Part shown: piece after piece, positions 1 through 36,815 of the stretch
How positions within the stretch are numbered: the stretch's first letter is position 1
Layout: the number at the start of each line of letters is the position of its first letter
Source: Candidatus Tharpella sp.
GTDB taxonomy: Bacteria > Desulfobacterota > Anaeroferrophillalia > Anaeroferrophillales > Tharpellaceae
Direction: 5' to 3'
Assembly: GCA_021161425.1 (NCBI GenBank)
Contig: JAGHAQ010000116.1
Location: 1 to 36,815, forward strand
Length of the DNA stretch: 36,815 nucleotides
The notes under the pieces: generated by a model
The model's database searches: none
Told to the model about the DNA's origin: nothing
The model's input: only the letters and a program-made list of their open reading frames with translations
Position numbers and translations under genes: made by a program

Positions 1-1113
1 CCCGTGGCCTGGGTCACCTCCGGCGGGCCGGTGGAGATCTTGCAGGCACTTGGATTTTATGTCCTTTACCCCGAAAATCACGGTGCCCTCTGTGGCGTTC
101 GACGGGCCGTTGTCGACATCTCCAGCGAAGCTGAAAATGCCGGATATTCCATTGACATCTGCTCTTATGCCCGCACTGATATAGGTTCAGTGCTCTCCGG
201 CAAAACCCCGGTAGGGCGTCTACCCAAACCGGATTTACTACTCGCGTGTACCAATATCTGCCAAACCGTACTCCACTGGTACCGGGTATTGGCCCGGCAT
301 TTCAAAGTTCCGCTGATTTTAATCGATACCCCCTTTGTCTACACTAAAGCCTCCGACCACGCCTTGAAATATGTAAAAAAACAGTTGGAAAACTCGATCC
401 CCATTTGCGAACAGGTGGCCGGTCGCAGCCTTGATTTTCGCCGCCTAAAAGAGGTAATCCAATTAAGCAAGGATGCCTCTGAACTGTGGTTGGAAATCAT
501 CGACCGAGGTCGGCACCGTCCGGCACCCATTTCAGTCTTTGATCAGTTCATCCACATGGCCCCAATTGTTGAGATGCGGGGGAAAAAAGAGACCGTTGAC
601 TTTTACGCAGCCCTGCTCAAAGAGCTGGACGAGAATATCAGCAAAGGCATCGGTGCGGTGCGCAACGAACGTAAGCGCCTGTTGTGGGACAACCTGCCCA
701 TCTGGTACAGACTCCAATATCTGGCCGAAAATCTGGGCGAACACGGTATTTCAGTGGTAGCTTCAACTTATACCAACGCCTGGGGAGAGCTGGCGCCATT
801 GATGAACCAGGGAAAACCACTGGAGTCGATGGCCCAAACCTATATTCATCCAATTCTCAATCAGGGTACAAAATACAAACTCGACACCATGAAACGGATG
901 GTAGAGGAATTTCAACTGGATGGCGTCATTTTGCATTCGGATCGATCCTGCAAGCCTTATTCTATCGGCCAGGTTGACCAACGCAATAAACTCATTCAGG
1001 AATATGGAATTCCGGCTTTGCTCTTGGAGGCGGATCACAACGATCCCCGGGCTTACTCGGAAGAACAAGTGGCCTCGCGCCTGGCCTCGTTTGTCGAAAT
1101 GTTGGACAATTAA
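1..1113 (+). CDS. HgdB/BcrB-like 2-hydroxyacyl-CoA dehydratase family protein (5' end missing)
   Basis: Iron-sulfur protein of the 2-hydroxyacyl-CoA dehydratase / benzoyl-CoA reductase B-subunit family, cytoplasmic, expected to receive electrons from the ATP-dependent activator encoded next. The frame is open from base 1 and the first visible residues ([13 protein letters not shown]) match the family some way in from the N-terminus, so the true start lies upstream; the GTG at 4 is not a convincing start. Counting from that GTG, six cysteines are visible: C30 (HGALCG), C53 (ICSY), C82 and C86 (LACTNIC), C135 and one near 318 (DRSCKP). Several should ligate an FeS cluster. The stop is 23 bases before the activator gene. 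No alpha-type partner gene lies downstream; one could lie upstream outside the window. A single-subunit protein plus activator also fits the double-cubane-cluster (DCCP/YjiM) type. Family is sure, substrate is not. Confidence 0.85.
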
Positions 1114-1136
1114 AACTTGCATTGGAGACATATTTA

Positions 1137-1913
1137 ATGAAAATCGCGGCATTGGGAATTGATGTAGGTTCGACCACGGTGAAAATGGCGGCCGTAAATG
1201 CTGCAGGCGAAATGATCTGGCATCACCTGGAAGCGGTTGACCCTCGGGTGGAAAAACAGGTCGATTCTTTTCTGAATAAGTTGCAAAAAGAAGTCAACTC
1301 CCTGGAAGGCATCCCGCTGATTGCTACCGGATACGGCCGTAATCTGGTACACCAGGCGGTTAAAAAGGTCACCGAAATTACTTGTCACGCTAAAGGCGTC
1401 TATCATCAATTAGGTCACGGCGGTACGCTCGTAGATATTGGCGGGCAGGACAGTAAGGCTATTGTGATCGGAGCTCAAGGACAGGTGGTAGATTTTGCCA
1501 TGAATGACAAGTGTGCGGCAGGTACCGGCCGTTTTCTCGAGCATAGTGCCGCACGAATGCAGGTTCCCATAGATGAGATGGGCTCGGTTGCCCTCTCGGC
1601 GACGGAAGAAGTAGCCATCTCAAGTACTTGCACGGTGTTCGCCGAATCGGAAATCATCTCCATGATTGCCCACGGAGTTGCGGTGGAGCCCATTTTGATG
1701 GGACTGCACCGTTCACTGATCAGACGTGTGGTAGCCATGGTTCGCAGTATCGGGTTAGTGCCGCCTTTATTACTTTCCGGTGGAGTTGTTAAAAATCCCG
1801 CTATTCGCAAAGTGATTGAGGATGAAACCAAAGAACAAGTATTCCTCCCCGAACACCCTCAACTTATGGGTGCTTATGGGGCAGCACTATTCGCTTTAAA
1901 GATGGCGTCGTAA
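1137..1913 (+). CDS. ATP-dependent activator of HgdB-type FeS protein (HgdC/BadF/BadG family)
   Basis: ASKHA-fold ATPase that transfers single electrons at low potential to the HgdB-like partner, driven by ATP hydrolysis. 258 residues, the normal size for HgdC-type activators. Visible: phosphate-binding loop GIDVGSTTVKM near the N-terminus, second phosphate motif DIGGQDSKAI, and the two cysteines that bridge one [4Fe-4S] cluster across the homodimer (NDKCAAGTGRF and SSTCTVFAESE), then the adenosine-site LSGGVVKN. A TTG in frame at 1122 would add five residues, but GGAG at 1124-1127 lies 9 bases before the ATG at 1137, so that ATG is chosen. The last codons and the TAA stop lie inside the palindromic repeat that follows, so the C-terminal KMAS is repeat-derived. 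Activator role is well supported; the reaction it powers depends on the partner. Confidence 0.9.
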   Translation: MKIAALGIDVGSTTVKMAAVNAAGEMIWHHLEAVDPRVEKQVDSFLNKLQKEVNSLEGIPLIATGYGRNLVHQAVKKVTEITCHAKGVYHQLGHGGTLVDIGGQDSKAIVIGAQGQVVDFAMNDKCAAGTGRFLEHSAARMQVPIDEMGSVALSATEEVAISSTCTVFAESEIISMIAHGVAVEPILMGLHRSLIRRVVAMVRSIGLVPPLLLSGGVVKNPAIRKVIEDETKEQVFLPEHPQLMGAYGAALFALKMAS

Positions 1914-2027
1914 AAAGTCCGATCTCCTGCGTCGTTGTGATTTTTCAGACACTCGACATACTACATGTATAGTCTCGCGCCTGAAAAACCACTACTCCTT
2001 GGATATCGAAATTTTTACTTAGCCATC
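1901..2027. repeat. 127-bp imperfect palindrome, REP/MITE-like
   Basis: The left arm (GATGGCGTCGTAAAAAGTCC...) and the right arm (read on the other strand GATGGCTAAGTAAAAATTTC...) begin with the same GATGGC and stay similar for about 35 bases. Inside, GTGATTTTTCAG pairs with CTGAAAAACCAC, and the centre ACATGT lies at about 1964-1969. The element starts inside the activator gene and supplies its stop codon. No reading frame in it looks coding. No second clear copy was found in this window. It could be a non-autonomous mobile repeat or a long transcribed hairpin ending the first two-gene unit. Confidence 0.7.
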
Positions 2028-2090
2028 CCATGATTTTTACATATGCATCAACTGTAACGCAATAATGATGATTGAGTAGAGTATCAGGGT

Positions 2091-3602
2091 TTGGATGAGC
2101 GGAGTTTAGAGATCATGGCCGCAGCTCTGGGCAAGCGGCTGCCCGGGACCTTCATCACCAAGGTTCACCAGATGACCCCTTACCATCTGCTCTTACGCCT
2201 GCGCGGGGGCGGTCATAGTGGAGAACTGCGCTTAATGATCTCGGTTGCCCCGATGGAGCCCGGCCTTCACGTAACCAGCCGGCGATATCTCAACCCACCC
2301 CGCCCTTTACGCTTTTGCGCCTATCTTCGCCACCACTTACAAGGTGCAAGAATTACGGCGATTGAGAAGATAGATGACGATCGTATTGTGATAATCAAAG
2401 CAACGCGCCGGGATGAGGAAAAACAGCTGATCATTGAGCTTACCGGCAAGCGCAGCAATGCAATTTTATGTCAGGGAACCAATATGCAGATTGGTGCCCG
2501 ATTGTTCGAGTCACCGGCTGACCAGCGGCTTAAACCAGGCACTGAGTATCGCCAGCCGGAAGCCGCAGGAACTGTTGCTGCGAAAAACTCTTATTCTCTA
2601 CTGACCGAAATCATCGGTCAAGAACAAGTGGCAGCTCTGTCAGACGAAGAGTTGCTGCAACGCTACGACGATTGGTTTTTCCCTTGCTATCAGAATCATT
2701 ACGGTAGCCGGGAGATTAAACGCCTGGGAAAAACCTTGCGACAACATCGACGACGCTTGCAAAAAAGAAGAAAACGTCTTATTGAAGAAAGTAACGAGAA
2801 AGAGAGTCACATAAATGACAGCCATCTTGGCGATCTCCTTAAAGGAGTCCTCCCTCAGGTTAAAAGGGGAGCTAAATCGATAAAAGTGACCAACTACTGG
2901 TCGCCAGCTTTAGAAGAGGTGGAGATCATCCTGAATCCGGCTTTGGGCCCACTGACCAACCTCGAAAAATTCTATAAAAATGCCAAAAGAGCTAAGCGCG
3001 GCCTGAAGTTGATTGAGAAACGCCTGACCGAGACCCGTCGTGAGGAAGATTATACCGAAGAACTTCTCTTCCAATTCAAAGAGTTAAAAAACAACCGGGA
3101 GCAAAAGGCTTCAGATGAAGAGCAGGAGCTCCTTGAACTGGCGTCTGATCTGGCAGAGAGAAAGAGCCGACATCAAGCCCCCGAGAAGAGCCGGAAACGA
3201 AAAGAAAGAGGCTTAAAAACCGATAACCCGCGTCATCAGGGGGTGGAACGTAAAACCGGGGTTGACGGCGGTATCATCTATATCGGTCGTAATGCCTTGG
3301 GTAATGAAAATATCTACCGACGCTTAAGTGCCCCCGACGACCTCTGGTTTCACACCCGTAACCGGCCCGGTGCCCACATTCTTTTGAAACCGGCACCGGG
3401 CTCAATAAACAGTGAAAAAGAGCAGCTCCAGGCCGCCGTCCTGGCCGCTACCAACTCCCGAGCCAAAGATGAAAGCCAAGTCGAGGTGACCATGATTCAA
3501 GTAAAACACCTACGTAAACCTAAAGGCGGCCGCCCCGGTCAGGTTTTGCTGGCCGGGCCCCAACAAACCCTGACGGTCAACCCAACGCTTGCCGGAGAAT
3601 AG
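2091..3602 (+). CDS. NFACT family protein (Rqc2/FbpA-like)
   Basis: NFACT proteins bind tRNA and stalled large ribosomal subunits; bacterial members such as RqcH add C-terminal alanine tails during ribosome quality control. The N-terminal NFACT-N region is visible (LDERSLEIMAAALGKRL, then LLLRLRGGG), followed by a basic helical/coiled-coil middle (about residues 190-370, rich in K, R and E) and the NFACT-R domain near the C-terminus (GGIIYIGRNALGNENIYRR, DDLWFHTRNRPGAHILLK). At 503 residues it is somewhat shorter than the usual 550-580. The start is uncertain: TTG at 2091 keeps the conserved N-terminus and an in-frame stop lies at 2073; ATG at 2115 would cut the first eight residues. It sits alone between the palindrome and glcD. 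Whether it elongates tails or is only a ribosome-binding relative cannot be told. Confidence 0.85.
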   Translation: MDERSLEIMAAALGKRLPGTFITKVHQMTPYHLLLRLRGGGHSGELRLMISVAPMEPGLHVTSRRYLNPPRPLRFCAYLRHHLQGARITAIEKIDDDRIVIIKATRRDEEKQLIIELTGKRSNAILCQGTNMQIGARLFESPADQRLKPGTEYRQPEAAGTVAAKNSYSLLTEIIGQEQVAALSDEELLQRYDDWFFPCYQNHYGSREIKRLGKTLRQHRRRLQKRRKRLIEESNEKESHINDSHLGDLLKGVLPQVKRGAKSIKVTNYWSPALEEVEIILNPALGPLTNLEKFYKNAKRAKRGLKLIEKRLTETRREEDYTEELLFQFKELKNNREQKASDEEQELLELASDLAERKSRHQAPEKSRKRKERGLKTDNPRHQGVERKTGVDGGIIYIGRNALGNENIYRRLSAPDDLWFHTRNRPGAHILLKPAPGSINSEKEQLQAAVLAATNSRAKDESQVEVTMIQVKHLRKPKGGRPGQVLLAGPQQTLTVNPTLAGE

Positions 3603-3608
3603 AAGATC

Positions 3609-5021
3609 ATGACTGGACCCGTCAACCCGATTCGCAACCAATTTATTGAAGAGCTGAAACAATCTGGTTTTACTGATAAACAGATTGTGGTCGCTGATGA
3701 ATCACGGGCCTGTTACGGCTATGATGCAACCCGTCAAAGCGCCGACCCGATGCTGGTACTGCTGCCCGAAAATGGCCTCCAGGTCGAAACCGCCCTGCAA
3801 CTGGCTGCAAAAAGAAAGCTTAAAATCTTCCCCCGTGGTGCCGCCAGCGGCATGTCGGGCGGTTCCATCCCGAGCAGCGACGGCATCATCCTCTCTCTGA
3901 CCCGAATGAAACAAATTCTCGAAATCGACCAGGAAAATATGATCGCTACGGTTGAACCGGGAGTCATAACCGGTGAACTCCAGGAGGAAGTCGGCCGCCT
4001 GGGCCTCTTCTACCCACCCGACCCCGCCAGCCTTGCCTTTTCGACTATCGGCGGCAATGTCGCTGAGAATGCCGGCGGCCCGCGGGCCGTCAAGTATGGA
4101 GTTACTGCCGATTATGTCATGGGCCTGGAAGCGGTTCTTGTCAATGGTGAAACGATCAGAAGCGGCAACAAATGTGTCAAATCAGTCTCCGGTTATGACC
4201 TCACTTCACTGCTGGTCGGCTCGGAAGGAACCCTGGCAGTTATCACTAAAATCCTTTTGAAACTGTTACCAGCACCCGAAACTGTCAAGACCAGTCTCCT
4301 GGCTTTCCCCTCAATGACAGCTGCCGCCCACGCCATCAACGCCATGTTTAAGAACCAGATCGAACCCTCAACGATTGAATTTTTAGATCACCACTCAATC
4401 AACGCAGTACGTGACGGATTGCCTTTCTCTCTGCCCGAAGAAGCGGATACGGTACTCCTGGTTGAAATCGATGGCACGGCCACCGGTGTTCTCTCCCAGA
4501 GTCAAAAACTTAAAGAACTTTTCAAAGATGATGCACTGCTCTTAATAGAGGCCCAAAATGAAAGTGAAAGGGAGCAGCTTTGGATCGCCCGGCGCCGTCT
4601 TTCACCGGCCATTGCCAACCTTGCCCCCCACAAGATCAATGAAGATATCGCGGTACCCCGATCCGCAATTCCTGAAGTTATCGCCCGCCTCGAAAACTTG
4701 TCGGAAAAGATCGCCCTGCCGATCGTTTGTTTCGGTCATGCCGGTGACGGCAACATTCATGTTAATGTCATGCTCGACAAAGATGATCCGGATCAAGCCC
4801 GGCGAGGTCACCAGGCTATTGATGAAATCTTTGCCGTCACCCTTGAACTGGGCGGCACCCTTTCAGGTGAACACGGTATCGGCAACACAAAATCAGCATA
4901 TCTCGACAAAGAGTGGAACCCGGCCACCATTGCCACCATGCGAGCCATAAAACGAGCTTTCGACCCCGACAATCGACTCAACCCCGGCAAAATTTTTCAA
5001 CAACTAGAAAGATACCTATGA
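3609..5021 (+). CDS. glcD: FAD-binding 2-hydroxyacid (glycolate/D-lactate) oxidase subunit GlcD
   Basis: Flavoprotein subunit that oxidises a 2-hydroxyacid and passes electrons to the FeS subunit GlcF encoded two genes on. 470 residues, typical for GlcD. Visible: the FAD pyrophosphate loop PRGAASGMSGG, the PCMH-type region with FSTIGGNVAENAGGPRAVKYG, and the C-terminal oxidase motifs CFGHAGDGNIHVNV and SGEHGIGNTK. It follows the NFACT gene by six bases with no good Shine-Dalgarno. Its TGA overlaps the ATG of the receiver gene (ATGA), so the two are probably translationally coupled. Glycolate and D-lactate enzymes of this family cannot be separated by eye; lactate is the commoner substrate in anaerobic relatives, which is an inference from lineage. 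Confidence 0.88.
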   Translation: MTGPVNPIRNQFIEELKQSGFTDKQIVVADESRACYGYDATRQSADPMLVLLPENGLQVETALQLAAKRKLKIFPRGAASGMSGGSIPSSDGIILSLTRMKQILEIDQENMIATVEPGVITGELQEEVGRLGLFYPPDPASLAFSTIGGNVAENAGGPRAVKYGVTADYVMGLEAVLVNGETIRSGNKCVKSVSGYDLTSLLVGSEGTLAVITKILLKLLPAPETVKTSLLAFPSMTAAAHAINAMFKNQIEPSTIEFLDHHSINAVRDGLPFSLPEEADTVLLVEIDGTATGVLSQSQKLKELFKDDALLLIEAQNESEREQLWIARRRLSPAIANLAPHKINEDIAVPRSAIPEVIARLENLSEKIALPIVCFGHAGDGNIHVNVMLDKDDPDQARRGHQAIDEIFAVTLELGGTLSGEHGIGNTKSAYLDKEWNPATIATMRAIKRAFDPDNRLNPGKIFQQLERYL

Positions 5022-5437
5022 CCACCGACCTATATAAAGATAAAACCATCCTGATCGTCGACGACAACAAACTGATACGCAAACTTATCAGTAAATATCT
5101 TGATGATATGGGTTTCGGAGAGGTGTTTTTCGCCGTCAATGCGACCGATGCATTGAGTTTTCTTAGACAAAACAGAATTGACCTCTTACTGACCGATATC
5201 CACATGCCCATCGTCAGCGGCCTGACCCTGCTCAAAACCATTCGCAACACGGCCTCTTTCAAACAGCTTCCAGTCCTCGTTATCTCATCAGAAAACGGAC
5301 TCGAATATGTCAAAACCGCCTTGACCCTGGGGATCAACGGCTACCTTATCAAACCCATCCAACAAGCTGATCTGCAGAAAAAAATTGAGGCTGTTTTTAA
5401 GGCAACAAAAGAGTCTGCACAGGAACAACAACAATGA
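5018..5437 (+). CDS. Single-domain response regulator (CheY-like receiver) between glcD and glcF
   Basis: Stand-alone receiver domain, 139 residues, with no DNA-binding or enzymatic output domain. Phosphorylation-site residues are all present: acidic pair D15/D16 (ILIVDDN), phosphoacceptor D60 (LLTDIHMP), S90 or S91 (VISSEN) and K112 (LIKPI). The ATG at 5018 overlaps the glcD stop (ATGA) and the TGA at 5435-5437 overlaps the glcF ATG at 5434, so it is embedded between two subunits of one enzyme with coupling on both sides. The longer frame from 4913 only reads through glcD in another frame and was not used. A likely phosphodonor is the hybrid kinase encoded directly after glcF. It may be an Hpt-fed relay output or a protein-protein regulator of the oxidase; no target is visible. 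Confidence 0.9.
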   Translation: MTTDLYKDKTILIVDDNKLIRKLISKYLDDMGFGEVFFAVNATDALSFLRQNRIDLLLTDIHMPIVSGLTLLKTIRNTASFKQLPVLVISSENGLEYVKTALTLGINGYLIKPIQQADLQKKIEAVFKATKESAQEQQQ

Positions 5438-6675
5438 CAACTTCCCCCTGGCAACAGGAGCTTAAAAAATGCGTTAAATGCGGCGCCTGCATGGCGGTCT
5501 GTCCGATCTATCGACAGACCGGACGTGAAGAGATGGTCGCCCGCGGCAAACTTAACCTGATTGAAAGGCTCAACGATAAAAATGAGCTACCACCCGGTTG
5601 GATCGAGGCGGTAGACCTCTGCCTGCTCTGCTGCTCCTGCGAGGAGAACTGCCCCAAAGGGGTTAAAATCACCGAGATCATCGCTGATGCCCGATACCGT
5701 CAGACCGAGCAGTTAGGTCTAAACCCGATCAAAAAGAGCGCCTTTTCCCTGTTAAAGAACCGTTTTCTCTCCCTGCCGAGATTTCTCAAGGCAGGTTCCT
5801 TTTTGCAGTGGCTTCTGTGGCGCCGACTGCCGCGCCACAGCGGTCTGGTTCGTCGGCTGCCATTGCCCGGACTTGATGATAAAACTGTGATTCCAGCTCT
5901 GCCCCAAAAACACCTTGACGACTATTTGAAAAAACGACAAACACCAACGTCTAACCTGAAGCCAGTTATCTATTTTCCCGGCTGTGCAACCCGTTATCTT
6001 TATCCCCAAATGGGGCTTGATCTGCTCTATGTCCTTGAACTTCTCGGCTTTCAAGGAGTTGTGCCTAAAGAGCTTAACTGCTGCGGCATGGTGACCTGGG
6101 GAGCCGGCGATCAGAAATCAAATCAAGAGCTGAAACAACGCAACCTCGAGGTCTTCCGGAAACACTCAGATATCAAGGAGATCGTAACCGGGTGCGCCTC
6201 TTGCGGCCACGCCCTGAAAGAGTATGAAGATCTCCCCCAAGAGTGTGAGATCTTAGACATCAGCGAATTCCTCTTTCGCCACCGGGAAAAGCTGGAAGAG
6301 CTGGTAGGAACCGATAAACTTGAAAAAAAGATCACCTATCACGACCCTTGCCATCTGCGCAAAGGGCAGGGTATTACAAGTCAGCCGCGCTGGCTGCTTA
6401 AATTGATCGCTGGAGAAAATTTTATCGAAATGAGGCATCCTGAACGTTGCTGTGGTGCCGCCGGCACCTTTGGCCTCTCCCACAAGGAGATCTCCCGGGA
6501 GATCCTGGCGGAAAAAGCTCACGACACCGATGCCACCGGGGCTGAAATTGTCACCAGCGGCTGCCCCGGTTGTCTTCTGCAACTGACTGAAGGAGCGGTG
6601 GTCGCCGATAGCAAATGGCAAGCCGAGCATCCAATAAGCCTGCTGGCTGATCTCTTGAGGAAAGGCGTAAGGTAA
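5434..6675 (+). CDS. glcF: Iron-sulfur subunit of 2-hydroxyacid oxidase, GlcF-like
   Basis: Electron-transfer subunit partner of GlcD, 413 residues. Two N-terminal ferredoxin-type [4Fe-4S] motifs are visible: C13-x2-C16-x2-C19-x3-C23 (CVKCGACMAVCP) and CLLCCSCEENCPKG. Two CCG (DUF3400-type) domains follow: one with YFPGCATRYLYP and ELNCCGM, the second with YHDPCHLRKGQG and ERCCGAAGTFG, each expected to bind a further cofactor as in heterodisulfide reductase D and GlcF. There is no membrane helix, so docking to the quinone pool must go through another protein or be peripheral. Starts by ATGA overlap with the receiver gene; its TAA shares one base with the ATG of the kinase gene (TAATG). Four genes glcD-receiver-glcF-kinase therefore form one tight transcription unit. 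Confidence 0.88.
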   Translation: MTTSPWQQELKKCVKCGACMAVCPIYRQTGREEMVARGKLNLIERLNDKNELPPGWIEAVDLCLLCCSCEENCPKGVKITEIIADARYRQTEQLGLNPIKKSAFSLLKNRFLSLPRFLKAGSFLQWLLWRRLPRHSGLVRRLPLPGLDDKTVIPALPQKHLDDYLKKRQTPTSNLKPVIYFPGCATRYLYPQMGLDLLYVLELLGFQGVVPKELNCCGMVTWGAGDQKSNQELKQRNLEVFRKHSDIKEIVTGCASCGHALKEYEDLPQECEILDISEFLFRHREKLEELVGTDKLEKKITYHDPCHLRKGQGITSQPRWLLKLIAGENFIEMRHPERCCGAAGTFGLSHKEISREILAEKAHDTDATGAEIVTSGCPGCLLQLTEGAVVADSKWQAEHPISLLADLLRKGVR

Positions 6676-9266
6676 TGATAAAAAACAGAAACCTGACTAT
6701 TGCGCAGATTGAAGCCGAAATCAAGAGTCTTCAGGAACAGCTCATCATTGCCAACAAGCAAAACGACTCCAGTGCCGGCTCAGAGCTCCTGCGCACCAGG
6801 GAAGAGCAAAACCATCTTATTGAAATCATTGAAATATCACCAAACCCCGTCGTCATATTTTCTATAAACGGTTCAATAACCTACCTCAACCCGGCGGGCC
6901 GACATTATCTCGGCATCACAAAGGAAAATGAGCAGCTCTCATCTCTCTCCTTTTTTCAATTATTTACGGAAAAAGATTGTCTATTCATGGAGCAAGAGGC
7001 GTTGCCTCTGACAGTCAAAAGCGGGCAGTGGCAGGGTGAAATCGAAGTTATCACCTCTTTTGCCAACCTGATCTGCCATCTTATTATTATAGCCCATGCC
7101 AAAAATGACCGGGAAGAACAATTTTTTTCCGCCACCCTGCACGACCGTACTGCTATCCGTAGAGCAAGCAAGGAAGCTGATGAAATTAATGAACAACTCG
7201 AGATAGCAATCCAAAGGGCGAACCGCATGGCTCTCGATGCTGAACTTGCCGATGCGTCTAAAAGTGAGTTTCTTGCCAATATGAGTCATGAGATCAGAAC
7301 CCCGATGAATGCCATCATCGGCTTCTCTTCTCTACTGCTCGACACCCAACTTGATTACGACCAGCGTGACTACCTGAATATCATTATTAAAAACGGCGAA
7401 GGTCTGCTCCATATCATTAATGATATCCTTGATTACTCCAAAATTGAAGCCAACAAACTGGAACTCGAAGAGATCCCTTTTCAGATTCGCGAGACGACCG
7501 ATGACCTGCTTGGTCTCCTCTCTCTCAAAACTGCTGAAAAAGGTCTCTTTTTCCACTGCATTGTTGACCATCGCATCCCTGAACAACTACAAGGTGATCC
7601 GGCTCGCTTGCGCCAGATTCTAATAAATTTGGCTAACAATGCCATAAAATTCACTGATAAAGGCGGCATTATCATCCATGTCTCACTGGAACAAGAAGAC
7701 CATGAGCAGGTTAAACTTCTTTTTCAGGTCACCGACACCGGCATAGGTATTCCAAAAAACCGTATCAAGCGTCTCTTTCAATCATTTTCGCAGGTTGACT
7801 CCTCGACAACCAGAGAGTTCGGCGGCACTGGTCTGGGACTGGCAATCTCAAAACAACTGGCCGAATTGATGGGTGGCGAAATCGGCATCAAAAGTCAGTT
7901 GGGCCAGGGTTCAACCTTCTGGTTCACAGTGGCTCTGCGCCGTGATCCTGAGTCGCTTCCACCGACCCAGACAAAACTTTTCCAGGAACACCGCTTTCTC
8001 ATTTTTACCCCGCCCAACGGCAACAGCCACCGACATAAGCTGCAACCTGCAGGGCAGGTCGTCGAACAACACCTTCTGGCCTTAGGTTGTGAAATCGACA
8101 CGGTCAATTCGTTTCAGACTCTTAAAGAACAACTGTATGAAGCCCAAAAAGATAAAAAACCTTACAGCATGATCATTGCCGATCTCTCGCAACAAATTGA
8201 ATCATGCAACCTGAAAAGTGCTCTCCCGGACATTTTACTCCCCCCATTTACAATCGCCCTTGCACCTCACCCGAATACTTCACTAGCGGTTGATTATGAT
8301 TCGGTTATTCCTTTACCTGTTAAAAGGTCACTATTCTACGAACAACTGGCTCGCTGCATGGGTAAGAACCTACCTGATGACAAGGTTGATGAGACGGCTG
8401 AGTCACAACAGGAACTGAACGAAAAACGGAAACAGCTCCGCATCCTGTTGGTTGATGACAACAAGGTCAACATCAAGGTAGGCTCTAAGATGCTCTCTAA
8501 ACTGGGCGTTACCTGCACTACTGCCGGCACTGGAGTTGAAGCCCTGGCAGCCTTGGGCGCAGCTCATTATGACCTTGTTTTCATGGATATCCAGATGCCG
8601 GAGATGGACGGTTATGAAGCTACCAGACAGATTCGCAGCCGGGCGACCACAACGATCAATCCCAAGGTAATAATTATCGCAATGACTGCCCATGCCTTAA
8701 ATAGTGATAAGGATCGCTGCCTTGCAGCCGGCATGAATGATTTTCTCACTAAACCGGTAAGACTTGACAAACTCAATAAAGTTTTGACTCGCGCAATAGA
8801 TACCCTTAAAGAACACCCCCCCCAATCAGACAACACCATGAAAAAAGGTATTTTTGAAGAAGAAGAAACGGAGTCTGATAATTTTTCCCAAGATGAAGGA
8901 GGGAGCAGCATCGGCCGCGACACACAACTATTTGACCGCGACGCTTTTTTAGAAAAGCTTGACGATGACATAGAACTGTATAAGGAACTACTCGACGATT
9001 TTCTCCAGAGTGCCAACAGCTATCTAGAGGAAATTGAAACGGGGATAAAAGAGAAAGATTTTGAAAAGGTAAGAATTGCGGCCCACTCCATCAAAGGTTC
9101 ATCAGGAAGTATTGAAGCACAGCAAATGCAGACAGCAGCCTATGAACTGGAAAAATCGGCCAAACAACAGGACCAGTCGATGATCGATGAAAGCCTGGAA
9201 ATTATGGAGATGGAGTATGAAATTTTAAGTGAAATCATCAAGGATGAGATTGCTGCCGAGAAGTAG
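6675..9266 (+). CDS. Hybrid sensor histidine kinase with PAS, receiver and Hpt domains
   Basis: 863-residue signalling kinase without obvious membrane helices, so probably cytoplasmic. Domain order: short N-terminal helix; PAS (about 45-165, SPNPVVIFSINGSITYLNP); linker coiled coil; HisKA with phospho-acceptor H205 (NMSHEIRTPMNAIIGFS); HATPase with N box (INLANNAIKFT), G1 (DTGIGIP) and G2 (FGGTGLGLAIS), about 300-430; a degenerate receiver-like stretch (about 440-570) with no clear phosphoacceptor; a full receiver with D594/D595 and phosphoacceptor D638 (FMDIQMPEMDG); and a C-terminal Hpt with H804 (AAHSIKGSSGS). This gives a complete H-D-H relay whose last step could be D60 of the receiver encoded two genes upstream. 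Its last 29 bases overlap the convergent aroC 3' end. Signal unknown; lactate/redox sensing is suggested only by operon context. Confidence 0.92.
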   Translation: MIKNRNLTIAQIEAEIKSLQEQLIIANKQNDSSAGSELLRTREEQNHLIEIIEISPNPVVIFSINGSITYLNPAGRHYLGITKENEQLSSLSFFQLFTEKDCLFMEQEALPLTVKSGQWQGEIEVITSFANLICHLIIIAHAKNDREEQFFSATLHDRTAIRRASKEADEINEQLEIAIQRANRMALDAELADASKSEFLANMSHEIRTPMNAIIGFSSLLLDTQLDYDQRDYLNIIIKNGEGLLHIINDILDYSKIEANKLELEEIPFQIRETTDDLLGLLSLKTAEKGLFFHCIVDHRIPEQLQGDPARLRQILINLANNAIKFTDKGGIIIHVSLEQEDHEQVKLLFQVTDTGIGIPKNRIKRLFQSFSQVDSSTTREFGGTGLGLAISKQLAELMGGEIGIKSQLGQGSTFWFTVALRRDPESLPPTQTKLFQEHRFLIFTPPNGNSHRHKLQPAGQVVEQHLLALGCEIDTVNSFQTLKEQLYEAQKDKKPYSMIIADLSQQIESCNLKSALPDILLPPFTIALAPHPNTSLAVDYDSVIPLPVKRSLFYEQLARCMGKNLPDDKVDETAESQQELNEKRKQLRILLVDDNKVNIKVGSKMLSKLGVTCTTAGTGVEALAALGAAHYDLVFMDIQMPEMDGYEATRQIRSRATTTINPKVIIIAMTAHALNSDKDRCLAAGMNDFLTKPVRLDKLNKVLTRAIDTLKEHPPQSDNTMKKGIFEEEETESDNFSQDEGGSSIGRDTQLFDRDAFLEKLDDDIELYKELLDDFLQSANSYLEEIETGIKEKDFEKVRIAAHSIKGSSGSIEAQQMQTAAYELEKSAKQQDQSMIDESLEIMEMEYEILSEIIKDEIAAEK

Positions 9267-10347
9267 TCAATAAGCGGGCGGCCTGGCGCAGAGCCAAGTC
9301 CGCCAGCACCAGAGCAGCCATTGATTCAACCACAGACACGGCGCGGGGCAAAACACAAGGATCATGCCGTCCCTTGCCCTCAAGAACTACCTCACGGCCT
9401 TCATAATCAACCGTTTCCTGTGCCTTTCCGATCGTTGGCGCAGGTTTGAAAGCAACTTCAAAATTGATTGACTGCCCATTACTAATCCCACCTTGAACCC
9501 CACCACTGTAATTTGTTTTCGTACCGAGCTGTGAGTCACAGGCAACAAACAAATCATTATGTTCGGATCCGGACATGGACGCGCTGGAAAAACCGGAACC
9601 GATCGCAAAACCTTTGACCGCCGGAATGGAGAGCATCGCTTGAGCAAGAAGGGCATCAAGTTTATCAAAAACCGGCTCACCCCAACCGGCCGGAACCCCG
9701 CGACAGACACAGCTGACAACCCCCCCTAAAGAGTCTTGCTCAGTTGCCGCCTTTTCGATAGCCGCAGTCATGGCAGCCGCCGCTTGAGGGTCGGGACAAC
9801 GCACCGCCTCATGATCAACAGTTGCTCGGGATAAACATGCTGCATCGATAATAGGTGCCTTCACTTTACCCACCTGACTGACCCAGGCGACAATTTCAAC
9901 CCCAAAAAAAGCCTTAAGAATTTGCTCCGCCACACTCCCGGCGGCGACCCGCGCCAAGGTCTCCCGGGCACTGGCCCGACCACCGCCACTTTGCGAAGTC
10001 GCCCCATATTTAATTCTGTAGGTATAATCGGCATGCGAGGGGCGCGGGATATTTGCCATGGCATTGTAATCGCTCGGTCGCTGATTGCGGTTACGGACCA
10101 ACAACGCAATCGGCGTACCCAACGTTTTTCCATTTTCGAGACCAGATAAAAGTTCAACCTGGTCACTCTCTTGCCGAGGGGTTGTCAAGCGACTCTGACC
10201 CGGCCGACGGCGATCCAACTGGGTTTGAATTGTGCTTAAAGAGATCTCTACCCCTGCCGGACATCCGTCAACCACCACACCCACACCGCGTCCGTGAGAC
10301 TCACCAAAGGTTGTTATTTTAAAAAGAGTGCCGAAAGTACTGCTCAT
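9238..10347 (-). CDS. aroC: Chorismate synthase
   Basis: Seventh step of the shikimate pathway: converts EPSP to chorismate with reduced FMN. 369 residues from the chosen ATG. Visible family signatures: N-terminal TFGESHGRGVGVVVDG, then RRRPGQSRLTTPR, the SGGGRASARETLARVAAGS signature, GGVQGGISNGQ and the C-terminal GRHDPCVLPRAVSVVE. A GTG three codons upstream is in frame, but AGGTGA (10354-10359 on this strand) is correctly spaced for the ATG at 10347, five bases after the aroK stop. It is the last gene of the aroE-aroA-aroK-aroC run. Its 3' end overlaps the 3' end of the opposite-strand kinase gene by 29 bases, so the two transcripts are antisense at their ends. Confidence 0.96.
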   Translation of the reverse strand: MSSTFGTLFKITTFGESHGRGVGVVVDGCPAGVEISLSTIQTQLDRRRPGQSRLTTPRQESDQVELLSGLENGKTLGTPIALLVRNRNQRPSDYNAMANIPRPSHADYTYRIKYGATSQSGGGRASARETLARVAAGSVAEQILKAFFGVEIVAWVSQVGKVKAPIIDAACLSRATVDHEAVRCPDPQAAAAMTAAIEKAATEQDSLGGVVSCVCRGVPAGWGEPVFDKLDALLAQAMLSIPAVKGFAIGSGFSSASMSGSEHNDLFVACDSQLGTKTNYSGGVQGGISNGQSINFEVAFKPAPTIGKAQETVDYEGREVVLEGKGRHDPCVLPRAVSVVESMAALVLADLALRQAARLLTTSRQQSHP

Positions 10348-10352
10348 TACTG

Positions 10353-10901
10353 TCACCTTTTAAGCGGGCAAAATTTCGTATCCCCATCCAGAATCTTGAC
10401 GATCCGCTGAACGATCTGATCGACACTATATTGGTCAACCGTAATCATAAAATCAGCCAGATCCCGATAGAGCGGTTCCCGTTCCTTGAGTCCGGCCGAA
10501 ATTTCATCGGCCTGATTTAGAAAACTTATCAATGGCGGTCTTGAAGCTGAACTTTGAGGATCGCTGTCAAGACGTTCAAGGGTGGTTTCAAGGCTTGCCT
10601 GCAACCAAAAAGTAATGCCATTGTTTTGCAGCAGGAGACGATTTTCATGATCCAGAACCGCTCCGCCGCCGGTCGCCAGAACGACTTCATCTTGTTGACA
10701 GCAATCCTTGATAACCTCCGCCTCAAGCCGACGAAAGCGCTTCCAACCCCACTTTGCAACAAATTCCGCAATGGAAACCGTAGCCCGCTCGATAATGACG
10801 GCATCACTGTCAACAAAAGGCCGCCGCAAAACCTCGGCCAGCTTACGCCCAACCGCAGTTTTACCACAACCCCTATAACCGACCAGGTTTATATTATTCA
10901 T
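10353..10901 (-). CDS. aroK: Shikimate kinase
   Basis: Phosphorylates shikimate at the 3-hydroxyl using ATP. 182 residues from the ATG at 10901 (a TTG one codon earlier is also in frame). Visible: Walker A GYRGCGKT ending at T15, the shikimate-binding PFVDSDAVIIE and FRRLEAEV (arginine of the binding pocket), and the GGGAVLD motif. The flexible lid region contains ERLDSDPQSSASRPPL. It starts seven bases after the aroA stop with GAG as a weak ribosome site, and the aroC start follows the aroK stop by five bases, so the three genes are surely co-transcribed. Confidence 0.95.
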   Translation of the reverse strand: MNNINLVGYRGCGKTAVGRKLAEVLRRPFVDSDAVIIERATVSIAEFVAKWGWKRFRRLEAEVIKDCCQQDEVVLATGGGAVLDHENRLLLQNNGITFWLQASLETTLERLDSDPQSSASRPPLISFLNQADEISAGLKEREPLYRDLADFMITVDQYSVDQIVQRIVKILDGDTKFCPLKR

Positions 10902-10908
10902 CAAAAAC

Positions 10909-12171
10909 TCAGGTCAAGCCGGAAAATACCGACCAATAGTCGGGAAAAGATTTACCGACACAATCTTCATCTTCAATCTGAACTCCGGCAACCTTTAGTC
11001 CAGCCAGGGAAAAACTCATGGCGATACGATGATCATCATAGGTTTTGATAACTGCCCCCTTAGGCTGACCGCCGGTTACGGCAATGAAGTCTTCACCACA
11101 GTTTGCCGTAATCCCCATTTTCTCCAACTCGGCCGCCACCACCGCCAGACGATCGCTCTCCTTGGCGCGCAGATGGGCAACATTGGTCATCACCGTCGTC
11201 CCGTTGGCGAAAGCCGCGACTACCGCCAGAGTCGGCACCAGATCAGGCATATCACCCATATCAATTTCAAGAGCCTGCAAGGGACCACCAATCACGGTAA
11301 TGCCGTCATCTTCAAAACTAAGCCGACAGCCCATTTTTTCCAGAACGCGGACAAAGCCAAGGTCGCCCTGGGCTGAATCCGGTTTAATACCGTAAACTTT
11401 GATCTCAGCACCGGTAATAGCCGCCGCAGCCCAGAAATATCCGGCCTGTGAACAATCCGGCTCAACCTGATAGTTCCCGGCTTGATAACACTGTCCCCCG
11501 GGAACCTTGTATTTTTCGTAACCATACGGCTCAACCTCTATCCCAAAACGTTGCATTACCGCTAACGTCAGATCAACATATGGACGTGAAACCGGGCCTT
11601 TTATAACTTCAATATCCAAACCTTTTCTGGTTAAAGGTCCCATCAGAAGTAGAGCCGAAAGATATTGACTGCTGACCCCGCAATCAATCTGCACCGGGCC
11701 ACCTTCAACCAGGCCACCGCTGACACGAATCGGCGGACAACCATTGCCTTGCAGGGATTCGGCCGGTATATTTAGCTGTTGTAGAGCTGCCAGCAGTTCG
11801 GCAATCGGTCGCTGCCGCATCCGCGGACTGCCATCCAGTATATATTCACCCTGCCCCAAGGCCGCAATGGCCGCCAACAAACGCATAGAGGTTCCGGAAT
11901 TTTCAAGAAAGATCTCTCGGCTACAGGGACTTAAGCGGCCGCCGGTACCATTTACCTCAAAATGCTTGTGTTTTGCATCAGCGGTTACCTGAGCCCCCAT
12001 TTGGGTCAGGGCGGCAGCCGTCAGTTCCGTGTCACGACTAAAAAGAGCACCATCAATAGAACTTTGACCCTCAGCCAAAGCGGCGGCAATCAGAACCCTG
12101 TGCGTATAACTTTTTGATCCGGGAACCCGGACCTCGGATCTGGTTACTGTTTGTGGCTTGATCTCCAACAC
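10909..12171 (-). CDS. aroA: 3-phosphoshikimate 1-carboxyvinyltransferase (EPSP synthase)
   Basis: Transfers the enolpyruvyl group of PEP to shikimate-3-phosphate. 420 residues; usual length about 430. Visible: VPGSKSYTHRVLIAAALAEG (substrate lysine and serine), the NSGTSMRLLAAIAALG signature, DGSPRMRQRP, and near the C-terminus LRAKESDRLAVVAAEL and TYDDHRIAMSFSLAGL. GTG at 12171 was chosen because AGGAGA at 12178-12183 (this strand) is spaced seven bases from it; a TTG eight codons upstream would include that site. aroE lies 47 bases upstream with a hairpin between. The start residues after the GTG read LEIKPQTV, normal for the family. Confidence 0.95.
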   Translation of the reverse strand: MLEIKPQTVTRSEVRVPGSKSYTHRVLIAAALAEGQSSIDGALFSRDTELTAAALTQMGAQVTADAKHKHFEVNGTGGRLSPCSREIFLENSGTSMRLLAAIAALGQGEYILDGSPRMRQRPIAELLAALQQLNIPAESLQGNGCPPIRVSGGLVEGGPVQIDCGVSSQYLSALLLMGPLTRKGLDIEVIKGPVSRPYVDLTLAVMQRFGIEVEPYGYEKYKVPGGQCYQAGNYQVEPDCSQAGYFWAAAAITGAEIKVYGIKPDSAQGDLGFVRVLEKMGCRLSFEDDGITVIGGPLQALEIDMGDMPDLVPTLAVVAAFANGTTVMTNVAHLRAKESDRLAVVAAELEKMGITANCGEDFIAVTGGQPKGAVIKTYDDHRIAMSFSLAGLKVAGVQIEDEDCVGKSFPDYWSVFSGLT

Positions 12172-12198
12172 TTTATATCTCCTATCTGGAACCAAAAT

Positions 12199-12237
12199 AG
12201 TGGTCAGTAATCAGTTTTTCACTGACTACTGACCACT
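12199..12237. repeat. 17-bp inverted repeat (hairpin) across the aroE stop codon
   Basis: AGTGGTCAGTAATCAGT (12199-12215) is the reverse complement of 12221-12237 with one mismatch, separated by a five-base loop TTTTC. The aroE TGA (12219-12221) lies in the loop, so the last residues of AroE (SVVSSQ) are encoded by one arm. Related CAGTGGTCAGT-type units continue into 12240. No uridine run follows on the minus strand, so it is less likely a Rho-independent terminator than an inserted palindromic unit or RNA-stabilising hairpin between aroE and aroA. Confidence 0.75.
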
Positions 12238-13037
12238 GACAACTGATTAAGAACAGCTTGGCGCATTACTTTAAGAGGAGCCCTTTGACCGGTCCACATT
12301 TCAAACTGTAGAGCCCCCTGACCAATAAACATTTCAAGTCCGTCAATGGTCACCGCTCCACACCTTTCAGCCGCCTCTAACAACTTGGTCTTAAGAGGAT
12401 TATAGACAATATCCATGACTACTATAGACGGTTTGAGAAGAGCTGGAGAAACAGGAATCTGTTTACTCTCCGGTGCCATTCCCAGTGATGTGGTATTGAC
12501 CAAAACCTCGGCCTGAAAATTTTCGATTTCGGAAAAAGCCAGATATTGCGCACCGAACTCTTTTGCCAAAACAGCTCCACGCTCAGCGCTGCGATTAACA
12601 ATTGCAACCCGGCCACCGGCCTTGACAACGCCATAGACCAGAGCCCGAGCCGCACCTCCGGCACCAAGGATCAGTACCCGCCGCCCGGCAAGCTCAACTT
12701 TCTCCTGCAAAGCTGCCAAAGCTCCGGCTGCATCGGTATTATATCCACATAAACGACCCTGACGATTGACGACGGTATTAACTGCAGAAATTTTTAAAGC
12801 CTGCTCATCGATCCAGTCAAGATATTCCATGACCTTGGTTTTATGAGGCAACGTCACGCTCAAACCAGCGATCCCCAGAGCCCTCATCCCGATCATGGCA
12901 GATTCAAGATCTTCGACCTGAAAGGCACTGAAATGAGCCGCATAACCGGTCGCTGCAAAAGCCGCATTATGCATAACCGGACTCAAGGAATGCGCTATGG
13001 GATTACCGATTACCCCGTACAAAGAAATCAATGCCAT
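12219..13037 (-). CDS. aroE: Shikimate dehydrogenase
   Basis: NADPH-dependent reduction of 3-dehydroshikimate to shikimate. 272 residues, standard length. Visible: LYGVIGNPIAHSLSPVMHN at the N-terminus (shikimate site), VTLPHKTKVMEYLD with the catalytic lysine, GYNTDAAGALAAL, the nucleotide-binding glycine loop ILGAGGAARALVYGV followed by NRSAERG, and the C-terminal EMFIGQGALQFEMWTG. First gene of the aroE-A-K-C run on this strand; the 120 bases upstream to obgE contain no promoter I would defend and no strong Shine-Dalgarno. The extreme C-terminus appears to have been rewritten by the hairpin repeat over its stop codon, without touching the conserved core. Confidence 0.95.
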   Translation of the reverse strand: MALISLYGVIGNPIAHSLSPVMHNAAFAATGYAAHFSAFQVEDLESAMIGMRALGIAGLSVTLPHKTKVMEYLDWIDEQALKISAVNTVVNRQGRLCGYNTDAAGALAALQEKVELAGRRVLILGAGGAARALVYGVVKAGGRVAIVNRSAERGAVLAKEFGAQYLAFSEIENFQAEVLVNTTSLGMAPESKQIPVSPALLKPSIVVMDIVYNPLKTKLLEAAERCGAVTIDGLEMFIGQGALQFEMWTGQRAPLKVMRQAVLNQLSVVSSQ

Positions 13038-13157
13038 AGTAAACCAACTTTTTTAATTCTTAAAAAGCCGGTCAAAAGATAAAAAAAGAATAACCTTTTA
13101 ACCTGCAACCTAACACGACCTAAGCCGGAGCCGAAATAGTCTGTAGTAGACTTGATC

Positions 13158-14198
<1,041 letters not shown>

Positions 14199-14224
14199 TC
14201 AAATTCACTACCGGTTTTTTGTAA

Positions 14225-14258
14225 AAACAAAAAAAGCCCTTTTTAAAAAGGGCTTTTT
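14225..14258 (-). terminator. Rho-independent terminator after rpmA
   Basis: Bases 14231-14258 form a perfect 28-base palindrome, AAAAAGCCCTTTTT followed by its reverse complement, giving a GC-centred stem. On the minus strand it is followed by a run of T (continuing to 14225 and beyond), so it should stop transcripts coming from rplU-rpmA before obgE. Because of its symmetry it could work in either direction. Confidence 0.8.
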
Positions 14259-14295
14259 CATAAGGCCAATCAAAGACCTTTTAAGGTATCACTAC

Positions 14296-14314
14296 AAACC
14301 GGCAAAGCCGGTTT
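14296..14314. repeat. Short GC-rich hairpin downstream of rpmA
   Basis: AAACCGGC (14296-14303) and GCCGGTTT (14307-14314) form a perfect eight-base stem with loop AAA. It lies 14 bases after the rpmA stop. The T run is on the plus-strand side, so on the rpmA transcript it is a stem without U tract, perhaps a 3'-end stabiliser ahead of the true terminator. Confidence 0.6.
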
Positions 14315-14327
14315 TTTAAACGGAAAA

Positions 14328-14588
14328 TCAGACTGCGACAGGATAGACACTGACTTTTTTGCGTAGTTTATCGAGACGCTCAAACCTGACAATCCCATCG
14401 CTTTTGGCGAAAAGAGTATCATCCTTACCACGACCGACATTGTTACCGGGATGAATTTTGGTACCCCGCTGGCGAACAATGATATTACCAGCAACAACCG
14501 TTTCACCACCGTAATGTTTCACTCCAAGTCTCTTACTTTCACTATCACGGCCATTACTGGTACTGCCGCCGCCTTTCTTATGAGCCAT
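14328..14588 (-). CDS. rpmA: 50S ribosomal protein L27
   Basis: Large-subunit protein next to the peptidyl-transferase centre. 86 residues, standard. N-terminus [20 protein letters not shown] begins directly with the conserved AHKKGGGS that reaches into the active site, without the longer cleaved leader seen in Firmicutes. [19 protein letters not shown] is also typical. AGGAGA is well placed before the ATG. Follows rplU by 19 bases, shares its promoter at 15012-15040, and is closed by the terminator at 14225-14258. Confidence 0.98.
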
Positions 14589-14607
14589 AGTCTTCTATCT
14601 CCTTACA

Positions 14608-14919
14608 TTAACCGCTGATTTCGGTAATTCTAAGTTGCGTCAGTTCCTGGCGGTGCCCCTGGCGTTTACGATAACCTTTACGGCGCTTTGATTTGAAAAC
14701 CAGAATTTTCTCGCCTCGTTTCTGGGCCACAATCTCGCCCTTCACCGAAACTCCTTCCAACAGGGGGGTTCCGACCTTGACATCATCTTCATCAACAAGG
14801 CTCAGAACTTCTGGGAACTCAACCACGTCGCCCGCTTCGCCGACGATTCTCTCAACATCAATCACTTCTCCGGATGCAACTCGATACTGCTTTCCTCCGG
14901 TACGTAAAACGGCATACAT
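14608..14919 (-). CDS. rplU: 50S ribosomal protein L21
   Basis: Early-assembling large-subunit protein that binds 23S rRNA. 103 residues from the ATG at 14919, exactly the usual length; MYAVLRTGGKQYRVASGE and the C-terminal KRRKGYRKRQGHRQ are diagnostic. The frame can be extended nine codons upstream, but GGAGGAG (about 14927-14933 on this strand) is the ribosome site for 14919. Transcribed from the strong promoter at 15012-15040 together with rpmA. Confidence 0.98.
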   Translation of the reverse strand: MYAVLRTGGKQYRVASGEVIDVERIVGEAGDVVEFPEVLSLVDEDDVKVGTPLLEGVSVKGEIVAQKRGEKILVFKSKRRKGYRKRQGHRQELTQLRITEISG

Positions 14920-15011
14920 TATCCGTAACTCCTCCATAATAAACAAAAAATTCTCTCCCGCCTCCTGGAATTCAGCAAAAACCGCCGACTATCTCCCAGA
15001 AACGGATGCGC

Positions 15012-15040
15012 TATATAATCAATCAGTCTCAGTTTGTCAA
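15012..15040 (-). promoter_or_regulatory. Sigma70-type promoter for rplU-rpmA
   Basis: On the minus strand, a perfect -35 TTGACA (15040-15035) and a -10 TATATA (15017-15012) are separated by exactly 17 bases. Transcription would begin near 15005, about 85 bases before the rplU start. It lies just past the cpoB stop codon, fitting a fresh start for the ribosomal protein genes. Confidence 0.8.
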
Positions 15041-15043
15041 GGT

Positions 15044-15787
15044 CTATTCGAGTCGGGCCAGGGCTTTTTCGGCCCGTTGTGCACTCAAACCGGCGGGATA
15101 CTTTCGCAATAATTCGTTATAAGCCGCAATCGCCGGCCCACGGCCGCCAATGGCTTCATACGACATCGCCGTTTTTAGTAAAGCGTCGGGAACCTTGGTA
15201 CTTGCGGGAAAATCTTTCTGCACCCTTTTGAACTCGGTAATCGCCTGAGCATATTGAGCCAGAGAGTAATAGCTCTCTCCTAACCAATAGCGCGCATTGG
15301 AAGCCTTTACCGTGGTTGGAAAATCCCTGAGATAAGCGGCAAACAGTTTAACCGCATTCTCATAGTCACCATTATGGTAGGCCACCAAGGAGTCATTATA
15401 GAACTTCTCAAAGACCCGCTCCTCCTCTTTACTAAAGGAGGGGGCCGATCCCTGAACCTCAACAAACGCCCTTTTACCCTCTTTCGTGACTTTCGGCGTA
15501 ACCCGCTTTTTCATAGCGACCTGAGCCCTAGTTAAAACCCGCAACTCTTCCGCCTGCTTAAGCAACTGATCACGAACATCTTCAAAACGTCCCTGCAAAA
15601 CCTCGATATCTTTCTGCAAGCCCTGCTGCCGGCTGACACTTGATTCGAGCTCTTGTTCCAGTATGGCTACTTTTTTTTGCAGTTCCGCCACAGCCTGACG
15701 TTCATCAAGAGGAACCTTGCAACCAGCCACCACAAAAAGAGCTGGTAAAAATGCAAGAAAAATTATCCGCCAGACCGAAAAGCCCAT
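15044..15787 (-). CDS. cpoB: CpoB/YbgF-like periplasmic lipoprotein with coiled coil and TPR repeats
   Basis: Envelope protein of the Tol-Pal-associated YbgF/CpoB family, which links outer-membrane constriction with peptidoglycan synthesis. 247 residues: a lipoprotein signal (helix about 5-21, lipobox VVAGC with the cysteine at about 23), a heptad-rich coiled coil about 30-80 (ELQKKVAILEQELESS), then TPR repeats about 125-245 (AVKLFAAYLRDFP, ARYWLGESYYSL, AITEFKRVQKDFP, AIAAYNELLRKYP). Unusually it is not beside pal or tolB, at least within this window, but between transaldolase and rplU. It starts five bases after the transaldolase stop with GGAGGGAGA about 12 bases upstream. Confidence 0.88.
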   Translation of the reverse strand: MGFSVWRIIFLAFLPALFVVAGCKVPLDERQAVAELQKKVAILEQELESSVSRQQGLQKDIEVLQGRFEDVRDQLLKQAEELRVLTRAQVAMKKRVTPKVTKEGKRAFVEVQGSAPSFSKEEERVFEKFYNDSLVAYHNGDYENAVKLFAAYLRDFPTTVKASNARYWLGESYYSLAQYAQAITEFKRVQKDFPASTKVPDALLKTAMSYEAIGGRGPAIAAYNELLRKYPAGLSAQRAEKALARLE

Positions 15788-15792
15788 TTTGA

Positions 15793-16443
15793 CTACTGAT
15801 CTCCCTCCAGTTTACGCCAGTCGGCAAGAAAACGCTCGACGCCGATATCGGTAAGCGGATGCTGTGCCAACTGCATCATAACCTTAAGTGGGATCGTACA
15901 GACATCGGCACCAAGCTCGGCCGCCGCCAAAACATGCTGGGGATGCCTGATACTGGCAACGATAATTTTCGTCAAATAGCCATAATTGTCGTAGATATCG
16001 GCAATCTGGCGTACCAATTCCATACCGTCGGTACCGATATCATCAAGTCGCCCAACAAAGGGACTTACATAGGTCGCTCCGGCTTTGGCCGCCAATAGTG
16101 CCTGTAGAGGTGAGAAAATCAGGGTCACATTGGTTTTAATGCCCATCCCGGTAAGTTCCTTGACGGCTTTCAAACCCTCGGGTAACATCGGAATCTTGAT
16201 CACGACATTATCGCCAAGAGCCACTAGCTCCAGCGCCTCTTTTACCATTCCTGAAGCCTCTAGGGAGATCACTTCAGCACTGACCGGTCCCGTAACCAAC
16301 TCAGCTATTTCACGTATCCCCGGAAAAAAATCGAGCCCTTCTTTGGCGACCAATGAAGGATTGGTAGTAACCCCGTCGACCAAACCATAATTCATGGCCT
16401 CTTTGATCTCATCAAGATTGGCCGTATCGATAAAAAATTCCAT
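15793..16443 (-). CDS. tal: Small transaldolase / fructose-6-phosphate aldolase (TalC family)
   Basis: Class I aldolase barrel acting in the non-oxidative pentose phosphate pathway or as an F6P aldolase. 216 residues, the normal size of the short TalC/FSA group. Visible: [31 protein letters not shown], Schiff-base lysine K83 in [21 protein letters not shown] and the C-terminal [15 protein letters not shown]. The ATG at 16443 is preceded by GAGG in GAGGTAAGAG. The first 32 bases overlap the 3' end of folK in a different frame. Transaldolase and aldolase activities cannot be told apart by eye. Confidence 0.94.
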
Positions 16444-16978
16444 CTCTTACCTCATTTAGAGCAACCCCGGGAGACGGAGCCACAATCCTACAGGGCTCCT
16501 CTTCGGGATGGTTCAGTTGATATTGATACAATAACTCAGAAATTGTTCCGCCAAACCCGGGATGCAACCAATCTGGTGCTATCTCATGAAGCGGTTCAAG
16601 GACAAACATTCGTTTAACAAGTTCAGGGTGAGGTACTATCAGGTCTACCTCATCAATTTTTTGCTCTCCATAAAAAAGGATATCAAGATCGATAGTCCTT
16701 GGCCCCCAACGCTCTTTCCGCACTCGTCCCAATGAGTTCTCGATACTAAGCAAGCGCTCAAGCAACTCGGTAGCAGATAGGGAAACCTTAACAAGCACCA
16801 CACCATTAAGAAAAACCCCCTGTTCAAGATAACCGACCGGTGCCGTTTCGTAGAGAGATGAGAGTTTTTTCAGGAATATCGTCGGCAGGTCAGAGAGAGC
16901 CTGCAAAGCCTGATTGATCAAAAGGCAACGATCACCGAGATTGCTGCCAAACCCAATAAAAACTTCACGTTCAGACAT
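16412..16978 (-). CDS. folK: 2-amino-4-hydroxy-6-hydroxymethyldihydropteridine pyrophosphokinase (HPPK)
   Basis: Pyrophosphorylates hydroxymethyl-dihydropterin in folate synthesis. 188 residues from the ATG at 16978 (a TTG two codons earlier is also open). Visible: [51 protein letters not shown], the metal-binding DLDILFYG and [16 protein letters not shown]. The protein runs about 30 residues beyond the core, and this tail overlaps the transaldolase start by 32 bases. The start follows the tatA stop closely (nine bases). Confidence 0.95.
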
Positions 16979-16986
16979 CACCAATT

Positions 16987-17208
16987 TCAGCCGGCGGGTT
17001 TTGAGGTCGTATCATGGTTGTCGCTAGCCGAGTCAGCACCGTCCTCCGGAGTCACATCAATCTCTTCAGGCGTCTCATGGGAGGCCTTCCTGAAATTGCG
17101 AATTCCCTTACCCAAAGCTCCGCCAATCTCGGGCAGCTTCCCGGTACCGAAAATAATCAAAATAATAATCAGAATTATAACGAGTTCGGGAATACCAATA
17201 CCAAACAT
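16987..17208 (-). CDS. tatA: Twin-arginine translocase subunit TatA
   Basis: Pore-forming subunit of the Tat system exporting folded proteins such as cofactor-loaded oxidoreductases. 73 residues: one N-terminal membrane helix about 3-20 ([17 protein letters not shown]), the hinge [10 protein letters not shown], an amphipathic helix [14 protein letters not shown] and an acidic soluble tail. GGGAG lies five bases before the ATG at 17208; a GTG two codons upstream is too close to that site. No tatB or tatC is nearby. It lies 94 bases downstream of selC on the same strand and may be reached by readthrough. Confidence 0.95.
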
Positions 17209-17302
17209 ATCCACTCCCTGATCCGGCTAGCGCCGGGAGAAAAAATTATGACAAGTGCCTTATTGGTAACATCATTACCATCGCTACCGCCAAACCAAAC
17301 AT

Positions 17303-17400
17303 TGGCGGAAGTGTATGGGAATCGAACCCACCTTTCCGGTTATCAGCCGAAAACACTGGATTTGAAGTCCAGGCTGCCCACCAGTGACAGAGACACTTCC
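17303..17400 (-). tRNA. selC: tRNA-Sec (anticodon UCA)
   Basis: 98-base selenocysteine tRNA, read on the minus strand. The eight-base acceptor stem GGAAGTGT pairs perfectly with ACACTTCC, followed by discriminator G and an encoded CCA (17305-17303). The anticodon arm is CTGGA-CTTCAAA-TCCAG with UCA at 17365-17363. A long variable arm (about 17332-17355) and the T arm TGGG-TTCGATT-CCCA complete the structure. The eight-base acceptor, long variable arm and UCA anticodon together are diagnostic. The genome therefore should decode UGA as selenocysteine at selected sites. Confidence 0.97.
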
Positions 17401-17434
17401 AAAGAAAATTTACCTTACCCCTCAAGAAGGGGGA

Positions 17435-17463
17435 TCTATAACAATTCTCAACCCCAAAGTCAA
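17435..17463 (-). promoter_or_regulatory. Promoter of selC
   Basis: Minus-strand -35 TTGACT (17463-17458) and -10 TATAGA (17440-17435) with a 17-base spacer. The bases after the -10 are a C-rich stretch (ATCCCCC), typical of stable-RNA discriminators. The predicted start lies about 28 bases before the mature tRNA 5' end, leaving a short leader for RNase P. Confidence 0.75.
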
Positions 17464-17514
17464 CGCCATTCCAGATTCACACCGGCCCAACCTCCCGAAA
17501 ATCTTGATCGAGAG

Positions 17515-17547
17515 TACTGCTATTCATAAAAGTTATACATAGCAGTA
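17515..17547. promoter_or_regulatory. Inverted repeat upstream of yedF (possible operator or hairpin)
   Basis: TACTGCTAT (17515-17523) and ATAGCAGTA (17539-17547) are perfect reverse complements around a 15-base AT-rich centre. It lies between the divergent selC and yedF, about 90 bases before yedF. It could be a protein-binding site or a leader hairpin of the selenium genes. Inference only. Confidence 0.4.
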
Positions 17548-17636
17548 TTAATATCGGGAAAAACTATTTGCAAAAGCACAACAAAAACTATAGAAAACAA
17601 GCTGGTTACCCTTTAAAAACTGGAGAAAAAAGCAAG

Positions 17637-18260
17637 ATGAGCAACCCTACACTTATCGATCTCGACCTCAAGGGAAAGGCCTGCCCTCTGCCGGTAGTCG
17701 AAACCAGAAAAGCCTTTTTGAGTCTTGATAAAGACTCTGATGAGGCTATTATAACGATTCAACTTGACAACCAGGCGGCCTGTGCAAATGTTACCCGTTT
17801 TGCCGAAAGTCAGAGTTTTATGGTTTCCCGGGAAACTCACCCTGACGAAACTTTTACCCTGACAATCACCAAAGGTTTTACCTGTGAACTGCCGACCTCG
17901 AACCCTTCCCCCAGCGAACGGCAAAACAGATATCTTATCTACATCGATAACTACTGCATGGGAAGTGGCGACGAGAAGCTGGGACGCCTTCTGATGAAGG
18001 CATTCCTGAAAACCCTGCCGGAACTGGAAAGCCTCCCCGAAAGCATCGTCTTTGTCAACAGCGGTGTTTTTCTGACCTCCACCGACTCCCCTGAACTTGA
18101 AACCATCAAAGCCCTGGAAGACACAGGTTGCACCATCTTGGTCTGTGGCACCTGCCTTGATTTCTATCACCTCAAAGAGAAACAGGCTGTCGGTCAAGTC
18201 TCCAACATGTTTGAGATCGCAACCCTTTTGACCAGTTCAGATAAGGTGGTTACGCCGTGA
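17637..18260 (+). CDS. yedF: Selenium-metabolism protein YedF (TusA-like plus DsrE-like domains)
   Basis: Two-domain sulfur/selenium carrier-type protein of the selenium_YedF family, found mainly in genomes with selenium traits. 207 residues. The N-terminal TusA-like domain (about 5-80) has the conserved CPxP cysteine C16 in KACPLPVVETRKA. The C-terminal DsrE-like domain (about 95-200) has LIYIDNYCMGSGDEKLG, FVNSGVFLT and the cysteine pair CGTCLDFY. The ATG at 17637 follows GGAG at 17622-17625; an upstream extension to 17568 is AT-rich with no family similarity. First gene of a three-gene run; its TGA overlaps the next GTG start (GTGA). Confidence 0.9.
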   Translation: MSNPTLIDLDLKGKACPLPVVETRKAFLSLDKDSDEAIITIQLDNQAACANVTRFAESQSFMVSRETHPDETFTLTITKGFTCELPTSNPSPSERQNRYLIYIDNYCMGSGDEKLGRLLMKAFLKTLPELESLPESIVFVNSGVFLTSTDSPELETIKALEDTGCTILVCGTCLDFYHLKEKQAVGQVSNMFEIATLLTSSDKVVTP

Positions 18261-19411
18261 TTTACCTTGACAACGCCGCCACTTCATACCCCAAACCCAA
18301 AACCGTACTGGTGGCCTTACAGGATTATATAGAAAATGTCGGGGCCAGTCCGGGACGTTCCGGTCATCAACTGGCGACCAGCGCCGGGAGAATCCTCTAT
18401 CAGGCCCGCAAAGCTCTGACCCGACTCTTCCAGTTAAGCGACCCGGGACGCATCATCTTCACTGAGAACGCCACCGCCGCCCTTAATCTCGCCCTCTTCG
18501 GCCTAATGCGCCCCGGCGACCGGGTTTTAACTAGCACTCTCGAGCATAATGCCGTCATGCGCCCGCTACGCCGCCTTGAAAAACTTCGCAATATTACTGT
18601 CGACATCCTCCCCGGCACGGCCACCAGTCATTATGATCTAAATCTTTTAGAGCAGTGGTGCGACCAGAAAAAGTACCGGCTGGCAGTCATCAATCACGGT
18701 TCAAATATCATCGGCAGCCTGGCACCGCTCCAGGCAATGCTGCCAATTTTAAAAGAACACAATATCATCTCGGTCATCGACGGAGCCCAGAGCGCCGGAG
18801 CCCACCCCATCAATCTCAGCACCCTTGACCCTGACATTTTTTGCTTTACCGGCCACAAAAGCCTCTACGGCCCCCCGGGAACCGGCGGACTTTATATTAA
18901 AGAGGGGATTGAACCAGAACCGCTGATCTATGGCGGCACCGGCAGCCGTTCCGAGACTGAATATCAACCGGAGTTCATGCCGGACAAATATGAAAGTGGC
19001 ACGCCCAATACATTAGGACTGGCCGGTCTTAAGGCCGGCCTCGAGTTTATAGAGGGGACTGGCATTAGAAATATTATTGAACATGAAAAAGGGCTGGCAG
19101 ATAAGCTACGCCGCAATCTTAAAAATATCCCCGGCATAACCCTCTACGAACCCCGACCTGACGACGAGAGACTGCCGGTCATATCTTTTACGATTGCAGG
19201 CTTGAGTCCATCCGAGATCGGTTACCGACTGGATCGCGAATTTGCCATTATGACCAGGATCGGTCTCCACTGTGCCCCCCGCGCTCACCAGAGCATCGAC
19301 ACCTTCCCGCAGGGTACGGTGCGCCTCGCCCCAGGTTATTTCAACAACGCCGAAGAGATCGAGAGAACCATAAAAGCGATCTCGATAATTGCCGGAGGCC
19401 ATCATGGCTGA
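18257..19411 (+). CDS. Class V aminotransferase, cysteine desulfurase/selenocysteine lyase-like
   Basis: PLP enzyme that removes S or Se from cysteine or selenocysteine as a persulfide/perselenide. 384 residues. Visible: YLDNAATSYPKP at the N-terminus, EHNAVMRPL with the PLP-stacking histidine, IDGAQSAGAHP with the PLP aspartate, Schiff-base lysine K201 in FTGHKSLYGPPGTGG, and catalytic C339 in GLHCAP. The N-terminus and GLHCAPRAH resemble the cysteine desulfurase family often linked with YedF and the Se/S carrier rather than housekeeping IscS. GTG start at 18257 overlaps the yedF stop; its own stop overlaps the next gene by eight bases. The likely role is supplying reduced selenium for selenophosphate; this rests on the neighbours. 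Confidence 0.9.
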   Translation: MIYLDNAATSYPKPKTVLVALQDYIENVGASPGRSGHQLATSAGRILYQARKALTRLFQLSDPGRIIFTENATAALNLALFGLMRPGDRVLTSTLEHNAVMRPLRRLEKLRNITVDILPGTATSHYDLNLLEQWCDQKKYRLAVINHGSNIIGSLAPLQAMLPILKEHNIISVIDGAQSAGAHPINLSTLDPDIFCFTGHKSLYGPPGTGGLYIKEGIEPEPLIYGGTGSRSETEYQPEFMPDKYESGTPNTLGLAGLKAGLEFIEGTGIRNIIEHEKGLADKLRRNLKNIPGITLYEPRPDDERLPVISFTIAGLSPSEIGYRLDREFAIMTRIGLHCAPRAHQSIDTFPQGTVRLAPGYFNNAEEIERTIKAISIIAGGHHG

Positions 19412-19682
19412 CTTGAAATTGATGGAATTGCGCCTGATTTTTCACTCAATTCACAACGTCATGCTGGCTGAAGAACTTCTCCTTAAAGCCGGCATCCCGA
19501 TCGACATAATACCGGTGCCCAGAGAGATCAGTTCAGACTGCGGCATGTGCTTGGCCTGCTACCTTAAAGATCTGGATAAGATCAGAGCAAGTTTCGAGAA
19601 AAAGCCCTTCACCAGCAGCATCACTATCTATGAAAGCAATAAACCTGACCGTAACTTCCAGCTCCTATTAACCTTGGAATAA
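19404..19682 (+). CDS. Putative Se/S carrier protein (DUF3343)
   Basis: Small protein of 92 residues matching the DUF3343/Se_S_carrier family. Visible: FHSIHNVMLAEELL near the N-terminus, GIPIDIIPVPREISSDCGMC, and a cysteine cluster C46, C49, C52 (CGMCLAC) likely to carry or bind the chalcogen. The ATG at 19404 has GGAGG five bases upstream and overlaps the 3' end of the desulfurase-like gene by eight bases. The three genes are thus translationally linked. Functional assignment is by family and context, not by known chemistry. Confidence 0.88.
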   Translation: MADLKLMELRLIFHSIHNVMLAEELLLKAGIPIDIIPVPREISSDCGMCLACYLKDLDKIRASFEKKPFTSSITIYESNKPDRNFQLLLTLE

Positions 19683-19689
19683 AAGCCCG

Positions 19690-21048
19690 TCACTTTTTGA
19701 TCTTTTTGATCAGGCTGTCCTCTTTAGGAAAGAGTTCAGCTAATTTTTTCTGCAACGCTTTTGCCTCATCTCTGGTAGCTCCGCCGGGAATCATCACCCT
19801 TTGCCAAACCCCCTTCTCCTTGAGATCGACCTCTACCTGATAAGCAGCAAAGCCTTTTTCCTGAAGCATCGCAAGCTGGCGAGCTACCCGTTTCTGGCTC
19901 TTGAAAGAACCGATATGAACGGCATAGTGAAACACCGAAGAAACTTCAACTTTACTGGTGACCACCTTAGTGGCAGTCTTTTCCGCACTCTTTCCAGACT
20001 CATCCTTGAGCGAGGTGGAAGAAGATGGCGTAAGCTGCTCAACGACCTTCGCATCACCTTCTATGACGGCTTTTTCTGAAATTAAAGCTTTCTCTCCTAC
20101 ACTCTCCTGCGCCGCAACCAAGACTTCAGATTTTTTCACTGCTTCGGTAGCCGTCTCTATCGGAGCCGAGCTCAGAGCCGCTTTCACCTTTCCGGATGAA
20201 ACCGGTTTATCCAAAACTTCCGCTTGACGTCCGGCAAGTTTCTCCAGCCCCCCATCAGATGACTGAGAACTAACCGCCGTAGATTGATCAGTAACCACTT
20301 TTTCCGGCGGAGTTTCAACATCTTTCACCTTATGAGCCGCAACCTTAACCTGTGCCAAATCCTGGACCGGCACTGCCGCTGCAAGTTTAGCAGTTTTAAC
20401 GCCTGCGGAACTTCCTGCAATTTCTCGTGCCGGCTCCGTCGTTGCGGCTTTGTCCGCAGTGACGGACTCTTTGGACTGCGGTAGAGAGCGCGGTTTGGCA
20501 ATGGGCTCCGACTTGATCCCGGTTTTTTGTAAATAGAACCAGGAAGCACCTCCAGCACCAATTAAAACAATAAGCAGGAGCAACAATAGAGGGCTAAGAT
20601 TGCGATTTGCCGATGTAACCGAAGGCCGGGAAGCTAAAACTTCAGATCTACCAAGCTCCAGATCAAGATCGTCTACCTCATCAATATCATCATTTGCCTC
20701 ATCAAGACTGAAAGCTTCGGCGAGCACCCCTTCTAAATCTGCATCAATATCCTCTTCGTCCCATAAATCAGCCAAAGCCCGGATATCTTCATCCTCTTCA
20801 ACTTGGCCTCCCGGATCTGATGCTTGCAAACCAATTTCTTTAGGATTGAAATCGAGGCTTTGATCTGGTTTTTCATAAGCACTGAATTTATCTTCAACTG
20901 AAATTCCAGAGACCGCTGATCCCTTATTATCAACAGCATCATTAAACGCCTTTTCATTTTCCTCATCAACTTGTAATCGCCCTTGACAAACAGGGCAAAC
21001 CGTAACACTGTCGTCCGCAACCCGCAATTTACATTCAGAACAATACAT
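19690..21048 (-). CDS. Zinc-ribbon, single-TM protein with C-terminal SPOR domain
   Basis: 452-residue envelope protein. An N-terminal zinc ribbon (C3, C6, C18, C21: CSEC...CPVC) is cytoplasmic; an acidic low-complexity stretch follows (about 30-150), then one membrane helix (about 160-182, LLLLLLIVLIGAGGASWFYL), a long Lys/Ala/Ser/Val-rich linker, and a C-terminal SPOR domain (about 375-445, YAVHIGSFKSQKRVARQLAML, WQRVMIPG) that in other proteins binds denuded septal peptidoglycan. The ATG at 21048 follows AGGA; nine upstream in-frame codons are not needed. It ends seven bases from the convergent Se/S carrier gene. The 138 bases before the HDOD gene contain no feature I can support. A division-site role is inferred from SPOR only. 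Confidence 0.85.
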   Translation of the reverse strand: MYCSECKLRVADDSVTVCPVCQGRLQVDEENEKAFNDAVDNKGSAVSGISVEDKFSAYEKPDQSLDFNPKEIGLQASDPGGQVEEDEDIRALADLWDEEDIDADLEGVLAEAFSLDEANDDIDEVDDLDLELGRSEVLASRPSVTSANRNLSPLLLLLLIVLIGAGGASWFYLQKTGIKSEPIAKPRSLPQSKESVTADKAATTEPAREIAGSSAGVKTAKLAAAVPVQDLAQVKVAAHKVKDVETPPEKVVTDQSTAVSSQSSDGGLEKLAGRQAEVLDKPVSSGKVKAALSSAPIETATEAVKKSEVLVAAQESVGEKALISEKAVIEGDAKVVEQLTPSSSTSLKDESGKSAEKTATKVVTSKVEVSSVFHYAVHIGSFKSQKRVARQLAMLQEKGFAAYQVEVDLKEKGVWQRVMIPGGATRDEAKALQKKLAELFPKEDSLIKKIKK

Positions 21049-21186
21049 ATCAAAATCCTCTATAATGATGACCAAAATTCAGATAAAATCCCCTGCAAAC
21101 TTATCTCACATCTTAATTTGACAAAAGAAAATCACTACAACATTCGCAAGACCCGCGCCGCCATTTCACTTAAAGGGACGACATAT

Positions 21187-22047
21187 TCAACCGCTACCAA
21201 CCCCTGCTATATCACAGGTTTTTTCCATCTCTGTCTGGAAAAGAAGGACCAATTTTTCCAGATCTTTCTCCTCAAGCTTCATTTTTTTCAATAACAGATC
21301 ATGTCCACGGCAGGCCAGACCGTCAACCCCGGTACCATAACCAACCATCACCACAAGGTTGTTGGCCAGAGCCACCAACTCAGCTAATAGACGAAACTCT
21401 TTAGGGGAACGAAAAGGTTCATGGTGAAAGGCAATGGCAGCTATAATTGCCGGAGGGAAATCCCATTTTTCGGCTATTTTACCACCAATCTCAGCATGAT
21501 CAAAGCCAAGTATCTCTTTTTCAGCCTCTTGGAAAGAGCGTTTACCGTTCTCCACCAGATTCTCTATAACACGATACTTATCACTGACAAAGGCACTTAA
21601 CACAACCTTGCCGACATCGTGTAGCAAAGCCGCAGTAAAGATCATATTTTCATCAATTTCAAGTCGTAAATGGCGACGTATAACCTGAGCCATAACCGCA
21701 GTTGCCAGAGCATGACGCCAGAGTTCATCAGCAAATACGGCATACCCTTCATTGGGTTTTTCATAGATTTTACTAGCGGCTCCAGAGAGAAGCAGCTGTC
21801 GCAGCTGGGTAGCCCCAAGATAAACAACTGCCTCTTTCAGGGAGGAAACCTTACGCGGCAAGCCAAAATAGGCCGAGTTGCAAAGCTTGAGAATATTTGC
21901 GGTAACCGCCTGATCAACCTTTAAAATATCCACCAGCCCCGAGACTTCGTATTCCGGTTCCGCCAGTACCTGCATGGCCCGCTGCACGACTTGGGGAAAG
22001 GGAGGCATCTCATCGACTGCGGCAATGATCTCTTCCATCAAACTCAT
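21187..22047 (-). CDS. HDOD-domain signalling protein
   Basis: 286-residue protein made largely of one HDOD domain, a metal-phosphohydrolase-like fold used for signalling output. Visible: MPPFPQVVQRAMQVL, DQAVTANILKLCNSAYFG, SSLKEAVVYLGATQLRQL, and the HD-like core LLHDVGKVVLSAF with FDHAEIGGKIAEKW. Family members usually lack confirmed catalysis. The ATG overlaps the cheD stop (ATGA), so it is coupled to cheD and forms the intact 3' end of the ruined chemotaxis operon. Confidence 0.88.
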   Translation of the reverse strand: MSLMEEIIAAVDEMPPFPQVVQRAMQVLAEPEYEVSGLVDILKVDQAVTANILKLCNSAYFGLPRKVSSLKEAVVYLGATQLRQLLLSGAASKIYEKPNEGYAVFADELWRHALATAVMAQVIRRHLRLEIDENMIFTAALLHDVGKVVLSAFVSDKYRVIENLVENGKRSFQEAEKEILGFDHAEIGGKIAEKWDFPPAIIAAIAFHHEPFRSPKEFRLLAELVALANNLVVMVGYGTGVDGLACRGHDLLLKKMKLEEKDLEKLVLLFQTEMEKTCDIAGVGSG

Positions 22048-22526
22048 AACTCAACCATCCCTTTCTTGGAAATTTTCAGGTTTATCCTGCCATCGTCAAT
22101 CTGCATGTACATGGTCCGGTTACAATTGCCGCCGATGTCTTCACCGTCAACCATAACATTATTCTTCCAGAATATTTTACGCAAAATTGCGTAATTGCGT
22201 TTACCGATATTAAAGGTGCTGGCGGCATCCATAATCTGGCTGCCACCGGCAACTTTGATAATCATCCGTTTTTTGTCCGCTCCAAGCTTATAGCACTGCT
22301 TAAACAACAAAGGTATGCCCTTATTGGCGAACATCGCTGGATTTTTTTCCGCCTTTTCCTGATTTATTGATGAATCCGGTAGCATATAGTGTAACATTCC
22401 GCCAATTTTGGCCTCCGGATCATAAACAGCAAGGCCAATACATGAACCAAGAGAGTAGGTGACCAGAGTATCTTCGGGATTATTGCTGACCTTAAAATCA
22501 GCTATTCCGACCGTAACCAGAGACAT
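22044..22526 (-). CDS. cheD: Chemoreceptor glutamine deamidase CheD
   Basis: CheD deamidates glutamines in methyl-accepting chemotaxis proteins and can work with CheC-type phosphatases. 160 residues, normal length. Catalytic C29 in the YSLGSCIGL motif and H46 in MLHYMLPDS are both present, as is FANKGIPLL and the C-terminal MVDGEDIGGNCNRTMYMQ. Its ATG overlaps the last base of the cheR remnant stop (TGATG). It is fully intact although every chemotaxis gene upstream is broken. Its transcription now depends on whatever reads through that remnant. Confidence 0.92.
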   Translation of the reverse strand: MSLVTVGIADFKVSNNPEDTLVTYSLGSCIGLAVYDPEAKIGGMLHYMLPDSSINQEKAEKNPAMFANKGIPLLFKQCYKLGADKKRMIIKVAGGSQIMDAASTFNIGKRNYAILRKIFWKNNVMVDGEDIGGNCNRTMYMQIDDGRINLKISKKGMVEL

Positions 22527-22764
22527 CAGCTCTTTTCCCTGTAGAGTGAAGGTTGAACATAGACGAGGTCGTGCTTGACATTGGTCAGGCTTTCCGAATG
22601 ACCAATCATGAGATAGCCTCCGGGATTGAGAAAGGAGCTAAATTTATTGACCAGCTGCCCCTGGGTTTGACGGTCAAAATAGATCATGACATTACGACAT
22701 ATTCCCCATAATTTTCAAGCCCAAGAGAACGCAAACGTTTGGCTAACTTTGAATGAACCCGGTC
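22526..22764 (-). pseudogene. cheR: cheR remnant: N-terminal piece joined to C-terminal piece
   Basis: Two parts of a CheR methyltransferase meet at base 22699. The 3' part (22529-22699) reads [20 protein letters not shown], continues through [12 protein letters not shown] and ends at the natural stop: the last 57 residues of CheR. The 5' part (22699-22764) reads [18 protein letters not shown], the N-terminal helical domain. About 150-170 residues between them, including the SAM-binding core, are missing and the frame shifts at the junction. The piece cannot make an active methyltransferase. Confidence 0.85.
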
Positions 22765-22878
22765 AGCGGAACAGACCCGATCGATATCAAGAAGGATGAC
22801 CACCACATTTTCGAACTTCCCCAAACCCTTAATACAATCACGACTGACCGTCGATGAGAATACCGAAGTTTTTTCAAT
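22762..22878 (-). pseudogene. C-terminal fragment of a second cheW
   Basis: Reads VFSSTVSRDCIKGLGKFEN then VVVILLDIDRVCSAD, the usual end of a CheW scaffold protein. Its N-terminal three-quarters are gone: upstream it is joined in another frame to the end of the cheA remnant, and downstream it runs in frame straight into the cheR N-terminal fragment. It differs from the cheW piece at 23707-24006, which covers the other end of the protein, so either two cheW genes existed or one was split. Confidence 0.7.
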
Positions 22879-23340
22879 GGGCGCAAGGATTCAACCACGT
22901 TGAGGATCGGAATAATATACCACCATACCGTCAATAATCGCCAATGTCAACGGCACTTTAATGGACACTACCGAGCCTTGCCCCGGGGTTGAATCAACCT
23001 CGACCACACCGCGCAGTTTTTCGATCGCCTTTTTTACCACATCCATACCAAAACCATATCGACCAGATTGTCGAGTTTCTCAGTATCCACCTTGATTGCA
23101 GAACCACCGCCAACCTCTTTTTTCTGTTGTTGTTGGCGGATCGCCCGAGCTACGGTTTTAACATCGGTCTTTTTCTGCTAAGAAAAGGGTTCACCGGCAT
23201 TACTTCAAGCGCCCCACCACCAAGTGCGATATCGAGATGTTCATTAGATTCGGCAATGAAGCCCTGATAAAGATCCTGATCCTGACTAAAGTCAACCCCG
23301 GAGAATAGTTCATCGCTTGAATCCTGAGATTGAGTTAGAA
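22879..23340 (-). pseudogene. cheA: cheA remnant with several internal deletions
   Basis: Pieces of the chemotaxis kinase appear in the right order: Hpt-domain start (DFSQDQDLYQGFIAESNEHL, about 23220-23300), a linker RAIRQQQQKKEVGGG, the dimerisation start AIKVDTEKLDNLVDMV (about 23054-23103), then directly FGMDVVKKAIEKLRG and IKVPLTLAIIDGMV (end of the kinase domain), and a frame-shifted IPILNVVESLRP (CheW-like regulatory domain). Missing are most of the Hpt domain including the histidine, nearly all of the dimerisation and ATP-binding domains, and much of the end. Intact CheA is about 650-750 residues; roughly 150 remain. Confidence 0.85.
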
Positions 23341-23580
23341 AGCAGATCAAGTGACTTTTCCAGCTCTTTAAATTCATCATAAATGATCGTAACAATGGCA
23401 TCCCGAAACTGTACAACACGGGGCAAAAGATATTCGAACATCTCTTCCGCTGATAGATGCTGGTACAATCTGGATTGAAATAGCGTATCTCAGTAGATTT
23501 GTCCAGCAAATGAATACTTGGAATGGTAAAATCACCGACCTTCGCACCATCGCCAAAGCAAGCTCAGAATCCATCAACAT
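23341..23580 (-). pseudogene. Unidentified broken coding sequence, possibly the 5' part of the cheA remnant
   Basis: GGGAGA precedes ATG at 23580, giving a believable gene start (MLMDSELALAMVRR). The frame then shifts; a second frame reads GDFTIPSIHLLDKSTEIRYF and a third AEEMFEYLLPRVVQFRDAI then YDEFKELEKSLDLL. The switches between frames with protein-like text in each suggest at least two small deletions. I do not recognise the family. Confidence 0.4.
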
Positions 23581-23600
23581 TCTCCCTCTAAGCGTTAGCC

Positions 23601-23717
23601 TTAAGTTTTATACCGATTTTCATCCAAGATCTTACGAACCAGGTGATCGCTACTCAAAAACTTGATGTAAAACTCTTTAATGTCCAAAACCGACCAGGGT
23701 TTGGGTTTAATCGTCGT
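23601..23717 (-). pseudogene. Unidentified 3' gene fragment after truncated cheW
   Basis: An open stretch ending in TAA at 23601 reads IKPKPWSVLDIKEFYIKFLS then SSDHLVRKILDENRYKT. It begins in a different frame inside the end of the truncated cheW and has no start of its own. It resembles the C-terminal tail of a receiver-type protein (KPW followed by helices), but this is weak. Confidence 0.35.
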
Positions 23718-24006
23718 TTTCACTTTCGATAACGATGATACAGGTTCGTTCGCTGGGTTCAACTTGTTCGAGATTAAACTTGCAGCGCAGGTCGATAATC
23801 GGGATCACCTTGCCGCGTAGATTGATGACCCCTTTGACATAGTCCGGGGTTTGCGGCAGAACCGTAACCGACATCATGCCGATAATCTCTTTGATCTTCA
23901 TGATACTGATGCCATACTCTTCACCGACCAGGGCAAAAGTCATAAACTTATGCGGACCGCCACTGCCAAAATTATTTTGCACAGTTGCCTGATAGTTCGT
24001 AAAAGT
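23707..24006 (-). pseudogene. cheW: cheW, truncated at the C-terminus and fused upstream to a cheY stub
   Basis: About 90 residues of a CheW scaffold protein: FMTFALVGEEYGISIMKIKE, VTVLPQTPDYVKGVINLRG, KVIPIIDLRCKFNL, then it stops at SENDD. Normal CheW is about 150-170 residues, so the second half is lost. Upstream the frame stays open only to the TGA at 24007-24009, directly after the cheY stub, and there is no good start codon (a GTG at 23982 is the only candidate). A short protein might still be made, but it would lack half the receptor/CheA-binding fold. Confidence 0.8.
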
Positions 24007-24051
24007 TCAGGGAACAAAAGAGGCCTCATCGATGATCATAATCCGGGCCAT
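24007..24051 (-). pseudogene. cheY stub, first 14 codons
   Basis: ATG at 24051 opens MARIMIIDEASFVP and then TGA. This matches the first strand and acidic pocket of CheY-type receivers (usually IIDDASF). The rest of the receiver, about 105 residues including the phosphoacceptor, is missing, and the same frame resumes after the stop inside cheW. It marks the original 5' end of the operon. Confidence 0.65.
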
Positions 24052-24101
24052 ATCTTTCAGGAGATATCACTATAAAGAACAATTGCCAAAGGATATAAGA
24101 G

Positions 24102-24131
24102 AGGATAGTAAAGAGTGAAATAGTTTGACAA
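24102..24131 (-). promoter_or_regulatory. Possible promoter of the decayed chemotaxis operon
   Basis: Minus-strand TTGTCA (24131-24126) and TATCCT (24107-24102) with an 18-base spacer, about 50 bases before the cheY stub. Both boxes are 4-5 of 6 matches. If active it would drive the remnant RNA and the intact cheD and HDOD genes behind it. Confidence 0.4.
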
Positions 24132-24223
24132 TTTTGCCGATAAAAAAAGATCCACCAGATTGAGAAATCATTAGAATTTATAGAAAGAGATGGAACATCA
24201 ACTAACCCAAGCGCACTTTCAGG

Positions 24224-24253
24224 TTGACATGTTTTACCTCGATTGACTATAGT
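24224..24253 (+). promoter_or_regulatory. Sigma70-type promoter for the def-fmt-mfd unit
   Basis: Perfect -35 TTGACA (24224-24229) and -10 TATAGT (24248-24253), spacer 18. Transcription would start near 24260, about 80 bases before the def ATG. The 288-base gap between the cheY stub and def holds this and the opposite promoter; nothing else is supported there. Confidence 0.7.
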
Positions 24254-24339
24254 CTTTGCCCTTCATCCTTATATTAAAGTCTTTTTTACCGATACATCAT
24301 CTTTCAACCTCAAGATTCTATTGCCTACAATTACCAACA

Positions 24340-24846
24340 ATGAGCATTTTAAATATCGATGTCTATCCGGCCCCGGTTTTGAAAAGAAAAACCGAAAAAA
24401 TCCTGAATATTGACGATAATATCAGGCAACTGGCTGAAGATATGCTGGAAACTATGTACAAGGCCCCCGGGGTCGGCCTGGCCGCACCCCAGATAGGCTG
24501 TTCCATAAGTCTTGTGGTTGCTGATCCCGGCGATGAGGGCGAACCTTCACCTCTGATCCTGATCAATCCCGAAATCACCGCGCATGAAGGCCAAACCGGT
24601 ATCACTGAAGGCTGCTTAAGCGTTCCCGACTACACCGCCGAGGTTCCCCGTTATCAGAAAATTATTGTTAAAGCCTATACCTTAGACGAAAAAGAGGTGG
24701 AGTTAACCTTGGAAGACTTCCCCGCAATCGTTCTCCAGCATGAACTCGACCACCTCCAGGGCATTCTTTTTATCGATCGGATCAGCCGCCTGAAACGCAA
24801 CATTTACGATCGTAAATTGAAAAAAGGAACCCTCAACCAATCATGA
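24340..24846 (+). CDS. def: Peptide deformylase
   Basis: Removes the formyl group from new protein N-termini; metal-dependent. 168 residues. All three motifs are intact: GVGLAAPQIG (G44 onward), EGCLSVP with metal ligand C92, and QHELDHLQG with H134, E135 and H138. The ATG at 24340 starts the conserved N-terminus; no clear Shine-Dalgarno precedes it, and the 28-codon upstream extension is not family-like. Stop overlaps the fmt start (ATGA), so the enzyme pair that adds and removes formyl groups is translationally coupled. Confidence 0.96.
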   Translation: MSILNIDVYPAPVLKRKTEKILNIDDNIRQLAEDMLETMYKAPGVGLAAPQIGCSISLVVADPGDEGEPSPLILINPEITAHEGQTGITEGCLSVPDYTAEVPRYQKIIVKAYTLDEKEVELTLEDFPAIVLQHELDHLQGILFIDRISRLKRNIYDRKLKKGTLNQS

Positions 24847-25781
24847 AAATTCTACTTCTCGCTTCCGGGGAATTCGCGATCCCCACCTTGGAATTACTAG
24901 CCGGACATCGACCAACGGTTGATCTTAAGCTCTTCTCACAACCGGACCAAGCTCAAGGCCGAGGCCGCAAAAAAGCACCGACACCGGCCAAAGAGACGGC
25001 TTTAAACCTCAACCTGAACGTTGAATCTCCAAAAGATATCAACGCCCCGGAAAGCCATCAGCAGATTAAGGGGTTTGCCCCGGACTATCTGATTTTAGTG
25101 GATTACGGCGCCAAACTCAGTCCGGCGACAATCGCTCTACCCAAACGGGCCGCCATCAACCTTCACCCCTCCCTGCTGCCCGCTTACCGGGGTCCGGCAC
25201 CGATGCCTTGGGCTTTGATCAATGGTGAACCGATGACCGGCGTCACAACCCAACTGATTGGGGAAAAGATCGATTGCGGCAATATCCTGCTCCAGGAACC
25301 CACCTTTATTTTCGACCATGAGACCCTGCCCCAGTTATCCAGGCGCCTCAGCCTCCTCGGGGCACCATTGGTCTGGCGTACGATTACTGAACTGCAAGCC
25401 GGAAACATAGAACCTCGCCCCCAAGACGAACGCTTAGCTTCATTGGCACCCAAATTTAAAAAAGAAGATGGCCTCATCAACTGGCATGCACCGGCAGAGG
25501 CCCTCTTTAACCGCATCAGAGGGTTGAACCCCTGGCCCGGAACTTACACCTTTCACCACGGCAAAAGAGTCAAGATTATCGAGGCTCGACCCGTACAAAC
25601 GCCTCCGATCATGGCCCCCGGCACCATTATGGTGGACACCGACAAGCTTCTGGTCGGCTGTGGACAAACCAGCGCCTTAAGCATTGAGCGTCTGCAAGTG
25701 GCCGGCAAACCGATCCGCAGCGCCAGCGAATTTCTGCGCGGTTATAAAGCCCGGGAAAATGATTTTTTCGGCATTCGCTAA
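24843..25781 (+). CDS. fmt: Methionyl-tRNA formyltransferase
   Basis: Formylates initiator Met-tRNA with 10-formyl-tetrahydrofolate. 312 residues, standard. N-terminal catalytic domain with FSQPDQAQGRGRK, the INLHPSLLPAYRGPAPMPWA formyl-folate and catalytic motif (N and H), GVTTQLIGEKIDCG; C-terminal tRNA-binding domain from about 205 (IRGLNPWPGTYT). The ATGA overlap with def and direct abutment of the DUF116 gene (TAAATG) make one unit. Confidence 0.96.
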   Translation: MKILLLASGEFAIPTLELLAGHRPTVDLKLFSQPDQAQGRGRKKAPTPAKETALNLNLNVESPKDINAPESHQQIKGFAPDYLILVDYGAKLSPATIALPKRAAINLHPSLLPAYRGPAPMPWALINGEPMTGVTTQLIGEKIDCGNILLQEPTFIFDHETLPQLSRRLSLLGAPLVWRTITELQAGNIEPRPQDERLASLAPKFKKEDGLINWHAPAEALFNRIRGLNPWPGTYTFHHGKRVKIIEARPVQTPPIMAPGTIMVDTDKLLVGCGQTSALSIERLQVAGKPIRSASEFLRGYKARENDFFGIR

Positions 25782-26570
25782 ATGAGTACTCCTAAAACTT
25801 CCGAGCCCGCCCTACCACCCTCAAAAAAGAGGATCTTCATCGGTCTTTTAGGGCTTACTTTCGCCCTTATCATGCTCCTGATCCTGATTGGCGGTTGGGT
25901 TGCAACGATTGGATTGAATCACCTCCACCCCATCCTGACCCTGATTGCCCAGACCATTGCCGTTCTCACCTGCATCTTTTTGAGCGGCATTATTTCGGCC
26001 CTGATTTTCTCCATTCTCCTGGAAAAAGACCTACCCTTTACACAGAGAATTCGCGGCTTAGGTATCAAACTTTTCCTCCCTTTGATGGAGATCCTCGGCC
26101 CACGTTTAGGTATTTCAAAAGAGCGGGTGCGCAACTCTTTCATCGAGATCAACAACCGCCTGCTGATCTCCGGAAACCGCCACAAGAACAAGTCGGAACA
26201 CCTACTCCTGCTTCTACCCCACTGTCTGCAAAACGCCGACTGTCAACGCCGCATTACCACCAACATCGACAATTGTCAGCAATGCGGCAAATGCGACATT
26301 GACGCCTTGGTTAAACTTGCCCAAACCTACAAGGTTCGCATCGCGGTCGCTACCGGCGGCACCCTGGCTCGTAAAATCGTCCGTGATCACAAACCGAGAT
26401 TAATCGTTGCCGTAGCCTGCGAGCGTGACCTGACCAGCGGTATTCACGACACCTTCCCCCTGCCGGTGTACGGCATTCTTAATCAGCGCCCTGAAGGCCC
26501 ATGCTGGAATACCAGAGTCGATGTCGCCGAAGTTGAAAAAGCTCTGCAAATTTTCTTAAAAAGGGTTTAG
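25782..26570 (+). CDS. DUF116 membrane protein with cysteine-rich cytoplasmic domain
   Basis: 262 residues. A proline-rich start is followed by two membrane helices (about 18-45 and 50-83), then a soluble domain with LLLLPHCLQNADC, the ferredoxin-like CQQCGKCDI, IAVATGGTLARKIV, VAVACERDL, and a last cysteine in GPCWN. The six or more conserved cysteines suggest an FeS or zinc centre. DUF116 proteins often follow fmt in deltaproteobacteria and clostridia, but the function is not known to me. The ATG follows the fmt stop with no gap. Confidence 0.85.
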   Translation: MSTPKTSEPALPPSKKRIFIGLLGLTFALIMLLILIGGWVATIGLNHLHPILTLIAQTIAVLTCIFLSGIISALIFSILLEKDLPFTQRIRGLGIKLFLPLMEILGPRLGISKERVRNSFIEINNRLLISGNRHKNKSEHLLLLLPHCLQNADCQRRITTNIDNCQQCGKCDIDALVKLAQTYKVRIAVATGGTLARKIVRDHKPRLIVAVACERDLTSGIHDTFPLPVYGILNQRPEGPCWNTRVDVAEVEKALQIFLKRV

Positions 26571-26577
26571 CGGCAAT

Positions 26578-29500
26578 ATGTCCACACCCCCTTTTGCTCG
26601 TGAAATAAAGACCATTGCCAACGCTCTTACAGAAGCTGCAACCATCCACATCAGTGGTCTGCAGGGCTCCGCCCCGGCCCTGCTACTGAGCCAGGTAAAC
26701 CATCTTAAGACCTCCGGCTTTATCATCATCAGTGACGATTTTCAAAAAAGCCAGAATCTTTGCCGCGATGTTGCCGCCTACCTTGAGTTAGTACCATCCT
26801 CAACTCCTAAACCAGAGCTTCTGACCCTGCCTCCCTTGCCGCGCCTGGCCTACCGACAAACCTTGCGCAGCGGCCGCATTGAACGCGAGCGCATCAAAAC
26901 CCTAGCCCAAATCCGCAACCTTAAAAGCTTTCTCTGTTTCACCACGATTGCCGCCTACGCCGACCGCCTGCTGGCTCCAACAAGTTTTTACCAGCGCTTT
27001 TCCCGCCTTGAATGGGGCCAGACTATCGACCGGGAAAAACTTTTCAACCAACTTGAAAAATCAGGATATGTTCGTGTCCCGGTCGTTGACGAGCCTGGAG
27101 ATTACAGTGTCCGCGGAGGCGTAATTGACATCTTTTCAACCCTGCATGAAGAACCTATGCGCCTCGATTTTTTCGGTGACGAGATTGAATCGATCCGCCC
27201 GTTTAATCATCTGACCCAGCTCAGCAAAAAGCTTGAGTATGAATTCATGGAGCTCGGCCCGGCCCGGGAAGTCCTGGCTCCGCCCGATCTTGAGCCGGCT
27301 CGACAAAGGGTCAGACAACGTTTTGTCGAACTCAACGATTCCCATATCGCTCTAGGCCAGGCCTTGGAAGAACTCGGTCAGAGCCCGAATCGGCCCGGTT
27401 TTGAGGCCTGGCTGCCGGCCTTTGAACCTCAATGGCATTCACTAAGCGATTTCTTCCCTGACGACTGCGGCGTCATCTTCATTGACCCCCTGGATCTCAA
27501 CGAACAACTTGAAGACTTAAGCCAGCAGCTTAAGGAGGGTTATGAGCGGGTTTTAGGAGAGCAGCGCCTGGCCTATCCTCCCGACGCCTACTTCATGCCG
27601 TCCGACCGGGCTCTTAAAGCTCCCGCCGGCAGCGCGACAATCTATATAAGCGAACTCAGTTGCAAACCAGGAACCGCCGACGATAGCGAGGAAAAAAACA
27701 ACACTCAAGAAATACTTTTTAAAACCCGGGACAATCTCTTCCTCAGAGACAGCATCAAGCAAGCGGTTGCTGGAACCGGAGAAAATCCGCTGAGCGCTGG
27801 CGCAACCCTACTCAAAGAGCATCTGGCCCGGGGTTACCGCATTTTCCTGGCGGGCCGCAACCAAACGACCAGCGAACGCCTCAAATCCCTCTTACTTGAA
27901 TACGGCCTACCGGTTGAAACATCTTCAGAGACGATTGAGCAAACGGTCAAGACTATCACCCTAATGACTGTCCGTTTAAGTTGCGGCGTCCTATTGCCGA
28001 CGGAAAAAACTCTTTTTTTAAGCGACACCGACCTCTTCGGCCCCAAACAAAAAGTACGGACCACAACCAGGCACAACCAGGAGAACCACGACTCTTTTTT
28101 TGATGATTTTGCCGAAATCAAACCGGGCGAATACATCACCCACATCGAACACGGGATCGGCCGTTATCAGGGTTTGAAAACCCTAACCGTTGAGAACATC
28201 GTCAATGAATACTTGATTCTTGAGTACCAGGGGGAAGACCTCCTCTATGTACCGGTCGATGCTTTTGACCAACTCCATAAATATCACGGTAGCGGCGATA
28301 AAGCCTCCACCATGAGCCGTCTCGGCGGGCCGCAGTGGGCGGCATCCAAAGAGAAAACCAGAAAGGCGATCGATGATCTGCTCCTTGAGCTTCTTGATCT
28401 CTACGCTGATCGTGAGGTTATCGAAGGCCGGGCCTGTTTGGAGCCGGATCATATCTTTCGTGAATTCGAGGCCGCCTTTGCCTACGAGGAGACCCCTGAC
28501 CAACGCCGGGCGATCGACGAAGTCATCAAGGATCTGACCGCGGCAAAACCAATGGATCGCCTGGTCAGCGGCGATGTCGGTTTCGGCAAAACTGAAGTCG
28601 CCCTGCGGGCCGTTTTTCTGGCGGTTTTATCAGGCCGTCAGGCAGCTATCCTGGTACCAACTACAGTTCTTGCCCAACAGCACTTTGAAACTTTTAAGGA
28701 GCGTTTTAAAAACTATCCAGTCACAGTTGCCGTCTTAAGCCGTTTCCGCACTCCAGCCCAACAAAAACAAGTTGCCGAAGGTTTACGTCAGGGCGCAATT
28801 GATGTCGTTATCGGAACCCATCGCCTGCTCCAAAAAGATATCTCGTTCAAGAATCTAGGCCTTTTAGTGCTGGACGAAGAGCATAAATTCGGCGTCCGCC
28901 ACAAGGAGAAGTTAAAGAACTTAAGACGTCACCTCGACGTCATCTCGATGAGCGCGACCCCGATTCCGCGCACCCTGCAATTCTCACTCTCCGGAATGCG
29001 CTCTTTAAGCGCGATCACGACCGCCCCCCGCGATCGTCTGGCAATCCGAACTTTTGTCGCTGCCTATGATGATATTATCATCCAGGAGGCGGTTGAAAAA
29101 GAGCTTGGCCGCGGCGGCCAGATCTTCTTTGTCCATAACAGCGTCGCCACCATCGAAGCCCGGGCTACCCGCCTTAAAGCCCTGCTTCCCAAGGTCAGAA
29201 TCGGCGTCGGTCATGGCCAGATGCGGGAGAACGCACTGGAAAAGGTAATGCTAGACTTTGCCGAGCATCATTATGACCTGCTCCTCTGTACAACCATCAT
29301 CGAATCGGGCCTCGACATTCCTAATGCCAACACCATGATCGTGGAAAATGCGCAAAATTTCGGCCTCGCCCAGCTCTACCAGTTACGCGGCCGAATCGGG
29401 CGTTCACAACGTAAAGCCTATGCTTACCTTATGGTTCCGGAACTTGAGAGACTGACTCCGGAAGCCCGCAAGCGACTCAATGCTCTGGCCGAAGCCAACA

Positions 29501-30102
29501 CTTTAGGGGCCGGTTTCCGCATCGCCATGCAGGACCTCGAGATTCGCGGGGCCGGTAACCTTCTGGGCAAAAAACAGTCGGGCCAGATCTCGGCCGTCGG
29601 CTATGAACTCTACCAGGAGATGCTCAACGAGGCGATTAATGATGCTCGCGGCCACCATCAGACCAAGATTCCTGAGCCTGAAGTCAAGGTCTCTCTTTCG
29701 GCCCATATACCTCCCGGCTATCTTCCCGACCTAACCTTACGATTACAATTTTACAAAAAAATTGCAGCCACCGAAAATGAGCTCGGGTTAACCCATTTAG
29801 AGGATGAATTGAATGATCGTTGTGGCCAACCGCCGGAAGAGGTGCTCAATCTGCTGCGCCTCAAAAGTCTGAAAATTCTTCTCAAAAGCTATCGCGTTCT
29901 GGCCTTAGAACTCGGTCGTAAAAAAGTCAGTCTCCATTTTGACCCCGAGAATCCTCCGACAGCCGAAAAAGTTATGAACCTCTTGCAAGAGGAACCGGAC
30001 CGCTGCAAGCTGACTCCGGACCACTGGTTCAGCATGGAGGTCACTCTGGAACCCCATGAACTCTATGCCTGGTGTGAAAAGCTATTGCAAAAAATCCATT
30101 GA
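26578..30102 (+). CDS. mfd: Transcription-repair coupling factor Mfd
   Basis: DNA translocase that removes stalled RNA polymerase and recruits UvrA. 1174 residues, full length. N-terminal UvrB-like domains (about 1-340, YVRVPVVDEPGDYSVRGGVI), RNA-polymerase-interaction domain (about 510-580, GEYITHIEHGIGRYQGL, YLILEYQGEDLLYVPVD), then RecG-like motors: Walker A SGDVGFGKT (665-672), DEEH box 766-769, SATPIPRTLQ, TTIIESGLDIPN and QLRGRIGRS; C-terminal TRCF domain from about 1015. It starts seven bases after the DUF116 stop. No frameshift or missing motif seen. Confidence 0.98.
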   Translation: MSTPPFAREIKTIANALTEAATIHISGLQGSAPALLLSQVNHLKTSGFIIISDDFQKSQNLCRDVAAYLELVPSSTPKPELLTLPPLPRLAYRQTLRSGRIERERIKTLAQIRNLKSFLCFTTIAAYADRLLAPTSFYQRFSRLEWGQTIDREKLFNQLEKSGYVRVPVVDEPGDYSVRGGVIDIFSTLHEEPMRLDFFGDEIESIRPFNHLTQLSKKLEYEFMELGPAREVLAPPDLEPARQRVRQRFVELNDSHIALGQALEELGQSPNRPGFEAWLPAFEPQWHSLSDFFPDDCGVIFIDPLDLNEQLEDLSQQLKEGYERVLGEQRLAYPPDAYFMPSDRALKAPAGSATIYISELSCKPGTADDSEEKNNTQEILFKTRDNLFLRDSIKQAVAGTGENPLSAGATLLKEHLARGYRIFLAGRNQTTSERLKSLLLEYGLPVETSSETIEQTVKTITLMTVRLSCGVLLPTEKTLFLSDTDLFGPKQKVRTTTRHNQENHDSFFDDFAEIKPGEYITHIEHGIGRYQGLKTLTVENIVNEYLILEYQGEDLLYVPVDAFDQLHKYHGSGDKASTMSRLGGPQWAASKEKTRKAIDDLLLELLDLYADREVIEGRACLEPDHIFREFEAAFAYEETPDQRRAIDEVIKDLTAAKPMDRLVSGDVGFGKTEVALRAVFLAVLSGRQAAILVPTTVLAQQHFETFKERFKNYPVTVAVLSRFRTPAQQKQVAEGLRQGAIDVVIGTHRLLQKDISFKNLGLLVLDEEHKFGVRHKEKLKNLRRHLDVISMSATPIPRTLQFSLSGMRSLSAITTAPRDRLAIRTFVAAYDDIIIQEAVEKELGRGGQIFFVHNSVATIEARATRLKALLPKVRIGVGHGQMRENALEKVMLDFAEHHYDLLLCTTIIESGLDIPNANTMIVENAQNFGLAQLYQLRGRIGRSQRKAYAYLMVPELERLTPEARKRLNALAEANTLGAGFRIAMQDLEIRGAGNLLGKKQSGQISAVGYELYQEMLNEAINDARGHHQTKIPEPEVKVSLSAHIPPGYLPDLTLRLQFYKKIAATENELGLTHLEDELNDRCGQPPEEVLNLLRLKSLKILLKSYRVLALELGRKKVSLHFDPENPPTAEKVMNLLQEEPDRCKLTPDHWFSMEVTLEPHELYAWCEKLLQKIH

Positions 30103-30323
30103 CCTGATAGATGAGCGGCGTTTTTTAAGAGTTAAGTCACAGCGGATAGTGGTGGACTTTGCTTCGCCCTCTGTAACCGATAGATACCCCAAGGGCACTT
30201 CTTCGCTACGCTCAGGGCGCAAGCTAAAGATCTGTCCCCGCATCAAGACAATTCGGGGCCGGAACCTGAATAGTTAATCAAAATCAATCGATGACACTCA
30301 ACTCCATGCCAAAAGGACTATTC
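30103..30323. other. Intergenic region between mfd and the first foldase gene
   Basis: No convincing gene. It contains TTCGCCCTCTG and TTCGCTACGCTCAGGGCG segments (about 30164-30220) of the kind seen in dispersed GC-rich repeats of related genomes, but no complete inverted structure or second copy in this window. A reading frame crossing 30056-30277 has no protein-like character. No strong promoter or terminator was recognised. Confidence 0.4.
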
Positions 30324-31193
30324 ATGGTAAATTACTTGCGCAACCAGGCCAACCTCTCACTTTTTACCGTTTTTTTTCTTGTTCTGACAATAACGATCGG
30401 CTCTCTGTCCGCAACCGCTGCTATGGCCGACCCGGTAGTTGCCGAAATCGGTTCCGAAAAGATCACCCTCAGTCAATTTCAGACTGAAATAGAAAAACTA
30501 CCGCCCAATTTAAGACAGATGGCCAGCGACAAAAAGATACAAAAAGAGTTTCTTGAGCAGCTCGCAACCTCGCGACTTCTATACCAGGAAGGCATCAAGC
30601 AGGGTCTCACCAAAGATCCGGCAGTCAGAAACCAGATCGACAAAGCGACCCATAAAATTGTCCTTGGCGCTCTTTTACAGCGTGAGATCGAAAGCCGTAT
30701 CAAGGCACCGAGCCAAGAGGAGGTAAATCAATACTACCTGACCCACGCTGATGAGTTCCAGCAGGAAAAACAGGTTAAGGCCCGACATATCCTCCTCAAG
30801 GACGAAACGGAAGCTAAGAAACTCTCTGCGGAACTTCAAAAAGGGGCTGATTTTACCGCCTTAGCCCGTGACAAATCTTCCTGCCCGAGCGCCGCCCAAG
30901 GAGGTGATCTGGGCTTTTTCACTCGTAACCGCATGGTCAAAGAATTTGCCGATGCCGCATTCACCCTCAAGAAAGGTGAAATCAGCCCCCCGATAAAGAC
31001 CAAATTCGGCTACCATATAATCATGGTCGAAGAAATCAAGGAAGCCAGTGCCAAGCCCCTGGATGAAGTGCGTACTACAATTGAAAACAAACTCACCCAA
31101 GAGAAGAAAAACCAACTTTTCAAAGATTATGTCGAAAGCCTAAAAAAGAAATTTAAAATAGTTCTGCACCCAGACGTTATTGAAACTAATTGA
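30324..31193 (+). CDS. Periplasmic parvulin-type peptidyl-prolyl isomerase (PpiC/PrsA-like)
   Basis: Foldase assisting outer-membrane and periplasmic protein folding. 289 residues from the ATG at 30324, which has AGGA six bases upstream; longer in-frame starts at 30291 and 30306 would spoil the signal peptide. Signal peptide about 1-34 ending SATAAMA. SurA-N-like helical region about 35-140, parvulin domain about 145-240 (KARHILLKDE, FTALARDKSSCPSAAQGGDL, FGYHIIMVEE), and a charged C-terminal helix. First of three related genes; its TGA overlaps the TTG start of the second. Confidence 0.9.
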   Translation: MVNYLRNQANLSLFTVFFLVLTITIGSLSATAAMADPVVAEIGSEKITLSQFQTEIEKLPPNLRQMASDKKIQKEFLEQLATSRLLYQEGIKQGLTKDPAVRNQIDKATHKIVLGALLQREIESRIKAPSQEEVNQYYLTHADEFQQEKQVKARHILLKDETEAKKLSAELQKGADFTALARDKSSCPSAAQGGDLGFFTRNRMVKEFADAAFTLKKGEISPPIKTKFGYHIIMVEEIKEASAKPLDEVRTTIENKLTQEKKNQLFKDYVESLKKKFKIVLHPDVIETN

Positions 31194-32044
31194 GAAAATT
31201 TCACAGATACTGTTGCATCCTGTTATTACCCTTGATGAGCTGTGCTCTTATATCTGGCTGCTCTCCTCCCAAAGAGGTGGTCGCGACCATAGATAAAGAG
31301 ACGATCACCAGAACCGAGGTCAGGGCCCGCCTCAAGGGCTACAGTGAGGAGAGCGCAACCGAAACAACGCCGCCAACCGCACAACAAAACCAGTTTTATA
31401 GTGCCAAAGCTGTCTTAGAGCAGCTCATCAATGAGCGCCTATTACTCCTTGAAGCCCGGCGCCAAGGCCTGATCACTGATACCGAGAACGATCCCGGCAG
31501 CTACCAGGCGGTAATGCGAAAGGTTTTGAGCCGACTGGGGAAAGAGGTCCCTTTCCCAAATCTGGAAGAAGCCAAAAGACATTACGAACAACATACTGAA
31601 GAATTTGTCGTCACTCCCCGCTATCAACTCGAGCACCTGCTCTTAAATTCGGAGCATTCGGCCTGGGAGCTTAAAGAGCTGCTCGACAAAGGGAAAATAA
31701 CTATGGCAGAAGCGGGCCGCAAGCAGGTCGCTGGCGCCCGAATTGCCGATAGCGGCCAAAATCGCTTGGTGACAGCTGAAGAGCTACCCCCCGGCTTTGC
31801 TGAAATCCTACCCAGATTAAAACTTAAGAAAATCAGTCCGGTCATCGCCACCCCCTATGGTTATCACTTAATCCGGGTCGAAAAACGTCTGCCTGCGGGG
31901 AATATCCCCTTTCCCGAAGTTGAAAACCAAATCAAGGATAAGCTTTTTGCCCAACGTTTGCAAAACAACTACCAACGCTGGTTAAAACAAAGCAAAGAAC
32001 AACATACCATTGAAATTTTTCATCAGCACCTCGCTGACCTGTAA
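31190..32044 (+). CDS. Lipoprotein SurA/PpiC-like foldase with reduced parvulin domain
   Basis: 284 residues beginning at TTG 31190, which overlaps the previous stop (TTGA). Lipoprotein signal with lipobox ALISGC (cysteine near 24) predicts membrane anchoring on the periplasmic side. N-terminal helical SurA-like part (EQLINERLLLLEARRQGL), then a parvulin-like region (about 145-235) with YQLEHLLLNSEH and TPYGYHLIRVEKR, but the SCPS/GGDLG segment of active parvulins is replaced by a shorter, divergent stretch. It may be a chaperone without isomerase activity. Weak ribosome site; coupling to the upstream gene is likely. Confidence 0.82.
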   Translation: MRKFHRYCCILLLPLMSCALISGCSPPKEVVATIDKETITRTEVRARLKGYSEESATETTPPTAQQNQFYSAKAVLEQLINERLLLLEARRQGLITDTENDPGSYQAVMRKVLSRLGKEVPFPNLEEAKRHYEQHTEEFVVTPRYQLEHLLLNSEHSAWELKELLDKGKITMAEAGRKQVAGARIADSGQNRLVTAEELPPGFAEILPRLKLKKISPVIATPYGYHLIRVEKRLPAGNIPFPEVENQIKDKLFAQRLQNNYQRWLKQSKEQHTIEIFHQHLADL

Positions 32045-32055
32045 GAGAGATAAAT

Positions 32056-33036
32056 ATGAAACGAAAAATTCTTCCTCCCGGTAAAATAATTTTCATTTTT
32101 TTTCTGATTGTCTTTGCCCTGTCGATTTTTCCGCATCTAACTCAAGCCCGCATTGTTAACCGGATCATGGCGATCGTCGGCAATCAGGTTATTACCTCTA
32201 TGAATCTGCGCCAAGCGATCTCAGTTGAGCATCACCAGGAAGATTTTAAAGCCCTCCCTGTCGAAGAACAGAATAGCATTATCAAAAAAGAGCTTGACGG
32301 GCTTATCGACGACCTCCTTATCGCCCAGAAAGCAGCCTCCCTGGGCATAAGCATCACTGATGAAGATATTGAAGCCACCATTGAACGGGTTCTGAAACAG
32401 AACCGTATGAACCAGGAAATGTTGGAAAAAGCTCTTGCAAGTCAAAACCTTAACTTTACCTCCTATCGCAATAAAATTGCCAGTGACCTACTCAAGGCTA
32501 AATTTGTCTCCAGAGAGGTCAAAACCAACATTATCATAACCAACGAAGAGGTCCTCGACTACGCTGAAAAACATGATCTTTTCAGCCAAGATGACAGCGT
32601 CACTCTGGCCCAAATTTTCATCCCCAATGGCTCCCCTAATGCCGCCTCAGGAAAAGACAATGAAATCTGGAAGAAAATCCGTATACGTCTGAAAAATGAA
32701 GAAAATTTCTTTACTCTTGCAAGTGAGTTCTCCGAAGGGCCGGCGGCGGCCAAAGGTGGACGCTTGGGCACCTTCAAACGTGGCAATCTGCTAGCGGAGA
32801 TCGAAGAAGTTGCTTACAAACAACCCCTGGGTGAGGCCAGCAAGGTAATCATTACCTCACTGGGCAACCACATGATCATGATCACCAACCGTACCGGTAA
32901 AAATGAAGAGAGCGCCCTATCGCCGTCCGCCGAAGAACAGATCAAAGATAAACTTTACGAAGAGAAACTGGAAAAAGCCCTGAAAAATCTGGGCCGGGAT
33001 CTGCGCCGCGAATATAGTGTCAAAATCATGCAATAG
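32056..33036 (+). CDS. surA: SurA-like periplasmic chaperone/peptidyl-prolyl isomerase
   Basis: 326 residues with a signal peptide about 1-32 (hydrophobic IIFIFFLIVFALSIF, cleavage after TQA). SurA N domain begins at once: RIVNRIMAIVGNQVITSMNL, then ELDGLIDDLLIAQKAASLGI. One parvulin domain about 180-280 (VTLAQIFIPN, LASEFSEGPAAAKGGRLGTF, SLGNHMIMITNR). E. coli SurA has two parvulin domains; this single-domain form is common in deltaproteobacteria. It follows the second foldase gene by 11 bases with GAGAG in front. Confidence 0.88.
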   Translation: MKRKILPPGKIIFIFFLIVFALSIFPHLTQARIVNRIMAIVGNQVITSMNLRQAISVEHHQEDFKALPVEEQNSIIKKELDGLIDDLLIAQKAASLGISITDEDIEATIERVLKQNRMNQEMLEKALASQNLNFTSYRNKIASDLLKAKFVSREVKTNIIITNEEVLDYAEKHDLFSQDDSVTLAQIFIPNGSPNAASGKDNEIWKKIRIRLKNEENFFTLASEFSEGPAAAKGGRLGTFKRGNLLAEIEEVAYKQPLGEASKVIITSLGNHMIMITNRTGKNEESALSPSAEEQIKDKLYEEKLEKALKNLGRDLRREYSVKIMQ

Positions 33037-33045
33037 GAAAGATTA

Positions 33046-33147
33046 ATGCTGCAAGCCGATGAACTGCGCCGGCAATTTGCCAAAAATCCGACCTGCATCA
33101 AACGGGAATGCCCGCTCTTTCCTCAACCTATAAAAACAGATTGTTAA
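33046..33147 (+). CDS. Small ORF of 33 residues with three cysteines
   Basis: ATG at 33046 is preceded by AGGAAAG, nine bases after the surA stop, and opens ADELRRQFAKNPTCIKRECP, ending at TDC then TAA. The good ribosome site and protein-like composition favour translation, but I recognise no family. It could be a short metal-binding peptide or the head of a gene now deleted. Confidence 0.35.
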   Translation: MLQADELRRQFAKNPTCIKRECPLFPQPIKTDC

Positions 33148-33166
33148 TACTTAAATTACTATTGCC

Positions 33167-33349
33167 ATGTCCCGCCATCCTGCCTGCCATCAGTGCCGCC
33201 ACTACTATGTCACCTATGACCCCAAAAAGCCGCATGGCTGCAGGGCCTACTCTTTTAAAGCAAAAGAGAATCCAGCCCAGGTGGTTTTGAGCTCTTCGGG
33301 AAAACCCTGCCTGATGTTTATTGCCAGAGAAAAGCAAAACCCGTCCTAA
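33167..33349 (+). CDS. Small conserved cysteine protein (zinc-binding type), 60 residues
   Basis: MSRHPACHQCRHYYVTYDP then PHGCRAYSFKA, QVVLSSSGKPCLMF: four cysteines in a C-x2-C ... C ... C pattern with conserved aromatic residues. Similar short proteins in deltaproteobacteria have been labelled uracil-DNA-glycosylase-related, which I doubt given the size; a zinc-ribbon-like nucleic-acid or protein adaptor is more plausible. The Shine-Dalgarno is poor. It follows the 33-residue ORF by 19 bases. Confidence 0.65.
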   Translation: MSRHPACHQCRHYYVTYDPKKPHGCRAYSFKAKENPAQVVLSSSGKPCLMFIAREKQNPS

Positions 33350-33428
33350 ATAGTCGGCCATGAAGAACTCGATTTTTGATGTTTTCACCCTACGCTTGAG
33401 TTATAGGAAACGCTAGCTGTCGGAAAGC

Positions 33429-33457
33429 TTGACCAAAAAGCATAAATTTAATATAGA
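33429..33457 (+). promoter_or_regulatory. Sigma70-type promoter upstream of the amidoligase-like gene
   Basis: TTGACC (33429-33434) and TATAGA (33452-33457) with a 17-base AT-rich spacer. The predicted start near 33464 leaves a leader of about 140 bases, within which AAGTTAC (near 33575) can pair with GTAACTT just before the ATG at 33607. The rest of the 257-base gap shows no gene I can support. Confidence 0.6.
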
Positions 33458-33606
33458 GTACTTTGTCTAGCAAAGACTGTGGAACGACCCTGACCTTATC
33501 GAGATTCAAACCCACGATAAACGCTTGACCCGACATAACCGAAACCAAACATGATTTCAGGATCCAGAACTTAAAGTTACCGTTTCATCAAGGATCGTAA
33601 CTTAAA

Positions 33607-35034
33607 ATGGCCCTGTTTTTTCCAAAAGAGTACAACGCGACCCCCTACCGGGCTCTCTATGACAGCCTCTCCCCTGTCGGCCGTCTGATGATCCAGCGGG
33701 AATTTGTCGGGGTCAGTTATCTGCGGCGCTTTCATCTTCTGAAAAATTCGCTATCAGGTCCCAGCTTCAAGAGTGATCAGTTGGCTGCCGGCCGCTTTTT
33801 CCACAGAAAACTGACTATCAGCCACCTTGACTGGCGCCATAGAGAGATTGCTAAAGCCCACCTTAAATTGATCTTCCGCCACTTTCTTTTCGGTTTTCTG
33901 GTTCAGTTTGCCAGTCGCAAACATGAACTCCCTCTACCCCCGCCCGACCCCTTCTGCTACTGGGAAACATCCGCCAATCTGATTGTCATGCGCTGGATGA
34001 ACCGTCATCGCCAAAATTGGGAAAGCGCTATTGACTCATCAATTGACCAGGTAGTTTCCGAATCAATTCGCCATCACTTTATCTACTACCTGCTCTCTTT
34101 TGTAATCGCCAGGAAACTCTATAACCGGGATGAGCTGGCTGACGAAATTGTCGCTTGTCGGGCTCAAGCTCTGCCGGGCACCACCCCGATCGGGGTTGAG
34201 ATGGAATTCAGCAATCTTGGACGCTTGGCGATCAACAAAAAAAATCCGGCCCAGCTTATCAGCCGCGATCACTTCCACAATATGGAATACTACACCAGTT
34301 TCCGACTTGAGGACGTCACCTGGCGGCTGGGTGGCTATGTCGACACTCATGAACATGGTCGCCGACTAATCTCGCTCTCACGTTACGGAGGATTTTTTGA
34401 ATATTCTATGGTTCGGATCGATTATCCCCGCACCTATACCCTACCCCTGACTACCGACCCGTCTATCGCGAATCAGATGATCTGTGAAAGTATAGATTTC
34501 ATCAATGAGATCAAACCTCACAGCCTACATATAAATATTGAGAAGAGAGGTAACGGAGAGATTGAGCCCCAACTTGATGATTTTTTATGCCTGCTTTTAT
34601 TGGGTGGGGATCTGGGCTACAACGAGGATGGTCAATTAAAGGAGAAACGTTTTGCCGACAAGGAGTTTCACCGAATCATCAATCACCGCCGCCATCTCTC
34701 ACTGCTGGAAGAGATCAAGAAAGATGTTATCGAATACGCTTTTTTACGCCTCTGGAAGAAAGGTGAACGAAACTACAACTACCGGCCAGTAATTTTAGCT
34801 CTTAAAGGTTTCCAATACGCTTATCATCTAGGGGCTAACTGCCTCGATCAACTGCCCGAGATGCTGTCCTGGGCCGAAAAACCATCCCCTTTGCCGACTG
34901 CCTCACTAAACAATTTTGTCTACAATGTGGAGAATGGTTTAAAAACGGAAGGGGTCTATTCTGAAGATTTTCTAGCTAACTACACAAAAGAACTTTCAGA
35001 CATCCTCCTGGGTCGTCAACAACTGCTGCGTTAA
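33607..35034 (+). CDS. Amidoligase-like protein (glutamine-synthetase/GCS fold superfamily), function unknown
   Basis: 475 residues, no signal peptide. The clearest signature is GVEMEF at 196-201, the GxExEF strand whose glutamates (E198, E200) bind metal in COOH-NH2 ligases such as the amidoligase_2 and glutamate-cysteine ligase groups. Later, about 250-310, RYGGFFEYSMVRIDYP and SLHINIEKRG fit the following strands (the HxN/HVH-type element). The N-terminal 190 residues are helical and basic with no match I know. The family call is an inference from these motifs. The neighbour at 35055-35720, convergent, is a gamma-glutamylcyclotransferase-like protein; such pairs have been described for amidoligase systems. 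It has its own promoter. Target may be a small molecule or a peptide. Confidence 0.55.
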   Translation: MALFFPKEYNATPYRALYDSLSPVGRLMIQREFVGVSYLRRFHLLKNSLSGPSFKSDQLAAGRFFHRKLTISHLDWRHREIAKAHLKLIFRHFLFGFLVQFASRKHELPLPPPDPFCYWETSANLIVMRWMNRHRQNWESAIDSSIDQVVSESIRHHFIYYLLSFVIARKLYNRDELADEIVACRAQALPGTTPIGVEMEFSNLGRLAINKKNPAQLISRDHFHNMEYYTSFRLEDVTWRLGGYVDTHEHGRRLISLSRYGGFFEYSMVRIDYPRTYTLPLTTDPSIANQMICESIDFINEIKPHSLHINIEKRGNGEIEPQLDDFLCLLLLGGDLGYNEDGQLKEKRFADKEFHRIINHRRHLSLLEEIKKDVIEYAFLRLWKKGERNYNYRPVILALKGFQYAYHLGANCLDQLPEMLSWAEKPSPLPTASLNNFVYNVENGLKTEGVYSEDFLANYTKELSDILLGRQQLLR

Positions 35035-35054
35035 AAACAATATAACACTACGAA

Positions 35055-35720
35055 TTAAACAAAGTTTTCCCGCGTCTTACGGCGATTTTCCCGGCACAAC
35101 TCAGGGTTCTTGCAAAATTTGGCGCAGGCGGTTGTACCGGACCAATGGGCATGCATCTCTTCATCCATGCACATTCCCGGGACGATATGAACTTGTTCCG
35201 GCTTTGGAATACGCCTTAATTTATTGAACACGGTTCTGACCCGGCCCGGCTCCTTTATAATCGGCTGTTCACAGAGCAGTTTCCAATTACCACAGGAGAT
35301 AAAATACTCTTTCTGATGCTCTGGAGTGAGATGATCCAGGGGATAAGTGTAGACCCAGGCCTTACGCTCTTCAAACTCCTGTTTCTCGGTATCGATTTCA
35401 ACAATAATCGGCATTTTTTTGCGAATATAGACACTTTTACGACTATCATCAGGGTAGTAGCCCTCAAGCCGATCAAGCGCCCGCATGATTTTCACCGGAT
35501 CACCGAAACTCATCAACTCACCGACCACCAGATCCTGGCAGCCATCCAGAGTAATTAAACCGGGAAAGCCAATCGGCAGATGGTAAAGAAAACCCTGACA
35601 ATAGGCCGGCAGAATGGTTTTTACTTTTTTACGGAGAAAACGATCGAAATTTTTATAGCGTCGCAAGAGGCTGCCGTAGACAAAGAAATAGGGGGTTTCG
35701 GCAACTGCGGCACGGCGCAT
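35055..35720 (-). CDS. Gamma-glutamylcyclotransferase-like (AIG2/GGCT) protein with cysteine-rich tail
   Basis: 221 residues. The N-terminal GGCT/AIG2 fold (about 10-135) has the substrate loop FVYGSLLRRY (Y15-L18), GFLYHLPIGFPGL, VVGELMSF, and the catalytic glutamate E86 in LDRLEGYY. Such enzymes cleave gamma-glutamyl bonds with release of 5-oxoproline. The region from about 150 is an extension not seen in plain GGCT: GNWKLLCEQP, then VPGMCMDEEMHAHW, ACAKFCKNPELC. Five cysteines and two histidines there suggest a metal site. The gene ends 20 bases from the amidoligase-like stop, on the other strand. The start is at ATG 35720; GGAGA is about 13 bases upstream, rather far. Confidence 0.75.
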   Translation of the reverse strand: MRRAAVAETPYFFVYGSLLRRYKNFDRFLRKKVKTILPAYCQGFLYHLPIGFPGLITLDGCQDLVVGELMSFGDPVKIMRALDRLEGYYPDDSRKSVYIRKKMPIIVEIDTEKQEFEERKAWVYTYPLDHLTPEHQKEYFISCGNWKLLCEQPIIKEPGRVRTVFNKLRRIPKPEQVHIVPGMCMDEEMHAHWSGTTACAKFCKNPELCRENRRKTRENFV

Positions 35721-35804
35721 TTCGAGCAGTTTTCTCCAACGAGGGTTGGTAATGATACAGACACCTCTTGAGAAAAAATTAGGGGTTAAATTTATTTATA
35801 CGAG

Positions 35805-35844
35805 AAAAATCGTAACTGTTCAGCCAACCCGCGGAATAGTTACG
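35805..35844 (-). terminator. Probable Rho-independent terminator of waaG
   Basis: CGTAACTGTTC (35811-35821) pairs with GAATAGTTACG (35834-35844) with one mismatch. On the minus strand the hairpin starts six bases after the waaG stop and is followed by ATTTTT, fitting a terminator between waaG and the GGCT-like gene. Confidence 0.55.
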
Positions 35845-35849
35845 AAAAA

Positions 35850-36815
35850 TCACTCTTTTTTATTCCCGGCAACCTTCATAATAATTTCGGCGGCTCGTTC
35901 CGCCAGGCTGAAGAGATCGGTTTTTGCAACATACTCTTTGGCATTGGCACTCCAGAGCAGACGTTGTGAAACAGAATCTAGCATCTCAAAGAGCAGCCGG
36001 TCAAGCTGTTGCTGGGCAAAAGGTGAAGCTACTAATTTCCCGGCCCGAGCTCTTTCAATATGGACACTGTAGCCGCAGACTGAGGTCACTAGAACCGGCA
36101 AACCGGCGGCCAAGGCCTCAATTAAAACGCCTCCGGTGTTCTCTTGGTAAGCAGGATGAAGAAAAAGATCAGCGGCCGCCAGAAAACGGAGCACATCAGT
36201 ACGACCACCGGTAAAAATAACCCTTTCGGCAAGGCCCTGACGTCGGGCAAGTTTTCGATAATACTCAAGATTATCATCACCAACAACCAGCAGACGACTC
36301 TTTTGACAAAGCTCCTCCGGTAGAGCCTGCATGGCGTTAAGAGCGCGGTCGACGCCTTTTCGTTTGAAACCACTGCCGATCATCAAGACCACCAATTCGT
36401 CTTGACCAACCCCCAACTCCTCACGCAGAGACCGCCCTAGTTCAAGACTGTCCGATGGTAGAAGGCGATCGGTTGACACACCGGGCGGCAGGTCGTGAAA
36501 ACGCTCAGTCGGAGTTTTGTAGATAGTTTGAAAGAGCCGCTTTTGCACCTCTGATATCGAAAGAATAGTTGTCTTTGCCGCAGGTTCAAAAACTGCTCGT
36601 TCAAAAGCAACCAGAGTGCGATAACGGGAAGTCAAACGATAAACCCGGCTTCTCTGCTCAACCGTGGCCACATAACAGGGATCGGCGGCAAAGTAGAGAT
36701 CGAGACCGGGCATCTTATTAAAACCGACGACAGCCCGATAACCTTTGCCCGAAGCTTGATCCTGAAGGCGCTTGGCAAAAGATATATATTGACGATGATG
36801 GCTGAAGCCCTTACC
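35850..36815 (-). CDS. waaG: LPS core glucosyltransferase WaaG-like, GT4 family (5' end missing)
   Basis: Adds a hexose to the inner core of lipopolysaccharide at the cytoplasmic membrane face. The frame is open to the window edge, so at least 321 residues are present and the N-terminus (about 50 residues) is outside; ATG at 36713 is internal. Visible: GKGFSHHRQYISFAKRL, VVGFNKMPGLDLYFAADPCY (strongly WaaG), SEVQKRLFQTIY, PPGV, the donor-binding IGSGFKRKGVDRAL, GRTDVLRFLAAADLFLHPAYQE and the GT4 ExxxxxE motif NTGGVLIEALAAGLPV. Other waa genes would be expected upstream on this strand, beyond the window. Confidence 0.92.
   Translation of the reverse strand, partial: GKGFSHHRQYISFAKRLQDQASGKGYRAVVGFNKMPGLDLYFAADPCYVATVEQRSRVYRLTSRYRTLVAFERAVFEPAAKTTILSISEVQKRLFQTIYKTPTERFHDLPPGVSTDRLLPSDSLELGRSLREELGVGQDELVVLMIGSGFKRKGVDRALNAMQALPEELCQKSRLLVVGDDNLEYYRKLARRQGLAERVIFTGGRTDVLRFLAAADLFLHPAYQENTGGVLIEALAAGLPVLVTSVCGYSVHIERARAGKLVASPFAQQQLDRLLFEMLDSVSQRLLWSANAKEYVAKTDLFSLAERAAEIIMKVAGNKKE

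Follow-up and report, generated by a model that had tools for sequence, protein, structure and literature searches.

According to Mira et al. (2001), cited by Kuo and Ochman (2010; PMC2916853), non-functional bacterial genes are removed mainly by deletion and at a rate above the neutral expectation. For Salmonella, Kuo and Ochman report that a loss of over 20% of the length is seen in few curated pseudogenes and that entire genes mostly disappear through large deletions (PMC2916853). In the part of the work on maize gene fractionation drawn on here (PMC2893956), a short-deletion mechanism removes functionless genes, and illegitimate recombination is discussed. Bacterial gene-loss intermediates are rarely caught, as genes are usually found intact, lightly broken, or gone. 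Here, we describe a locus in an uncultured sea-floor bacterium, a relative of Candidatus Tharpella (genus described in PMC9213671; family Candidatus Tharpellaceae), where a chemotaxis cluster is represented by ordered scraps.

The window, 36,815 nt in length, is the whole of contig C114 of the source genome, a MAG labeled G000 (1.60 Mb, 123 contigs, 63% complete). The comparison genomes are G001-G016, with contigs given as Gxxx_Cyy. Using three-frame translation, blastn, and blastp against contigs of the same genus, we detected che scraps over 1608 bp of the minus strand (24134-22527), all in one orientation and in operon order, and intact same-genus che clusters, including that of the sister genome G006, matched this interval piece by piece and colinearly. 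The locus is best read as a ~14-kb chemotaxis cluster that has genuinely and recently collapsed through deletions, a reading to which we give a probability of roughly 0.8.

The ancestral order was NtrC-type regulator, hybrid histidine kinase 1 (HK1), MCP, cheW1, hybrid histidine kinase 2 (HK2), cheA, cheW2, cheR, cheD, and HDOD. G011_C26 carries NtrC-type regulator-HK1-MCP-cheW1 on one contig, and G004_C124 carries MCP-cheW1-HK2-cheA-cheW2-cheR followed by cheD. Bridging the two on their common MCP-cheW1 gave an ancestral length of ~13.8 kb, on the assumption, supported by the order of the scraps, that the ancestor of G000 had the two overlapping halves in one continuous cluster. The locus has thus shrunk from ~13.8 kb to 1.6 kb, with ~88% gone; the original prediction had allowed about 5 kb for the intact genes. 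The core cheA-cheW2-cheR-cheD-HDOD of G006 and G011 adjoins def on one contig with no MCP part between, so G000, with its MCP-bearing layout, follows the G004 type.

Blast placement on the intact operons of relatives bore out the predicted run of minus-strand che pieces in operon order and corrected two of its labels. The first scrap (24004-24134; this and all following pieces on the minus strand) contains the start of an NtrC-type response regulator gene, ~14 codons preceded by their upstream region, and matches G001_C27 186-317 at 77% (E=1e-20), where the regulator ORF encodes 463 aa, is sigma-54-dependent, and has receiver, AAA, and Sigma54_activat domains. The part at about 24051-24004 had been taken for 14 codons of cheY, a label that we rejected because the fragment aligns with this regulator. 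The last ~10 codons of HK1 (880 aa) follow at 23983-24014 (87.5% to G001_C27 4291-4322), and nothing recognizable is left in G000 of the MCP that stood between HK1 and cheW1. The first ~100 codons of cheW1, correctly predicted as the first half of a cheW gene, lie at 23690-23992 (86% DNA identity to G001_C14, E=6e-94; 80% to G004_C124), with the blastn match spanning 23979-23690. What had been an unidentified fragment at 23687-23600 proved to be the last 28 codons of HK2 (68% aa identity to the end of the G008_C98 ORF and 57% to G001_C148), which in relatives is a 662-675-aa PAS hybrid kinase with the architecture PAS-HisKA-HATPase-REC. An intergenic piece from just upstream of cheA is located at 23466-23526 (82-88% to G001, G006, and G008).

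Six pieces of cheA remain, and blastn and blastp against relatives upheld the predicted Hpt, dimerization-start, kinase-end, and regulatory-start fragments. Piece 1, from the Hpt region, lies at 23326-23438 (80% to G001_C176 and G007); piece 2, at 23230-23333 (86.5% to G001_C176 3637-3740), begins at the 10-nt repeat TCAATCTCAG common to both sides of the deletion; and piece 3 is found at 23181-23242 (79% to G006_C61 4727-4666). Piece 4, the start of the dimerization domain, occupies 23053-23179 (81-87% to G006 and G001), piece 5, the end of the kinase domain, 22919-23056 (87% to G008; 94-96% aa identity), and piece 6, the start of the CheW-like regulatory domain, 22872-22919, placed by blast to relatives after a 20-nt deletion; the stretch 23051-22872 matched with E=1e-57. 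The last scraps are the 3′ part of cheW2 (22756-22878; 80% to G001_C103, E=5e-25) and two pieces of cheR, one of ~20 codons from the 5′ end (22699-22759; 84-85% to G001, G006, and G008) and one of ~57 codons from the 3′ end (22526-22699; 90-93.5% DNA identity to G001, G006, G007, and G008), the match to the latter running over 22699-22500 (93.5%, E=4e-83). The end of a second cheW gene and both ends of cheR were thus also as predicted, and the CheW and CheR Pfam models both scored above their cut-offs at the locus.

The locus does not read as a functional flagellar chemotaxis operon, since a full-length CheA (Hpt, dimerization, kinase, and CheW-like) is absent and its six pieces lie in different frames. 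The scraps are homologous to genes that are intact at the same locus in relatives, and their frames are destroyed by sized deletions and by an in-frame stop codon in cheW1 (TAA at about 23709-23707). A remnant kept for function, for example as a short CheW1 half-protein or as a regulatory leader for cheD, might be suspected from the 91-codon open frame that persists in cheW1 and from the intact cheD-HDOD pair directly downstream. However, only about half of the CheW domain is left in cheW1 (90.5 bits against the Pfam model, with the one TAA), most deletions shift the frame, and G010 and G012 keep cheD-HDOD without a recognizable remnant, making retention for function highly improbable.

At least 13 junctions (J1-J13) were resolved, more than the approximately nine first counted, and at most of them the flanking reference sequences meet sharply; the placement of J4, between the HK2 end and the cheA upstream region, is less exact. 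Downstream of HK2, the deletions that could be sized within one reference genome measured 154, 148, 220, 583, 20, 703, 156, and 499 nt, seven of the eight not being multiples of three. The deletions between the cheA upstream region and cheR span 20-703 nt, and ~4 kb is missing inside regulator-HK1. Microhomology at seven scored junctions was 10, 1, 4, 1, 4, 3, and 1 nt (sum, 24; J7 in cheA left out), compared with a null mean of 1.0 each from joints simulated in G006 and measured alike (p about 5e-5); each value, like the null, is the best over several relatives. The 10-nt case is TCAATCTCAG, found on both sides in G001. The same collapsed junctions were sought in other genomes of the genus, and none was found.

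These junctions bear on an assembly artefact, the main alternative named in the original prediction, which had in mind reads joined across repeats. In another form of it, low coverage would have broken the che operon into short contigs, which read pairs then put in order while the gaps were dropped. The MAG is 63% complete in 123 contigs, the length of several pieces is close to that of a short read, and no N occurs in any G000 stretch examined, which gives no view of how gaps were handled. De Bruijn assembly joins require at least about 20 nt of exact overlap. The overlaps at the junctions, 0-10 nt, are too short for such k-mer joins, and microhomology above chance is unlike the outcome of dropped gaps, although these could still give ordered pieces; above chance but at most 10 nt, it fits illegitimate deletion. 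In addition, colinearity with G006 holds along the remainder of the contig, which contains no similar collapse, cheY-cheX-cheB and MCPs are also missing, in other places and on other contigs, and cheW1 carries a stop codon. An assembly artefact is therefore weakened as an explanation and now seems unlikely.

We then consider how a real collapse could have proceeded. In simulations of random sequential deletions of exponential size that reduced 14.2 kb to 1.7 kb, a mean of 200-300 nt required about 43-64 events and left 11-16 visible junctions, while a mean of at least 600 nt left about five or fewer, with 13 junctions in 1.7 kb arising in no run. Stepwise deletion is thus possible but needs many events in little time. 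The failure of the larger deletions in the simulation, together with the many junctions and hardly any substitution, speaks for one burst, in which the template jumped forward again and again during a single accident of repair or replication, and most of the cluster went at once with order and orientation kept. Conversely, sequential deletion with a mean of 200-300 nt reproduces the junction number, inversions, duplications, and foreign inserts were not observed, and MCPs elsewhere were lost separately, so that we regard a single accident as decidedly unlikely. Nevertheless, 13 surviving junctions in 1.6 kb would call for about 45-65 random deletions with a mean of 200-300 nt, a large number given the little substitution, so a burst or faster-than-neutral removal may have been involved. 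It is a doubtful but conceivable extension that many closely spaced forward deletions occurred in a short time, through a burst or a deletion-prone repair system of the lineage, with loss running far ahead of substitution and leaving ordered scraps of ~100 nt.

The timing of the collapse was addressed through the codon positions of the surviving pieces. Over 1037 aligned coding sites, the G000 pieces differed from G001 at 25, 17, and 101 sites in codon positions 1, 2, and 3, respectively, compared with 28, 20, and 104 between G001 and G007, both of which are intact. The share of differences at positions 1 and 2 was 0.29-0.33 for G000 versus G001, G006, and G007, and 0.32-0.33 among those relatives; versus the more distant G011 and G004, it was 0.36 and 0.39. 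An excess at codon positions 1 and 2, as expected of relaxed constraint, was thus absent from the G000 pieces in the comparisons with G006, G001, and G007, and this missing signal is read, from sequence comparison, as recent loss rather than retained function. Since the codon-position pattern is that of intact relatives, most of the divergence would predate the loss and have accumulated under selection. From the binomial spread of the shares, we infer that substitution since the loss amounts to at most about 2-4%, these being loose bounds; the 22 changes unique to G000 are too weak alone as an age bound. The original prediction had offered recency as an inference, which the codon-position test now supports, and the same test together with the alignment to intact same-genus operons substantiates its view that the operon was lost by serial internal deletion and not by slow substitution.

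Beside the collapse, cheD is the first intact survivor (22044-22526, minus strand; Pfam CheD, 2.8e-29), with 91-95% aa identity to G001, G004, G006, G007, G008, and G011, and the codon-position pattern of its differences shows it to be under purifying selection. It is followed by an intact HDOD-domain gene (21187-22047, minus strand; Pfam HDOD, 3.7e-58). The genes cheY-cheX-cheB, which lie 3′ of HDOD in relatives, are missing from the window, and a SPOR-domain gene is found there instead. Wherever a lineage lost the che operon but kept the locus (G000, G010, G012, and G013), both cheD and HDOD are intact, hinting at a role outside the operon. On the other side, a 53-nt block between def and the che remnant (24215-24267, minus strand) is 87-94% identical in G004, G006, G007, G008, and G011 and has a shorter match in G002, G003, G005, G009, G010, and G012. 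This block, upstream of def, is conserved above its surroundings. Because relatives that lack the che operon also retain it, it is probably part of def or of its leader. An Rfam search in and near the che locus, the block included, returned no RNA match. Elsewhere in the window, a tRNA-Sec gene lies at 17307-17400 on the minus strand (Rfam tRNA-Sec, 69.7 bits), and a dispersed repeat of ~140 nt at 1901-2040 recurs dozens of times in related genomes, in G001 often at the ends of contigs.

Losses in the same pathway were also observed elsewhere in the genome, beside open flagellar genes. G000 has one MCP, compared with 8-13 in the flagellated genomes of the family; G008 (68% complete) and G009 (61%), of similar completeness, have 10 and 11. 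Given ten ancestral MCPs and 63% sampling, the probability of finding one or none is about 0.0008. At 2250-2380 of contig C65, the flanks are kept and the 722-aa MCP of the sister G006 is replaced by 130 nt with no convincing MCP remnant; this MCP was lost in G000, because G004 has an MCP in the same place. On contig C40, G000 lacks 3.25 kb that in G006 includes an MCP and has 78 nt in its place, a difference whose direction is not polarized. The flagellar genes compared on contig C77 are all open (motA/motB-like, fliL, fliM, fliN, fliO, fliP, fliQ, fliR, flhB, flhA, flhF, fleN, and fliA, together with a stand-alone cheY), their names resting on position and similarity to relatives rather than on a family search for each, and two flagellin-type genes are open on contig C110. 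The 63%-complete genome yielded no further intact copy of this cheA or cheR; the sole other CheA/CheW/CheR set is a divergent, intact one on contig C5 (CheA of 1084 aa, CheW, CheB, and CheR), which we guess to serve a non-flagellar function.

Across the family, a tree of cheD and HDOD grouped G000 with the intact G006 and required the operon to have changed between presence and absence at least three times (G000; G010 and G012; G013). Because G016 and G014 keep the operon, these changes were likely losses. For the core operon, primary absence from the losing lineages was rejected, since it stands beside cheD-HDOD in G016 (same taxonomic order) and G014 (same family). No recognizable che remnant was found in the def-cheD intervals of G010 and G012 or in the region upstream of cheD in G013. 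In G014 (contig C22; another genus of the family), cheA and cheW2 are full length but apparently frameshifted, which may represent early decay, an earlier stage of the same loss, or sequencing error. A loss of motility is suggested for four family members, G002, G003, G005, and G015: nothing in them matches this cheD, no flhA scores above the cut-off, and none has more than one MCP. One family thus spans intact operons, the apparently frameshifted G014, the collapsed G000, and G010, G012, and G013 with nothing recognizable, and therefore the size spectrum and endpoints of the deletions can be measured directly. The suggested order of loss is that chemotaxis goes while flagellar genes stay, with cheD-HDOD outliving the operon in each losing lineage.

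On the preferred reading of a recent, deletion-driven collapse, the dependence of the cells on flagellar chemotaxis would have ended first. Deletions would then have piled up one by one through slippage or end-joining between short repeats, and the cluster would have been removed by many separate illegitimate deletions of tens to thousands of bases whose endpoints share little or no microhomology, while cheD-HDOD would have been retained through a role outside the che operon.

The kind of process is already known and the locus is not a new kind of genetic system; its state of preservation is unusual. The intact che clusters of G001, G004, G006, G007, and G011 have the same genes, order, and neighbors (def, cheD, and HDOD), with full-length ORFs where G000 has fragments. 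Compared with maize fractionation as presented in the part of that work considered here (PMC2893956), the likeness lies in removal by short deletions, whereas G000 is a bacterium, has no duplicated second copy, and shows deletions of up to kilobases. The erosion of Salmonella pseudogenes (PMC2916853) is likewise deletional, but in G000 many internal deletions have taken away ~88% of the cluster and left scraps whose order is still legible.
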